Origin: an uncultured Alphaproteobacteria bacterium
GTDB taxonomy: Bacteria > Pseudomonadota > Alphaproteobacteria > Micavibrionales > CSBR16-224
Assembly (NCBI GenBank): GCA_950054485.1
Contig: CATLPD010000002.1
Span: 62,001-126,000 of the forward strand
Length of the DNA: 64,000 nt
Direction of reading: 5' to 3'
Shown: piece by piece, positions 1 to 64,000 of the stretch
Layout: each line of letters starts with the position of its first letter
Numbering within the stretch: the first letter of the stretch is position 1
Position numbers and translations under genes: made by a program
The notes under the pieces: generated by a model
What the model saw: the letters and a program-made list of their open reading frames with translations, nothing else
Databases searched by the model: none
Told to the model about the DNA's origin: nothing

Positions 1-14
1 CTAAGATTGTCATT

Positions 15-422
15 ATGAAACGAAATCCGATGGACTGCGGCCTATCTATATATCGGCAAAACTTCAGTGCACAAACGCCATGGTATAATGATTTAAAAGG
101 TATTGGTCAGGCTTACAAGGTTTTTAATAAATATCTCAATTATTGGCAAGAGGCCTTAGGTGATAAGGTGTTTGTTCTGGATTACGATAAGCTCGTTGTA
201 TCGCCGGAAAAAGAATTACGCGCCTTGATAAAGTATTTAAATTTTGAATGGTCGGATGAGTATCTTCAGTTCCATGAGTCGGGCGGGCGTGTTACTACGG
301 CAAGTATTGAGCAGGTGCGGAACGAGATTAATAAAGGATCATTGGAGTTGTGGAAGAATTTCGAGGAAGAACTTGAGCCGCTTTATAATGAAGTCAAGCA
401 TTTGATGTCTTCAGAAAAATGA
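15..422 (+). CDS. Sulfotransferase-family protein, C-terminal part (likely continues upstream of the window)
   Basis: ORF at the window edge; 'ALGDKVFVLDYDKLVVSPEKELRALIKYLNFEW' resembles the C-terminal part of sulfotransferases. Confidence 0.6.
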   Translation: MKRNPMDCGLSIYRQNFSAQTPWYNDLKGIGQAYKVFNKYLNYWQEALGDKVFVLDYDKLVVSPEKELRALIKYLNFEWSDEYLQFHESGGRVTTASIEQVRNEINKGSLELWKNFEEELEPLYNEVKHLMSSEK

Positions 423-928
423 AGCTAATCAAATACAAAGGCATATTTCCAGATATTCATGCTTCTGTTTTTATAGCTGATGGTGCGCAAGTGATTGGCG
501 ATGTTAAAATTGGGCCCAATTCGTCCATATGGTTCAACTGTGTTGTCCGGGGGGATGTAAATAATATTATCATCGGTCAAAATACCAACATACAAGATAA
601 TTCGGTTATTCATGTGTCAAGCACGGGGCAGGGCACCTATATCGGCGACAATGTGACCGTGGGGCATCAGGTTATACTACATGCCTGCACCATTGATGAT
701 GAAAGCTTTATCGGTATGCAGGCCTGTATCATGGATGATGTGCGGGTGCATAAACATGCCATGGTTGCGGCGGGGGCTTTGGTTACGCAAGGTACGGTTA
801 TTCCTTCAAATGAATTATGGGGCGGGCGCCCGGCTAAAAAAATGCGGGATTTAAGACCAGAAGAAATAGAAAATATTAAACATTCTGCGCAACACTATGT
901 TAGACTGTCCAAAAGCTATAGTGAATAA
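419..928 (+). CDS. Gamma-carbonic anhydrase-like hexapeptide-repeat protein
   Basis: Left-handed beta-helix hexapeptide pattern, 'IWFNCVVRGDVNNIIIGQNTNIQDNSVIHV', 'VTVGHQVILHACTI', 'LWGGRPAKKMRDL'. Confidence 0.9.
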   Translation: MKLIKYKGIFPDIHASVFIADGAQVIGDVKIGPNSSIWFNCVVRGDVNNIIIGQNTNIQDNSVIHVSSTGQGTYIGDNVTVGHQVILHACTIDDESFIGMQACIMDDVRVHKHAMVAAGALVTQGTVIPSNELWGGRPAKKMRDLRPEEIENIKHSAQHYVRLSKSYSE

Positions 929-939
929 AGGGGAAGTTC

Positions 940-1182
940 ATGAAAAAAGCAATAATTCTGGCAACTGTATTCATAGGCCTTGCCGTCGCCGGGTGCAGTG
1001 AAACCGGCTATTATCGATATTCTGCCCCTTATACCTATGACCCTAGTGATCCAGATTACACAACGATTTTGAACGTCCCTGAAAACAGGCAATATTTTGA
1101 TGTTTATGAATGGCGTTACACAGATCATGCCCCGGCCAATTACGGTAACGATTCCGTCATTGTTTTTCCTGTGAATGACTAA
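940..1182 (+). CDS. Small putative lipoprotein
   Basis: Signal peptide with lipobox-like 'LAVAGCSETG'; SD-like 'aggggaag' upstream. Confidence 0.6.
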   Translation: MKKAIILATVFIGLAVAGCSETGYYRYSAPYTYDPSDPDYTTILNVPENRQYFDVYEWRYTDHAPANYGNDSVIVFPVND

Positions 1183-1209
1183 AAAGCTTCTGGCTTGTAG
1201 GGCTTATAT

Positions 1210-1232
1210 TTGCTATAAATAGATTATAGCAA
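1210..1232. promoter_or_regulatory. Perfect 9-bp inverted repeat (TTGCTATAA-ATAGA-TTATAGCAA) upstream of hom
   Basis: Read directly from sequence; ends 14 nt before the hom ATG. Confidence 0.6.
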
Positions 1233-1246
1233 TCACGGGGCCAATT

Positions 1247-2539
1247 ATGCACAATCCACTTCGAATCGCCGTTGCGGGACTGGGGACAGTCGGTTCATCT
1301 GTTGTGCGCATTATTCAAAATGAAAAATTATCCCTTTTTGATAAGGCGGGTTCCGATCTTGTTGTTTCTGCCGTATCCGCGCGCGACAAGAACCGCGACC
1401 GTGGTGTCGATCTGGCAAATATCGATTGGCACGATGATGCAAAAAATCTGATACAGGACAATATAGATATTTTGGTTGAGGTCATCGGCGGCGCAGATGG
1501 TGTCGCGTATGACATTGTGAAGGCAGCCTTGGGAAAAGGAATATCGGTTGTAACCGCGAACAAGGCTTTACTTGCGGTACATGGCAGCGAGCTTGCACAG
1601 CTTGCTGAACAGAATAACGCCCACCTTAAATACGAGGCAGCCGTTGCTGGCGCAATCCCTGCAATTAAGGCAGTACGGGAAGGCTTGGCAGCAAACCAAA
1701 TTACCAGTATCTACGGGATATTGAATGGGACGTGTAATTACATTTTAACGCAAATGCGCGAGACGGGCGGTAGCTTTAACGAGATCCTCAAGGAGGCACA
1801 AGACAAAGGCTATGCCGAGGCTGACCCTTCGTTTGATATTGATGGCGTAGATACGGCCCACAAAACGGCTTTATTGGCTGCGGCCGCATTTAATATGGCT
1901 CCTGATTTCAACCATATACCGACACGCGGCATTCGTCATGTGACCTCGACTGATATATGTTACGCTGAAGATCTGGGCTATAAAATCAAACTTTTGGGTG
2001 TAGTGCGAAAAACGGATCTGGGCATCGAGCAATCGGTTGAACCATGCCTTGTTGATCTTAATACACCGCTTGCAGCAATTGATGGCAGTTTAAATGCTGT
2101 TTATACCGAAAGCCCGTTTGCGCACGAAACGCTGATGGTCGGGCGTGGGGCAGGCGGTGATCCGACGGCTTCAGCGGTTGTGGCTGACATTATCGATATC
2201 GCAAGGGGTGTTCATATTTCGCCTTTTGGTGTGCCATCGGAAAAATGGAACGATACTCCCATGGCAGACATGGATGAGCGGATGGTGGCCTCTTATATTC
2301 GTCTGATCGTAGAGGATTCACCAGGCGTGCTGGCTGATATCTCGGGTATTTTGCGTGATGAAAATATTTCAATTCAATCAGCCCTGCAGTTGTCTGAAAT
2401 TACAAAGGGTATCGTGCCGCTGATTTTGATTACCCATACTGTTAAAACGAAAGCCCTGAAAGGGGCGCTTGCAAAAATTGAGAAGTTGCGCTCGGTCAAA
2501 GAACAGCCGTTCACGATGCGCATCATTGAACAGGAGTAA
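1247..2539 (+). CDS. hom: Homoserine dehydrogenase with C-terminal ACT domain
   Basis: 'VAGLGTVGSSVV', 'VVTANKALLAVHG', 'GILNGTCNYILTQM', 'AEADPSFDIDGVDTAHK'. Confidence 0.97.
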   Translation: MHNPLRIAVAGLGTVGSSVVRIIQNEKLSLFDKAGSDLVVSAVSARDKNRDRGVDLANIDWHDDAKNLIQDNIDILVEVIGGADGVAYDIVKAALGKGISVVTANKALLAVHGSELAQLAEQNNAHLKYEAAVAGAIPAIKAVREGLAANQITSIYGILNGTCNYILTQMRETGGSFNEILKEAQDKGYAEADPSFDIDGVDTAHKTALLAAAAFNMAPDFNHIPTRGIRHVTSTDICYAEDLGYKIKLLGVVRKTDLGIEQSVEPCLVDLNTPLAAIDGSLNAVYTESPFAHETLMVGRGAGGDPTASAVVADIIDIARGVHISPFGVPSEKWNDTPMADMDERMVASYIRLIVEDSPGVLADISGILRDENISIQSALQLSEITKGIVPLILITHTVKTKALKGALAKIEKLRSVKEQPFTMRIIEQE

Positions 2540-2541
2540 GA

Positions 2542-3567
2542 ATGAGCCAGTCATTAGAAGCAATACATATTGAAGAGCAAGCCTTTTCGCGCGTTCCATC
2601 TGTTATGGACCGTAACCTTGCGCTGGAAGTTGTGCGCGTAACGGAAGCAGCCGCGCTTGCCGCATCGCTGATGATGGGACGCGGTGACGAGAAAACGGCT
2701 GATCAGGTTGCCGTTGATGCAATGCGTTCGGCGCTGAATGCTCTGTATATTGATGGCACCGTCGTTATCGGGGAAGGCGAGCGCGACGAGGCGCCGATGC
2801 TGTACATTGGCGAGAAAGTTGGTGCAGGGAAAGGCCCCGAAGTTGATATCGCGCTTGACCCACTGGAAGGCACAACAATTACCGCCAAAGGTGGACACAA
2901 TGCTTTGGCTGTTGTTGCGATTGCCGAAAAAAATGGCTTTTTGCATGCGCCTGACGTCTATATGGATAAGATTGCAGTCGGCGGTCGTGATATGTGTGAT
3001 GATGTCGTTGACCTAGATCTGACGCCTAAGGAAAATCTGGTAAACCTAGCAAAATACCGGGGGGCCGATGTATCCGAGCTAACTGTATGTATTCTTGACC
3101 GCCCTAGACACGAAGAGCTGATCGCCCGTGTGCGCGAGGCAGGAGCGCGTATCAGCCTAATTCAAGATGGCGATGTCAGTGGCGTTATCGCGACGGCTGA
3201 ACCGATGACCGGTGTTGATATCTACATGGGATCGGGCGGCGCACCTGAAGGTGTCTTGGCGGCCGCAGCTCTGCGCTGTTTGGGCGGTTGTATGCAGGGG
3301 CGTTTGCTGTTCCGAAATGATGACGAAAGGGCGCGTGCCACAAAATGGGGCATTACTGATTTTGATAGAAAGTATAATATCCAGGATATGGCGAGTGGTG
3401 ATGTGATGTTCGCAGCAACAGGCGTGACAAATGGGGCCATGTTAAAAGGCGTCCGCCGTTTTGCGGGCGGGGCTGAAACGCATTCGATTGTTATGCGGTC
3501 AAAATCGGGAACGGTCCGCACCATTCAGGCAACCCATAACTTTAACCGCAAAAAGGGGCTGTCTTAA
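2542..3567 (+). CDS. glpX: Class II fructose-1,6-bisphosphatase
   Basis: 'IDGTVVIGEGERDEAPMLYIGEKVG', 'DPLEGTTITAKG', 'GSGGAPEGVLAAAALRCLGG'. Confidence 0.97.
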   Translation: MSQSLEAIHIEEQAFSRVPSVMDRNLALEVVRVTEAAALAASLMMGRGDEKTADQVAVDAMRSALNALYIDGTVVIGEGERDEAPMLYIGEKVGAGKGPEVDIALDPLEGTTITAKGGHNALAVVAIAEKNGFLHAPDVYMDKIAVGGRDMCDDVVDLDLTPKENLVNLAKYRGADVSELTVCILDRPRHEELIARVREAGARISLIQDGDVSGVIATAEPMTGVDIYMGSGGAPEGVLAAAALRCLGGCMQGRLLFRNDDERARATKWGITDFDRKYNIQDMASGDVMFAATGVTNGAMLKGVRRFAGGAETHSIVMRSKSGTVRTIQATHNFNRKKGLS

Positions 3568-5375
3568 TGTCCATTCTTCAGCACGAAATTGATCAGATTG
3601 AAAAGCACGAAACGGATCTGGCGCTGCGTGACAGCCTGTCTGTCATGGGAAAGAAGTGGACAATTAACCCCGTTGAAGAGCGTCAGGTTTTGCGTATCTG
3701 CCAAAGCTTTGATCTACCGCTTGTTATCGGCCAGATTCTTGTTTCGCGCGGCATTGCCTTTGAAGAGGTTGAGAGCTTTTTGGAGCCGTCCATCAAAAGC
3801 CAGATGCCGAATCCTAGTATTTTAAAAGATATGGACAAGGCTGCAGACCGCATAGCTGATGCGATTATCAACCGCGAGAAAATTGCCGTCTTTGGGGATT
3901 ATGATGTAGATGGGGCGACATCGACTGCAGTTCTCAAGCGCTTTTTCAAAATGGTTGGGCACGATATACGCGTTTATATTCCGGATAGAATCGAGGAAGG
4001 CTATGGCCCGAACGAAGAAGCTTTCCGCATTCTCAAAGACGAGGGCGCAAAAGTTTGTCTGACCGTTGATTGCGGCATCACGGCGTTTGATCCGATAAAG
4101 GCGGGTACAGATATGGGGCTCGAGATGATTATCTTTGATCACCATGCAGCTGAACCGCAATTGCCCGATGCCTATGCCTGCGTGAATGCCAATCGTCTGG
4201 ATGATGAAAGTGGTCTGGGCCATCTGGCTGCAGCTGGCATAACCTTTTTGGCCATCGTCGCAATTAATCGTGCCCTTCGTAAAAAAGGATATTATAACGA
4301 CCGTTCAGAACCACGATTGACCCTGTTGCTGGATCTTGTGGCGCTGGGTACAGTTTGTGATGTTGTGCCCTTAACAGGTGTTAACCGCGCCTTTGTGGCT
4401 CAAGGGCTGAAAATCATGGCTCTGCGTCAGAATGCAGGTTTGAAAACCCTGTGTGATGTTGCGGGCGTGAACGAGCCGCCAAAATCTTTTCACGCAGGTT
4501 TTATGATCGGTCCGCGCATTAATGCAGGTGGGCGTGTGGGCGAGGCCTCAATCGGATCAAAGCTACTATCATCAGACTGCCTTGTAGAATCAAGTGAATG
4601 GGCAAATAAATTAAATCATTACAATAGCGAGCGACGCGAGATTGAAGCCGAAGTTCTGGAACAAGCGATTGACCAGATTGAAAGCTATGGTCATGAACAT
4701 AGCAATATGGTGATTGCTTTTGGTGAAAACTGGCACCCCGGCGTTATCGGTATTGTCGCAAGCCGCCTCAAGGAAAAATATAACAAGCCTGCCGCCGTAA
4801 TCGGTTTTGACGAAAACGGTGTGGGTAAAGCCTCTGCACGTTCCGTTAGTCAGATTGACCTTGGTAATATTGTCATTGCCGCACGTCAGAACGGTCTGCT
4901 GGTTGCCGGGGGCGGGCATAAAATGGCGGCTGGTTTTACGATCATGCAGGACCGCCTTGCCGAATTCCACGCCTTTGTGAATAAACGCATAGAGGCGCAG
5001 TTAAAAGGTGAGCCATTATTGGCACGCCTGAAAATTGACGCGCAATTGAGTGTATCTGCGCTGACCTTGCCTTTTGTAAAACAAATTGATGCGCTTGCGC
5101 CTTTCGGCGCTGCGAATCCCGAGCCCAGATTTATATTAAAGAATGTCAAAATCGCGCGCCCGTCTGTCGTTGGAGAAAACCACATCCGTTGTTATTTGCA
5201 GGATTGGTCGGGTGGGCAATCGATCACAGGTATATCTTTTCGCTCGGTCGATACCCCGCTGGAGCCGATTTTGCTGAAATCACGTGATAAGCCCGTGTGC
5301 CTTGCAGGCTATGCGAATATCAATTTGTGGCAAGGAAAAGAGTCTGTACAGTTTCAAATACTTGACGCGCAATAG
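3567..5375 (+). CDS. recJ: Single-stranded-DNA-specific exonuclease RecJ
   Basis: DHH motifs 'VFGDYDVDGATSTAVL', 'IFDHHAAE', and DHHA1 'VAGGGHKMAAGFTI'. Confidence 0.97.
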   Translation: MSILQHEIDQIEKHETDLALRDSLSVMGKKWTINPVEERQVLRICQSFDLPLVIGQILVSRGIAFEEVESFLEPSIKSQMPNPSILKDMDKAADRIADAIINREKIAVFGDYDVDGATSTAVLKRFFKMVGHDIRVYIPDRIEEGYGPNEEAFRILKDEGAKVCLTVDCGITAFDPIKAGTDMGLEMIIFDHHAAEPQLPDAYACVNANRLDDESGLGHLAAAGITFLAIVAINRALRKKGYYNDRSEPRLTLLLDLVALGTVCDVVPLTGVNRAFVAQGLKIMALRQNAGLKTLCDVAGVNEPPKSFHAGFMIGPRINAGGRVGEASIGSKLLSSDCLVESSEWANKLNHYNSERREIEAEVLEQAIDQIESYGHEHSNMVIAFGENWHPGVIGIVASRLKEKYNKPAAVIGFDENGVGKASARSVSQIDLGNIVIAARQNGLLVAGGGHKMAAGFTIMQDRLAEFHAFVNKRIEAQLKGEPLLARLKIDAQLSVSALTLPFVKQIDALAPFGAANPEPRFILKNVKIARPSVVGENHIRCYLQDWSGGQSITGISFRSVDTPLEPILLKSRDKPVCLAGYANINLWQGKESVQFQILDAQ

Positions 5376-5452
5376 TTAAATTTCCTTTGTTTACTTGACT
5401 TTAAAGTTTTTTGATTATAGTTCTTGTTTGGATTTGTATAAGGTTTGAGCTT

Positions 5453-7066
5453 GTGACGGATCAAAAATTTTTAGATAATAATTTGTGTGGCGAGGCCTAT
5501 AGGCTGTCAGTCCTGCGTTCTCTTAATATTTTGGACAGCGGGCGCAAGAAGTGTTTCGACGATGTTACGGCGCTGGTCAAGCAGCTTTTTGATATTCCAA
5601 TCGTATTGATTTCTTTGGTAGACGCTGATCGACAGTGGTTTAAATCAGCCCAAGGAATTGATATTAATCAAACAGATCGCGACGTGGCCTTCTGTTCCTA
5701 TGCTATAGAAAGCAAAGAAATTCTAATTATACCAGATGCTACAAAAGATGATCGCTTTAAAAATAATCCACTTGTCACAGGCGAACCTAAAATTCGTTTT
5801 TATGCTGGGGCACCACTAACATTTGATAGTAATGTCAATCTAGGTACGCTTTGTATTATTGATAGCAAGCCGCGTGACGGATTATCTCAACAAGAAGAAA
5901 TTATATTGAAGACTTTGGCTGATAATGTTGTCAATCTTATACGATTGAAAAATTACGCAGCAGACACAGTCGAAAAAAATAACGCGCAGTCAGAGTTTTT
6001 ATCCAATTTTAGCCATGAAATCCGCACCCCTTTGAATGCAATTATTGGCTCTGCAGAAATTCTTCAAAATCAAAAAGAATTATCAGAGGTTAGTCTGAGT
6101 TTTGCTAAGAATATCACGGTATCAGCAAAAGCCCTATTGGACATGATGAATTCCATCGTAGATATCAGCGCAGTTGAAGACCATAATTTCGAGTTAAATT
6201 CAGAAAAGTTTTTTATACCTGACCTTTTAAATGAAATTGAACAAATACTAAAAGGTAAAGCTTTGGATAAAGGTTTGACCTTTTTCTTTGATTTCCAAAG
6301 TGTGAAAAACCATTACTACTACGGTGATAAGGTGCGTATTCGTCAGGCTTTAATCAATCTGGTTAATAATGCCATAAAGTTTACAGATCATGGCATCGTA
6401 ATGCTCGCAGCTCACTTTGAAGAAAGGCCAGATGGTAAAAGCCTTATGATTGAGGTTAAAGATTCGGGTATCGGCATGTCTAAAGAAGAGATGAACAAAG
6501 TCTTCGATCGTTTTTATCAGGTTAAAGGTAAAGAAAATAAAGAACGCGGTTCCGGATTAGGCCTAACGATCACAAAGCAGATTGTAGAAAAATTAGAAGG
6601 AAAAATCAGATGCGAAAGTGAAATTGGTCTTGGCAGCAAGTTCACAATAGAACTACCGGATCGCACAATAGAAGCATTAGATATCAAAAATCTTATGCCC
6701 TTTGAGACAAAACGCAGGATTCTCGTTGTCGAGGACTGCTTAACACAATTAAGTTTCCTTGAAAGTATATTAAATGATCTAGGTTATGAAACCGATTTGG
6801 CATGCGATAGTGAGGAAGCCATCGCTTTGGCAGAAAAAAATCATTACGATATAATTTTTATGGACATTAATTTGCCAGGACAAAATGGGCTTGAAACATC
6901 AAAAGCTATAAAATTGGGTAGAGGGATTGAAAACCTACCTGTTGTGGGGATGTCCAGTTCGGCACATCTTTCAGATGGTTTTGACAAATCTACACTCGAT
7001 GGATTTTTGGAAAAGCCGCTTTCCAGAGTGGATATTCAAGAAAAGCTTTTAAGTTTTATAAATTAA
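5453..7066 (+). CDS. GAF-domain hybrid sensor histidine kinase with C-terminal receiver domain
   Basis: GAF-like N-terminus, HisKA 'FLSNFSHEIRTPLNAIIGSAEIL', HATPase 'GSGLGLTITKQIVEKLEG', REC 'DIIFMDINLPGQNGLE'. Track start is 5411; GTG at 5453 seems more likely. Confidence 0.9.
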   Translation: MTDQKFLDNNLCGEAYRLSVLRSLNILDSGRKKCFDDVTALVKQLFDIPIVLISLVDADRQWFKSAQGIDINQTDRDVAFCSYAIESKEILIIPDATKDDRFKNNPLVTGEPKIRFYAGAPLTFDSNVNLGTLCIIDSKPRDGLSQQEEIILKTLADNVVNLIRLKNYAADTVEKNNAQSEFLSNFSHEIRTPLNAIIGSAEILQNQKELSEVSLSFAKNITVSAKALLDMMNSIVDISAVEDHNFELNSEKFFIPDLLNEIEQILKGKALDKGLTFFFDFQSVKNHYYYGDKVRIRQALINLVNNAIKFTDHGIVMLAAHFEERPDGKSLMIEVKDSGIGMSKEEMNKVFDRFYQVKGKENKERGSGLGLTITKQIVEKLEGKIRCESEIGLGSKFTIELPDRTIEALDIKNLMPFETKRRILVVEDCLTQLSFLESILNDLGYETDLACDSEEAIALAEKNHYDIIFMDINLPGQNGLETSKAIKLGRGIENLPVVGMSSSAHLSDGFDKSTLDGFLEKPLSRVDIQEKLLSFIN

Positions 7067-7123
7067 TCTTTCATATTGAAATTTTTTTGATTATACTCTT
7101 TTTGAGCATAAAGGAGAATCGCT

Positions 7124-7927
7124 ATGATACAGAATATTCCAACCACACCTGAAGAACGTAAAGCCTGGCTTTTAAAGCCTGAAAACCGTGACCCGCTTGC
7201 ACGCGATGGTGCGGGATCAATATATTACAAGGGTGATCTATCTGATCCTAAAAAAATCAAAATTATTGTTAGTACACGTTCTGAACGTATAGGTGGCAAA
7301 CTTGCACATTTTGGCGGGCTTTCAGAAGAATGCGACACCGTTAAAAATGATTCTGTACAAACAGGAAAAAACAATGCCTGCCGCGAAGGGCGCGAGGAGA
7401 TGGCTGAGCTGCTGGGTTGTGAGCCAAACCTAGATGTGAGCAAATATCAGCTTTTATACGTCGCGCGAGACGATGATTTCTTTATTCGTAATGGCAAGGG
7501 TTTTGCGGTGAATGCGTCTTTACACACCTACAAGATGAACGACGAGCTGTATGAATCGCTTTTCCCGAACGGGGCAACGCGCCGTGACCGTGATGAAAAT
7601 CACGAAGGGGTTGAAGAGACCTCTCATGCCGAAGTCGTGTCATTTTTCGACGCATTGAAAATGCAGGATAAATACCGCTATGCGCATGAATATTTTGCGC
7701 TGTGGGCAATGGCCGCGCAGGTTATGCAGTGTGACGTCATCGCGTTGGCTGAACAGGTGAACGCCGAAACAAAGGGACACCGCGTTGATTTTAACAGCGT
7801 TGCTGCCCGCATGCATACAGATTTACCGACTTTGGAGAAATATCTGGGCCCGGAGCACAGCGGAAAACTGACAGCCTACGAGAAAAAATACGCCCAAAAG
7901 CCGCGTGATAAAAAATTTGGCAGATAA
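7124..7927 (+). CDS. Divergent NUDIX-like protein
   Basis: 'GGLSEE...NNACREGREEMAELLG' resembles a NUDIX box with an enlarged loop; SD 'aaggaga' upstream. Confidence 0.5.
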   Translation: MIQNIPTTPEERKAWLLKPENRDPLARDGAGSIYYKGDLSDPKKIKIIVSTRSERIGGKLAHFGGLSEECDTVKNDSVQTGKNNACREGREEMAELLGCEPNLDVSKYQLLYVARDDDFFIRNGKGFAVNASLHTYKMNDELYESLFPNGATRRDRDENHEGVEETSHAEVVSFFDALKMQDKYRYAHEYFALWAMAAQVMQCDVIALAEQVNAETKGHRVDFNSVAARMHTDLPTLEKYLGPEHSGKLTAYEKKYAQKPRDKKFGR

Positions 7928-8002
7928 TGCAGTTTTTTCTTGATTTTACGCGCTGGGGCATGTACCAATTGTAAGCCTTCACAGCGAACAGCTTACACGC
8001 AT

Positions 8003-8078
8003 GTCCCGTTCGTCTAGGGGCCTAGGACACCGCCCTTTCACGGCGGCAACACGGGTTCGAATCCCGTACGGGACGCCA
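8003..8078 (+). tRNA. tRNA-Glu (anticodon TTC), CCA encoded
   Basis: Acceptor GTCCCGT/ACGGGAC, anticodon stem CCGCC/GGCGG, loop CTTTCAC, T-loop GGTTCGAATCC, 3' GCCA. Confidence 0.97.
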
Positions 8079-8140
8079 TTTACCTCTCTACGGAACTAAA
8101 AATCTCCTTTATCTGTTTGCAATACAGAAGGAGAAAAACA

Positions 8141-8647
8141 ATGAAAAATCAAATTACAGCTACTTTTAAAACACGCGAAACCCTTGAACACGCGCTTATC
8201 GAACTTGAAAAAATCGGTATTGAAAAAGACCAAATCACAATTATTGCGACAGAAGAAACGCGCAACCATCATACTAAATATTATGAAGATGTAGACATTG
8301 AAAATAGCGCAGCACAGGGCGCGACGTCCGGTAGTCTTGTAGGCGGCGTACTCGGAGGCCTTGTTACAGCTACAGCCCTTGCTTTGCCGGGTATTAATCT
8401 GGTTGTTGGCGGCGCTTTGGCAGCGACTTTACTTGGTGCGGGCGCAGGTGCAATGACTGGCGCTGTTGCAGGTGGTCTACTTGGTGCACTTGGCGGTTAC
8501 GGTGTATCCGAAGCTGATGCCAAATTCTACGAGAAAGAAATTATGGCAGGGTCTAGTCTTTTGATGGTTTCCCCCGAAGATGAAACGGAAAAAGCTAAAG
8601 TGCTTGCAGTTCTAAATGCTGAAAAAGCTTATAGACTTGCAGCTTAG
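8141..8647 (+). CDS. General-stress-protein-like protein with glycine-zipper hydrophobic segments
   Basis: 'ATFKTRETLEHALIELEKIGIEKDQITII' then Gly/Ala-rich segment; ATG at 8141 preceded by 'agaaggag'; track start 8117 is a TTG. Confidence 0.7.
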   Translation: MKNQITATFKTRETLEHALIELEKIGIEKDQITIIATEETRNHHTKYYEDVDIENSAAQGATSGSLVGGVLGGLVTATALALPGINLVVGGALAATLLGAGAGAMTGAVAGGLLGALGGYGVSEADAKFYEKEIMAGSSLLMVSPEDETEKAKVLAVLNAEKAYRLAA

Positions 8648-8666
8648 ACGCCATTATATAAACATC

Positions 8667-8698
8667 AAAAAGCCGCCCGGTTCTGGGCGGCTTTTTTT
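8667..8698 (+). terminator. Rho-independent terminator
   Basis: AAAAGCCGCCC-GGTTCT-GGGCGGCTTTTTTT. Confidence 0.9.
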
Positions 8699-8709
8699 AT
8701 AAGCTCAAT

Positions 8710-8958
8710 TTAAGCAGACTTCGAAGCAAACAAATTTGTCTGACCGGGCAGTTCTTCAATTAAGCCCAGATCTTCGTTAACATCATTAATGCTGTTATAG
8801 CTTTCATGCTGTAAGGCGCGGAACACCTCAAGCGCGCTTTCCGATGCGTTACTGTCTTCGGCCGCGGCGACAAGCTCTGTCTTCGATGCGGGAAAGTCAA
8901 CATTATCGATTAAAGCCAACAGGTTTTTAGGGTGATCTTCGTTTTTAAAATCAGTCAT
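8710..8958 (-). CDS. Small hypothetical protein
   Basis: 82-aa ORF with SD-like 'aggagaaa' upstream of the ATG on the minus strand. Confidence 0.5.
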   Translation of the reverse strand: MTDFKNEDHPKNLLALIDNVDFPASKTELVAAAEDSNASESALEVFRALQHESYNSINDVNEDLGLIEELPGQTNLFASKSA

Positions 8959-9016
8959 ATTTTTCTCCTTTTATATCTCATACCTACTGAATAGAAAAGG
9001 AATGGTTCCGATAAGA

Positions 9017-9703
9017 TTATCGCGCTAATAATACGTAGGTGAAATAATGTCTGCTTGTGGATGTATCCTGATAGCAAAAAATTTTTTCACCCTCAAGATC
9101 TGTATCGTCGATGAAATTACCTGCCGTAAAACTATATGTGCCGGTAAAATCACCCCCTATAGCATCTTGTGATGGGGCGGGTATTGGTAGGCCAAGTGTG
9201 TCATTTAAGTGTTCGCATGCTTCTTGAGAAATATGAACTGCCATTAACAATTCTGAATTGGATGCGTCCGTTCCATAGGATCCATGCCCTAACACAGGAA
9301 ATGTCCCCCTAAATAGGTAATCTGTAAATGACGCGCTATCTTTGACAATTTCAGGAGGTGTTCGCCATGTTACTCCTCCACCAGAAATGTCAAAGACTTT
9401 ACAAATATCAGTTATGCAATTTGTGTTCTGAAACTTAGTTGCAGGGCTGTCATTTGCAGATTCAAAGCTGATTTCATTGTCTGCAACACCGTTTGTCATC
9501 ACCATTTGGTCAATAGCACTTTCAATGGCGCTTCCATAACGTATCATCTCGTGTAATGCCATATCCATTTCCCGTTTTGAAACGGAGGACGTATTCGAAT
9601 CGGACCCCGAACGCATAATGGCAAACGTCAAAAAAGCGAATAACCCTGTTGCGACAAGGATAAAGACCAGAACATTTCCTTTTTGGTGATCAAAAAACTT
9701 CAT
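9017..9703 (-). CDS. Secreted or prepilin-like hypothetical protein with N-terminal hydrophobic helix
   Basis: 'MKFFDHQKGNVLVFILVATGLFAFLTFAIMRSG' resembles an N-terminal pseudopilin-type helix; no family recognised. Confidence 0.5.
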   Translation of the reverse strand: MKFFDHQKGNVLVFILVATGLFAFLTFAIMRSGSDSNTSSVSKREMDMALHEMIRYGSAIESAIDQMVMTNGVADNEISFESANDSPATKFQNTNCITDICKVFDISGGGVTWRTPPEIVKDSASFTDYLFRGTFPVLGHGSYGTDASNSELLMAVHISQEACEHLNDTLGLPIPAPSQDAIGGDFTGTYSFTAGNFIDDTDLEGEKIFCYQDTSTSRHYFTYVLLAR

Positions 9704-9787
9704 ACACATAGCTTACTTCATAAATATGGCTTTTTTAAGGCACTTTTATTATTTGCGCTTGTTATCCGCAGACGATAGAATCTTTGC

Positions 9788-11452
9788 ATGACAGATCAAA
9801 AAACTTTAACAGGTGGGGAAATCCTCGCCAAGGCTTTGAAAGCGCATAATGTTGACACAATTTTTGGCGTGGCTGGTGAAAGCTACCTAGCTGCGTTAGA
9901 TGCTTTATACGACTTGCCCGATATCAAATTTGTGACAAACCGTCAGGAAGGCGGGGCGGCCTTCATGGCCGAGGCTTACGGTAAGCTGACGGGTAAAGCC
10001 GGAATTTGCTTCGTTACACGCGGTCCGGGTGCTACGAACGCAGCGATTGGCTTGCATACGGCGCGGCAAGATTCGACGCCGATGATTTTGTTTATTGGGC
10101 AGGTGGCACGCAACCAGTTGGGCCGAGAGGCATTTCAGGAAATAGACTATCGTCAAATGTTTAAACCGCCGATTGCAAAAGCGGTCTTTCGTGTAGAACG
10201 GGCTGATGACATGGCTGAAGTCGTTGCCGAAGCCTTTCGTTTAAGTCAATCAGGGCGCATGGGGCCTGTTGTCGTCTCACTGCCTGAGGACGTTTTGACG
10301 GAGCCTTCAGAACGCGTAGAGGTTGATGTTAAGGCGGTTAAGTTAAAAACTGATATTTCGCGCGAGATGCAGGATTTGAAAAAATTGCTGAATGAAGCAA
10401 AAAAACCTGTCTTTATCGTTGGGGGCAGCGGATGGTCCGATCGCAGTTGTGTTGAATTCCAGAGTTTTGCCGAGCAATATAAGCTTCCCGTGGCATGTAG
10501 CTTCAGAAGACAGGACTTATTTGATCATAACAGTTCCAGTTATATCGGGGAGTTGGGCACGGGGCCTAATCCAGAGCTTGTCGAGATGATCAGAGACGAG
10601 GCTGACCTGATTGTGGCGATAAACACGCGTTTATCCGAGATCACATCACAAGGCTATACGCTTTTAAATGTGCCGCAGCCGCGTCGAAAGCTTGTGCACG
10701 TCTATTCAAATGTTGATGAACACGGCCGTATATATTCTGCGGATGTTGGTATATTAAGTAAGCCTGACAATTTTGTAGAGCATCTAAAAAATCTGACAAA
10801 TATAGAAACCAATGATGAATGGTGCGGGGAATTACACGATATTTATCAAGGCTGGTCGGTCATATCCAAAGAGAAGGCCGAATATTCTGTTGATATGGAT
10901 ATAATCTTTAAATTCTTGCAAAAAAAGCTTCCCGAAAATGCCATTATCACCACGGACGCCGGAAACTTCAGTGGGTGGGCACAACGATATATAAAATATG
11001 GCCGTCCCGGTCGTTTGTTGGCCCCAACCAGTGGAGCGATGGGTTATGGCGTACCTTCAGCGGTGGCTGCATCCATTAATCAGCCTGATCGAACGGTTGT
11101 CGGCCTAGCCGGCGATGGCGGGTTTATGATGACGGCACAGGAATTATCAACGGCGGCTCAACAGGGTGCCAAACCTATCATTTTGCTGTTCAACAATGGC
11201 ATTTACGGCACGATCAGGATGCATCAGGCACGGGACTATCCCCATCGTCAAATTGCTACGGATCTTAAGAATCCCGATTTTGTGCAATTGGTTCAAAGCT
11301 ATGGTTTGAATGCCATCAGGGTAGATAAGACGGAAGACTTTGAAAAGGCGTGGGGTCAGGCATTGAAGTCAAATAAGATGACAGTGATTGAAATTCAAAA
11401 CAGCCCTGATCAGATCACAACCACGAAATCAATGAAAGACATAGAGGGCTGA
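9788..11452 (+). CDS. Thiamine-pyrophosphate-dependent enzyme, acetolactate synthase large-subunit-like
   Basis: 'VFGVAGESYLAALDALYD'-type N-terminus, 'RQEGGAAFMAEAYGKLTGKAGICFVTRGPGATNA', TPP motif 'VVGLAGDGGFMMTAQELSTAAQ...LFNN'. Confidence 0.92.
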   Translation: MTDQKTLTGGEILAKALKAHNVDTIFGVAGESYLAALDALYDLPDIKFVTNRQEGGAAFMAEAYGKLTGKAGICFVTRGPGATNAAIGLHTARQDSTPMILFIGQVARNQLGREAFQEIDYRQMFKPPIAKAVFRVERADDMAEVVAEAFRLSQSGRMGPVVVSLPEDVLTEPSERVEVDVKAVKLKTDISREMQDLKKLLNEAKKPVFIVGGSGWSDRSCVEFQSFAEQYKLPVACSFRRQDLFDHNSSSYIGELGTGPNPELVEMIRDEADLIVAINTRLSEITSQGYTLLNVPQPRRKLVHVYSNVDEHGRIYSADVGILSKPDNFVEHLKNLTNIETNDEWCGELHDIYQGWSVISKEKAEYSVDMDIIFKFLQKKLPENAIITTDAGNFSGWAQRYIKYGRPGRLLAPTSGAMGYGVPSAVAASINQPDRTVVGLAGDGGFMMTAQELSTAAQQGAKPIILLFNNGIYGTIRMHQARDYPHRQIATDLKNPDFVQLVQSYGLNAIRVDKTEDFEKAWGQALKSNKMTVIEIQNSPDQITTTKSMKDIEG

Positions 11453-11454
11453 GC

Positions 11455-12375
11455 CTATTTTCGTCCGAAAGGCGAGGCCTTGAATCTTTTATGCTGGCGG
11501 GGCGCGCCTGTATATGCCACAAAGTCGTAATGTTTTGGCAAATCTGCAATAGAATCCAGGATGACGTCAGGTGGCATCGGATTGTCTTCGTGAAACTTCT
11601 TTTCTTTTTCGAACATGTCTTCTGTCCAAAAACTGATTTGGCGCAGTAGTCCGTATTTTGCAGGGTCCATATAGACGCCATAGCTGGCATGTGCGGCATT
11701 CAGGCCGATTTTTTTGGCCATGGCCATATCTTTCATCAAATGATCACCCACGTATAAGACCTTATTTTCATTGATATTCAGGTCATGCAAGATGGCTTTG
11801 ATAGATGCAGGATTCGGCTTTAGGATACCGCGCGGGGTAAAACGCATTTCGGTCTTTTCGAAACGATAGGCAGACGCGGGATACATGCGTACCACATCCA
11901 TGTCTTTGTCTTCAGGGATTTCATGGTCAGGCATCGAATAAACAACATCCAAAACACCATCCAGTCCCAGTTTTTTCAAACGGGACATGGCGTGAAAGCC
12001 TGGGGATTCGGTATAGGCAATAATACGTGTGCCGGACTTTTTAATCTCTGTCAGTGTTTCAAGCACGCCATCATATAATTTCAGGTGCTTTTTGCGTTCA
12101 GAACGAAACGCATGAATGGCATCGTCATATATCTCTTTTATATTCTCGCCGGGGTGCAGGGCTTTTAATGACGGTAGTTCTTGAATGGCGAAGACATATT
12201 CTGATGTACCTTCGCGTTGGTGGATTGCACGAAATTCTTTGATAATCTGGTCTTTTTCGATCCCGCTTTTCTCTACGATACGGTCAATCATCGCCGTCAT
12301 CGCGGGGTTATAGAAATCAGTGAAATCATAAAGTGTATTGTCTACATCAAAAATGACAGCGGATATTTTTTTCAT
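11455..12375 (-). CDS. HAD-superfamily hydrolase
   Basis: 'VIFDVDNTLYDFTDFYN', 'IIAYTES', 'GILKPNPASIKAIL', 'VLYVGDHLMKDMAMAKKIGL'. Confidence 0.9.
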   Translation of the reverse strand: MKKISAVIFDVDNTLYDFTDFYNPAMTAMIDRIVEKSGIEKDQIIKEFRAIHQREGTSEYVFAIQELPSLKALHPGENIKEIYDDAIHAFRSERKKHLKLYDGVLETLTEIKKSGTRIIAYTESPGFHAMSRLKKLGLDGVLDVVYSMPDHEIPEDKDMDVVRMYPASAYRFEKTEMRFTPRGILKPNPASIKAILHDLNINENKVLYVGDHLMKDMAMAKKIGLNAAHASYGVYMDPAKYGLLRQISFWTEDMFEKEKKFHEDNPMPPDVILDSIADLPKHYDFVAYTGAPRQHKRFKASPFGRK

Positions 12376-12387
12376 TCTTTTATCTTT

Positions 12388-13068
12388 CTAGGCGACTACA
12401 GCCAGTTTGGGGCGCGTCTCTACCTGATCACCCGTTTCATTATTCGAAGACGAGATATTCAAGGCTGTGTGGACTGACTGGGCGATATATTCTGTTGAGC
12501 GGAATTCATTCCAGTCGATACGTATAACCGGGATGTTGAATTTTTTGGCGATTTCAGGCAGGTGCGTCTGATAGCAATTATGCAGATATTCTATATAAGA
12601 CTGAGGGATGTCATTTTCGACATTGCGTCCACGGCTGCGAATCCGTTTCATGCAGGCGGCGGGTGTTGCCTCCAGATAAACGACGGCATCAAGCGGAAAA
12701 TGCAAGCCGTATTCAATGCTTTCATAGATAAGGTTTAAATAGGTGCCACCGGGACGCTCGTGATTTAACAGATTGGCATAGGCAAAGACCAGATCACCGA
12801 TAAAGGATCTTTCGGCCACATAATGTTTGGTTTTATCAAGGCTCAGAGTTTCGCGCAGGCGGTCTTTTATAATCCAGTGATGCAGATCAATACGCTTGTT
12901 GGCATCAAGATAGAATTCTTTCAACAGTCTTTGGAATTCCGGATGATTAATAGGCTCGGGCAGGGGAACCCATTCGCCGCCTTTAAGGTGTTTGGGAAGG
13001 CTATTCAACAAAGTCGACTTGCCAACGCCTATATTTCCTTCAAGTGCAATGCGCAGCGGCTTTGTCAT
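12388..13068 (-). CDS. Deoxynucleoside kinase family protein
   Basis: P-loop 'IALEGNIGVGKSTLL', 'ERSFIGDLVFA', 'YLEATPAACMKRIRSRGR'; ATG at 13068 (MTKPLRIAL) preferred over track start. Confidence 0.88.
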   Translation of the reverse strand: MTKPLRIALEGNIGVGKSTLLNSLPKHLKGGEWVPLPEPINHPEFQRLLKEFYLDANKRIDLHHWIIKDRLRETLSLDKTKHYVAERSFIGDLVFAYANLLNHERPGGTYLNLIYESIEYGLHFPLDAVVYLEATPAACMKRIRSRGRNVENDIPQSYIEYLHNCYQTHLPEIAKKFNIPVIRIDWNEFRSTEYIAQSVHTALNISSSNNETGDQVETRPKLAVVA

Positions 13069-13166
13069 GATACGGCATCCCCCAGATGTCAATAATTGTG
13101 AATATGTACAATATATATAAGTCAGGTGGAAAAATCAAAAAAAAATTAGTTTTCATAATTTTTTAG

Positions 13167-13196
13167 TTGACATTAACATAACGTTAATGATATACA
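13167..13196 (+). promoter_or_regulatory. Putative sigma70-type promoter with dyad operator in the spacer
   Basis: TTGACA (13167-13172), 18-nt spacer, TATACA (13191-13196); perfect 7-bp dyad CATTAAC-ATAAC-GTTAATG at 13171-13189. Confidence 0.55.
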
Positions 13197-13228
13197 TAAT
13201 GCAATAGCCAAAATGAGTTTGGAATCAC

Positions 13229-13256
13229 ATCTGCATACGGAGGTTGTTTTGCAGAT
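13229..13256 (+). promoter_or_regulatory. 5'-leader hairpin enclosing an SD-like sequence
   Basis: ATCTGCA/TGCAGAT perfect 7-bp stem; loop contains ACGGAGG. Confidence 0.5.
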
Positions 13257-13293
13257 ATGACAAAGCAAATGACAATAAGAAGGAGTTTCAGTC

Positions 13294-15114
13294 ATGGCAA
13301 GATTTGGTCGTAACAAAAACAAAGCGAAAACAGTACAGGTAATTGACGAAAAGAAGTATGACTACCGTCAGATTTGGTCAGACCTACATTCTATGGATGA
13401 CAAAGCGGGTTGGAAACTTTCAGATATTCCAGCTGACTTCCAAGCAGATTACGAAAACGAAGACAAACCGGTCCTGATGTATTTCTATGACCTTGCTTTG
13501 GAAAAGCAAACACAAGAAATTGCAGGAAATGATGCCGAGGTTGAAAATATTCAAAACCTAATGAATGAGGTTGCTGAAAAAAGCCAGCTTACAAATCTGG
13601 AAGTTGAAGAGGCTGAATTCTATGTTCGCCGTGTATCATTGTATGACGCTATTAACAAAGAATTGATTGACCTGATCGTTGGTGTTGAAGCCGATCCGGA
13701 AGCAGGTATAGATGGTGTTAAAGGGCTTCTTGAAGGTGCGCATCGTGACGATGCCGGTCTGCCGATTGCGATCAATGATAAAATCAGCGAAGTTGGTAAG
13801 CAGATTTCTGTTGATACCAAAACTTTTAAAGAAGAATACAAGAACATTACAATTATCTTTGACCGTACAACAGGTGAAGTAAAAGAAACACGTGCCAAAA
13901 CCGATCAGGCGTATAAAGAAGCGCAAAATGAAATCGGCATGATTTCAAAAATGATCGAGCAAGGCTCTGACCTTGCAGCTGGCCTTGCCGATGCAGCGAA
14001 GAAAGGTGGCGGATGGTTGTCCGGCAAGCTTTTCGGTCGTAAGAATGTATCATCCGAGCAAAGCCGCTTTGAAGCACACTTTAAAGAATTGGCTGCAAAA
14101 GGCCAGGTTCTGCGTCAATTGCAAAAGCGTTTCGGCGAGATGTCACATGAACTGACATACTTGTACGAGCAAGGTTACAAGCCGGTATTGGAAAACGCCT
14201 TTAAACTGGGACGTAAGTTTGATGAAAACATCCTGCGCTATGACCAGTATATTGGTGCACTAGAAGAGCTGGAGCGTCGCTTTGAAGATTCTGAAGAAGA
14301 TGGCGGCTTCATCGCTGTTGCGCAAAAGAACAGTGAAAACGGTGATGTTTATAAGGCTGTTGTTACACATGTTATGTCTGCGCACGAACAAGTGAAAACA
14401 CGTCTTGCTTGGCTAACAAAAATGAAAGCCGAGGCCGAGCTGAACATGAAAATTGCCAGTAACTATGTTGATGAAGTTGAGAAAGATATTCAGGAAACAA
14501 AATATCAGATCGAACAACTTCCAAGCATGGATCTGCGCCTTGATGGTATTATCATGCAGATGGACCAGATGAAGAACAAGAAAGTCCTGGCGGACAGCCT
14601 TGATTATGATGAAATTCTGGGTCAGTTAAGTGTTGATATTCTTGAGCTTGGTGAAAACGTGAACCAAGAAGTTGCGAATGCCAAGAAAGATCAGCACGAG
14701 CATGTCAGAAGACAACTGGAAAAAGCCGACGAGATCGCGGATCGTAAAGAGCAGCGCCGTCTGGAAGAAATCCAGAACAATGAAGAAGGCCGTAGAATGC
14801 TTGAAGAAGCGTCAGCCACATCCGCTGCCCGTGCAGAGGAGCGTGCCAAGAAACGTGCACTTGAGGGCGACAGCTATGTCAAAAAAGGTGGCTCTGCTTT
14901 GGATACATCCAAAAAAGGCGCCAAAAAGACACCTTCAAACGATGATGGTTCTCTGAACAGCAAGTTTGCTAAGTCAGCAAATGATGACAAGCCGGAAGCG
15001 AAAGAAGAGATTACGTCTGAGGATAAGGCACAGGAGCGCAAAGAAGCTCTGGAAAAGGCCCCTGAGTCAAAGTTTGCAGCCAAGAAACCAGCAAACAAGA
15101 AGCCAGGCAAATAA
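13294..15114 (+). CDS. Large coiled-coil protein of unknown function
   Basis: 606 aa, SD 'agaaggag'; long charged helices and Lys/Ala/Glu-rich C-terminal tail; no signal peptide seen. Confidence 0.85.
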   Translation: MARFGRNKNKAKTVQVIDEKKYDYRQIWSDLHSMDDKAGWKLSDIPADFQADYENEDKPVLMYFYDLALEKQTQEIAGNDAEVENIQNLMNEVAEKSQLTNLEVEEAEFYVRRVSLYDAINKELIDLIVGVEADPEAGIDGVKGLLEGAHRDDAGLPIAINDKISEVGKQISVDTKTFKEEYKNITIIFDRTTGEVKETRAKTDQAYKEAQNEIGMISKMIEQGSDLAAGLADAAKKGGGWLSGKLFGRKNVSSEQSRFEAHFKELAAKGQVLRQLQKRFGEMSHELTYLYEQGYKPVLENAFKLGRKFDENILRYDQYIGALEELERRFEDSEEDGGFIAVAQKNSENGDVYKAVVTHVMSAHEQVKTRLAWLTKMKAEAELNMKIASNYVDEVEKDIQETKYQIEQLPSMDLRLDGIIMQMDQMKNKKVLADSLDYDEILGQLSVDILELGENVNQEVANAKKDQHEHVRRQLEKADEIADRKEQRRLEEIQNNEEGRRMLEEASATSAARAEERAKKRALEGDSYVKKGGSALDTSKKGAKKTPSNDDGSLNSKFAKSANDDKPEAKEEITSEDKAQERKEALEKAPESKFAAKKPANKKPGK

Positions 15115-15121
15115 ATTGAAC

Positions 15122-15151
15122 AGAGCCGGTTCGGACATACCGGCCGGCTCT
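15122..15151 (+). other. Intercistronic hairpin
   Basis: Perfect 8-bp stem AGAGCCGG/CCGGCTCT followed by only a weak U tract. Confidence 0.6.
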
Positions 15152-15182
15152 TTCAAATTTTACGGAGTTTACGGAGGGTAAT

Positions 15183-16514
15183 ATGGGATTTTTTTCAAAA
15201 GATAAAGAGCAAACACCAGAGGAAGAAAAGCAAGAAGCATATCAATCATATGTTGAAACTTTTAAACCTGCTTACAACCAGCCAGCAAAAACAAATTGGG
15301 CCCATATTGATGTAAAAGAAGGTTCGGACGAATTCACCTTTCGCAAATTGGAGCCTGCATCAGTTGCTGGAAAATGGCATGTCTATGAAATCAAAATCTA
15401 TGACACCACTAAGGTTCTGAAAAAAGAATTTGAAACCTTTGCCGGTAAAGATACTAGCGACAAGATTAAGACTTCTGAAAAGAACATCGTTGTTCAGATC
15501 GGAACAATGTCTGTAAAACGCAATGGCGAAGATACGAACGAGCTGACATATCTGGAGGGCATGAATCTTCTGGCCGAGCTAGAGCGCCGTGCAGTCAGCG
15601 AGGCGGCCGGATATTCTTTGGCAGATCTGGAAACCATACAAAAGACATTAAACCTTGCTGATACGAAACTGGTAGAACAGGGCCTGCAAACAGACGAGCT
15701 TGATAACCTTGAGCATTTCTACGAGGTCTGTAAGCGTGAAGGAATCGGCTTTACAATCGAAAACGAAGCTTACCCAATCATGAAGTTGGGCGAAGGCGTA
15801 ACATCCCTTAAGTATACAGGCCGTATTCTTTTGGATGAATTGGCCCGCGTCAAACAAGCATCAAAAGATGCCAAAAAAGGCCCACTGGAAGGGATTGACC
15901 CGAAACTGTCAGATGCTTTCTTTGCTGTACAGCCTAAAAACAAGATTGCCTGCCGTATGCTGGGACTGACAGCGATTGACGAGCGTGACAAGTTCATGAA
16001 GGCTAAGTGCGATGCGATTACGGCCTACAAGGCACTGTATGAGAAGCCTGCAAACTTTGACCTATATGACAGCTTGGACAACCTGATTTCAGAATGCGAA
16101 TACATGTGTGACAATGCGCATAAACAAACACAAAGCTTTGTCGAAGATGACAAGCAGCTTTTGAACCGTATGCGTGTGTCAGCGATCCTGTTGCACTCTC
16201 GCGGTCTTGAAAATGAGATGGTTAAGGCAGTAAAAGAAGGTTCGGGGCGACTGTCTTACAATGAAGACCGTATTAATAGCCTGGAGCGTGCAAAAAACAA
16301 TGTTCTGTACAAAATGGGCTACAACGAAAGCGATATTCAGCAGAATGGAATTAATATTCAGGATGTTACTATCAGCATCGAATATCTGGAAACCGATATC
16401 GAAAGCTATAACAAATTCAAAGAACGCGTATTGGACGCTTTGGATGAAAACCCGACACTGGTTGCTTCGCAATCAAAGGTCATGGGTAGCAAAGCGCTAC
16501 AAAACAAAAGATAA
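15183..16514 (+). CDS. Second coiled-coil/helical protein of unknown function, same operon
   Basis: 443 aa, preceded by 'ACGGAGGG'; N-terminus 'MGFFSKDKEQTPEEEKQ'; no family recognised. Confidence 0.85.
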   Translation: MGFFSKDKEQTPEEEKQEAYQSYVETFKPAYNQPAKTNWAHIDVKEGSDEFTFRKLEPASVAGKWHVYEIKIYDTTKVLKKEFETFAGKDTSDKIKTSEKNIVVQIGTMSVKRNGEDTNELTYLEGMNLLAELERRAVSEAAGYSLADLETIQKTLNLADTKLVEQGLQTDELDNLEHFYEVCKREGIGFTIENEAYPIMKLGEGVTSLKYTGRILLDELARVKQASKDAKKGPLEGIDPKLSDAFFAVQPKNKIACRMLGLTAIDERDKFMKAKCDAITAYKALYEKPANFDLYDSLDNLISECEYMCDNAHKQTQSFVEDDKQLLNRMRVSAILLHSRGLENEMVKAVKEGSGRLSYNEDRINSLERAKNNVLYKMGYNESDIQQNGINIQDVTISIEYLETDIESYNKFKERVLDALDENPTLVASQSKVMGSKALQNKR

Positions 16515-16550
16515 CCACATAGGTTAATGTTTTTAACCTCCGTAGTAGAA

Positions 16551-16590
16551 AAGCGGGCTTTTATCAAAAGATAAAGGCCCGTTTCTTTTT
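16551..16590 (+). terminator. Rho-independent terminator of the coiled-coil operon
   Basis: GCGGGCTTTTATC-AAAA-GATAAAGGCCCG(T) followed by a T tract. Confidence 0.8.
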
Positions 16591-18979
16591 ATTCGCCGTA
16601 CGGGATCCAGATGTTTTTGACCTGCGTTGCGCGCAGCAGAAATTCTTCGCCCTCGGCGTACGGTTTTGTCCAGTCATAAGCCATGCCATAATTACACCAA
16701 GTCTGCTTCAGGTTGCTGATAGACATTTGCTCGACCTGTTTTGACATTTCGGCCTCGGGCGCAAAGCACCACAGGGCATCAATATCATTATGTTCTGCCA
16801 GAGTCTTGGCCAATTCGGCACGTTTACCTGTCACAATGTTGACAACACCGCCCGGCAGATCGGATGTATCAAAAACCTGATAAAGGTCTGTGACAGCCAG
16901 TGGCGCGGTATCTGATGGCAGGACAACGACGCGGTTTCCCATAGCAATTGCCGGGGCGACCAGGGAAACAAACCCGAGCAGCGGCGCATCATCAGGGCAA
17001 ATGATACCAACGTTCCCAATCGCTTCTTTCATGGCAACAGCGACTGTACGTGATGGTGGTGTGTGCACCTGACCATCATATTTGTCGCACCATGCCCCGT
17101 ACGTGAACAGGCGTGATAGGGCGGCTTCAACCTCTTTCATACTGACAGATTTACTGTCACCTGACATTTGCGACAGACGTTCGGCAAATTCATTTTTACG
17201 AACTTCCAGATTTTCAGCAATGTAATAGAGAATCTGCGCGCGCAGGTGATGAGCGGATGTGCTCCAGCCTTCGGCTTTGCGGGCGGCCTCGACAGCGTTT
17301 CTGATATCTTTGCGATTACCTTCACCGACCTGGCCGACAAACTCGCCTTTCGCGCTATGGATGTCGAGAGAATAATTTCCGTCAGGACGGGCCTGTTTTC
17401 CACCGATATAAAGTTTCGGCGTACGGTCAATAGCCTCTACGGTTCCGCCTGATTTCAGAGCCTCTTTTTTCTTTGGTTCTGAATGGGGTTTCAGGGTTTT
17501 TTGATATTTTGGCTTAAGATAGGCGTACATGCCTTCCTTGCCACCTTCGCGACCGTAACCGGACTCACGATAGCCACCAAAACCGACAGCGGCATCAAAC
17601 ATATTTGTGCCGTTAATCCAGACAACGCCTGATTTAACGCGCGGTGCCATTTCAAGGGCCATGTTGATATTATCGCTCCATATACTGGCAGAAAGGCCGT
17701 ATCGTGTGTTATTGGCGATTTCAATCGCTTCATCCTGTGTGCGAAATGTCATGACGGACAATACAGGACCAAAGATTTCCTGCTCGGCCACAGTTGAAGA
17801 GGGTTGAACGTTTAACAGCATCGTCGGCGGGTAAAAACAGCCACCTGATGCCGGCATATTTTTCGCAAAATCTGGCTGGACCAATTCGGCGCCTTCATCG
17901 ACGCCGATTTTGACCATGCGCGAAATATTCTGAATCTGTGATTTATCAACAATCGCCCCGATATCAATGGTTTTATCCATCGGATTTCCGATCCGCAGTT
18001 TATTCATGCGGGCTTTCAGTTTCGTGATCATCCGATCGGCAACGCCTTCCTGAATCAACAGGCGGGATGCCGCACAGCAGACTTCGCCCTGATTTAGCCA
18101 GATTCCATCGACAACGCCTTCAACAGCGCTGTCCAGATCAGCATCTTCGAAAACGATGCTGGGTGATTTACCGCCCAGCTCTAATGTCAGGCTTTTGCCT
18201 GATCCGGCTGTCGCTTTGCGGATAATCCGGCCAACTTCGGTTGATCCTGTAAAGGCAACCTTTGAAATGTCTTTATGTTCGACTAGGGCGGCGCCTGTTG
18301 ACCCATCGCCATGGATGATGTTCACAACGCCTTTCGGCAGGCCGGCTTTATCGCACAATTCCGCAAACAAAGTCGCGGTCAGCGGTGTGAATTCAGCAGG
18401 TTTCAAAACGACTGTATTCCCGGCGGCAAGGGCAGGGGCAATTTTCCATGCCAGCATCAACAGTGGGAAATTCCACGGGATTACCTGACCGACAACGCCG
18501 CAAGGCTCGTGGTTCGGGAATTCGGCATCGCGCAGTTTTGCCCATCCGGCATGATGATAGAAATGACGCGCAGCCAGCGGCACATCAATATCGCGGCTTT
18601 CGCGGATTGGCTTGCCGTTATCCAATGTTTCCAATACAGCCAAAAGACGGCCGTTTTTCTGGATCAAGCGTGCAAGCGCATATAGATATTTTGAGCGTTC
18701 ATAACAGGACAGTTTTTGCCACGGGCCCAGTGCTTTTTTGGCAGCTGCAACAGCTTTGTCAACGTCAGCTGATGTTCCAAGCGGCGCTTTTGCCAGAAAT
18801 TCACCATTCGCGGGATTGTTGCTGTCAAATGTCTTGGTACCCTTAACAAATTTACCGTCAATATAATGTTCGACCGTTTCCTTGCGGGATTTCAGCCATT
18901 CGCGGGCGGCGCTATCGCTTTCAAGGGCCGGGCCGTATTCCATGGTTTCATAAATATCTTTTACGCTTGCTTGTGTCAT
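16589..18979 (-). CDS. Two-domain aldehyde dehydrogenase, ALDH16-like
   Basis: N-terminal complete ALDH ('LELGGKSPSIVFEDADLD', 'WLNQGEVCCAASRLL') followed by a second ALDH-like half without a recognisable catalytic Cys segment. Confidence 0.9.
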   Translation of the reverse strand: MTQASVKDIYETMEYGPALESDSAAREWLKSRKETVEHYIDGKFVKGTKTFDSNNPANGEFLAKAPLGTSADVDKAVAAAKKALGPWQKLSCYERSKYLYALARLIQKNGRLLAVLETLDNGKPIRESRDIDVPLAARHFYHHAGWAKLRDAEFPNHEPCGVVGQVIPWNFPLLMLAWKIAPALAAGNTVVLKPAEFTPLTATLFAELCDKAGLPKGVVNIIHGDGSTGAALVEHKDISKVAFTGSTEVGRIIRKATAGSGKSLTLELGGKSPSIVFEDADLDSAVEGVVDGIWLNQGEVCCAASRLLIQEGVADRMITKLKARMNKLRIGNPMDKTIDIGAIVDKSQIQNISRMVKIGVDEGAELVQPDFAKNMPASGGCFYPPTMLLNVQPSSTVAEQEIFGPVLSVMTFRTQDEAIEIANNTRYGLSASIWSDNINMALEMAPRVKSGVVWINGTNMFDAAVGFGGYRESGYGREGGKEGMYAYLKPKYQKTLKPHSEPKKKEALKSGGTVEAIDRTPKLYIGGKQARPDGNYSLDIHSAKGEFVGQVGEGNRKDIRNAVEAARKAEGWSTSAHHLRAQILYYIAENLEVRKNEFAERLSQMSGDSKSVSMKEVEAALSRLFTYGAWCDKYDGQVHTPPSRTVAVAMKEAIGNVGIICPDDAPLLGFVSLVAPAIAMGNRVVVLPSDTAPLAVTDLYQVFDTSDLPGGVVNIVTGKRAELAKTLAEHNDIDALWCFAPEAEMSKQVEQMSISNLKQTWCNYGMAYDWTKPYAEGEEFLLRATQVKNIWIPYGE

Positions 18980-18991
18980 GTGATTGTCCCC

Positions 18992-20029
18992 TTATGCAAT
19001 CGGATGTCTGTTATAGGCTGAATACTGGCCTGTAATGTAATGTTCTAGCTGACGTTCGATGTCAGCCAAAAGGCTGGATGCGCCAAAGCGGAACAGGTGC
19101 GGCTGTAGCCATTCGTTGCCCAGTTCTTCTTTTATCAAAACTTGATAGGCCATCGCATCTTTGGCAGTCGAGATGCCACCGGCAGGCTTGTAGCCGACCT
19201 TATAGCCTGTGAAATCCTGATATTCGCGGATCATGCGGATCATCACCAATGTGAAATCCAATGTCGCATTGACCTTTTCCTTGCCTGTTGATGTTTTGAT
19301 GAAATCAGCGCCTGCCATCATGGAAACCATCGAGGCTTTTGCGACATTACGAAGGGTTGCCAGCTCACCTGTTGCCAAGATGGCCTTCAGATGTACATCT
19401 TGGCCACAGGCATCTTTAAAGGCGCGGACTTCGTCATATAATGCCTGCCAGTTCTGGCGTAATACATGATGGCGTGTAATAACGATATCGATTTCTTTCG
19501 CGCCGGCTTTGACCGATTGTTTGATTTCCTCAACGCGCTGTTTAAACGGTGACAGACCAGCAGGAAAACCAGTTGATACGGCGGCGACCGGAATATTTGT
19601 GCCTTTCAGGGCTTCGACCGCAGTCGGGACCATTTCATGATAAACGCAGACAGCGCCTGTTGTCAGGTGCAGGTCTTGAATACCAAGTGCCTCGACGATA
19701 TCATGACGTAATGGGTTGCGCGCCTTGGCGCACAGGCGTTTGACCCGGCCCGGTGTATCGTCACCGGACAGGGTGGTCAAGTCCATACATGCGATCGCTT
19801 TTAAAAGCCATGCAGCCTGCCATTGTTTTTTGACGGTGCGGCGTCCCCCCAATGTTGCGGTGCGGCGTCCGACAGCGCTCATGTTAACGCGGATATTGTC
19901 CAAAGCCTCGGGATGAAATTCGATGCCCGGGTTTAATTCGTGCTGGGTTTGTAGTGATGTTCCAGCCTTTTCAACAGGCGTCAGCGCATGCAGGTTTGAT
20001 TTTTCTGCGGTTTCATGTGGTGAAGACAT
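18992..20029 (-). CDS. deoC: Deoxyribose-phosphate aldolase
   Basis: 'VAAVSTGFPAGLSPFKQRVEEIKQSVKAGAKEIDIVI', 'ADFIKTSTGK', 'GYKPAGGIST'. Confidence 0.95.
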   Translation of the reverse strand: MSSPHETAEKSNLHALTPVEKAGTSLQTQHELNPGIEFHPEALDNIRVNMSAVGRRTATLGGRRTVKKQWQAAWLLKAIACMDLTTLSGDDTPGRVKRLCAKARNPLRHDIVEALGIQDLHLTTGAVCVYHEMVPTAVEALKGTNIPVAAVSTGFPAGLSPFKQRVEEIKQSVKAGAKEIDIVITRHHVLRQNWQALYDEVRAFKDACGQDVHLKAILATGELATLRNVAKASMVSMMAGADFIKTSTGKEKVNATLDFTLVMIRMIREYQDFTGYKVGYKPAGGISTAKDAMAYQVLIKEELGNEWLQPHLFRFGASSLLADIERQLEHYITGQYSAYNRHPIA

Positions 20030-20069
20030 ATATAAACTCCCTTGGATATCGCATAAAATAAGGGCACAT

Positions 20070-20089
20070 ATATTTGAGCGGTCAAATAT
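20070..20089. promoter_or_regulatory. Perfect 8-bp dyad ATATTTGA-GCGG-TCAAATAT between deoC and the divergent helicase gene
   Basis: Read directly; lies in the deoC promoter region and just upstream of TTGACA at 20096. Confidence 0.6.
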
Positions 20090-20164
20090 TAACGCTTGAC
20101 AATATTTTATGTTTATTTAATGGTTAACATTATTCCGAAACCCGCTAAAAATCAAGGAGATTGT

Positions 20165-21445
20165 ATGGGGTTTGATAATTTGGGTCTCAGCGAGAAAACC
20201 CTGAAAGCAATTGAAGATCTTGGCTTTAAGGAGCCGACACCGATTCAGGCAGCCGCGATACCTGTTGCGCTGATGACTCGTGATGTTTTGGGGCTTGCGC
20301 AGACCGGAACGGGAAAAACCGCATCATTTACCCTGCCGATGATTGAAATGCTGGTCGGCGGACGTGCCAAAGCCCGCATGCCGAGATCATTGATTTTAAC
20401 GCCGACACGTGAATTGGCGGCGCAAGTTGCTGAAAACTTTGACCAGTTCGGCAAGTATCATAAATTAACGAAAACGCTGCTGACGGGCGGAACATCTATG
20501 CATGAACAAATCCGCCAGCTTGAGCAGGGAGTCGATGTTTTGATTGCGACGCCGGGGCGCCTGCTGGACCTGTTTGGCCGCGGTAATATTATTCTGGCAG
20601 ACATCAAAATTCTGGTAATTGACGAAGCGGACCGCATGCTCGACATGGGTTTTATTCCTGATCTTGAAAAAATTGTCTCGTTGCTTCCACCATTGCGCCA
20701 AACGCTTTTCTTTTCTGCCACGATGCCGGGGCCGATTAAAAAGCTTGCTGATGACTATTTGAGCAATCCGAAAATGATTAAGGTCGCGGCAACGTCAAAG
20801 CCGGCTGAAAACGTTGACCAATTCGTCGTCAAAACGACAGCGCGCGATAAGAAAAAGACTTTGAATGATTTGATTCAGCATGAAAAGGTCGAAAACGCTT
20901 TCATCTTTTGTAACCGCAAGCGCGACATCGATGGTGTCGAGCAGTCTTTGAAAAAACTTGGATACAACGTCGGATCAATACACGGAGATATTGATCAGAA
21001 ATATCGCACCAAAACTCTTGATGCTTTCAAAAAGGATGAAATATCCTTGCTGGTCTGCAGTGATGTTGTGGCACGCGGTATTGATGTTTCGGGTGTGTCG
21101 CATGTATTTAATTTTGATGTGCCGATGAACGCCGAAGATTACGTTCACCGTATTGGACGTACCGGTCGTGCTGGTCACAAGGGGCGTGCGATAACATTGG
21201 TTGCGCCAAGTGATAAGAAGTTTTTGGATAATGTTGAAAAACTTATCAAAAAGACGATTGAAGAAATGCAATTAAAGCCGGAAAAATCCGCGCCTAAGAC
21301 TAAGACAGAAAAGTCTTCTTCAAAGTCTGAAAAGCCCCAAAAAGACACCAAGAAAACACCAAAGCCCAAAAGCGGTAAAAAACAATCAGCGAGTAATGAT
21401 GTGACCGGTTTTGGCGAGGATGTTCCCGCTTTCTTCAAGGCTTAA
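20165..21445 (+). CDS. DEAD-box ATP-dependent RNA helicase (RhlE-like)
   Basis: 'AQTGTGKTASF', 'TPTRELAAQV', 'VIDEADRML', 'FSATMP', 'HRIGRTGRAG'; ATG at 20165 with SD 'aaggaga'. Confidence 0.93.
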   Translation: MGFDNLGLSEKTLKAIEDLGFKEPTPIQAAAIPVALMTRDVLGLAQTGTGKTASFTLPMIEMLVGGRAKARMPRSLILTPTRELAAQVAENFDQFGKYHKLTKTLLTGGTSMHEQIRQLEQGVDVLIATPGRLLDLFGRGNIILADIKILVIDEADRMLDMGFIPDLEKIVSLLPPLRQTLFFSATMPGPIKKLADDYLSNPKMIKVAATSKPAENVDQFVVKTTARDKKKTLNDLIQHEKVENAFIFCNRKRDIDGVEQSLKKLGYNVGSIHGDIDQKYRTKTLDAFKKDEISLLVCSDVVARGIDVSGVSHVFNFDVPMNAEDYVHRIGRTGRAGHKGRAITLVAPSDKKFLDNVEKLIKKTIEEMQLKPEKSAPKTKTEKSSSKSEKPQKDTKKTPKPKSGKKQSASNDVTGFGEDVPAFFKA

Positions 21446-21516
21446 TTCTTGACATTCAACTGATTTTTCAAGACAATTTATACTGGGTCTAAACGTATCG
21501 TCACGGCAAAATTTCA

Positions 21517-23715
21517 ATGCATTCAAAATGGTTTAAATTTACAGTCTATTTGATTGCTTTTATTGTCTTTTTTTTATCCGTCAGCTATGCGAGTGCTTCC
21601 GAAGTCCCAGTTCATTTCACAGCAGACCGCCTTGATCATAGTGATGTTGAGCAGATTGTCACAGCCTATGGCGATGTCGAACTGATACAGGGAAAAGAAA
21701 TCCTGCATGCTGATCAGATGAGTTATGATCTGGAGCAAGATATCGTAACAGCCATCGGCAATGTCAGCCTGCTGGATGAAAATGGGCAAGTCCATTTCGC
21801 AGAATACTTGCAGCTTAGTAATCAGATGAAAGATGGCTTTGTGAATGCGCTGACATCTTTTTTGGTAGATGGATCGCGTTTCCAAGCTGCAGAGGCCCAA
21901 CGCATAGATGAAAATTTGATGATCATGAAGCAGGCAAGCTATACGCCTTGTAAAATCTGTGAAAGCGGTAAAAAAGAACCGACATGGCAGATTAAAGCTG
22001 ACGAGGTCATCTATGATAAAAACAAAGGTAGCGTAAAATACGATAATGCACATCTTGAGGTTCTGGGCGTGCCGTTAGCCTACACGCCGTTCTTCAGTCA
22101 CCCGGACCCGACACTGGACCAAAAAAGCGGCTTCTTGCGGCCGTCTGCAGGCTGGAACAGCGAACTTGGCATATATGCCAGCGGCACCTATTACTGGGGT
22201 CTGGATAATACAAAAGACGTTTCGCTGAAGGTTCAGCCTTCAGGCAAACAAGGCGTATTCAATCAGGTTGAATATCGTCAGCGCTTTGCGAATGGCTTTG
22301 TAAACCTTAGCCCCTCGGTCGCTTTTTGGTCAGACCGGACGGAGGAAGAGGATAACAGAATAGAAGAAAATTTGACGCGTGGCCACATAGAAGGCAAAGG
22401 GCGTTTTGACCTGAATGATAAATGGCGTGCAGGCTTTGATGTTATGCGGTCTTCCGATAAAGAATATTTGCGCCTTTATGATGTCAGTAACGAGAACGTT
22501 CTTGAGAATATCGCCTATGCCGAACGTTTCGATAATCGGGATTATACCAATATCAATGCGCAGCAATATCAGGACGTCCGATTAGGGCTGCGCCCCGAAC
22601 AGCCGGATGTTTTGCCATCGATTTACCATTCAATGTTAGGCGCCCCTGAATCGTTGCTGGGTGGCAGATTGTCATTTGAAACCGGATTACTAGGCTTAAA
22701 ACGTAGTGGTGAAAGCCAGGATGTGAACCGTGCATCCGCTGAATTGGGCTGGCAAAACGATTTTATCACGAATTATGGTCTGTCAGTTGTGACAAACCTG
22801 TCGAGCCGTGTTGATTATTATAATGCCAAAGATCTGGATGCAGCGCTTTTGGATCCAACACAACCCGAGGAACTGGATGAATTCCGCTTTTTTCCGCAGG
22901 TCCACAGTGTTGCCAGCTACCCGATGGTTAAAAATGCGTCTGACCGTCAATATATTATCGAGCCACGTGTTGCCTTTACAGCGGGCAGTCATGCCAACGA
23001 AGCTGATATTCCGAACGAGGACAGCCGCGATATTCAGCTAGATGCGCTGAATTTGTACGAGGCAAACAGATTCCCCGGTGAAGATGTGCAGGATACGGGC
23101 ACACGCGTTACATATGGCCTTGGCGGCGGGATATATAAAAATAACGGTGCTGAAATCAAAGCCTTCGTGGGGCAAAGCTATCGATTTAATGATGATAACA
23201 TTTTTCCCGAGGGCTCGGGCCTTACAGAAAACCGCTCGGATTATGTCGGCAGTTTTCATGTGAACCTTTTCGATCCCGATATTTTTATGGATTACCGTTT
23301 CCAGTTGGACGAACACAATCTTTCGCCGCAACGTCATGAACTGCAGGCAGATGCCATATTCGGACCGTTTAATACGAATGCACGCTATACTTTCTCAAGG
23401 GGGGTGCAGGGTACGGGGTTCACCCAGTCACGCGAACAGCTTTCATATGGTGCAGGTTATCAATTGAATGATAACTGGAAGCTTTCCGGTGGCGTGCTAT
23501 ATGACCTGAGTGATCAATCATCCGGTTTGCGATCTGCTCGTGCAGGATTACTATATAGTGATGATTGTTTTAACTTTAATCTGCTGGGAACGCGCCGTAT
23601 TACCAATCGCGCGACAGGGGAAAGTGAAACCAGTCTGGTTATGCGTGTCGGTTTCAAATATCTGGGTGAAGTGTCTTCGCCGGAAATTCTGCTACAGGGC
23701 AGTGAAGGGGAATAA
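21517..23715 (+). CDS. lptD: LPS-assembly outer-membrane protein LptD
   Basis: Signal peptide, OstA-like repeats, 'PLAYTPFFSHPDPTLDQKSGFLRPSAGWNSELG', C-terminal beta-barrel. Confidence 0.95.
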   Translation: MHSKWFKFTVYLIAFIVFFLSVSYASASEVPVHFTADRLDHSDVEQIVTAYGDVELIQGKEILHADQMSYDLEQDIVTAIGNVSLLDENGQVHFAEYLQLSNQMKDGFVNALTSFLVDGSRFQAAEAQRIDENLMIMKQASYTPCKICESGKKEPTWQIKADEVIYDKNKGSVKYDNAHLEVLGVPLAYTPFFSHPDPTLDQKSGFLRPSAGWNSELGIYASGTYYWGLDNTKDVSLKVQPSGKQGVFNQVEYRQRFANGFVNLSPSVAFWSDRTEEEDNRIEENLTRGHIEGKGRFDLNDKWRAGFDVMRSSDKEYLRLYDVSNENVLENIAYAERFDNRDYTNINAQQYQDVRLGLRPEQPDVLPSIYHSMLGAPESLLGGRLSFETGLLGLKRSGESQDVNRASAELGWQNDFITNYGLSVVTNLSSRVDYYNAKDLDAALLDPTQPEELDEFRFFPQVHSVASYPMVKNASDRQYIIEPRVAFTAGSHANEADIPNEDSRDIQLDALNLYEANRFPGEDVQDTGTRVTYGLGGGIYKNNGAEIKAFVGQSYRFNDDNIFPEGSGLTENRSDYVGSFHVNLFDPDIFMDYRFQLDEHNLSPQRHELQADAIFGPFNTNARYTFSRGVQGTGFTQSREQLSYGAGYQLNDNWKLSGGVLYDLSDQSSGLRSARAGLLYSDDCFNFNLLGTRRITNRATGESETSLVMRVGFKYLGEVSSPEILLQGSEGE

Positions 23716-23727
23716 AGGTAAAATAGT

Positions 23728-25620
23728 ATGAGCTTTGCGATTGATCCAATATTCCACATGTGGTTCGGCATTATCATGACCGTCATGGCCTTTATCATGT
23801 TCTCTAGCGATAAATGGCCATTAGAAGTCAGCTCTGTCGTTTTGTTATCTGTATTAATGCTATTTGGTCAAATATTTCCACTGCCAAATGACAGCGGCAG
23901 TAATTTGATTTCGGCAACCAGCCTGTTGGTCGGTTTTTCTAACCCGTCGCTGATCGCGGTTCTGGCGCTTCTGGTTTTGGGGCAGGCCTTGATACAAACC
24001 GCAGCCCTGACGCCTGTAACAAGGATATTACTATTGATGCGGTCAAGCCTTGCTATATTCGGTTTGGTTGCGATCTTCCTGTTTGTTCTGGTCGTTAGTG
24101 CCTTTATCAATAACACGCCGCTTGTTATTATTGCCATTCCGGTCTTGCAGGCCCTGGCAGCGCGCCTTCATATAAACCAGTCGCGAATCATGATCCCACT
24201 CAGTTTTATTGCCATTTTGGGCGGTATGACAACCTTGGTCGGATCATCTACAAACCTTTTGGTTTCAACAGCGCTTGTTGATCTGGGATATCCTGAATTC
24301 AGCTTTTTTCAATTTACAATTCCAGGCATGATGCTGGCGGCCGTTGGCTTGGTTTATGTATCGATCGTATTGCCTTTTATTTTGCCAAAACGCGCCAGCC
24401 TTTCTGAAGGTCTGCAAAACAACGAAGAAACCTTTGTTGCTGAACTTGACATTACATCAGATAGCTCTTTGATCGGCGAAACGGTAGACGAAGAAGGGCA
24501 TGTCGCAAAGCTGATCGGTGTAACCGTGCGAATGGTTCAGCGTGGTGGTGGATTGATCCTGCCGCCTTTTGATGACTACACTATTCAATCATCAGATGTC
24601 ATGATTGTGGCCACAACCCGCAAGGGACTGATGGATGTTTTATCGACCCACCCGGGGTTTTTATTATCGCACGATGATCAAACCCCTGATGACAAAACCC
24701 ATTATGAGGAAGAATTACAGGAAAGCCTGAAAGAAACCGCTGCTGCCGGTGACGACATGAATGACGTCCGTGTCTTGTGTGAAGTCATGATCCCACCGGG
24801 CTCCGAATTTATCGATCAATCTGTAGGGCAGGTTGATTTTCAAAAGAAAATGAATTGCATCGTACTGGGTATCCAAAGGCGTGCCAGTGTTGTGCGCAGA
24901 AGGCTGCATCAAATGCGCCTTGAGGCTGGCGACGTTTTGTTGGTCGCTGGACTGCAAAAAAATATATATGCCCTTCGTGATAACCCTGAAATGATTGTTC
25001 TGGCGGGATCGCGCCGTGATATTCCTGTTAAGGAGAAATCCCGCGCGGCTTTGGGGATATTTATGGGGACGATTATTGCGGCTGCCACCGGTATAATGCC
25101 TATTACTGTTGCTGCTGTAACAGGTGCCGTCGGAATGGTGCTGGCGCGTTGTTTGACGATCCCGCAGGTTATGCGGGCTTTTGATCAAAAGATTTTCTTT
25201 CTTGTGGGCTCGGCCCTTGCGCTGGGTGCTTTTTTACAGGTTTCGGGCGGCGCGATGTTTATCGCTGAAAGCCTGTTATCATTGCCTGTTATGTCTGAAC
25301 CGCTGATTGCGGCGTCAACGCTATTTATCATTATTGCGATTGCAACCAATTTACTTACTAACAATGCCTGTGCTATACTATTTACACCTATTGCGATCAG
25401 CCTCGCGTCAGAGGTTGGCGTTGATCCCATGATTTTTGCAATGACAGTCGTATTTGGAGCAAACTGTTCATTCGCCTCACCGATTGGCTACCAGACGAAC
25501 CTGCTGGTTATGGGGCCGGGTCACTATAAATTCAAAGATTTTATGGTCGCCGGTATCCCGCTTGTAATTATTATGTGGATCGCCTATACCGCATTGGCCA
25601 AATTCTATTTCGGCCTTTAA
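23728..25620 (+). CDS. SLC13/DASS-type permease with TrkA-C (RCK_C) domains
   Basis: Multiple TM segments, two regulatory inserts, 'LTNNACAILFTPIAISLA', 'NCSFASPIGYQTNLLVMGPG'. Confidence 0.92.
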   Translation: MSFAIDPIFHMWFGIIMTVMAFIMFSSDKWPLEVSSVVLLSVLMLFGQIFPLPNDSGSNLISATSLLVGFSNPSLIAVLALLVLGQALIQTAALTPVTRILLLMRSSLAIFGLVAIFLFVLVVSAFINNTPLVIIAIPVLQALAARLHINQSRIMIPLSFIAILGGMTTLVGSSTNLLVSTALVDLGYPEFSFFQFTIPGMMLAAVGLVYVSIVLPFILPKRASLSEGLQNNEETFVAELDITSDSSLIGETVDEEGHVAKLIGVTVRMVQRGGGLILPPFDDYTIQSSDVMIVATTRKGLMDVLSTHPGFLLSHDDQTPDDKTHYEEELQESLKETAAAGDDMNDVRVLCEVMIPPGSEFIDQSVGQVDFQKKMNCIVLGIQRRASVVRRRLHQMRLEAGDVLLVAGLQKNIYALRDNPEMIVLAGSRRDIPVKEKSRAALGIFMGTIIAAATGIMPITVAAVTGAVGMVLARCLTIPQVMRAFDQKIFFLVGSALALGAFLQVSGGAMFIAESLLSLPVMSEPLIAASTLFIIIAIATNLLTNNACAILFTPIAISLASEVGVDPMIFAMTVVFGANCSFASPIGYQTNLLVMGPGHYKFKDFMVAGIPLVIIMWIAYTALAKFYFGL

Positions 25621-25637
25621 GAACCGGAGGATAAGAC

Positions 25638-26348
25638 ATGTACGACCCATCAAGCCGTTATCGCCGCAGAGCAAACGAACGCAAACGAAAGACGATGACA
25701 TTGATCGTTTTTCTTATTATTTTTGCAGCCTTCTTTTATTGGTTGGGCGGGCAGGTTGTACGCAGTAGCGAGGCAGCATATAAACAGCAAGCTATGAAGT
25801 TAAAGGATGAAAAAAAATCTCTGGAAGATAATCTGACGGAGCTGGATGGCAATCTACAGACATTAAAAATGGAATACGAAAAGCTGGAAAATCAATATCA
25901 AGCCGAGGTTCCGACGGGAGACTTAAAAGAACTGGCGGATTTAGCCCGTAAACAATTGGATGATGGTATTGCAAAAGACCGTCTGGAATTTGTAATCCGC
26001 AGTGCCAGACCGCCTAGAAATTGCTCTAGCCCTGAAACAAAACGTTTTGTTGCCAGAACACCGTATTATAATGGGCCGGACAGTTTTGTGCTGTTCGTAA
26101 ACAAAAGTCTGACGATTACCGCGATGGGCGAGGCCGCGATGACAAATGGTCAGCATGAAGCATGGTATGATCCGGGCAAACCTGTGAAAGTCAAATTTAC
26201 ACGCTTGGGCGGTAAAGACGTTGAAAAAGAAGGTTTGCTTCCGATGCATTATTCGATGGTTGTGGGGGATAAGGAACACCGCTTCACAATCGCCAAGGGT
26301 AACAGATCATTTATCGAGGTAACCTCAGATTCTTGCGATTACCCGTAG
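25638..26348 (+). CDS. Membrane-anchored coiled-coil hypothetical protein
   Basis: N-terminal basic stretch plus TM 'MTLIVFLIIFAAFFYWLGG', then coiled coil. Confidence 0.7.
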   Translation: MYDPSSRYRRRANERKRKTMTLIVFLIIFAAFFYWLGGQVVRSSEAAYKQQAMKLKDEKKSLEDNLTELDGNLQTLKMEYEKLENQYQAEVPTGDLKELADLARKQLDDGIAKDRLEFVIRSARPPRNCSSPETKRFVARTPYYNGPDSFVLFVNKSLTITAMGEAAMTNGQHEAWYDPGKPVKVKFTRLGGKDVEKEGLLPMHYSMVVGDKEHRFTIAKGNRSFIEVTSDSCDYP

Positions 26349-26363
26349 GCCTAATAAGATAAT

Positions 26364-26392
26364 AAAAAAACCCGGCCAAGGCCGGGTTTTTT
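26364..26392. terminator. Bidirectional-looking terminator
   Basis: AAAAAAACCCGGCC-AA-GGCCGGGTTTTTT. Confidence 0.9.
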
Positions 26393-26408
26393 GTTGATAT
26401 CAATTCGT

Positions 26409-26747
26409 CTATTTTTTCACCCATGTCCCACTGGCCGACTGGTAATATTGTCCGCCCGGGGTTTGGTTTATTAATTTCTCACCGGCAAGGGCCTGAACTT
26501 TAGACAAAGACAATCCGTTTTTGGCGGCGATATCTTCATATTTTCGCAGGCGCTCTTCGTTGATTTCGTCCACAACGCGATCAACATCTGTCGAAACCGA
26601 TGTCATGACCTTGCCAACCAGCCCATTCGGCATTTCACCGATCGCGCCTGACGCTTTATATTCAACCAGTCCACCTGCAATTGCTTGTGCCATAATACCG
26701 ACAGTTAAAACGGCAATCATGGCAAAAGTTTTCAAAAGTTTCCTCAT
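26409..26747 (-). CDS. ydbL: YdbL-family (DUF1318) periplasmic protein
   Basis: Signal peptide, 'AAKNGLSLSKVQALAGEKLINQTPGGQYYQSASGTWVKK'; gene order with ynbE and ydbH. Confidence 0.85.
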   Translation of the reverse strand: MRKLLKTFAMIAVLTVGIMAQAIAGGLVEYKASGAIGEMPNGLVGKVMTSVSTDVDRVVDEINEERLRKYEDIAAKNGLSLSKVQALAGEKLINQTPGGQYYQSASGTWVKK

Positions 26748-26768
26748 CTCTGTAACTCCTGTCTGTGA

Positions 26769-26969
26769 TTATTGTCCAACGCCGAATAATTCGGGGTCTT
26801 CTTCGAACAGATTTTCAAGATCGCGGTCAACTTTGACACGGACTTCCTGATCGATTTTGACATTCAGATTAATTTCAATCGGCTTATCAGGCGGCGCCAG
26901 TTTTACAGTCGGCGTACAAGCCACTGTAAAAAACGCCAGTGATAATATGGCTAGATATGGTGTTTTCAT
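26769..26969 (-). CDS. ynbE: YnbE-family lipoprotein
   Basis: 'FFTVACTPTVKLAPPDKPIEINLNVKIDQEVRVKV'. Confidence 0.88.
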   Translation of the reverse strand: MKTPYLAILSLAFFTVACTPTVKLAPPDKPIEINLNVKIDQEVRVKVDRDLENLFEEDPELFGVGQ

Positions 26970-26988
26970 TCACGATACTCCTCACGCT

Positions 26989-29421
26989 TTATTCTTCAAA
27001 AGCCATCATCTTTTTCTTTATACGTTCGGGCAGACTAAAAGCACCCACATTAAATTTCAAAAGATCTTCAAGCTCCCCTTCAATATTCAAATTCAGATTA
27101 ACGGGACGCCCGTCAAAGAAATCAGGATTACTGCCGGAGGCCTTTAAAACCACTTTCTGATTCTCGCCCGAGCTGCCGTCAACTGTCAATGAAAGAATAT
27201 TGTAATTATAGTCTTTCAACGCGTCCCTTACCATATTGATATAGGCGTTATCCTGCTGAAGGAAAGCGGGCGGGTCAGCCGGATCATATCTGAGGTCTCC
27301 GGTATCAACAGATTCAAGATGTCCCTGCTTTACGGATATCTTACCGTTGTTGATGGATACAGGGATTTCACCACTGACATGGCCGCTTGCGGTCAAACCC
27401 TCCATTGGCATATAGGAAAACAGCGGCCCTAAATCAATCGCTTTGGCCTGCAGCAGCAGGTCGGCATTGCGCGTTTTTGTATTGAATGTAAAAGGTTGTG
27501 TCGTCAGCTGGCCGTCTGCTAAAGTCCACTTCATATCGTGGACGCTCAAAAGATCCTTGGCGCTATGAAAGCTGAATATGATTTCGCCTGCTTTCAGGGG
27601 GAGGCCGCCGACATCAAGACCGCCAATAAAAATTTCTTCTTTATCAATTACGATGGCTGGGGTTGTCGATACTTCAATAACGCCTGCGATGCCGATCGCT
27701 TCTACACTGTTAATAATGGCGCTGTCGGCTTCAATTTTAACCTTTTGATTTGATGTGAAGCTATTGTTCCTGAGTTTGCCGGCGCCGCTAACTGAAATTT
27801 TCCCTGAAAACTCGTTCAGGCTCTGTTTTAAATCAGGAAAAATTTTTGTGATGTCAGCTGCGCTCAGGGTGCGCTCTGGTAAAAGGGTATAGGTCAGATC
27901 AAGGTTTTTGTTTGTGGTGTCATATTGCCCATTGGTTTGAATATTAAGGCGGCCACCGCTTTCAACGCCTGAAAAATTAAATCCCAGTTTCGGGTTCTCG
28001 AATGTGCCGCGCAACCGTCCTGATATAGACGGATATTTTGAAAAGGCTCCTGTCGGGGTTATTGTGCTTTCCCTTAAATCGAATGCGAGCTTTTGATCAT
28101 TGCGGTCATAGGTTGCATAGGCGTTGTTGCTGCGCGCGCTGAAATCATCAACGGCGACCTTATCGATTTGGCCTGTAATAGCCGTTGTCCGGCTGTCCGA
28201 GTCGTTTTCAAATGAGAGATCGCCAGCGACATCAAGTGAAGGTATTACGCTTTTAAAGTTAAAATTTGTTTTAAGTTTTTGTTCTTGTAGATTGTATTGA
28301 AGGTTAATGTTGCTATCAATGTTCTTGATTTCATTGTAGTTTACGCGATCAAGGGATGTGTCCCCATCAATTCTGCCGGTCCATTTTTCGGCATCAGTAA
28401 TGTTTTCGATTTCGGGCGCTGTAATATCAAAGTCGAAACGACTGACGAATTCACCGGATAATTCTGGATTTGCCAATTGCGGATAGTCCTGCGGTGCGCT
28501 TGATAAATCTGTGCTTATGATGTCAAACTCTCCCTGAAGCGTTCGTTCTTGCGTGTTGACGATGGCAGAAAGATTAAACTTGGTGGGGGCCTCCTGGTCT
28601 GTTTGTGTCAAAATATGATATGTCGTTTCGGATAGTTTCTCTGCATCTATCTGTATCAGCCTGAAAACGGCGCCATCAATAATGGCACTTCCAATATCAA
28701 TTTTGACTGACAACAACGGGTGGGGCAGTTCGGGTTCGGTCAAATAACGTATATCCCCTGTCATCGCATTGATTTCCACAGGTGTCTCGCCGGCCAGCTC
28801 GAAATTCACATCCTCGAAATTCAAAGCAGCCTCAAAATGTTGAGCGTTTTTGTAAAAAGCGGAGAGCTGAATATTGCCATTTGCATTGCTGATCTGTTCA
28901 GTCTTATTCTTGTCGAGTGGCAGGTTTGAGTATATCTGATAGCCATCGTCCTGTTTGAAAATACGCGTATTTTCAGCATGTAGCTTATAAGTCTTCTCGC
29001 TTATTTCCATGGGCATGTAAAGGTTTTTGATCGTTATCTCTGGAAATGTGAAGGACGTTTGTCTGTCTGTATTACCGCTTAGGTTTAAGTTGAAATCAAT
29101 CGCAGGAGTTTCCCCTGTTTTGATGGGAGGCAGTGTAAGGCTGTCGATACGCAGTTTATTCAGGTTTCTAGGGTCAAGGCCGTCCCACTGTAGGGCCATC
29201 TCTTTAATTAAAATTGCCTGTTCATTATCTTTAAGGCTGGCTGTTCCGATTGTAAGGCCGTGCAGTGAAAGTCCCAGATCGCTGAGGGTGACGGAGTCAA
29301 ACCCTAAAGCCTCAAGACGTTTTTCGGCCTCTGGCAATATTATGCGCGGCAAAGCAATCCATATGGCAACCAGTGCTATGGCTAAAAAAAGAATAAAGCC
29401 GATCAGTAGCTTTTTAAACAT
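26989..29421 (-). CDS. ydbH: YdbH-family AsmA-like protein
   Basis: N-terminal TM, long beta-rich AsmA-like body, 'FDGRPVNLNLNIEGELEDLLKF' near C-terminus, operon with ynbE and ydbL. Confidence 0.85.
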   Translation of the reverse strand: MFKKLLIGFILFLAIALVAIWIALPRIILPEAEKRLEALGFDSVTLSDLGLSLHGLTIGTASLKDNEQAILIKEMALQWDGLDPRNLNKLRIDSLTLPPIKTGETPAIDFNLNLSGNTDRQTSFTFPEITIKNLYMPMEISEKTYKLHAENTRIFKQDDGYQIYSNLPLDKNKTEQISNANGNIQLSAFYKNAQHFEAALNFEDVNFELAGETPVEINAMTGDIRYLTEPELPHPLLSVKIDIGSAIIDGAVFRLIQIDAEKLSETTYHILTQTDQEAPTKFNLSAIVNTQERTLQGEFDIISTDLSSAPQDYPQLANPELSGEFVSRFDFDITAPEIENITDAEKWTGRIDGDTSLDRVNYNEIKNIDSNINLQYNLQEQKLKTNFNFKSVIPSLDVAGDLSFENDSDSRTTAITGQIDKVAVDDFSARSNNAYATYDRNDQKLAFDLRESTITPTGAFSKYPSISGRLRGTFENPKLGFNFSGVESGGRLNIQTNGQYDTTNKNLDLTYTLLPERTLSAADITKIFPDLKQSLNEFSGKISVSGAGKLRNNSFTSNQKVKIEADSAIINSVEAIGIAGVIEVSTTPAIVIDKEEIFIGGLDVGGLPLKAGEIIFSFHSAKDLLSVHDMKWTLADGQLTTQPFTFNTKTRNADLLLQAKAIDLGPLFSYMPMEGLTASGHVSGEIPVSINNGKISVKQGHLESVDTGDLRYDPADPPAFLQQDNAYINMVRDALKDYNYNILSLTVDGSSGENQKVVLKASGSNPDFFDGRPVNLNLNIEGELEDLLKFNVGAFSLPERIKKKMMAFEE

Positions 29422-29504
29422 TTAAACCTTGCCTTAAAAATATGTTGAGCTTAAGAAGCTCTCACGTTAATGTGGCACATCATAACAACGAATGGGAGTA
29501 CTAA

Positions 29505-29840
29505 ATGTTCATTTCTCCAGCTTTTGCCGCGGATGTACCAGCGGATGTTACGGAACCCGGACTGATTGCATCAATCGCACCTTTGCTATTGGTTTTCGCA
29601 ATTTTCTATTTTCTGATCATCAGACCGCAGAACAAACGTATGGCAGAACACCGTAAAATGGTTGATAACCTGAAACGCGGTGACAAGGTTGTCACAGCGG
29701 GCGGGCTTGTTGCGACAGTTAAAAAACTGACCAACGACGACGAAGTGCAACTGGATCTGGGTAACGATATGGTTGTAACCGCTGTGCGCTCTACTCTGAT
29801 GACCATTCGTCAGCCGATCGCTGCGAATGATAAAAAATAA
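29505..29840 (+). CDS. yajC: Preprotein translocase subunit YajC
   Basis: 'FYFLIIRPQNKRMAEHRKMVDNLKRGDKVVTAGGLVATV'. Confidence 0.96.
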   Translation: MFISPAFAADVPADVTEPGLIASIAPLLLVFAIFYFLIIRPQNKRMAEHRKMVDNLKRGDKVVTAGGLVATVKKLTNDDEVQLDLGNDMVVTAVRSTLMTIRQPIAANDKK

Positions 29841-29867
29841 CTTCTAAACGTGTAAACTAAGGGTCCT

Positions 29868-31421
29868 TTGATGCACTTTTCGACAACTAAAAAATTTATT
29901 GTGGCGATAGTCTGTTTATGGGGGTTCCTGTATGCAATGCCGAATTTGGTGCCGCAGTCTGTTCAGGAAACTTTGGCCAAGGGGCCATCATGGCTGCCGA
30001 ATAAAACGGTCAGTTTGGGGCTGGATCTGCAAGGCGGATCGCATATCCTTATGGAAGTAGATATGGAGCCGCTGATCGAAGAGCGTGTTGATGCGTTGAT
30101 TGACGGGGCCAAGGCCGAATTGCGCGAACGCCAGATACGGTTTAATGCGCCACGTAAGCAAGAAAACGGTTTTATCGTAGAACTGCAGGATGCCGCGAAT
30201 AACGGCGAAGCCTACAATGTGCTAAGGAACCTTGAAGAGGGGCTTGAAGTTGAAAGTCTGAATGACATGGAGATCAGTGTCAGATACGGCCTGCAGGGCA
30301 TGACAACCATTCAGGACCAAACCATTGCACAGTCAATCGAAATTATTCGCCGACGCGTCGATGAAACTGGAACAAAAGAGCCGATTATTCAACGCCAAGG
30401 CACAAGCCGTATTCTGGTACAATTGCCCGGTGTTGATAACCCCGAAGAGATTAAAAAGCTGATTGGTAAGACGGCGAAACTGTCCTTTCATCTTGTAGAC
30501 CTGAGTGCAACGGGCCGTGCGCGTGGCACGATGCGTCTGCCAATGCAGGAGGATCCGAACCAGACGATGTCTATTCAACGTCGTTCAATGGTAACAGGTG
30601 AAATGCTGACAAATGCGCAGCCTGCATTTGATCAAAATGGCAGCCCAGTTGTGTCATTTGCCTTGAATGCCATTGGTGCAAAACGTTTCTGCGATGTTAC
30701 GACTGAAAACGTCGACAAGCCCTTTGCGATTGTTTTGGATAAAGAAGTCATCAGCGCGCCACGTATTATAACGCGTATTTGCGGTGGACGCGGACAGATC
30801 AGCGGTGGTTTCTCGGTCGAGGAGGCAAATAATCTTGCTATTCTGCTGCGTGCGGGTGCATTGCCTGCGCCGCTGAAAGTGATTGAAGAGCGCAGCGTCG
30901 GACCATCTTTGGGCGCAGATTCGGTTGCCGCCGGTAAAATGGCCAGCCTTGTCGGTATTGCCTTGGTTCTGCTTTACATGCTCTCGAGCTATGGGCTGTT
31001 CGGTGTATTTGCAAATGTTGCGCTGATCGTGAATATGGCGCTTATCTTTGCTGTTCTTTCGGTCTTGCAAGCGACACTTACGCTGCCGGGTATTGCGGGA
31101 ATCGTCCTGACAATCGGTATGGCGGTTGATGCGAACGTTCTGATCTTCGAACGTATCCGCGAGGAGTATCGTCTGGGACGATCAGTTATTGCTTCGGTAG
31201 ATTCGGGTTACAAGCAGGCCTTTTCAACAATTGTGGATGCGAATATTACGACCCTGATTGCTGCCTTATTGCTGTTCTCGTTCGGGTCCGGTCCCATTAA
31301 AGGATTTGCCGTGACGCTTGGTATCGGTATTTTGACCTCGATGTTCTCGGCGATTATGCTGACACGTCTGGAAACAATAATGTGGCTGAACAAGAAAAAG
31401 CCAAAAACACTGCCAATTTAA
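29868..31421 (+). CDS. secD: Protein translocase subunit SecD
   Basis: 'VSLGLDLQGGSHILMEVD', 'GMAVDANVLIFERIREE'. Confidence 0.97.
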   Translation: MMHFSTTKKFIVAIVCLWGFLYAMPNLVPQSVQETLAKGPSWLPNKTVSLGLDLQGGSHILMEVDMEPLIEERVDALIDGAKAELRERQIRFNAPRKQENGFIVELQDAANNGEAYNVLRNLEEGLEVESLNDMEISVRYGLQGMTTIQDQTIAQSIEIIRRRVDETGTKEPIIQRQGTSRILVQLPGVDNPEEIKKLIGKTAKLSFHLVDLSATGRARGTMRLPMQEDPNQTMSIQRRSMVTGEMLTNAQPAFDQNGSPVVSFALNAIGAKRFCDVTTENVDKPFAIVLDKEVISAPRIITRICGGRGQISGGFSVEEANNLAILLRAGALPAPLKVIEERSVGPSLGADSVAAGKMASLVGIALVLLYMLSSYGLFGVFANVALIVNMALIFAVLSVLQATLTLPGIAGIVLTIGMAVDANVLIFERIREEYRLGRSVIASVDSGYKQAFSTIVDANITTLIAALLLFSFGSGPIKGFAVTLGIGILTSMFSAIMLTRLETIMWLNKKKPKTLPI

Positions 31422-31432
31422 GGAGTTGAAAG

Positions 31433-32365
31433 ATGCCTTTAATCCACCTTATTAAGGATGATACACATATTGATTTCATGGGGGCACGCTTCATTGCTTT
31501 CGCGATATCGGCTTTTCTCATTCTGGCAGCGTTCTTTGCGCTTGGAACACGCGGATTAAATTTCGGTATTGATTTCACGGGCGGGACATTGGTCGAGGTT
31601 CAAACGGATGGCCCGGCTGATATTGCCGATTTGCGCTCAAGATTCTCAAACCTAGATCTTGGTAGTGTGTCTATTCAGGAATTTGGGGCGGAAGATGAAG
31701 TTTTAATTCGCATCCCGGAACAGAAAAACGCGGAAGAGGAGGGGCAAGCTGCCCTGATGGATACTGTCCGCGGCGCGATCGATGATGTGGTTGTCGACTA
31801 CAGGCGCGTTGAGTATGTGGGACCGCAAGTGGGAAGCGAGTTGATCAGAACGGGGCTTCAAGCTGTGATATTCTCGCTGCTGGGTATTATGCTTTATATC
31901 TGGGTGCGCTTTGAATGGCCATTTGGCGTGGCCGCTGTCGGCGCGCTTATCCATGATACGATTCTCACGATGGGCTTTTTTGCGGTCACGCAGATCGAAT
32001 TCGGCCTGTCTACAGTTGCTGCCGTATTAATGATTGCGGGTTATTCGATTAACGATACCGTGGTTGTCTTTGACCGTGTACGTGAAAACTTGCGTAAATA
32101 TAAGCGCCAACCCCTTATCGAATTATTTAACAATTCGATTAACCAGATGCTGAGCCGCAGTATCATGACTAGTTTAACCACATTGCTGGCCTTGTTTGCG
32201 CTGTGGTTCTTTGGTGGAGAGGTTATTCGCAGTTTTGTGATTACGCTGATTTTCGGTATCGTGATCGGTACATATTCTTCGGTTTATATTGCGACACCGC
32301 TGTTGAAATATATTCGCCCCGATATTCTGCGCCCTGATATGGACAAGGTTGAGGCAGCGGCCTAA
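31433..32365 (+). CDS. secF: Protein translocase subunit SecF
   Basis: 'LNFGIDFTGGTLVEV', 'GYSINDTVVVFDRVREN'. Confidence 0.97.
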   Translation: MPLIHLIKDDTHIDFMGARFIAFAISAFLILAAFFALGTRGLNFGIDFTGGTLVEVQTDGPADIADLRSRFSNLDLGSVSIQEFGAEDEVLIRIPEQKNAEEEGQAALMDTVRGAIDDVVVDYRRVEYVGPQVGSELIRTGLQAVIFSLLGIMLYIWVRFEWPFGVAAVGALIHDTILTMGFFAVTQIEFGLSTVAAVLMIAGYSINDTVVVFDRVRENLRKYKRQPLIELFNNSINQMLSRSIMTSLTTLLALFALWFFGGEVIRSFVITLIFGIVIGTYSSVYIATPLLKYIRPDILRPDMDKVEAAA

Positions 32366-32368
32366 AAC

Positions 32369-32713
32369 ATGGATGTTACGCCGCTGATAAAATCAGGTCA
32401 TCTTGTTATCGAATCCTATTCAGATGACGGGATTGTTATAAACGGCGAGACATATACGCAAAGCTTCTGTTTGTATCCGGATAAATTACAAAGGCTAGAT
32501 GTTGGAAGCCTGCAAGATCTAGAAGCAGATATTTTGCCGAAAATAGAGGCCGATGTCATATTATTTGCTGTGACTGATAATCTATCGTCTGATGATGTGA
32601 TGCGTTTGAAAATGTCCGATTATAACATTGACGTCATGGATATTGGCAGCGCATGCAGAACCTATAATGTCTTGCTGGCCGAAGGGCGGCGCGTTGTTCT
32701 TGTGAAAATCTAA
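32369..32713 (+). CDS. Mth938-like domain protein
   Basis: Position after secF; 'MDIGSACRTYNVLLAEGRRVVLVKI'. Confidence 0.85.
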   Translation: MDVTPLIKSGHLVIESYSDDGIVINGETYTQSFCLYPDKLQRLDVGSLQDLEADILPKIEADVILFAVTDNLSSDDVMRLKMSDYNIDVMDIGSACRTYNVLLAEGRRVVLVKI

Positions 32714-32723
32714 AAGAAACTCT

Positions 32724-33269
32724 TTGATGGGATATCGTAAAGCCATACTAGAAGAAATCAAGAGTATACAAGCCCTTGATAGCTTGGAGTCAGATCATAT
32801 AAAAGATGCTCAGCTTTGGGTGAATTCTGGTGCTGAATTATGCCGCATAAAAAAGCCAGCAATCCCCAATAAGCATCTTGTCTCTTATTTCGTTGTTGCA
32901 GACGGTGAATATATTCTTTTGGTCGATCACAAAAAGGCCGAACTTTGGCTTCCAAGTGGTGGGCACGTTGCCCCCAATGAGAGCCCTAGAAAAACGGTTG
33001 TTCGTGAAGCTTATGAAGAACTAAAAATTGAAGCGGATTTTATACTGGAACATCCTCTGTTTTTAACGGTTACGGAGACTGTAGGTAATGTGGAAAAACA
33101 TACAGATGTTTCCTTGTGGTATGTATTATCCTTAGGTAGAAATACAAAAATTGATTTTGATAAAGATGAGTTTCATTCTATCCGCTGGTTTAACATCAAT
33201 GACCTCCCTTATGAAAGAAGCGATCCTCATTTAAAGAGGTTTATCGAGAAATATTCGAGATTGATTTAA
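32724..33269 (+). CDS. NUDIX hydrolase
   Basis: 'GGHVAPNESPRKTVVREAYEELKIE'. Confidence 0.92.
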   Translation: MMGYRKAILEEIKSIQALDSLESDHIKDAQLWVNSGAELCRIKKPAIPNKHLVSYFVVADGEYILLVDHKKAELWLPSGGHVAPNESPRKTVVREAYEELKIEADFILEHPLFLTVTETVGNVEKHTDVSLWYVLSLGRNTKIDFDKDEFHSIRWFNINDLPYERSDPHLKRFIEKYSRLI

Positions 33270-33276
33270 AATATAA

Positions 33277-33310
33277 AAAAGCCCCGCTAAAAAACGGGGC
33301 TTAAATTTTA
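33277..33310. terminator. Terminator between convergent genes
   Basis: AAAAAGCCCCG-CTAAAAAA-CGGGGCTT. Confidence 0.85.
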
Positions 33311-33321
33311 TAAACTTGCTA

Positions 33322-33942
33322 TTATGCAGCGTTTTTAAGGCCATCTTTGGCTTTGTCAAAACACTCAGCAGCAAATTCCCAATTCACTAGGCTATCAAGA
33401 AATGTTGATAGGAAATCAGGGCGACGATTCTGGTAATCCAGGTAATATGCGTGTTCCCAAACATCGCATGTCAGAATAGGCGTGCGACCTTCTGTCAGTG
33501 GAGTTTCAGCATTTGCTGTGTTACATACGCACAATTTGCCATCATCACCCCAGCAAAGCCAAGCCCAGCCGCTGCCGAACTGGCCGGCGCCCGCGTCTTT
33601 AAACTTTGTTTTAAATTCATCCAGGCTGCCAAAGTCTTTTTTGATTTGTTCGGCCAGTGCACCTGTAGGTTCGCCGCCACCGTTCGGTGTCATGCATTTC
33701 CAGAAAAAGCTGTGGTTATAATGCTGGGCAACATTGTTAAATGTGCCTTGGTCTTTTTTCTTGGCAGCAACGACGGCATCAGCAAGATCCATATTCTGGA
33801 TATCGGTGCCTTCGGTCAGTTTGTTGGCCTTTTCAACATAGGCTTTATGGTGTTTACCATAGTGATAATCAAATGTTTCTGCTGACATATGTGGTTCCAA
33901 AGCATCTTTTGCGTATGGAAGGTCTGGTAGCGTAAAGCTCAT
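33322..33942 (-). CDS. sodB: Fe-type superoxide dismutase
   Basis: 'FDYHYGKHHKAYVEKAN', 'FGSGWAWL', 'DVWEHAYYLDYQNRRPDFL'; ATG at 33942. Confidence 0.95.
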   Translation of the reverse strand: MSFTLPDLPYAKDALEPHMSAETFDYHYGKHHKAYVEKANKLTEGTDIQNMDLADAVVAAKKKDQGTFNNVAQHYNHSFFWKCMTPNGGGEPTGALAEQIKKDFGSLDEFKTKFKDAGAGQFGSGWAWLCWGDDGKLCVCNTANAETPLTEGRTPILTCDVWEHAYYLDYQNRRPDFLSTFLDSLVNWEFAAECFDKAKDGLKNAA

Positions 33943-34013
33943 GATATTTATCCTTTCTTGGGTTGTATAATAATTACATACCAAGGATAAGAGAGTTCCA
34001 TGTGATTACAAGA

Positions 34014-35105
34014 CTATTCCGCAAAAAAATCGGCTTCGGCAGAGATTTCAGGCTCTGTAATGTTAAAAAGAAGCCCATACCACCTTGAGCGTGTCTTTTC
34101 ACCGGGTACCGGCCTATCATAGCTTTGCGTGCAGTTGATCCGCAAGCGGTCCGTATTGATGGGCGTGGGCAGTCGGATTTCAAAACGGCTGTCACTGATG
34201 CGATGCAAATCCAGTTTACCGATACCTGACCCAAAGCATGCAATTGCTTCGTCAGCTTTGTGATATTTACTATCACGGGTAAAGCCGATTGTCAGGTTTG
34301 CGTCATCCGCACTCATGTGGATATGGCGGTCCGCAGGGGTTACATCTGTAATATATAAAGGTTTGCTGTGTGCAATGACTTCTATGCGGTCTGGATCGCC
34401 ATAACCCTCTGTCAGGGAAAATCGCGGAATAACATCACGCGCATTGGCTTTGTGTAGGACGCCACTTTGCTGGCCGAATATCCCGGTAAAACCATATTGC
34501 TGTAAAATTTCCAGATGCTCATGATTATATATTCCGTAGGGAACGGCGAAAAATCGTGGGCGAATGCCAAGTTCACTTTCTGTGCGAGACAATGCCGTAT
34601 TGATGGTTTGCTTAAGCCTCTTATCTGTGATTGATGTCATATATTGATAGTCTGACGGCAGAAGTCCAAAACTTATAAAAGGATATGCTTGCAGACTGCG
34701 CAGTTCATCCCATGTCATGTATTGGGATGCGTTACGGTCTATACGTTCCGAAGCAAAGAAAAGGGTGAATGGTATCTGGTTTTCGATCAGTGGCTTTAAG
34801 GCGTTTTCGTAAGTTGATCTGAAGGCCCCTTCAAATGTTAAGGCAATAGAATTTTTAGGCAGCGCAGTATCTTTATTCAGTTGATCAATGGCCTGATCAA
34901 GCGAGACCATATTGTATCTCGGGTTTTGAAATAATTTGAGATGCTGATTAAAACTGTCGGGGCTGAGGCCTCCGCTGTCATAGCTATTATCCTGAATCTG
35001 GTAATAGACAAAGACCACAGCTGAATTGTCAGGATTATCAGCCTGCGCATTCATGGGATAGAGTAGCCCTGCAATGATGATCAGAATATATTTAAGCATA
35101 TGCAC
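34014..35105 (-). CDS. Secreted polysaccharide deacetylase-like protein with degenerate catalytic motifs
   Basis: Signal peptide; NodB-like fold cues 'NSIALTFEGAFRSTYENALKPLIENQIPFTLFF' and 'FFAVPYGIYNHEHLEILQQYGF'. Confidence 0.75.
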   Translation of the reverse strand: MHMLKYILIIIAGLLYPMNAQADNPDNSAVVFVYYQIQDNSYDSGGLSPDSFNQHLKLFQNPRYNMVSLDQAIDQLNKDTALPKNSIALTFEGAFRSTYENALKPLIENQIPFTLFFASERIDRNASQYMTWDELRSLQAYPFISFGLLPSDYQYMTSITDKRLKQTINTALSRTESELGIRPRFFAVPYGIYNHEHLEILQQYGFTGIFGQQSGVLHKANARDVIPRFSLTEGYGDPDRIEVIAHSKPLYITDVTPADRHIHMSADDANLTIGFTRDSKYHKADEAIACFGSGIGKLDLHRISDSRFEIRLPTPINTDRLRINCTQSYDRPVPGEKTRSRWYGLLFNITEPEISAEADFFAE

Positions 35106-35172
35106 AGTATAGACAGCCTTGTCTTATTCGCAAAAAGAATTAGCATTAGTATCAGAAAAAACGGAGGATTTT

Positions 35173-35766
35173 ATGAGTACAATTTCAACTGACGCTATGG
35201 ATATCTTGTTTAATGATGCCAGAACCTATAACGGCTGGCAGGATAAACCTGTATCGGAAGATACATTAAAAAAACTGTATGACTTGATGAAAATGGGTCC
35301 GACCAGCGCAAATTGCTGTCCTGCGCGTATTGTTTTCCTGACATCTGATGAAGCAAAAGAAAAGCTGAACCCCGCCCTGATGGAAGGTAACGTGGATAAA
35401 ACCATGAAAGCCCCGGTTGTTGCGCTGATCGCACATGATATGGAGTTTCATGAACATCTGCCATTCTTATTCCCGCATACGGATGCCAAGTCATGGTTTG
35501 CTGGCGAAAAGAACGAAAAGAACCGTAAAGAAACGGCCTTTAGAAACGGAACTCTGCAAGGTGGCTATTTTATTATGGCGGCGCGTGCCGTCGGTCTTGA
35601 TTGTGGCCCGATGTCTGGATTTAATGCAGATAAGGTCAATGATCTTTTCTTTGAAGGCACCACACATAAAATCAATTTCTTATGCAATCTTGGTTATGGC
35701 GATAAAGACAGTTTGTTCCCACGCTCGCCGCGCTTTGAATTTGATAAGGTTTGTGAAATTATTTAA
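35173..35766 (+). CDS. Nitroreductase-family protein (RutE-like malonic semialdehyde reductase)
   Basis: '[45 protein letters not shown]'; ATG at 35173 with 'ggagga'. Confidence 0.9.
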
Positions 35767-36377
35767 TGATGTCAGCCCTTGCTATAGACACGGTCAGTGC
35801 CAAACCGTCAATTTCGGTTAGAAAAGGCGATGTCTTTTTCAGTCATGGTTTATCGGCAGGTCGCAAACAATCAAAAACCCTGCTGGACGAGCTTGAAAAT
35901 CTTTTTGATCAGGCTGAGATATCCTTTCAGGACCTTGAGGCGCTCGCGGTTTTAACGGGGCCGGGCAGTTTTACCGGCATACGTGTAGGGCTGTCTTTCT
36001 TGAAAGGGATATCGATTGCCCTTGATATTCCGCTAAAGGGTGCGAACCATTTTGATTTGATAGCGGCGTCCATCTTACCTGAAAGCGGGGAGGGCATTAT
36101 TATTCTGGAGTCGGGACGGGATGAAAAATTCTGTCAATATACCAAGGATGGTGCATTGGTAGACCAACCTTTTAATGTTGCTTTCAGCGATCTCGATATT
36201 CAGGACTATATAATCAGTGATTTTGACGTTTCCGGCTTTTCAGGCGTGCAAACAATCGACTATGCGCATCATACGGCAGAGTTGCTTTTGCGGCATATTG
36301 ATTTGGCGAAAGATGATTTATCACCCTTTTATATCCGCGATGCCGATACCTCGTCTCCAAAGAAAAATATTTTGTAA
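35766..36377 (+). CDS. tsaB: tRNA threonylcarbamoyladenosine biosynthesis protein TsaB
   Basis: 'ALAIDTVSAKPSISV', 'AVLTGPGSFTGIRVGLSFLKGISIAL'. Confidence 0.93.
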   Translation: MMSALAIDTVSAKPSISVRKGDVFFSHGLSAGRKQSKTLLDELENLFDQAEISFQDLEALAVLTGPGSFTGIRVGLSFLKGISIALDIPLKGANHFDLIAASILPESGEGIIILESGRDEKFCQYTKDGALVDQPFNVAFSDLDIQDYIISDFDVSGFSGVQTIDYAHHTAELLLRHIDLAKDDLSPFYIRDADTSSPKKNIL

Positions 36378-36430
36378 TGCTTTAAAATTAATACTGTTGC
36401 CGATACAATAAGGAAACGGAAGGAACAGAA

Positions 36431-36850
36431 ATGTCCGAAGAAATATCAGATCTTGAATTAGACGTATTCGCCAGCACAACGGAAATTGTGTCCGCACGGG
36501 TGAATGAATCCGATATGTCGGGTAAAGATATTGTTGAACTGTTCAAAACCATATATACGGGCCTGCATGGTTTCATGAAAGACCAGAGCGGCAGAACAGA
36601 TCAAGAGCCGGCTGTCCCGATCAAAGATTCAATCACGCCTGATTATTTGATTTGTCTGGAAGACGGGCAGAAGATGAAAATGCTGCGCCGTTATTTGCGT
36701 ACAAATTTTGACATGACACCTGAACAATATCGCGAAAAATGGAACCTGCCCGCTGATTATCCGATGACAGCGCCTAATTACGCTAAGAAACGTAGTTCTT
36801 TGGCGAAAGACATCGGCCTTGGAAAATCCACGCCGCCCAAAAAGAAATAA
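36431..36850 (+). CDS. MucR/Ros-family transcriptional regulator
   Basis: 'DYLICLEDGQKMKMLRRYLRTNFDMTPEQYREKWNLPADYPMTAPNYAKKRSSLAKDIGLG'. Confidence 0.93.
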   Translation: MSEEISDLELDVFASTTEIVSARVNESDMSGKDIVELFKTIYTGLHGFMKDQSGRTDQEPAVPIKDSITPDYLICLEDGQKMKMLRRYLRTNFDMTPEQYREKWNLPADYPMTAPNYAKKRSSLAKDIGLGKSTPPKKK

Positions 36851-36852
36851 AA

Positions 36853-37671
36853 CTATTCTTGCGCCAGCGCTTTTGATCTATCGGATGCGGCTTTAAGCGC
36901 TTTTACCATCAGGTCATCTAGCCCATCATCGGTTTGCATTAAAACGCCTAAACCGGCGGCTGTTGTACCATTGGGACTGGTGACGGCTTTGCGCAGATCC
37001 TCTGCCGTTTTGTCAGGCGATGATTTAACCAGTGCGGCGGCCCCAATAACGGTCTGACGTGCCAAGGACATGGCATCCCTTGGTGAAAGGCCCAGTTTTT
37101 CGCCCGCCTTGGCCATGGCCTCTATTAAATAAAAAACATAAGCAGGACCACTGCCTGATAATGCTGTTATATGATGCATTTGATCTTCCTGCTCGCACCA
37201 AAGGAATGGCCCTAGCGATACATTCAGCTTTTCAGCGATCGTTCTTGCGGATTCAGAAACAGCAGGCTTGGCGTACAGGGCTGTAATGCCTTCACCGATT
37301 GCAGCAGGTGTGTTCGGCATTACGCGGATCATTTGGCTGTTCTGCCCGAATGTTTTCTCAAAAAGCGATATCGGCGCGCCTGCGGCAATTGATATACCCA
37401 CGGCACTATCCATCAAGCCCGAATAGTTCGGGATAACATCAGCCATGATCTGCGGTTTGACCGCAAATACGACGACATCGGTAGTCTTTGGTATGTTGGA
37501 TGTATCTTTATGAATTTTCAGAGCGTCATGATCAAACGGCGCCTCGGCTATTCCCGGGTCAACGATATGGCAGGATTTAATAATATCGCTTTTGATCCAG
37601 CCCGATAACATTGCGCGGCCCATCTGGCCACATCCGACCAGAATTATATCCAGTTTTGTATCAGGGGTCAT
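36853..37671 (-). CDS. proC: Pyrroline-5-carboxylate reductase
   Basis: 'ILVGCGQMGRAMLSGW', 'MIRVMPNTPAAIGEGITAL', 'ALSGSGPAYVFYLIEAMA'. Confidence 0.96.
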   Translation of the reverse strand: MTPDTKLDIILVGCGQMGRAMLSGWIKSDIIKSCHIVDPGIAEAPFDHDALKIHKDTSNIPKTTDVVVFAVKPQIMADVIPNYSGLMDSAVGISIAAGAPISLFEKTFGQNSQMIRVMPNTPAAIGEGITALYAKPAVSESARTIAEKLNVSLGPFLWCEQEDQMHHITALSGSGPAYVFYLIEAMAKAGEKLGLSPRDAMSLARQTVIGAAALVKSSPDKTAEDLRKAVTSPNGTTAAGLGVLMQTDDGLDDLMVKALKAASDRSKALAQE

Positions 37672-37672
37672 A

Positions 37673-38188
37673 TTATGCTTCGCCCAGAGTTTCCATCATA
37701 GCGGCGCTGAGCAGTTCATGGGAATGAATGCTGCCATTTGAAAGCATTTTAAAAGTATTATAGAAACGGTCGCATTCCAGAACGGCGGTTTCAACCACAT
37801 CCGATATCATTTCGATTGATACGGCTGACGGGATATGTTCCAGCATCATTGTATAGCGAAAAGACGGACGGGATGTCGGGGTGTCGATTATAAAGTGCCC
37901 AAGAAACAGATCTTCATTTGTCTGTAAAAGGAAGTCAGCAACAACGTCGCGGCTGGCGTCATTGATTTTCATATCCATCAGGCAGTTAAACTTAAGGGCG
38001 CAAAACTCGTCATTCCAGGACAGGTTGATATCGAATTTACTGCGCTGACCTGCAAGTTGCAGTGTCATAGTATTGTTGTCTAGGCGTTTGAAATACCAGC
38101 TTTTGTGGTTGGCGAGTTCTTCAACGAAGTCGAGGGGATTGTGATCGTCTAGGAGCTGTTCGTATGAAAAATTCATCTTGTTCGCCAA
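37673..38188 (-). CDS. YbjN domain-containing protein
   Basis: Length and pattern typical of the YbjN family; adjacent to proC. Confidence 0.75.
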   Translation of the reverse strand: MANKMNFSYEQLLDDHNPLDFVEELANHKSWYFKRLDNNTMTLQLAGQRSKFDINLSWNDEFCALKFNCLMDMKINDASRDVVADFLLQTNEDLFLGHFIIDTPTSRPSFRYTMMLEHIPSAVSIEMISDVVETAVLECDRFYNTFKMLSNGSIHSHELLSAAMMETLGEA

Positions 38189-38321
38189 ACTTTGTTATTT
38201 TCATATTTCTTAGCATGCAAAAAATCAAAAATCAAGCGATTCTTGTGCCGCAGGGCAAATAACTCTCGCACTTTTCTTTAAAATCTGTAGGTTAGGGGAT
38301 AAAGAAAAATAAGGATAAAAA

Positions 38322-39122
38322 ATGGATTTTCCAAATCTGGACCCCATAGCTATTGATCTCGGCTTTTTTCAGATTCGCTGGTATGCCTTGGCCTATTTGG
38401 GCGGTTTTCTGGGGGGTTGGTATTGGGCCGACCGTCTGACACGTCTATATCCTGCAAACAGCCGTCCGAACAGGGGTGATATCGAAAATCTGGTTACATG
38501 GATCGTTCTGGGGGTCATCTTGGGTGGACGCTTGGGCTACGTCCTATTCTATAACCCTTCTTATTACTTTGATCATCCGGGGGATATCCTGAAGATGTGG
38601 CAGGGCGGCATGTCTTTCCATGGCGGTCTGATCGGTGTGATTCTTGCAATTGTGGGATATACTGCAATACAAAAAATATCTTTGCTGCGTACGGGGGATA
38701 TCGTCGCGGCAGTTGTCCCGATAGGACTGGGGCTGGGGCGTTTAAGTAATTTTGTGAATGGCGAGTTATATGGACGCGCGACAGATGCGCCTTGGGGCAT
38801 TGTTTTCCCGCATGCGCCTGACCAGATGCCGCGTCATCCCAGCCAGCTTTATGAGGCTGCGTTAGAAGGGCTTTTATTGTTTATTGTTCTAAATATTATG
38901 ATCCGCAAAGATGATATACGTTCGCGCCCGGGTATAGTCATGGGGACATTCGGTATTATTTATGGCTTATCGCGCATATTGGTCGAGTTTTTCCGCGAGC
39001 CAGATGCGCATATCGGATATTTCATGGGCTATATCAGTATGGGGCAGATCCTGAGCCTTCCGCTGGTTATTGTCGGTGCAGGTCTTATCATATATGCTGT
39101 GAAGAATGGCAAACACACTTGA
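38322..39122 (+). CDS. lgt: Prolipoprotein diacylglyceryl transferase
   Basis: 'IRWYALAYLGGFLGGWYWADRL', 'GGRLGYVLFYN', 'GLGRLSNFVNGELYGR', 'HPSQLYEA'. Confidence 0.97.
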   Translation: MDFPNLDPIAIDLGFFQIRWYALAYLGGFLGGWYWADRLTRLYPANSRPNRGDIENLVTWIVLGVILGGRLGYVLFYNPSYYFDHPGDILKMWQGGMSFHGGLIGVILAIVGYTAIQKISLLRTGDIVAAVVPIGLGLGRLSNFVNGELYGRATDAPWGIVFPHAPDQMPRHPSQLYEAALEGLLLFIVLNIMIRKDDIRSRPGIVMGTFGIIYGLSRILVEFFREPDAHIGYFMGYISMGQILSLPLVIVGAGLIIYAVKNGKHT

Positions 39123-40197
39123 AAACCTTATAAAAGCGAAAATCAAAGCCGATGGTCCAATGTCCATCTCGGAGTACATGGCGTTATGTCTGGGGCATCC
39201 CGAATACGGATATTATATGACGCGTGATCCTTTTGGCGTTAAGGGGGACTTCACGACAGCCCCTGAAGTTTCACAGATGTTTGGTGAGCTGATCGGCGCA
39301 TGGGTTATGCAGGTCTGGCATGACATGGGCGAGCCTGAACATTTTAATCTGATAGAAGCCGGACCCGGACGTGGTACACTCATGCAGGATATGCTCAGAA
39401 TATCTTGTAAAAACCCGCAATTCAAAAGAGCTGTAACAGTTGGCTTGATCGAAACCAGCCCACATTTACGCGCAATCCAAAAGAAGACATTAGCCGAATA
39501 TAGTAATATCGCGTGGCATGATACTATATCTGATATTGAGCTTTCGGGCCCTGCAATCTTCGTTGCAAACGAACTTTTGGATGCACTGCCGATCCATCAG
39601 TTCATAAAAATAGGCGATAATCACTGGCACGAGCGCGCAGTCGGAATCAACGATAATCAAGAGCTGATAATAACAGAACGCCACCCATCTTTTGATCCAC
39701 GCTTGATTTTACCGTCAGAGGAAATAGATAACGGCACGATTGTTGAAATCTGTCCTGTAGCACAAAGTCTGGTAAAGGATGTAGCAGAGGCCGTAAAAGA
39801 GCACAGAGGTGCGGCTTTATTTATTGATTACGGTTATAGTCATAGAGCATATGGCGATACATTTCAGGCCATGAAAGATCAGAAATTTGTTGATGTTCTG
39901 CACAAGCCGGGAGACTGCGATCTAACTGCGCATGTTAACTTCGAGCGTCTTTTCATGGTGGCCCAACAATCAGAAGTCATATGTGCGCCTATTGTGTCTC
40001 AATCTGAATTTCTAAAAAATCTGGGTATTGAGTTGCGTGCCAATATGCTGAAGACGCAAAACCCTGAAATGGCCGATGGAATTGATCGTGATCTGAACCG
40101 TTTGATTGGTGATGATGAAATGGGGAGCCTTTTTAAAGTTTTGGGGCTGTGTCATCCCGACCTTAAGATTGCGGGGTTTGAAAATGTATATTTATGA
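39106..40197 (+). CDS. COG1565-type SAM-dependent methyltransferase
   Basis: 'GDFTTAPEVSQMFGELIGAWV', 'LIEAGPGRGTLMQDMLR', 'FVANELLDALPIHQF'. Confidence 0.93.
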   Translation: MANTLENLIKAKIKADGPMSISEYMALCLGHPEYGYYMTRDPFGVKGDFTTAPEVSQMFGELIGAWVMQVWHDMGEPEHFNLIEAGPGRGTLMQDMLRISCKNPQFKRAVTVGLIETSPHLRAIQKKTLAEYSNIAWHDTISDIELSGPAIFVANELLDALPIHQFIKIGDNHWHERAVGINDNQELIITERHPSFDPRLILPSEEIDNGTIVEICPVAQSLVKDVAEAVKEHRGAALFIDYGYSHRAYGDTFQAMKDQKFVDVLHKPGDCDLTAHVNFERLFMVAQQSEVICAPIVSQSEFLKNLGIELRANMLKTQNPEMADGIDRDLNRLIGDDEMGSLFKVLGLCHPDLKIAGFENVYL

Positions 40198-40957
40198 AGA
40201 TGAAGCTTTAAAATCTGTTGCACACATCAAACACGGCTTTTTTGGCCGTCAGGGTGGAGTCAGTGAAGGCCTATATAAAAGCCTGAATGTGGGCTTCAGT
40301 ACGAAAGACACTGAAGAAAATATCGTACATAACAGGGCTGTTATCAGGCGTGCTCTTGATAGTAACGGTGTTATCACTGTTAATCAGGTTCATGGTGCTG
40401 ATATTGTGAATGTAGGAAGTTTAACAGTACAGGATGCTTCTGCCCCGCAAGCGGATGGCATGGTGACACAACATGAAAAGATTGCTTTGGGTATTCTGAC
40501 GGCTGACTGCGTGCCCATCTTGGCTGTGGACCGTCATAAAAAAATTGCAGGCGCAGCCCATTCTGGTTGGGGCGGGGCTTTTAAAGGTATCGGTCAGCAT
40601 TTGATCAAACGCATGATTGCCAATGGCGCTGTCGAAAAAGACATCATCATCGCCTTGGGGCCGTGCATTCAGCAAAAATCATATGAGGTTGACGAAAGTT
40701 TCTATCAGCGTTTTATAGAGCAAAGCGAAGGTAATAGAGCTTTTTTTAAAGAAGGGGATCGCGATGGTCACTATCTTTTTAATCTGCCATCTTATATCTC
40801 AAGACAAATACAAAAAGATTATCCACGTTTATACGCTGTATCTGTCTGCGATGAAGATACATATTCACAGTCAAATCTTTTCTTTAGTTACAGACGGTCA
40901 TGTCACAACAGCGAGGATGATTACGGGCGACAAATATCGGCCATTTCATTGATTTGA
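40184..40957 (+). CDS. pgeF: Multicopper/laccase-domain purine nucleosidase family protein (PgeF/YfiH)
   Basis: 'KHGFFGRQGGVSEGLYKSLNVG', 'LTADCVPILAVD', 'GAAHSGWGGAFKG'; ATG at 40184. Confidence 0.93.
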   Translation: MYIYEDEALKSVAHIKHGFFGRQGGVSEGLYKSLNVGFSTKDTEENIVHNRAVIRRALDSNGVITVNQVHGADIVNVGSLTVQDASAPQADGMVTQHEKIALGILTADCVPILAVDRHKKIAGAAHSGWGGAFKGIGQHLIKRMIANGAVEKDIIIALGPCIQQKSYEVDESFYQRFIEQSEGNRAFFKEGDRDGHYLFNLPSYISRQIQKDYPRLYAVSVCDEDTYSQSNLFFSYRRSCHNSEDDYGRQISAISLI

Positions 40958-41014
40958 CGTTTACATTGCGGGGCGTCCGCGTTACTTTAGATTCATCAGC
41001 ATATAGAGGTCAAA

Positions 41015-41989
41015 ATGGGCGGTCAGAAAATGAAAATTTTATCCTGCAGCAGTAACGAGCCATTGGCGGAAGATATCGCAAAATATGTCGGTGTGCCACT
41101 CGTCGAACGAAACCTGACAAAATTTGCAGATAGCGAATTTTTCATTGAAATTCTGGAGAATGTCCGCGGCGAAGATATCTTTATCATTCAATCCACATCC
41201 AAACCTGCCAATCAGTATCTGATGGAGCTTTTAATTACTATTGATGCCTGCCGACGCGGATCGGCAAAGCGCATTACGGCCGTAATGCCATACTATGGTT
41301 ACGCGCGTCAGGATCGCAAGACAGGCCCCCGCACACCGATTACGGCCAAATTAATTGCAAATCTTTTGACCACAGCAGGGGCCGACCGCGTTTTAACGCT
41401 GGACCTTCACGCAGGGCAAATTCAGGGGTTCTTTGATATTCCGCTGGATAACCTTCACGCGGGCGTTCCGATCTTTATCCCAGCCATTCAAGATATGCAT
41501 GACAGTAAAAACCCGTTGATGATCGTATCCCCCGATGTCGGCGGTGTGGTGCGCGCACGTGCCTTGGCCAAGCGCTTGGATGCGGGACTTGCCATTATTG
41601 ACAAACGCCGTGAAAAGGCGGGGATTTCCGAAGTGATGCACGTGATTGGCGAGGTCGAGGGGCATGACTGCGTTTTGGTCGATGATATTGTGGATTCTGC
41701 CGGCACGCTATGTAACGCGGCGGATGCCCTGATCAAGGAAGGGGCAACATCTGTGCGCGCCGTTTGCACACACGGCGTTTTGTCGGGAACAGCCGTCGAG
41801 CGCGTTGAAAAATCGGCGATGACGGAATTGTTGATTACGGACAGTATTCAGGCGACAGAACAGGCGCGAAACAGCAACAAAATCAAACAGCTCAGCGTTG
41901 CGCCATTATTGGGTGAAGCCATTTTGCGCATTACTGAGGATCGATCCGTGTCTTCGCTGTTTGATATGGTCTTCCCGCGCCGCGCGTAA
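41015..41989 (+). CDS. prs: Ribose-phosphate pyrophosphokinase
   Basis: '[17 protein letters not shown]', '[18 protein letters not shown]', '[13 protein letters not shown]'; start may be the ATG at 41030. Confidence 0.97.
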
Positions 41990-42058
41990 AGCCATTTTTT
42001 TTGTTGATTTCACTGGGTAATTTTGCCATAGTGCGCCGTGGCTCGTAATTGGGCCTTG

Positions 42059-42084
42059 GCGGAGGTCATCCCTGGAGGCTCCGC
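42059..42084 (+). other. Hairpin in the rplY leader
   Basis: GCGGAG/CTCCGC stem in the approximately 130-nt region before rplY. Confidence 0.4.
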
Positions 42085-42116
42085 GGTAATAAATCAATGT
42101 CATAAGGAGTAAGAAA

Positions 42117-42806
42117 ATGGCAAAATCTTTTGAACTGAGCGCAGACAAGCGTGAAGAGGCAGGTAAGGGAGCCGCTCGTGCAGTTCGTCGTGAGGGACGT
42201 ATCCCGGCGGTGATCTATGGCGGCAACGAAGACCCTGTCAAAATCTCATTGTTGGAAAAAGACGTTATTCGCGAATACCACAATGGTAATATCCTGACAA
42301 CAATCTGTGATATGGATGTTGCAGGCACAAAATTCAAACTGCTGGGTCGTGATGTACAGTTGCACCCTGTGACAGATCGTCCATTGCACGCAGATTTCCT
42401 GCGCGTTACAGACAAAACACGCATCAACGTATCTGTACCTGTAACCTTCATTAACGAAGATAAAGCCCCAGGTTTGGTTGACGAAGGCGGTATTCTGGCG
42501 ATTGTACGCCACGACGTTGAAGTTGTATGTCGCGCGGTTGCTATTCCTGATGAGCTGATTATTGACCTTGAAGGTGCAACAATCGGTGATACGCTGGATT
42601 CAACAAAAATCAAGCTGGAAGACGGCGTTAAATTCGCCATTTCAGATCGTGACTTTGCGATTGCGAACATCGCAGCACCAAAAGCTGAAGAGCCTGAAGA
42701 AGACGAAGAAGGTCTTGAAGGTGAAGAAGGCGAAGCTGCTGAAGCTGGCGAAGGCGAAAAAGCTGAAGGTGAAGGCGAAGAAAAAGCCGAGGGCGGTGAC
42801 GAATAA
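42117..42806 (+). CDS. rplY: 50S ribosomal protein L25 (Ctc family)
   Basis: 'REEAGKGAARAVRREGRIPAVIYGG', TL5/CTC domain, acidic Glu/Gly/Ala low-complexity tail. Confidence 0.95.
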   Translation: MAKSFELSADKREEAGKGAARAVRREGRIPAVIYGGNEDPVKISLLEKDVIREYHNGNILTTICDMDVAGTKFKLLGRDVQLHPVTDRPLHADFLRVTDKTRINVSVPVTFINEDKAPGLVDEGGILAIVRHDVEVVCRAVAIPDELIIDLEGATIGDTLDSTKIKLEDGVKFAISDRDFAIANIAAPKAEEPEEDEEGLEGEEGEAAEAGEGEKAEGEGEEKAEGGDE

Positions 42807-42865
42807 TTCGTCACTTCCTGATTATGCTTTCTTTTTTAATATCCCTTTTTACGGGAAACAGCGCT

Positions 42866-43480
42866 ATGGCGGATGATGTTCTTTTAATTGTCGGTTTGGG
42901 TAACCCCGGATCAAAATATGAACAAAACCGCCATAACGTCGGATTTATGGCGGCGGATGAAATGATCCGCCGTTATTCTTTTTCCGGCCCGCAATCAAAA
43001 TACAAGGGCGAGTTATTCCAAGGAGATATTAAAGGCCAGAAAGCGATTATTCTTAAGCCGCAAACTTATATGAATGAATCGGGCCAGTCTGTTCAGGCTG
43101 TTGCCGCCTTTTACAAGATCAAACCTGAAAATATCGTCGTTTTATATGACGAACTGGATTTACCGCCTGGTAAAGTGAAAATCAAACAAGGCGGCGGGGC
43201 AGGCGGTCACAACGGCATTAAATCGATTGATCAGCATCTGGGCAAAAACTACTGGCGCGTGCGTATCGGCATTGGTCATCCCGGCGACCGGGAACGCGTA
43301 ACAGGCTATGTTCTAGGTAACTTTTCCAAACAGGATGCCGAATGGTTGGACAAACTGTTGCCAGTCATGGCAGATGAAGCGGTCTTAATTGCGGAAAAAG
43401 ATATGGCTGGCTATATGAATAAAATTGCCCTAAAAACAAAGCCAGAGAAAAAGAAAAAGGATCAGAAAAATGACGGATAA
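42866..43480 (+). CDS. pth: Peptidyl-tRNA hydrolase
   Basis: 'LIVGLGNPGSKYEQNRHNVGF', 'YMNESGQSV', 'GGGAGGHNGIKSID'; ATG at 42866. Confidence 0.96.
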   Translation: MADDVLLIVGLGNPGSKYEQNRHNVGFMAADEMIRRYSFSGPQSKYKGELFQGDIKGQKAIILKPQTYMNESGQSVQAVAAFYKIKPENIVVLYDELDLPPGKVKIKQGGGAGGHNGIKSIDQHLGKNYWRVRIGIGHPGDRERVTGYVLGNFSKQDAEWLDKLLPVMADEAVLIAEKDMAGYMNKIALKTKPEKKKKDQKNDG

Positions 43481-43781
43481 ATGGCAGGACCTGCAAAATG
43501 ATATTGCGGCCTTTACGGATAGCGTTTTCGGCAAATCCAATCCGGTTTCAAAGTTGCATCATCTGCACGAGGAGGTTGGCGAGCTGATTGAAGATCCTGA
43601 AGATCGTCTGGAATGGGCGGATTGCGTAATTTTGTTGATTGATGCTGCGAAAAAAGCAGGCCACGATATGGATGACCTTTACGGTTTTGTTCAGGAAAAA
43701 ATGAAAATCAACAAAAACAGAAAATGGGGCGAGCCCGATGAAAACGGTGTCGTTCGCCATGTGAAAGTTGCGGGAGAATAA
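43470..43781 (+). CDS. MazG-like/dATP-dGTP diphosphohydrolase (DUF550-type) protein
   Basis: 'KLHHLHEEVGELIEDPEDRLEWADCVILLIDAAKKAG'. Confidence 0.8.
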   Translation: MTDKWQDLQNDIAAFTDSVFGKSNPVSKLHHLHEEVGELIEDPEDRLEWADCVILLIDAAKKAGHDMDDLYGFVQEKMKINKNRKWGEPDENGVVRHVKVAGE

Positions 43782-43783
43782 AA

Positions 43784-44884
43784 ATGGGTTTTAATTGTGG
43801 AATTGTCGGGTTGCCGAACGTTGGAAAATCAACGCTTTTTAATGCGCTGACGGCAACAGCCGCGGCGCAGGCGGCGAATTTTCCATTCTGTACGATCGAA
43901 CCGAACGTCGGCCGTGTGGCAGTTCCTGATCCACGTCTGGATAAAATCGCAACCATTGCCGGATCAAAAGCCATATTGCCAACACAGCTTGAATTCGTTG
44001 ATATCGCAGGTCTAGTTAAGGGTGCCAGTAAAGGCGAGGGCCTTGGGAACCAGTTCTTGGCGAATATCCGCGAAACAGATGCGATTTTGCATGTTCTGCG
44101 TTGTTTTGAAGACGGGAATGTGACCCATGTCGAGGGTTCTGTTGATCCGATCCGTGATGCTGAAATCATTGAAACCGAATTGATGATTGCGGATATGGAG
44201 AGCCTGCAAAAACGTATTGAACCGCTGAAGAAAAAAGCGCGCAGTGGTGATAAAGACACAATTGCACAGGTTGAGATGATTGAACGTGTGTTGAAAGTCT
44301 TGGAAGACGGTAAGCCTGCCCGCACCGTCGAATATAAAGAAGACGAGGCGCGGACCTTTAAAATGTTGCAGCTTTTGACATCAAAACCGCTTTTATATGT
44401 TTGTAATGTGGGCGAAGACGATGCCGCAGACGGCAATGTGCATACTCAAGCCGTGCAGAAAATGGCGGACGAGCAGGGCGCTGAAGTTGTGATTATTTCC
44501 GCTGCGATGGAGGCGGAGATCTCTCAACTAGAGAGCGATGACGATAAAAAAGAATTTCTGGAAGCGGCCGGACTATCCGAGCCTGGCCTGAACCGTGTGA
44601 TTAAGGCAGGATATAATTTATTAAACCTGATGACATTCTTTACAGCCGGACCGAAAGAAGCCCGTGCCTGGACCGTCAAGCAACAATCGAAAGCCCCGCA
44701 GGCGGCGGGCGCCATTCACACTGATTTTGAACGTGGCTTTATCAAGGCTGAAACAATCGCATATGACGATTATGTGACCTTGGGCGGTGAAGTCAAAGCG
44801 AAAGAAGCCGGCAAGATGCGTCAGGAAGGTAAAGAATACGTCGTGCAAGACGGCGATGTCATGCTCTTCCGTTTCAACGTCTAA
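43784..44884 (+). CDS. ychF: Redox-regulated ATPase YchF
   Basis: 'CGIVGLPNVGKSTLFNALT', 'FVDIAGLVKGASKGEGLGNQFLANIRETDAI'. Confidence 0.98.
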   Translation: MGFNCGIVGLPNVGKSTLFNALTATAAAQAANFPFCTIEPNVGRVAVPDPRLDKIATIAGSKAILPTQLEFVDIAGLVKGASKGEGLGNQFLANIRETDAILHVLRCFEDGNVTHVEGSVDPIRDAEIIETELMIADMESLQKRIEPLKKKARSGDKDTIAQVEMIERVLKVLEDGKPARTVEYKEDEARTFKMLQLLTSKPLLYVCNVGEDDAADGNVHTQAVQKMADEQGAEVVIISAAMEAEISQLESDDDKKEFLEAAGLSEPGLNRVIKAGYNLLNLMTFFTAGPKEARAWTVKQQSKAPQAAGAIHTDFERGFIKAETIAYDDYVTLGGEVKAKEAGKMRQEGKEYVVQDGDVMLFRFNV

Positions 44885-44909
44885 AGTTTTTTAAGTTCTA
44901 TTGCTCATC

Positions 44910-45920
44910 TTATAAAGCAGGCCGATTGCGTGCGATAAAGTCGCGCTGTCTGTCTGCGGCCTGATTGCTGCGTTCGACAATATCTTCGTCCCAAGAGGAT
45001 GCAGCCGTGGCAATTTCAGCGCCATTCAGGTCAGTTCCACTTGTCGCTAATGTCCATATGTCCTGTTCTGTTACTTTTTGGCCATGCGCCTCAAAGTCGC
45101 GAAGGGCGGCAATTTTAGCCTGTGCAAATAATCGGCTATCGCCTGTTGTGACAATTTGTTCTATGCGCATATACATCCACATATCAGCTTTAAACGTCAG
45201 ATATTCGACGACGTCTTGGTACTGATCAGTGCCATAGCTTTCGTTTAACATTTGCAAGGTGCCGTAATAATCAGCGTAGTAAGCTTCTTCCAGAAAGAAA
45301 CAATTGGCTTTCAATTGCCAGTGATTTTCAGTCATCATGAAATCATCGTATTTCTGGTTTAGGGCTTCATCTGAAACACGCGTGCCTGTATATGCTGCAT
45401 ACCAGTCTTCTGCTGTGTAGGTGCTATCAGGTGTTGCTATGCCGCAGGCGCGATAAGATTGGCCGCCCGCATTCGCAAAAACGCTTGTTGCGGTGGGGGT
45501 GGGGCCATTAAGTAGTCTGTCATATATGTCCGGATTGAATTCATAGCCTTCAAAAGACATGCTGACGCTTTTGTTTAAAATATCGCGTCCATATGAATAT
45601 TTAAGCGCGTTGGAGACCGAATTAGCGTGCTGCGGAGCCATGCCCAAGCTTTGTGCAAGTTCTGCGACAGATTGTTGAAAGTCTGCATTCACGTCGGCTT
45701 TGGCCTTAAAAATATCTTGGTAAGTGTGGTTTTCAGGAAGCTCTGCGCCGCGCCGTTCGGCATTTTCTCTTAAAATCTCTCTGGCTTCGCTTTGTGAAAG
45801 CTCGAATGCATGTATCTGGTTTCCGTTATTATCCTGAAGTACATATGCGTCAGCAGCCATAGCCGGCGTGCTTACAAGCGATACGGAGGCAAATATTGCC
45901 ATAAGTTTTTTGATTTTCAT
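44910..45920 (-). CDS. Secreted protein, paralogue 1 of the HExxH array, active site degenerate
   Basis: Signal peptide 'MKIKKLMAIFASVSLVSTPAMAADA' (ATG at 45920); aligns by eye with 47033-48049; 'HWQLKANCFFLEEAYYADYY' where the paralogue has 'WHERSHCFFIGNEAHADYY'. Confidence 0.8.
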   Translation of the reverse strand: MKIKKLMAIFASVSLVSTPAMAADAYVLQDNNGNQIHAFELSQSEAREILRENAERRGAELPENHTYQDIFKAKADVNADFQQSVAELAQSLGMAPQHANSVSNALKYSYGRDILNKSVSMSFEGYEFNPDIYDRLLNGPTPTATSVFANAGGQSYRACGIATPDSTYTAEDWYAAYTGTRVSDEALNQKYDDFMMTENHWQLKANCFFLEEAYYADYYGTLQMLNESYGTDQYQDVVEYLTFKADMWMYMRIEQIVTTGDSRLFAQAKIAALRDFEAHGQKVTEQDIWTLATSGTDLNGAEIATAASSWDEDIVERSNQAADRQRDFIARNRPAL

Positions 45921-45964
45921 ATCGACAATTTGGCATAAACAGTGTCGGGTTTCAAGGGATTTTT

Positions 45965-46003
45965 CAAAAAAATACCCCGGAACAGGTTCGGGGTACCTTT
46001 TGA
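45965..46003 (-). terminator. Terminator downstream of paralogue 2
   Basis: TACCCCG...CGGGGTA hairpin; A run on the plus strand at its left gives a T tract on the minus strand. Confidence 0.7.
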
Positions 46004-46020
46004 AATCGGTTATATTTATG

Positions 46021-47010
46021 CTAGCGGCACTGCGGGCTGGAATATGAAACAGTGATTTCAGATGCAGGCACACGGCACATATTTTGCGCCATCAGGCTTT
46101 CAATATAAGCAAGACTGCGTCTGAATGTATCCTGAATGTGGTCGATAAAATCCAAATCTGTAGGCATATTATTCAGACGATGTTCGTATATCTTCTGATC
46201 CGTATCGAATGCGCCCGGATCGGCTTTATAATCGTTCATTGCCATATGAATATATGTGCCGTTCATAAAATATTTGGAATAAAATTCGACACTACGCATG
46301 GCGTTGTGATTTCTAAGGCCTGACATCATCCAAAGAAAACGCTCTGTCATCTCGGGCTGATCAGCATAGTATCTATCCATGATCTGCAAAGATGCTATGT
46401 AGTCAGCTTGGGGCTCACTCATTTGCATGCAATGGGCGCTTTCATGAAAATTAACGAATTCAGCAAACATCTCACCATATTGTTCAGGAAGGTTAATCGT
46501 CCCTTCAAAGCCTGTCATTTGTTCAAGCCACTGTGATGCACTGTGATTGCGGTCTGCAGATACAACGGCACAGAAATTATCAGAGATTTTAGGGTAGCGT
46601 AAAGCCAGAGGGCCAATACCATTTACAGGTGTCGTCGCGTTCTCATCAAAAATAATTTCTCTGTTACCATTGCTGGCTTTGTAACTGAAAACAGTTGCCA
46701 GATCGCGAGCAAAAATTTGTGCGAGATTCTGATTATAGCCTTGAGTGATCATGTCCTCAAAAATTTTGCCCTGAATATATGTTTTTCTTTCACGATAATA
46801 GCGGGCACTACCGATTTCAAACGAGGTAATTTCATTATATTCCCGTGCTAGCGCCGCGCCTTCTTGCTGGCTAATCGAATATACTGTCACCTCTTGGTTG
46901 CCGTCACTTAATGTATACACTTCCGATGCCGCTGCCGGGGCCCCAACACATGCAGCCGCTGCTGCAAAGGCAGCCATGCACTTTTTCTTTAGGCTTTTTT
47001 TCTTTTTCAT
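46021..47010 (-). CDS. Secreted putative metallopeptidase-like protein, paralogue 2
   Basis: Signal peptide; 'NFHESAHCMQMSEPQADYIASLQIM'. Confidence 0.8.
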   Translation of the reverse strand: MKKKKSLKKKCMAAFAAAAACVGAPAAASEVYTLSDGNQEVTVYSISQQEGAALAREYNEITSFEIGSARYYRERKTYIQGKIFEDMITQGYNQNLAQIFARDLATVFSYKASNGNREIIFDENATTPVNGIGPLALRYPKISDNFCAVVSADRNHSASQWLEQMTGFEGTINLPEQYGEMFAEFVNFHESAHCMQMSEPQADYIASLQIMDRYYADQPEMTERFLWMMSGLRNHNAMRSVEFYSKYFMNGTYIHMAMNDYKADPGAFDTDQKIYEHRLNNMPTDLDFIDHIQDTFRRSLAYIESLMAQNMCRVPASEITVSYSSPQCR

Positions 47011-47032
47011 TTTACTCTCTCCCCAGAGCTAA

Positions 47033-48049
47033 TTACGTCGTCAGTGCAGGTGAACTTCTTCTATCTAAAAGCTCGCGCTGTGTTTGAATTGCTTGTTCTT
47101 CTTTCTGATCCAAGATGCTTTCCCAACGGGCAACTTCAGCCTCAAGAGAGGTTCCTGCAAGAGTTGTCAGGTCAGTCGCCATTGTCCAGATTTCTTCTTC
47201 GCTTAAACGGCGCTGCTGGGTTTTGAAATCCTGCAGGGCAGCAAGCGTTGCGGCGCCGACATGACGGTTTTCATCATTTTTGACAAGATAGTCAGTTGAT
47301 GCCGCGTACATCCACATTTCGGCTTTAAATTCGAGATAGCCGATGATTTCGTCCAGATTATCGCTGTCATAATTTTCATTCAAAAGCTGTAGAACGGCGT
47401 AATAGTCAGCATGCGCTTCGTTTCCGATGAAAAAGCAGTGCGAGCGTTCGTGCCACATTGTCTCGTTACGCATGTAGGTACTATAAATATCAGGCAATAC
47501 ACCATCTTGAATAGCTTGACCTGTAAAGCCTTCGTACCATTGCTCGACTGTGAAATGCGTATCGGGTGCGCCGATTCCGCAAATTGCAAACTTCTCGCCA
47601 TTTGCAAGTGTCACAAGTGCGTGCAACGCACTAGGCGTATAATTTATCGGTTGATCTAAATGCGGGTTAAATTCGTACGCTTGAAAATCCATCCTGCCAT
47701 CATTTTCAACAATATAGCGGCCGTATATATTCGTCAAAGCATTGCTGAGACTGTTCGCCTTGTTTTGATCATAGCCTTCTTCCAGCGCCATATCACGGAA
47801 TTTATCCCGAATGTGCCAGTTGAATAAAACTTTTAAACGATAACTTTCTTGAAGTGAAAGATCCGGGTTTTCGACTTGTGTATCAAGTACCTCGCGCATG
47901 GCTTCACGTGCCTCGCTTTGAGTTACTTCCAGTACGTTGACTTCAGCCCCATAGGTGTTTCGCATAGTATACGCTTCAGCAGCTATCCCCGGCGTGCTAA
48001 ACAGCGCAGCGGCAGCAGCGAAAGCTGCCATTGCAGATTTTTTAAGCAT
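47033..48049 (-). CDS. Secreted putative metallopeptidase-like protein, paralogue 3
   Basis: Signal peptide; 'MWHERSHCFFIGNEAHADYYAVLQLLNENY'. Confidence 0.8.
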   Translation of the reverse strand: MLKKSAMAAFAAAAALFSTPGIAAEAYTMRNTYGAEVNVLEVTQSEAREAMREVLDTQVENPDLSLQESYRLKVLFNWHIRDKFRDMALEEGYDQNKANSLSNALTNIYGRYIVENDGRMDFQAYEFNPHLDQPINYTPSALHALVTLANGEKFAICGIGAPDTHFTVEQWYEGFTGQAIQDGVLPDIYSTYMRNETMWHERSHCFFIGNEAHADYYAVLQLLNENYDSDNLDEIIGYLEFKAEMWMYAASTDYLVKNDENRHVGAATLAALQDFKTQQRRLSEEEIWTMATDLTTLAGTSLEAEVARWESILDQKEEQAIQTQRELLDRRSSPALTT

Positions 48050-48177
48050 GCCAAAATATTAATCATTTATACTTTATGTTCAAGAAGAAAATAAAATAAA
48101 AAATATTATTGTTAATATAAAGGGGTTAAAAGATATAAAATTACATATTAATGTTTATGTATTTAAAACTTAGATTT

Positions 48178-49143
48178 TTAAATGCTTGGAATCGAAGTGT
48201 TTATGATTGTCGGCAGCCGGTTTGGGGTTTGCGAATTCGGATCAACCGTTAGATCCGCGCTAAGGGCAGCGGCATAGATATTGTCAGTATTACCAAATTT
48301 TTCCGGGTCTTCATTAAAGTCATCAATTGCCTTAACTATCGTCTCATAGCAATTATCATACTCAGGAAGCAGGTGGTTATTGACCTGACCGAAATACCTG
48401 TAGCTTGCAAATAGATGCAAGAAATCTATGCGGCGTCGAAGGTCTTGTGGATCAGTGGCCATGCTCAGGATATGGAGGCTGGCTGCATAATCCGCACGCT
48501 GTTCATCTTCGCCCACAGGGCAATGTGCTTTTTCATGCTCGCTTGCGAATTCAGCAAAATAGGGCCCAAAGCTTTCTTGTTCATCTGTAAGGTCAAAAAG
48601 GCCCTGTGGTAAGTCCATCATGTTTGAAAGCCACTCGCGCGCTGTAAAGTTTGAGTCACTTTTGGCTGAAATGCAGAAATTTAAAGTCAGCGGGCTCGTG
48701 TATCCCAGTTCATAGACCTTAAAAGGTGTGGCGGTTACCATACTGTTGCCGGCAGTTGGTGATCTGTAATTAAATGAGTGTTGAGCAAGCGGATTTTGAG
48801 AGTCTACCCTATATATCATTGCGGCAACCGTTGCCATGGCACTTGCCCGCACTGGGTTTATATCAAATTGCATGATAAGACGTTGCCTCATTACCTGAGA
48901 GAAGCCTGACATCATAGCTATTTCTTGTTCATAACTGAGCGTTTCAATATCAGGGAAGCGTTCGTTTTTAATATTTTGATATATTTCAGCAGCTTCAGAT
49001 TGACTGATGGCTATATGCTCCATGTCTTCGCCGCCCCACGGTGGGGTGATGAACCCGCGCGATTGTGCTAGTGCAGGCGTGGAAGATGCCAGTGCAAGGC
49101 CAGCGAACACGCTGCTGAGTGCTTTTAATTTATGTTTTTTCAT
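48178..49143 (-). CDS. Secreted putative metallopeptidase-like protein, paralogue 4
   Basis: Signal peptide 'MKKHKLKALSSVFAGLALASSTPALAQ'; 'SEHEKAHCPVGEDEQRADYAASLHIL'. Confidence 0.8.
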   Translation of the reverse strand: MKKHKLKALSSVFAGLALASSTPALAQSRGFITPPWGGEDMEHIAISQSEAAEIYQNIKNERFPDIETLSYEQEIAMMSGFSQVMRQRLIMQFDINPVRASAMATVAAMIYRVDSQNPLAQHSFNYRSPTAGNSMVTATPFKVYELGYTSPLTLNFCISAKSDSNFTAREWLSNMMDLPQGLFDLTDEQESFGPYFAEFASEHEKAHCPVGEDEQRADYAASLHILSMATDPQDLRRRIDFLHLFASYRYFGQVNNHLLPEYDNCYETIVKAIDDFNEDPEKFGNTDNIYAAALSADLTVDPNSQTPNRLPTIINTSIPSI

Positions 49144-49204
49144 AGAACGTCTTTTTTTATAAGCCTGAAAATAATACCACAGAGCTTAAGTTATGTAAAT
49201 AAAA

Positions 49205-49224
49205 ATTGCATTAATCGTTGCAGG
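49205..49224 (+). promoter_or_regulatory. Repeated TTGCA element (ATTGCATT-N4-GTTGCAGG) upstream of prpD
   Basis: TTGCA at 49206-49210 and 49218-49222, 12-bp period, resembling the ScfR/PccR-type TTTGCAAA-N4-TTTGCAAA layout. Confidence 0.4.
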
Positions 49225-49236
49225 TTGGCTCTTTTC

Positions 49237-49267
49237 AGGATAGATTGATATGTAAGTAGTCTATCCT
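49237..49267. promoter_or_regulatory. Perfect 8-bp inverted repeat upstream of prpD
   Basis: AGGATAGA-N15-TCTATCCT, 31 nt before the prpD ATG. Confidence 0.5.
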
Positions 49268-49298
49268 TGATTAAAAATCACATAAATAAAGAGCAAAC

Positions 49299-50807
49299 AT
49301 GAAAAACCATACAGTCAGAGTCTATCCTGAATCCAAGCAGCTAAAAAAAGAAGAACAACTTGCCTGGAAAATGGCAGAGGTCGCTGTCGATAAAGTTGCT
49401 GTTGATGATGATGTTCAGGATATGGTGATCAATCGCATGATCGACAATGCCGCAGTCGCTGTCGCATCTTTAAATCGCGGGCCTGTTGTGACAGCAAGGG
49501 CGCAGGCATTGGGGCATATCAAACCTGGCGCGGCCCGTGTATTCGGGTTGCCGGCCAGCCAATCTGTCAGCGCGGAATGGGCGGCATGGGCGAATGGCAC
49601 GGCTGTGCGCGAACTGGATTATCATGATACATATCTTGCCGCAGATTATTCGCATCCGGCAGATAATATTCCACCCATACTGGCGGTGGCGCAACAGCTT
49701 GATAAATCAGGCTATGATTTATTGCGCGGATTGGTGACAGCGTACGAACTGCATATCAATCTGGTAAAGGGCATATGTCTACATAAACACAAAATTGATC
49801 ATATCGCGCATCTTTGTCCTGCGGCGGCTGCAGGTCTGGGCACAATGCTGGGGCTTTCGACCGATCAGATTTATCAGTCAATTCAACAGGCATTACATGT
49901 CAGTTGTACGACACGTCAATCGCGCAAGGGTCAGATTTCAAGCTGGAAGGCTTATGCACCTGCGCATGCCGGTAAGCTCGCGATCGAGGCTGTGGATCGT
50001 TGTATGCGCGGCGAGGGCGCGCCATCACCGATCTATGAAGGTGAAGACAGTGTTATCGCCTGGATGCTGGATGGTAAGGATGCGGAATATACGGTTCCAC
50101 TTCCGGGCAAAGGTGAATCGAAACGTGCAATCATGGAATCCTATACCAAGGAACATTCTGCTGAATATCAAAGTCAGGCGTTGATTGATTTGGCGGCGCG
50201 GATGGGCAAGAAAATCGATAATTTTGATGATATCGCCGAGGTTATGATCCATACCAGTCACCATACACACTATGTGATTGGAACGGGTGCGAATGATCCG
50301 CAGAAAATGGACCCGACGGCCAGCCGCGAGACCTTGGACCATTCGATCATGTATATTTTTGCGGTTGCGCTGCAAGACGGCGAATGGCACCACGTCAAAT
50401 CATATGCGCCCGAGCGTGCACAGCGCAAAGACACAGTCGATCTGTGGCACAAGATCAAAACCAAAGAAGATCCTGAATGGACCAAGCGCTATCATGATCC
50501 TGATCCTGACAAAAAAGCCTTCGGTGGACGTGTTGAAATCACATTTAAAAACGGTGAAAAGCTGATCGATGAATTGGGCGTTGCGAATGCCCATCCTGCA
50601 GGCGCGCGACCATTTGGCCGCGATGAATATATCAATAAATTCAAAATTTTATCAGAAGGTGTTGTGACAGAACATGAGCAAGATCGTTTCCTGAGCCTTG
50701 TACAGAACCTGCGCAATCTTAACGAAAAAGACGTGAAGAAATTGAATGTAGAAGTTGATTTGCGCGATCTGGACGTCGGTGAAAAAGGAATATTCGATGC
50801 TGTTTAA
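49299..50807 (+). CDS. prpD: MmgE/PrpD-family 2-methylcitrate dehydratase
   Basis: '[43 protein letters not shown]', '[19 protein letters not shown]'. Confidence 0.95.
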
Positions 50808-51693
50808 AACCGATTTGCCATCCAATAAGCGAAAAGCTTTTAAGAATGCCCTGGCATCGGGAAAGCTGATGCAATTTCCAGGGGCGATGAACCCACTGAC
50901 GGCCAAGCTGATTGAAAACAAAGGCTTTGATGGCGTTTACATTTCGGGTGCTGTCCTATCCGCCGAACTGGGGTTGCCTGATATCGGGCTAACAACCCTC
51001 AGCGAGGTTGCGGGGCGCGGTCATCAAATCGCGCGTGTCACAAATCTGCCGACAATAATTGATATCGATACCGGATTTGGCGAACCGATGAGCGTCGCGC
51101 GTACGGTCCAGCATATGGAAGATGCCGGAATTTGCGCTGTTCATCTGGAAGATCAGCAAAATCCAAAGCGTTGCGGTCATCTTGATAACAAGTCGATTGT
51201 TTCTGTTGATGAAATGTGCCGTAAAGTTAAAACTGCGGCTGAATCCCGTACGGATGAAAATTTTATAATCATGGCGAGAACGGATGCCAAGGCGTCTGAA
51301 GGCATAGATGCCGCAATTGATCGTGCCAAAGCCTATATTGATGCCGGCGCTGATATGATTTTTCCCGAAGCCCTCTGGAGTGAAAAAGAGTTCGAGCAAT
51401 TCCGCGCGGCTGTTGATGTGCCGTTGCTGGCCAATATGACGGAATTTGGCAAGACCGAACTGTTGACGACCAAGCAACTGGAAAATCTGGGCTATAACGT
51501 TGTGATTTATCCTGTAACAACCCTTCGTATTGCGATGGGTGCGGTGGATCGCGGCTTATCTGTTATTAAAGACCAGGGCACGCAATCGCCCTTGGTAGAT
51601 GACATGCAAACGCGGGCAGAGCTTTATGATCTGCTGCGATACGAGGAGTACAATACCTACGATAAAGATATTTTTAACTTTAAGTTGGCATAA
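50797..51693 (+). CDS. prpB: Methylisocitrate lyase
   Basis: '[40 protein letters not shown]', '[17 protein letters not shown]'; ATG at 50797 overlaps prpD. Confidence 0.95.
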
Positions 51694-51805
51694 TAGGGGC
51701 AAATCCTGAGGCAGTTGGCCGACGACGTATTTGCGTCAAATTTAAAAGGGCAAATCCCGACGAAGAAACGGGAAATAAGAGTGTGTAATAATAAAATGGG
51801 GTCAT

Positions 51806-52732
51806 ATGGCTAAACGCCAGTTTAACGACGTATCATTACAGCGTTTGAAAAACGCAATTGCAGGCCTGCCGGGATTGGCGGAATCTTTAAAGGCGCAAAA
51901 AATTTCCCTGCAAAATATTCCTGAAATTCATGTTTTTGGATATGGCAGCCTGCCGGATAAGCCGCATTATGAACCGGATAGCATTACGACAGCCTATTTG
52001 TGGAATTACCGCCGTGATATGTGCTGCGAAAGTGTGCGTTCTGGTACATCAAAATTTAAAGGTCTGACACTTGGCCTTGACCAGGTTGACGGCAGTATCG
52101 TGCCGGGGGCGATTTTGACCTATCAATCACAAACAGCGGAACAGCTGTGCGAAATGCTGGAGGCTTTGGCGAAACGCGAGGTCGTTGAAGAACATCCGAT
52201 CTACCGCTTTGAGATGCTGGAAATTGAAAAAGAAAACGGCAGCAAAGCGATGGCAATTACATGTGTTGCAGACCCGACCAGCCCCGGATATCACGGTGAT
52301 GGCCTGTCATTGTGGGAAACACGCAAATTATCAGATGCTGAACAGGAAGAAGTATCGCTGGAACGTAAAGCGCGCATTATTGCCGAAGCAAATGGTTTTT
52401 ATAACCGATCAGGTATTCACGCGACATCCAAAAGTTATTTTGACAGATATGTCAGAATTCCGATGGAGGAAAACCCGATTTCAACCGACCCGCGCGAATT
52501 AAAGCAATGTTCGGAAGTTGAACGCAAGCGCCGCATTGCTTTGGCACTTGAGCAAAGCTACATGAAAAAACTTGCCATCAAAATTGACGAGCACCGCGAA
52601 ATTCTGCGCGAACGTATGCCAAAACATGTTGAAATTCTGGAGCAGGCCGAGGCCAAACAAATCGAAAGATGGAGACGCCAGCGCCAGAAATCACAGAACA
52701 AATTCAATAAGCCTCCAAAATTCACGAAATAG
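51806..52732 (+). CDS. ChaC-like gamma-glutamylcyclotransferase family protein
   Basis: 'IHVFGYGSLPDKPHYEP', 'LWNYRRDMCCESVRSGT', 'GAILTYQ...LAKREV'. Confidence 0.8.
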   Translation: MAKRQFNDVSLQRLKNAIAGLPGLAESLKAQKISLQNIPEIHVFGYGSLPDKPHYEPDSITTAYLWNYRRDMCCESVRSGTSKFKGLTLGLDQVDGSIVPGAILTYQSQTAEQLCEMLEALAKREVVEEHPIYRFEMLEIEKENGSKAMAITCVADPTSPGYHGDGLSLWETRKLSDAEQEEVSLERKARIIAEANGFYNRSGIHATSKSYFDRYVRIPMEENPISTDPRELKQCSEVERKRRIALALEQSYMKKLAIKIDEHREILRERMPKHVEILEQAEAKQIERWRRQRQKSQNKFNKPPKFTK

Positions 52733-52799
52733 CGCCCAGAGCCTTGTGAAAACAGGGATAAGCTATTATTATCTCTGTTGAAGAATAGGGAGGAAATAA

Positions 52800-53573
52800 G
52801 TGTTTCATTTTAAAGGGATTATGCAGATTTTAAATCTGAAAGTAGCTGTCGTTTCGGTTATGGCGGTTATATCGACATATCTTTGTATAAAATACCAGAT
52901 CATGGCTGATTTTCCGCTGACGATTATAGCTACGGCTATTATTTTCCCCGTTGTTTTCTCGATTGGTGGAGCTTACAAGCGCCGTGAAAAAGCGCTGGAT
53001 CATTACGGCAAGTTGAAAGCGCACGGGCGCGCGATTTTCTTTGCAGCGCGTGATTGGATGGCAGATGCAGATGATGCCAGCCTGCAACGCATCAAAGACG
53101 AGATGACAAATCTGTTTAACAATTGCCGAGGCCTTTTCACCAAACCTGTTTCAGAAATGCGCGATAACGAAGACGCTGTTTATAAATCGTTTTCGAACCT
53201 GTCACGTATTATCCGCGAAGAACTAAGAGATAAGGGCCTTGCCAGCGGTGAAGTATCGCGCTGTAACCAGTTCCTCAGCAAAATGTTTGCTGATTTTGAA
53301 ATGGTGAAACATATATACCAGTACCGTACGCCGCAATCTTTGCGCTCATTCAGTGATTTCTTTATCACTTTACTGCCTATAATTTACGGGCCGTACTTTG
53401 CGGAAATTGCGCAGGAATTTTCACCCTCAATGACCTATGTTATGCCTGTACTCTTTACCGTTGTGCTGGTATCTTTGGACAATATTCAGGAACACCTTGA
53501 AAATCCGTTTGACGAAGTTGGCGAAGATGACGTCATGATCAATACGGATAAATTCATCGAAAGATTATATTAG
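52800..53573 (+). CDS. Membrane protein of unknown function
   Basis: TM segments at both ends; GTG start; no family recognised. Confidence 0.65.
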   Translation: MFHFKGIMQILNLKVAVVSVMAVISTYLCIKYQIMADFPLTIIATAIIFPVVFSIGGAYKRREKALDHYGKLKAHGRAIFFAARDWMADADDASLQRIKDEMTNLFNNCRGLFTKPVSEMRDNEDAVYKSFSNLSRIIREELRDKGLASGEVSRCNQFLSKMFADFEMVKHIYQYRTPQSLRSFSDFFITLLPIIYGPYFAEIAQEFSPSMTYVMPVLFTVVLVSLDNIQEHLENPFDEVGEDDVMINTDKFIERLY

Positions 53574-53585
53574 GGAGAAAACAAA

Positions 53586-54713
53586 ATGACTGAAATCTAC
53601 AAAGGCCTTGCAGGTGTTACGGTAGACGAAACGACAATCTCGACGATCAATGTCGAACAGTCAACACTTATGTATCGTGGTTATCCTGTACAGGAATTGG
53701 CCAAAAACTGCCGTTTTGAAGAAGTCGCATTTCTGTTATGGCATGGTGAATTACCAACAACCGAACAACTGAAAACCTTTGAAAAAGCCGAGCGTCAAAA
53801 GCGGGCGATTTCAGAAGATTTGATTGATGTGCTGCGCAAATTTAGAAAAGATGCGCACCCAATGGACACTTTGCGTACAGCGATAAGTTTTATCGGCACA
53901 CAAGACCCGCGCTGGGATGATAGCTGTCCGGAAGGCCTGCTGGAAAAAGCGTTGAATATGATGGCAAAAATCCCGACGATTATCGCAGCTGACCATCGCT
54001 TGCGTCACGGGCAGGAGCCGATTGCACCGCGCGATGATTTAACTATGGCCGAAAACTTTTTCAACATGTATTTCGGTGAAGTGCCGGCCCCATCTGTTGT
54101 CAAAGCCTTTGATGCATCGCTGACATTTTATGCCGAGCACAGCTTTAATGCTTCAACCTTTACGGCGCGTACAATCGTATCTTCATTATCGGATATCTAC
54201 AGCGGCGTGACAGGTGCGATCGGATCGCTAAAAGGCGCGTTGCATGGCGGCGCGAACGAGGCTGTTATGCATACGTTGCTGTCAATCGGCAGCGCTGACA
54301 AAGCCGAAGCCTGGATGCGTGAGCAAATAGCAAACAAGAATCTTGTTATGGGCTTTGGTCACCGTGTTTATAAAAATGGCGACAGCCGTGTGCCATATAT
54401 GACAGAGATTTATCACGAGGTCGCCAAAGAACTGGACGGTCAAAAATGGGTCGAGATGACAAATGTCATGAATAAAATTATGGTCGATGAAAAGGGCATA
54501 CACCCAAATCTTGATTTTCCTGTGGGGCCGACATACTACATGATGGGCTTTGATATTCCTGTTTTTACACCTATCTTCGTCATGAGCCGTATTACCGGCT
54601 GGACAGCCCATATTATGGAGCAACTGGCCAACAACAAGCTGGTTCGCCCGCTCAGTAAGTATACAGGCCACTCTCAACGATCAGTACTCCCATTGGAGAA
54701 GCGAGCAGCATAA
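53586..54713 (+). CDS. prpC: Citrate/2-methylcitrate synthase
   Basis: 'YRGYPVQELAKNCRFEEVAFLLWHGELPT', 'GALHGGANEAVM', 'VMGFGHRVYKNGDSR'; location in prp cluster. Confidence 0.92.
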   Translation: MTEIYKGLAGVTVDETTISTINVEQSTLMYRGYPVQELAKNCRFEEVAFLLWHGELPTTEQLKTFEKAERQKRAISEDLIDVLRKFRKDAHPMDTLRTAISFIGTQDPRWDDSCPEGLLEKALNMMAKIPTIIAADHRLRHGQEPIAPRDDLTMAENFFNMYFGEVPAPSVVKAFDASLTFYAEHSFNASTFTARTIVSSLSDIYSGVTGAIGSLKGALHGGANEAVMHTLLSIGSADKAEAWMREQIANKNLVMGFGHRVYKNGDSRVPYMTEIYHEVAKELDGQKWVEMTNVMNKIMVDEKGIHPNLDFPVGPTYYMMGFDIPVFTPIFVMSRITGWTAHIMEQLANNKLVRPLSKYTGHSQRSVLPLEKRAA

Positions 54714-56276
54714 ATGACAGATACAACAGAAACAAAAACCGATATGCATCATCTTAATGCGCGGACACTTAAGCCCGAGGATTTTGATAGGGTTAAAAAT
54801 CTGACAGCAGATGTTTATCCTGAACTGGGGGCGTGGACAAAGGATGAATTCGAGTTTCTTATCTCGTCTTTTCCCGAAGGGCAAATCTGTATCGAAGATA
54901 ACGACAAGATCGTCGCTGCAGCCTTTGCCATTATTGTGGATTATTCCAAATGGAATGATCGTCATACCTATGAACAAATAACAGACAACTGTAAATTTAC
55001 GACCCATGATAACAACGGCGATACCTTGTATGGCGTTGATGTTTTCGTGGCGCCTGAATACAGAGGCCTTCGTTTGGGGCGCCGTCTGTATGATATGCGC
55101 AAGGAGATTTGCCACAATTTGAATCTGCGCGCTATTATTGTGGGCGGACGTATTCCGGGATATGGGCAGCACGCCAAAGATATGAAGCCGCAGCAGTACG
55201 TTAAAAAAGTCAAGGAGCGCGAGCTGCATGACCCGATCTTGACCTTCCAACTGGCAAACGGTTTTCACGTGCGCCGCGTTTCAAAGAACTACCTTAAGGA
55301 AGATGAAGCCTCGCGTGGATATGCAACTTTGCTGGAATGGCTGAATATCTATTATGAAGACGAGGCTGATCAGGATGAGCGCAAAATCTTCAAGCGCGAA
55401 AGCTCGAAAGTCAGAGTCGGCTTGGTACAATGGCAGATGCGCACATTAGAAAGCGTTGATAGTTTTCTGGAGCAAATTGAATATTTCGTCGATGCCATAT
55501 CCGATTATGAATCAGATGTGATCTTATTTCCTGAGTTCGTAAACGGCGCGTTGCTGCAGCCTTTTAATGATTTGCCAGAGCACGAGGCGGTGAGGAAGCT
55601 CGCGGAACATACCGAAAAAATCAGACAAAGAATGGTCGATCTAGCGATTTCTTATAATATCAACATCATCAGCGGTACAATGCCCGAATATAAAAATGGT
55701 GAGTTGCGTAACGTTGCTTATCTTTGCCGACGTGATGGAACGTGGGAGCAGCAGTATAAAATCCATGCGACGCCTTTCGAGCGCGAGCGCTGGGGCATGA
55801 AAGAGGGCAGCGATATCCGTGTATTTGAAACGGATTTCGGCACCATTGGTATTTTGATTTGCTATGACGTTGAGTTTCCCGAACTTGGACGTATCTTGGG
55901 CGAACAGGAAATGGATATTTTGTTTGTACCATTTTGGACGGACACAAAGAACGGATATCAACGCGTTCGATATTGTGCACAGGCCCGTGCGATTGAAAAC
56001 GAATGCTATGTTGTTTTAACCGGATCAACAGGTAATTTGCCGATTGTGAAAAACATGGATATTCAATATTCGCAAAGTGCGATATTAACGCCGTCGGATT
56101 TCATGTTCCCACATGATTGTATTGCGGCCGAGGCAACGCCAAACACTGAAATGACCCTGATTGCGGACCTTGATCTTGATGATCTGACGGAATTGCATGA
56201 AAAAGGTGCAGTGCGAAACAGAAAAGACCGTCGCCTTGATCTTTACGACATCAAGGTTAATTTGCCTGAAAAATAA
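54714..56276 (+). CDS. GNAT acetyltransferase-carbon-nitrogen hydrolase fusion
   Basis: GNAT 'VDVFVAPEYRGLRLGRRLYDMRKEIC' followed by nitrilase-type 'FPEFVNG', 'GILICYDVEFPELGR'. Confidence 0.93.
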   Translation: MTDTTETKTDMHHLNARTLKPEDFDRVKNLTADVYPELGAWTKDEFEFLISSFPEGQICIEDNDKIVAAAFAIIVDYSKWNDRHTYEQITDNCKFTTHDNNGDTLYGVDVFVAPEYRGLRLGRRLYDMRKEICHNLNLRAIIVGGRIPGYGQHAKDMKPQQYVKKVKERELHDPILTFQLANGFHVRRVSKNYLKEDEASRGYATLLEWLNIYYEDEADQDERKIFKRESSKVRVGLVQWQMRTLESVDSFLEQIEYFVDAISDYESDVILFPEFVNGALLQPFNDLPEHEAVRKLAEHTEKIRQRMVDLAISYNINIISGTMPEYKNGELRNVAYLCRRDGTWEQQYKIHATPFERERWGMKEGSDIRVFETDFGTIGILICYDVEFPELGRILGEQEMDILFVPFWTDTKNGYQRVRYCAQARAIENECYVVLTGSTGNLPIVKNMDIQYSQSAILTPSDFMFPHDCIAAEATPNTEMTLIADLDLDDLTELHEKGAVRNRKDRRLDLYDIKVNLPEK

Positions 56277-56280
56277 CGAT

Positions 56281-57186
56281 TTAAGCTGCTTTGTCGCGGG
56301 CGATTTTTTCCGGTTGCGGCTGATTTACCATGTCATGATATTTCTGTTTCAAATCCTGCACGACAGGGTGGTCCTGATAATTAATATCATCAATGGCACC
56401 GACCGGTATTACTTCGGCTGCTGTACCCGTCAAGAAACAACCTTCGAAAGTAGCCAGCTCGTCAGGCATAATTGCGCGTTCGATCAGCTTGTAGCCATTA
56501 TCTTTTGCAATTTTAATTACGGTCTGGCGCGTAATACCGTTTAGAAAGCAATCCGGCGTTGGTGTATGAATTTCATTATCACGGTTAACAAAGAAAATAT
56601 TTGATCCGGTGGCTTCGGCGACTTGCCCCCTGTAATCCAACATCAAAGCATCATCATAACCCGCTGATTCTGCTGTATGTTTTGATAGTGTGCAAATCAT
56701 ATAAAGTCCGCAGGCTTTGGCATGTACAGGTGCGCTTTCAGATGCCGGACGGCGCCATTTAGATGTTTGGAGGCGTAATCCGCGGCCTTCTTCCTTACCC
56801 TTGGCATAGCTGAGGTTTCCCCAAGCCGCCACAGCAACATGAATGGTCGCACGCTGTGATGAAATCGCCATCATTTCACTGCCACGCCATGCCAGTGGTC
56901 TTACATAGGCATTTTTAAGGTTATTGCGCTCGATGACCTGATAACAGATATCGTTTAATTCTTCGACAGAATAGGGGATGTGCATGTCCATGATTTTGCC
57001 GCCATCGATCAGGCGCTGCATATGGTCTGTCAGTTTGAAAATAGAACCATTATAGGCGCGCATACCTTCGAATACGCCACTGCCATAATGCAAAGCATGG
57101 GTTAGGAAATGGACTTTGGCATCTTTCCAGTCTACAAACTTTCCATCCATCCATATTTCACCTTCTAAACTGTCATATCCCGCCAT
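56281..57186 (-). CDS. ilvE: Branched-chain amino acid aminotransferase
   Basis: 'THALHYGSGVFEGMRAY', 'ALMLDYRGQVAEATGSNIFFV'. Confidence 0.95.
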   Translation of the reverse strand: MAGYDSLEGEIWMDGKFVDWKDAKVHFLTHALHYGSGVFEGMRAYNGSIFKLTDHMQRLIDGGKIMDMHIPYSVEELNDICYQVIERNNLKNAYVRPLAWRGSEMMAISSQRATIHVAVAAWGNLSYAKGKEEGRGLRLQTSKWRRPASESAPVHAKACGLYMICTLSKHTAESAGYDDALMLDYRGQVAEATGSNIFFVNRDNEIHTPTPDCFLNGITRQTVIKIAKDNGYKLIERAIMPDELATFEGCFLTGTAAEVIPVGAIDDINYQDHPVVQDLKQKYHDMVNQPQPEKIARDKAA

Positions 57187-57254
57187 TTTTAAACTCCCTA
57201 ATTCAGCTTATAACAATATTAGGAAATCTCTCAATTTTATGCTAGCCATATATT

Positions 57255-57953
57255 ATGGTTTTAAACGCAAAAAATCTGGCAGAGGTGCCACAGATTCTGG
57301 TCATCGATGATGACAAGCGTCTGCGCGACCTGTTGTTCAAATATTTGGGTACACAGGGATGTCTGGTAATATGCGCTGAAAATGCAGCCGAGGCTGAAGA
57401 ATATCTGAAAAGATTTGTATTCGATATGGTGGTTATCGACGTGATGATGCCGGGTGAGAGCGGTATTGAGTTTACGCGCCGCATAAAGCCGGAATATCAA
57501 AATCTGCCGTTTCTGATGTTAACCGCACGTGCCGAGACCGAGGCCCGCATCGAAGGGCTGGAAGCCGGCGTTGATGATTATTTGTCGAAGCCTTTCGAGC
57601 CGAAAGAGCTGTGGCTGCGTATTCAGGCGATCTTGCGCCGCAGTGCGGCCCTGAAGCCGTCTAAGAGTAATAAGATTGGTGAATATACATTTGATGCTGA
57701 AATGCGTACCCTTGAAAGCGATGACAGGCAGATTACGCTGACGGAATCAGAAACGCTTTTATTAAAATTTATGCATAATAAGGCTGGCGAAACTGTTGAC
57801 CGCTATGAATTAGCTGAGGGGTTGGGCCTTGATTCAAACGAGCGTACGGTCGATGTTCAAATCACGCGCCTTCGTAAGAAAATGGAAGCAGACCCCAAAA
57901 CACCGCGATATCTTCAGACCGTTCGCGGTAAAGGCTATGTGTTGAGGGTCTAA
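57255..57953 (+). CDS. OmpR-family response regulator
   Basis: REC 'DMVVIDVMMPGESGIEFTRRI' plus winged helix 'RTVDVQITRLRKKMEADPKTPRYLQTVRGKGYVL'. Confidence 0.95.
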   Translation: MVLNAKNLAEVPQILVIDDDKRLRDLLFKYLGTQGCLVICAENAAEAEEYLKRFVFDMVVIDVMMPGESGIEFTRRIKPEYQNLPFLMLTARAETEARIEGLEAGVDDYLSKPFEPKELWLRIQAILRRSAALKPSKSNKIGEYTFDAEMRTLESDDRQITLTESETLLLKFMHNKAGETVDRYELAEGLGLDSNERTVDVQITRLRKKMEADPKTPRYLQTVRGKGYVLRV

Positions 57954-59293
57954 TGATAGCGACAATTAAAAGATTTATACCCCAAACATTATTCGCGCGG
58001 TCTTTATTAATCATTATCACACCGGCGCTTTTACTGCAGTTAATGGTCGGGATATTCTTTTTTGACCGCCACTGGGATGCGATGACGGAACGTTTGGCGC
58101 AGGCTGTCGCAGGTGAAATATCACTGGCATTGAAATCAGTAGAGCTTGAAAATAATGCCTTTCTGGATCGGCCTGAAGATGTGGCATTTTTGCAAGATTA
58201 TAAACCGGCCTTGGGGATGCATATTACCTACGAGGCCGAAACAACGCTGAAAGAGAGTGCGGAAAGCGGTAGCTTTTTCATTATCAACGAGGTTGATACC
58301 CTGCAAACCGAACTGGGGCGTGTTTTGGACCATGATTTTGTTATCAGATCTGACCGTGAAGAAAAATGGTACGAGGTTTTAATCCAACTGCAAGACGGCA
58401 TTTTGCGTGTTAATTTCCCCGAACGCAGATTGTACACAGCAACATCCTATATATTCCTTTTGTGGATGATTGGCAGTAGTTCGTTGTTTTTTGCGATTGC
58501 GATTTTGTTTATGCGTAACCAGATTCGCCCGATACAGCGTCTGGCGATGGCCGCTGATCGCTTTGGGCGCGGCATTGATGTACCTAAATTCAAACCGCAG
58601 GGCGCGCGCGAAGTCAGGCAGGCGGCAACTGCATTTGTTGATATGCGCGAACGTATACAGCGCCAGATTGAACAACGTACAGCGATGTTATCTGGTGTTT
58701 CCCATGATTTGCGCACGCCAATTACGCGCATGAAATTACAATTGGAAATGATGGAAGAAAGTGACGATACAGTGGCCATGCGTAGTGACCTTGCCGAAAT
58801 GGAGGCAATGATACAGGGTTATCTGGCATTTGCGAAAGGCGATGCAGAAGAGCGTCACAGCGCTGTCGATATCGGTCTGATTCTGGAGAAACTGTTGAAA
58901 AAGCTCCAACGTCAAAAGCTTGATGTTGAAATTGTCAGCATAGAAGACGCACATATTTTGCGTATACGCCAGAATGCTGTAGAACGGGCGATTGAAAATC
59001 TGATTACGAATGCTTGTAAATACGGGGATAAGGCATGGGTGTCCCTATATAAAAATGATGACTTTATTGAGATTACTGTTGATGATAACGGCCCGGGGAT
59101 AGCCGCTGAAAAACACGACGATGTTTTCAAACCATTCTACCGAATTGAAGATTCGCGTAATTCCGAGACGGGTGGGATCGGCCTTGGCTTGGCAGTTGCA
59201 CAAGATATTGTTCATGCCCATGGCGGGGAAATTCTTTTGGGGGATTCCAGCCACGGCGGATTGCAAGCCATGGTTAGATTACCGCTCAAATAA
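57953..59293 (+). CDS. EnvZ-like sensor histidine kinase
   Basis: Two TMs, HAMP, 'LSGVSHDLRTPITRMKLQLEMM', 'GGIGLGLAVAQDIVHAHGG'; 1-nt overlap with the regulator. Confidence 0.94.
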   Translation: MIATIKRFIPQTLFARSLLIIITPALLLQLMVGIFFFDRHWDAMTERLAQAVAGEISLALKSVELENNAFLDRPEDVAFLQDYKPALGMHITYEAETTLKESAESGSFFIINEVDTLQTELGRVLDHDFVIRSDREEKWYEVLIQLQDGILRVNFPERRLYTATSYIFLLWMIGSSSLFFAIAILFMRNQIRPIQRLAMAADRFGRGIDVPKFKPQGAREVRQAATAFVDMRERIQRQIEQRTAMLSGVSHDLRTPITRMKLQLEMMEESDDTVAMRSDLAEMEAMIQGYLAFAKGDAEERHSAVDIGLILEKLLKKLQRQKLDVEIVSIEDAHILRIRQNAVERAIENLITNACKYGDKAWVSLYKNDDFIEITVDDNGPGIAAEKHDDVFKPFYRIEDSRNSETGGIGLGLAVAQDIVHAHGGEILLGDSSHGGLQAMVRLPLK

Positions 59294-59855
59294 ACTGTCT
59301 GAATACTTCGGGAATAAAATCTATCGCCTTATCAAGACGGGATAGGCCGCGGTCAAGTTCTGCCATTGTCTTGGCCATATCATCTGTATGATCGTTTAGC
59401 CAGACACGGACAGCATTAAGATAAACCAGAGCAATCGCGCCAGTGCGCAGCGGCATAATGCCTTGGCCATCGCGTCCGTTCAAATCGGCAAGGCGCAGCA
59501 TAACATCCATTGATGCATGGAATTGCGGCAAGGCTGTGCGGAAAAGATGCGGGTCTTTGAATGTCTGATAAAACAGTTGACGATAGGCATCGCCATATTC
59601 GTTTAATGCATCAAAGCGTATCATCAGTACTTCAAAAATGCGGTCGCGGGGCGCTTCGGAAAAAATATGATGGGTGATTTCTTGCTCGACATAGCGATCA
59701 AGCCTTAGGAAAAGGGCTGTAAATAATTCTTGCTTGCTGTCAAAACCGCGCACATCGACCATGCTGATTTCAGACCATGATGTTCCGTCTTCCAGTTTTT
59801 GCAAAGCATCCACAAGAATTTTATCGTTCAAAGCTGGTTTTTCTTTATTTCTCAT
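59286..59855 (-). CDS. TetR-like or COQ9-like helical protein
   Basis: N-terminal 'LQKLEDGTSWSEISMVDV...FDSKQELFTALFLRLD' resembles a TetR N-terminal region. Confidence 0.65.
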   Translation of the reverse strand: MRNKEKPALNDKILVDALQKLEDGTSWSEISMVDVRGFDSKQELFTALFLRLDRYVEQEITHHIFSEAPRDRIFEVLMIRFDALNEYGDAYRQLFYQTFKDPHLFRTALPQFHASMDVMLRLADLNGRDGQGIMPLRTGAIALVYLNAVRVWLNDHTDDMAKTMAELDRGLSRLDKAIDFIPEVFRQFI

Positions 59856-59907
59856 GATATTTGTATAAGCGGAATATATTTAAAAGTCTATTTATTTGGA
59901 GAAAATT

Positions 59908-60906
59908 ATGCCCCAGTCCCTAGATCTTGTCGGTATCGGTAATGCCATCGTTGATGTTCTAAGCCAAACAAGTGATGACTTTATCACGAAAAATAAATTG
60001 AACAAAGGTGCGATGACCCTGATCGAGGCGGAACAGGCCAAAGATATATATGATCAGATGGGGCAGGCGGTTGAAATGTCGGGTGGTTCGGTTGCCAATA
60101 CAATTGCTGCTTTTGCGTCTATGGGCGGACGTTGCGGCTTTATAGGCAAGGTTGCAAACGATCAGCTTGGTGATGTTTTCAGTCACGATATTCAGGCTGT
60201 GGGCGCTGTCTATAAAACCCCAAGGCTCAGCGGCGGCCTGCCGACGGCGCGCAGCCTGATCATGGTCACGCCAGATGCAGAACGCACGATGTGTACATTC
60301 TTGGGCGCCAGTGTCTGGATTACGCCGGGCGATGTCGATCGTGAAATGGTGCAAAATGCTAAAGTGACATATCTGGAAGGCTATCTTTTTGACCGTCCAA
60401 AGGCAAAGCAGGCTTTTTTTAAGGCAGCTGAATTGGCGCATGAGGCCGGTAAAAAAGTGGCTTTGTCTTTATCGGATCCTTTCTGCGTTGATCGCCATCG
60501 TGATGAGTTTATGGAGCTAATCAAAGGCCACGTTGATATTTTATTCGCGAATGAAGAAGAATTGATGAGCCTGTTTAAACTGGAAACACTTGAATTTGCA
60601 GTAAAGCAATTACAAGGGCATTGCGAAATCGCCGCGATCACACGAGGGTCAAAAGGGGCCTTGATCGTAACACAAGATGAACGATATGAAATACCGGCGC
60701 AAAATATCAGCAATGTTAAAGATACGACAGGAGCAGGCGATCTATACGCAGCAGGATTCTTATTCGGATATACGCAAGGCGAACCGCTTGAGGTTTGTGG
60801 GCGCTATGGCTGCATCGCAGCCGGCGAAGTTATCCAGCATCTTGGTGCACGTGTGCAGGGCGATCTTGGCGCGTTGCTTGAAAAAAAGAAAGTCGTTTAT
60901 GGCTAA
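59908..60906 (+). CDS. PfkB-family carbohydrate/adenosine kinase
   Basis: 'GGSVANTIAAFASMGGRCGFIGKVANDQLG', 'DTTGAGDLYAAGFLFG'; ATG at 59908. Confidence 0.93.
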   Translation: MPQSLDLVGIGNAIVDVLSQTSDDFITKNKLNKGAMTLIEAEQAKDIYDQMGQAVEMSGGSVANTIAAFASMGGRCGFIGKVANDQLGDVFSHDIQAVGAVYKTPRLSGGLPTARSLIMVTPDAERTMCTFLGASVWITPGDVDREMVQNAKVTYLEGYLFDRPKAKQAFFKAAELAHEAGKKVALSLSDPFCVDRHRDEFMELIKGHVDILFANEEELMSLFKLETLEFAVKQLQGHCEIAAITRGSKGALIVTQDERYEIPAQNISNVKDTTGAGDLYAAGFLFGYTQGEPLEVCGRYGCIAAGEVIQHLGARVQGDLGALLEKKKVVYG

Positions 60907-62662
60907 GCCTTTTGCCATAGCTTTTGCTTTTCTACTATTTAGTATTTCCTATGCCTCTGCGCAAAGCCATGCACTGATTATGCATGGTGATCCGAAATAT
61001 GCTTCTGACTTTCAACATCTTGAATATGCGAATCCCGATGCGCCGAAAGGCGGTATTCTTAAAGAGCCCGTTGTCGGCACTTTCGATAGCCTGAACCACC
61101 ATATTATTCTGGGGGAACCGGCAAAGGGATTGGTCCTGACCGTTGACACGCTGATGCAGCGCGTTTGGGACGAACCGTTTGGGCTATATGGTCTGGTGGC
61201 AGAGAGTATTGATATTGCAGATGATCGCTCTTGGATTACATTTAACCTGAACCCTGACGCACGCTTTCATGATGGCACGCCGATGACGGCAGAGGATGTA
61301 AAATTCAGCTATGAATCCTATTTAAAACACGGCCATCCTGTCCGAAGACGTGTCTATGGTTTTGTGGATACAGTCGAGATTATCAATGATCATAAAATCA
61401 AATTCACATTTGGCGAAGGCTATGACGGTGAAACCGCGCTTATCCTTGCGATTATGCCTGTTCTGCCAAAACATTATTGGCAAGACAAAGATATTTCGAA
61501 AACAACATTAACACCGCCGATTGGTAGTGGGCCTTATAAAGTCAAAAGTTTTGAGCCTGGACGAAAAATTGTTTATGAACGTGTCGAAGATTATTGGGCA
61601 AAAGACTTGCCGGTTAACCGCGGCCTCTATAATTTTGATGAAATTCAATATTCATACTATCGGGATGGCGATATTGCGCTGGAGGCTTTTAAAGCCGGTG
61701 AAAGCAATATAAAGCGGGAATATGATATAGCTGCTTGGAATACGGCCTATAATGCCCCGCGTATCGTATCCGGTGAAATTGTTAAAAAAGCATACGAACA
61801 TGCCCGCCCCGAGCAAGTTCGCGCCTTCATTTTCAATACGCGCCGCCCGCCGTTTGATGATTTAAATGTGCGTAAAGCGCTGACTATGGCTTTTGATTCC
61901 AATCGTATCAATGATCTGTTTTTCGGTGGTGATTTCAAACGCATTGACAGCTATTTCCCGAATTCTGAATTGGCGCATAGTGGCGTGCCCGAGGGGAGGG
62001 AGCTTGAAATTCTTGAAAGCTACAAGGATCAACTACCCGAATCTATATGGATGTCAAATCTAGCCGATAGTTCCCAAGGCGACGTACGCCAGAACCTACG
62101 CGAGGCTTCACGCTTGCTGCGCGAGGCCGAATATATCGTAAAAGACGGCGTTCGTATAAATCAAGAAACGGGCGAGCCTTTTTCTTTTGAAATTCTTTTG
62201 ACCTCGGCGGCGGACGAAAAAATAGCCCTGTTTTATAAAGAAACGCTACAACGTTTGGGAATTAACGTGAAAATACGCACTGTTGATGCGGCGCAATTTA
62301 CGGGCAGGCTGGATCAGTTTGATTACGATATGGTCCTTTATCGATGGATCAATTCACTGTCACCGGGTAACGAGCAAATGAACTATTGGGGTAGCACAGC
62401 TGCCAATAACAAAGGCAGCCGCAATTATGCAGGTGCCGAAAGTCCTGTCATAGACGCTTTGGCAATGGGGATTGGTGCTTCGAAAACCCGCGAAGATTTG
62501 GAGGCTTATACGCGCGCATTCGATCGTGTTTTGACGCACAGCTATTACAGCATTCCGTTATTTTATCTGGGCGCAGACCTGATTGCACACGACAGCAAGC
62601 TGCATGCACCACAGTTCACCCCCATGTACGGCACGGTTTTGGAAAGCTGGTGGTATAAATAA
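60899..62662 (+). CDS. Extracellular peptide-binding ABC transporter protein (YejA-like)
   Basis: Signal peptide 'MAKPFAIAFAFLLFSISYASAQ', 'HALIMHGDPKYASDFQHLEYANPDAPKGG'; ATG at 60899 inside the kinase 3' end. Confidence 0.92.
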   Translation: MAKPFAIAFAFLLFSISYASAQSHALIMHGDPKYASDFQHLEYANPDAPKGGILKEPVVGTFDSLNHHIILGEPAKGLVLTVDTLMQRVWDEPFGLYGLVAESIDIADDRSWITFNLNPDARFHDGTPMTAEDVKFSYESYLKHGHPVRRRVYGFVDTVEIINDHKIKFTFGEGYDGETALILAIMPVLPKHYWQDKDISKTTLTPPIGSGPYKVKSFEPGRKIVYERVEDYWAKDLPVNRGLYNFDEIQYSYYRDGDIALEAFKAGESNIKREYDIAAWNTAYNAPRIVSGEIVKKAYEHARPEQVRAFIFNTRRPPFDDLNVRKALTMAFDSNRINDLFFGGDFKRIDSYFPNSELAHSGVPEGRELEILESYKDQLPESIWMSNLADSSQGDVRQNLREASRLLREAEYIVKDGVRINQETGEPFSFEILLTSAADEKIALFYKETLQRLGINVKIRTVDAAQFTGRLDQFDYDMVLYRWINSLSPGNEQMNYWGSTAANNKGSRNYAGAESPVIDALAMGIGASKTREDLEAYTRAFDRVLTHSYYSIPLFYLGADLIAHDSKLHAPQFTPMYGTVLESWWYK

Positions 62663-62729
62663 CGCTTGGCAGCGGTGGGTTTCATCAGTATCCTAATATC
62701 AGAAGACATATCAAAAACAGGTTCGGGTC

Positions 62730-63269
62730 ATGAACAAATTCATTAAATTTTCGATGGTAAGCGTTTTTTCAGCAGGACTTCTGACGGCATGTCAGTATCC
62801 GGCAAATCACTCGACAGCCTATTGGCAGCGGATTGATACGCATTCTGCCCTTTATCTGACAGGCCCCAAAGCCCAGCAGCAACTGGAACAGGATACGGCC
62901 ACCTGCGTTCGTGAGGTTGACGAGCTGGTACGTTTGCGCGCCTTGCGTGAAACAACCCCGCCGAATACGCATCATGAATATCATGAAGCCTTGAAAGAAT
63001 CGGGTGATCTGGCTGCATTCGATACGCCTGAATACAAGGGCGACATCCACGTTGATCACAGCGACTATTATGACTTTGAAAGCTGCATGCGATCAAAAGG
63101 GTGGGAGCGTATTCGCGCCCTTCGCTACGCACCGGGTGCACGCGCGCATCAAAATTATCAAGATACACAAGATTTGCGCAAATACGGCACAACCGGCCGT
63201 GCAGCTGATTTGAAACGTCAGCAAGAAGCGCGCGGACAGAACGATCAGTTTTCAACAGTAAATGATTAA
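62730..63269 (+). CDS. Putative lipoprotein of unknown function
   Basis: 'MVSVFSAGLLTACQYPANH' lipobox. Confidence 0.7.
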   Translation: MNKFIKFSMVSVFSAGLLTACQYPANHSTAYWQRIDTHSALYLTGPKAQQQLEQDTATCVREVDELVRLRALRETTPPNTHHEYHEALKESGDLAAFDTPEYKGDIHVDHSDYYDFESCMRSKGWERIRALRYAPGARAHQNYQDTQDLRKYGTTGRAADLKRQQEARGQNDQFSTVND

Positions 63270-63754
63270 TTGAGCTGATGGCGAGGCAAAGGACCTAATT
63301 TAGGGCTGTGTTTCAGTCTTTTCGGGTCATCCATAGGCCAGCCATTGGCGTCAAGTTTCACGCACGGCATTGGCGGCGGATCAGATTTCATCTTAACTGC
63401 AAACTTCTTAAGGCTTCCGTTGCATTCAAATTTCAACATGGTTTGAATATTTTCGCGCCATTCTTGAGAGCGCCTTTGAACAGCTCTATCTAGGCGACGT
63501 TGACGGAGCCTTCTTATAGATTTGATTTCACAAAGGCGCCTTTTTTCCGATTCTTTAATATCGGCACCTATACTGTGAACCGTCCCCGGTTTTGCATTGC
63601 AGCATAACGTCGTTTTAACACCCGTATGCGGATTGCCCCATTCTTCATGAGATCCTTTTGTGTTTCTAAGGAATTCAAACCCGTAAGACTTAACGAATTC
63701 CTGTAGGTCTCTTAGGTTTGGGTCGCCTGGTAGTGTTTTAAACTTTGTAGCCAT
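63266..63754 (-). CDS. HicA-like N-terminal domain with C-terminal extension
   Basis: 'LRDLQEFVKSYGFEFLRNTKGSHEEWGNPHTGVKTTLC' resembles HicA/YcfA; remainder unrecognised. Confidence 0.5.
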   Translation of the reverse strand: MATKFKTLPGDPNLRDLQEFVKSYGFEFLRNTKGSHEEWGNPHTGVKTTLCCNAKPGTVHSIGADIKESEKRRLCEIKSIRRLRQRRLDRAVQRRSQEWRENIQTMLKFECNGSLKKFAVKMKSDPPPMPCVKLDANGWPMDDPKRLKHSPKLGPLPRHQLN

Positions 63755-63820
63755 AATCTTATCCTCAATGTGATAAGAGTAGTATAAAATGGTTAAAAAG
63801 TCAATAATTATGGAATATAA

Positions 63821-64000
63821 TTAGCTGCCGATAGCGCTAAAAATAAATAGCAATAATATCGCAGCACCTTGCAAATAAACGCGCATCCACATCATTTTAT
63901 TGCTCTTTTTACGGGCGTCCATGCCGTCTTTGGACATGTTGAACAGGCCGTAGATCAGGGATGCGAATACGCCCAGCATCGCGAGCATGATCAAAACGAA
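63821..64000 (-). CDS. HIG1-like twin-transmembrane protein (N-terminus beyond the window)
   Basis: Minus-strand edge ORF absent from the track: FVLIMLAMLGVFASLIYGLFNMSKDGMDARKKSNKMMWMRVYLQGAAILLLFIFSAIGS*. Confidence 0.75.
   Translation of the reverse strand, partial: FVLIMLAMLGVFASLIYGLFNMSKDGMDARKKSNKMMWMRVYLQGAAILLLFIFSAIGS

Follow-up and report, generated by a model that had tools for sequence, protein, structure and literature searches.

Three of the four predicted proteins encoded at positions 44910-49143 of the window, the 64,000-nucleotide stretch of contig CATLPD010000002.1 analysed here, carry an HExxH motif followed closely by ExxAD, and the question raised by this locus is whether it encodes exported zinc peptidases and, if so, of which family. 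A first-pass annotation had described four consecutive minus-strand genes of about 320-340 aa, each with a signal peptide, and this description holds: the genes lie head to tail in the transcription order D, C, B, A, and encode products of 321-338 aa that all begin with a Sec-type signal. The coordinates given there for the three HExxH segments were exact. The features are as follows.

44910..45920, minus strand: gene A, 336 aa, ATG start; exported paralogue without the catalytic residues, predicted pseudoenzyme
45303..45317, minus strand: QLKAN of gene A, aligned to the HExxH of B, C and D
45960..46003, minus strand: terminator-like hairpin with a T run after it, in the B-A intergenic gap (-17.1 kcal/mol, z -2.9)
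46021..47010, minus strand: gene B, 329 aa, exported; putative zinc ligands H189, H193 and E199, putative general base E190; D203; Cys147 and Cys194
46432..46446, minus strand: HESAH of gene B
47033..48049, minus strand: gene C, 338 aa, exported; putative ligands H200, H204 and E211, putative general base E201; D215; Cys157 and Cys205, its sole Cys residues
47438..47452, minus strand: HERSH of gene C
48178..49143, minus strand: gene D, 321 aa, exported; putative ligands H203, H207 and E214, putative general base E204; D218; Cys157 and Cys208
48523..48537, minus strand: HEKAH of gene D
49171..49199, minus strand: promoter-like site upstream of gene D at a distance of 27 bases, TTTACA-17-TATTAT with its second hexamer preceded by TG

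The array is flanked by a YchF-like gene (end 44884) and a PrpD-like gene (start 49299), both named by eye from their sequences. Genes C and B are separated by 22 bases. The hairpin between B and A, which is absent from one terminator scan with a loop limit of 8, may give A separate expression, and the count of promoter-like matches across the array region, among them the site upstream of gene D, was barely above that in shuffled sequences. No tRNA was found near the array and its G+C content is 44.3%, compared with 45.7% for the window; neither gave any sign of horizontal gain. Elsewhere in the window, at 13294-16514, two genes in a row encode Lys/Glu-rich proteins of 606 and 443 aa that appear coiled-coil-like by eye.

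The motif segments read HESAHC-MQMS-EPQADY in B, HERSHC-FFIGN-EAHADYY in C and HEKAHC-PVGED-EQRADY in D. The ExxAD element starts 4-5 residues past HExxHC in these three proteins, placing the Glu that would be the third ligand 5-6 residues past the second His. The Cys/Trp block and the N-terminal S/TQxE motif, both reported earlier as common to all four proteins, were recovered in the alignment of A-D, in which C158, D164, W172, C206 (the Cys of HExxHC), A215 and D216 are invariant (P0001 numbering), as are Q42 and E44 of S/TQxE. Homology is strongest between A and C (36% over 325 aa, E 2e-70), and was also detected for B-D (25%, 4e-14), B-C (30%, 7e-10) and C-D (21%, 3e-10). With the motif masked, A-C (5e-54), B-C (8e-7) and B-D (1e-4) were still homologous, and the motif occupies the same aligned columns; hence, its presence in B, C and D is not a chance match.

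In the tree, A and C are sisters with support of 99/98, whereas B and D are as divergent from each other as homologues from different genomes. The earlier proposal of expansion by duplication thus stands as far as paralogy is concerned, but, on the alignments and tree, duplication is shown for the A-C pair only and not for B or D. Duplication of a two-gene module (D-C / B-A) was also considered and rejected, the tree supporting A-C alone.

The annotation had assigned the motif to three of the four genes, which is correct, without spelling out that the site in A is destroyed completely. In the motif columns, A reads QLKANC-FFLEE-AYYADYY. The alignments define replacements of H by Q, E by L and H by N in HExxH and of the third-ligand Glu by Ala213, such that all four catalytic or ligand residues are lost, while Asp217 of ExxAD and Cys159/Cys207 are kept and the reading frame is intact. 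The branch leading to A is longer than that leading to C (1.02 vs 0.44). In a simple simulation of selection-free drift, limited to substitutions and started from C, none of 500 frames was stop-free at 50% identity, indicating that gene A is under constraint. Judged from its sequence, gene A is better described as a retained pseudoenzyme than as a decaying gene. It would have arisen by duplication of C and been kept after losing catalysis, perhaps as a decoy, an inhibitor or a binding partner.

All four N termini consist of Lys/Arg, a hydrophobic run and an A-x-A-like end, as expected for a Sec-type signal peptide, and were recognised both by direct reading and by hydropathy (Kyte-Doolittle means of the four runs of 1.75-2.01 over 13 residues). 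A Cys immediately after HExxH together with a second Cys 40-46 residues before the motif was found in A, B, C, D and two homologues from other genomes, L009 and L031, all of which have hydrophobic N termini. The pair occurs in six of seven members whose N terminus is signal-like or of membrane type vs none of the 14 others, although these counts are not independent given the relatedness of the proteins. The lipoprotein-like L019 has neither Cys. In A, C, L009 and L031, there is no further Cys after residue 30. Both residues survive in A, from which the catalytic residues are gone, and are therefore not catalytic. A structural disulfide is the favoured and probable role of the pair, whose survival in A speaks against a catalytic or cysteine-switch function, and the disulfide suggested in the first-pass annotation gains support from both the co-occurrence with export signals and the persistence in A. 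Such a bond would connect the Cys of the upstream strand to the Cys following HExxH and may fix the end of the active-site helix outside the cytoplasm. The distant member L031 (positions 1045-2049, minus strand, genome G003) has an N terminus of membrane type, and its only Cys residues occupy the two positions seen in the window proteins.

A first scan of genome contigs with the four window proteins gave no match, nor did a tblastn search of plasmid and phage records, and the genome containing the window (2.28 Mb, 12 contigs) includes no copy beyond A-D. At E <= 1e-3, a profile of the core (A8), built from 18 sequences (18 aligned cores from 14 genomes), found matches in 51 of the 145 genomes from the order. 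In a class-wide sample, weaker matches were obtained in 17 of 387 genomes, two of them of the same order, and the best matches outside the order ranged from 4e-9 to 1e-6. Given that profile noise lies near 1e-4 to 1e-3, as seen from ThiE-like false matches of an earlier profile, the weakest of these counts are uncertain. The first core profile also gave weak class-level matches (L038-L040, E 4e-4 to 1e-3), which were discarded as ThiE-like frames with a chance CHxSRH...EQGADY. The nearest relative found, L041 from the metagenome-assembled genome of Micavibrio sp. isolate NAT141, is the same protein as L009; it belongs to the same order but to another family, its N terminus is signal-like, and its two Cys are exactly those of the window proteins.

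Tandem copies were found elsewhere, three in L087, two in L091 and two, adjacent, in L086. The three adjacent genes of L087 (5605-8415, minus strand, genome G003) belong to a wider unnamed HExxH..ExxAD group without signal peptides, and their motifs are HEIAHALT.., HEMLHALT.. and HEMAHSLN..; their genome and that of the window belong to one bacterial family, and the tandem habit is seemingly shared. In L091 (genome G144), two adjacent genes at 253-2318 and one nearby at 13012-13995, of the same wider group, carry HETGHALV.., HETAHALI.. and HETGHLLC... Genome G137 has three members at different places; in one of these, L033 (1111-2328, minus strand), 34 residues separate HExxH from the Glu of ExxAD, and the core is otherwise alignable.

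Across the order, many pairs compared with the motif masked were still related, among them L033/L036 (1e-12) and, at identities of 24-37%, L011/L018 (9e-20), L020/L033 (5e-19), L013/L027 (1e-10) and B-C, which indicates that the motif is kept far above background. By hhalign, the window set matched the rest of the core of the order at 98.7% over 93 columns and two wider groups at ~94%, with a maximum of 44.5% for column-shuffled controls in which HExxH was kept. The array is, on these comparisons, one branch of an order-wide unnamed family. A survey of copy number in neighbouring genomes had been proposed earlier; with 51 of 145 genomes matched and tandem copies recurring, the family is not confined to the array. 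It could still be argued that the motif arose by chance or is degenerate and that A-D are non-enzymatic helical periplasmic proteins, since A was kept without the site and Foldseek found no zincin match, but the motif is invariant across homologues that are related outside it, and this explanation is considered very improbable.

Between the second His and the Glu there are 5 to 34 residues across the order, the upper value being that of L033. The earlier remark that the third ligand would sit unusually close is therefore right as to the short spacing in the window, which is one end of this range. The exact string HExxHxxGxxE occurs in L013, L019, L022, L024, L025, L058, L059 and L064; a literature search for this string found nothing in the collection searched, which is not proof of absence.

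All 18 aligned cores, B, C and D among them, keep HExxH and the Glu after it without exception, and nearly all keep the Asp. ExxAD fits the pattern ExxxD, which marks the glutamate helix in thermolysin and other gluzincins, and hence a gluzincin-type zinc peptidase is the best reading of the site. AlphaFold2 models of B (pLDDT 66.7, pTM 0.70) and C (73.9, 0.74), both built on five sequences and including low-confidence stretches, had one confident helix ending in HExxH and the next helix opening with the Glu, and showed the first Cys in a strand. This predicted order of helices is what a gluzincin needs, but is not proof that the ligands converge. Foldseek searches of the PDB with both models found no solved structure of similar fold, and the model of B had no match among the viral structures of BFVD. 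Foldseek matches to FtsH, IRAP or M17 peptidases were not significant and were not used, and a PDB sequence match to 6md3 (E 0.19) was insignificant.

Taken together, B, C and D are probably exported gluzincin-type zinc peptidases and A their pseudoenzyme, in a family that has no curated name. These proteins would be periplasmic or secreted. Zinc would be held by both HExxH histidines together with the ExxxD Glu, and water activated by the Glu of HExxH; the Asp four residues past the third ligand would orient a ligand His, as that of ExxxD does in thermolysin, and a very short turn would link the active-site helix to the glutamate helix. Of the exported zinc hydrolase family suggested previously, the exported HExxH/ExxxD family is borne out, with the amendment that one of the four is a pseudoenzyme; zinc binding and hydrolysis are predicted. 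A different assignment, in which the site binds zinc but acts on a non-protein substrate, or is merely structural or zinc-sequestering, draws on the retention of one of four copies without the site, which suggests that the function may be partly non-catalytic, and on the fact that peptidase activity is itself a prediction. However, a purely structural site would have no need of the catalytic Glu of HExxH, yet this residue shows the same invariance as the ligands, and almost all HExxH/ExxxD zincins of known activity are peptidases. This assignment is thus regarded as unlikely.

A further proposal, compatible with exported peptidases and adding a target to them, is that A-D are secreted effectors against prey or competitors, with A as a self-protecting decoy. 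The nearest relative is in a Micavibrio-labelled genome, and Micavibrio aeruginosavorus is an obligate predator that feeds on attached prey (PMC6145908). The strong divergence, patchy spread (51/145 genomes) and repeated tandem copies (L087, L091, L086) would also fit an arms race. Against this, the genes surrounding the array, and those at nine loci of homologues, are, by eye, scattered housekeeping-like genes with no obvious secretion system, and the defence library gave just one weak match. The effector proposal is possible though rather doubtful, and a role of A-D in predation is speculation.

For the family of predicted exported peptidases as a whole, a broader suggestion is offered tentatively: it might be an undescribed zincin family largely of one order, with Glu as third ligand and ExxxD at a metzincin-like spacing (HExxHxxGxxE in several members), comprising fast-evolving exported peptidases and a kept pseudoenzyme. 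If right, this would be a new zincin family in which a very short turn connects the active-site helix with the glutamate helix; the wide range of spacers on one scaffold would help to relate Glu-, Asp- and Met-zincin sites; and relatives of the predator Micavibrio would provide testable exported enzymes together with a natural dead copy.

As to known systems, no named family had been recognised at first, and the members likewise gave no convincing match to Pfam or NCBIfam models, or to solved structures; with PADLOC and PHROGs, there were only isolated weak matches of single members. The metzincin motif (HExxHxxGxxH/D) was not matched, as Glu occupies the third position in every aligned member. 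In an HMM-HMM comparison of the kind that the first-pass annotation had recommended, the nearest family by hhalign was DUF4344 (Pfam PF14247, a putative metallopeptidase), over the catalytic motif only. DUF4344 has HE[LI]GH followed by E-D-A-A-D and hydrophobic residues before HExxH, and reached 94% with the order-wide core (maximum 52% for column-shuffled controls keeping HExxH). However, the likeness spans 35-47 columns round the motif, the spacer of DUF4344 is longer, and no window protein or order relative scored above the cut-off of its Pfam model. No tested activity of DUF4344 was found in the literature. For the window proteins alone, hhalign gave no likeness to DUF4344, M78 or M48 beyond control level.

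Peptidase M78 (IrrE/ImmA, PF06114) shares HExxH and a Glu on the following segment, with hhalign values of 64-70% with the core, but this is borderline relative to the shuffled control (maximum 51%) and there was no Pfam match. M78 members are typically cytoplasmic regulators. The mini-zincin Zincin_1/DUF1025 (PF06262) resembles several order relatives in that their HExxHxxGxxE has the spacing of HExxHxxGxxD, and some PF06262 homologues also carry Glu at the third position (PMC3890501). In that family, HExxH lies near the C terminus and there is no signal peptide (PMC3890501), and hhalign was at control level with no Pfam match. Peptidase M48 and thermolysin-like gluzincins follow the same logic of HExxH plus ExxxD, but their spacer is far longer and hhalign with M48 was at control level (7-8%). 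As judged by these comparisons, the family belongs to none of the named families compared (DUF4344, M78, Zincin_1 and M48), yet is gluzincin-like in its predicted working.
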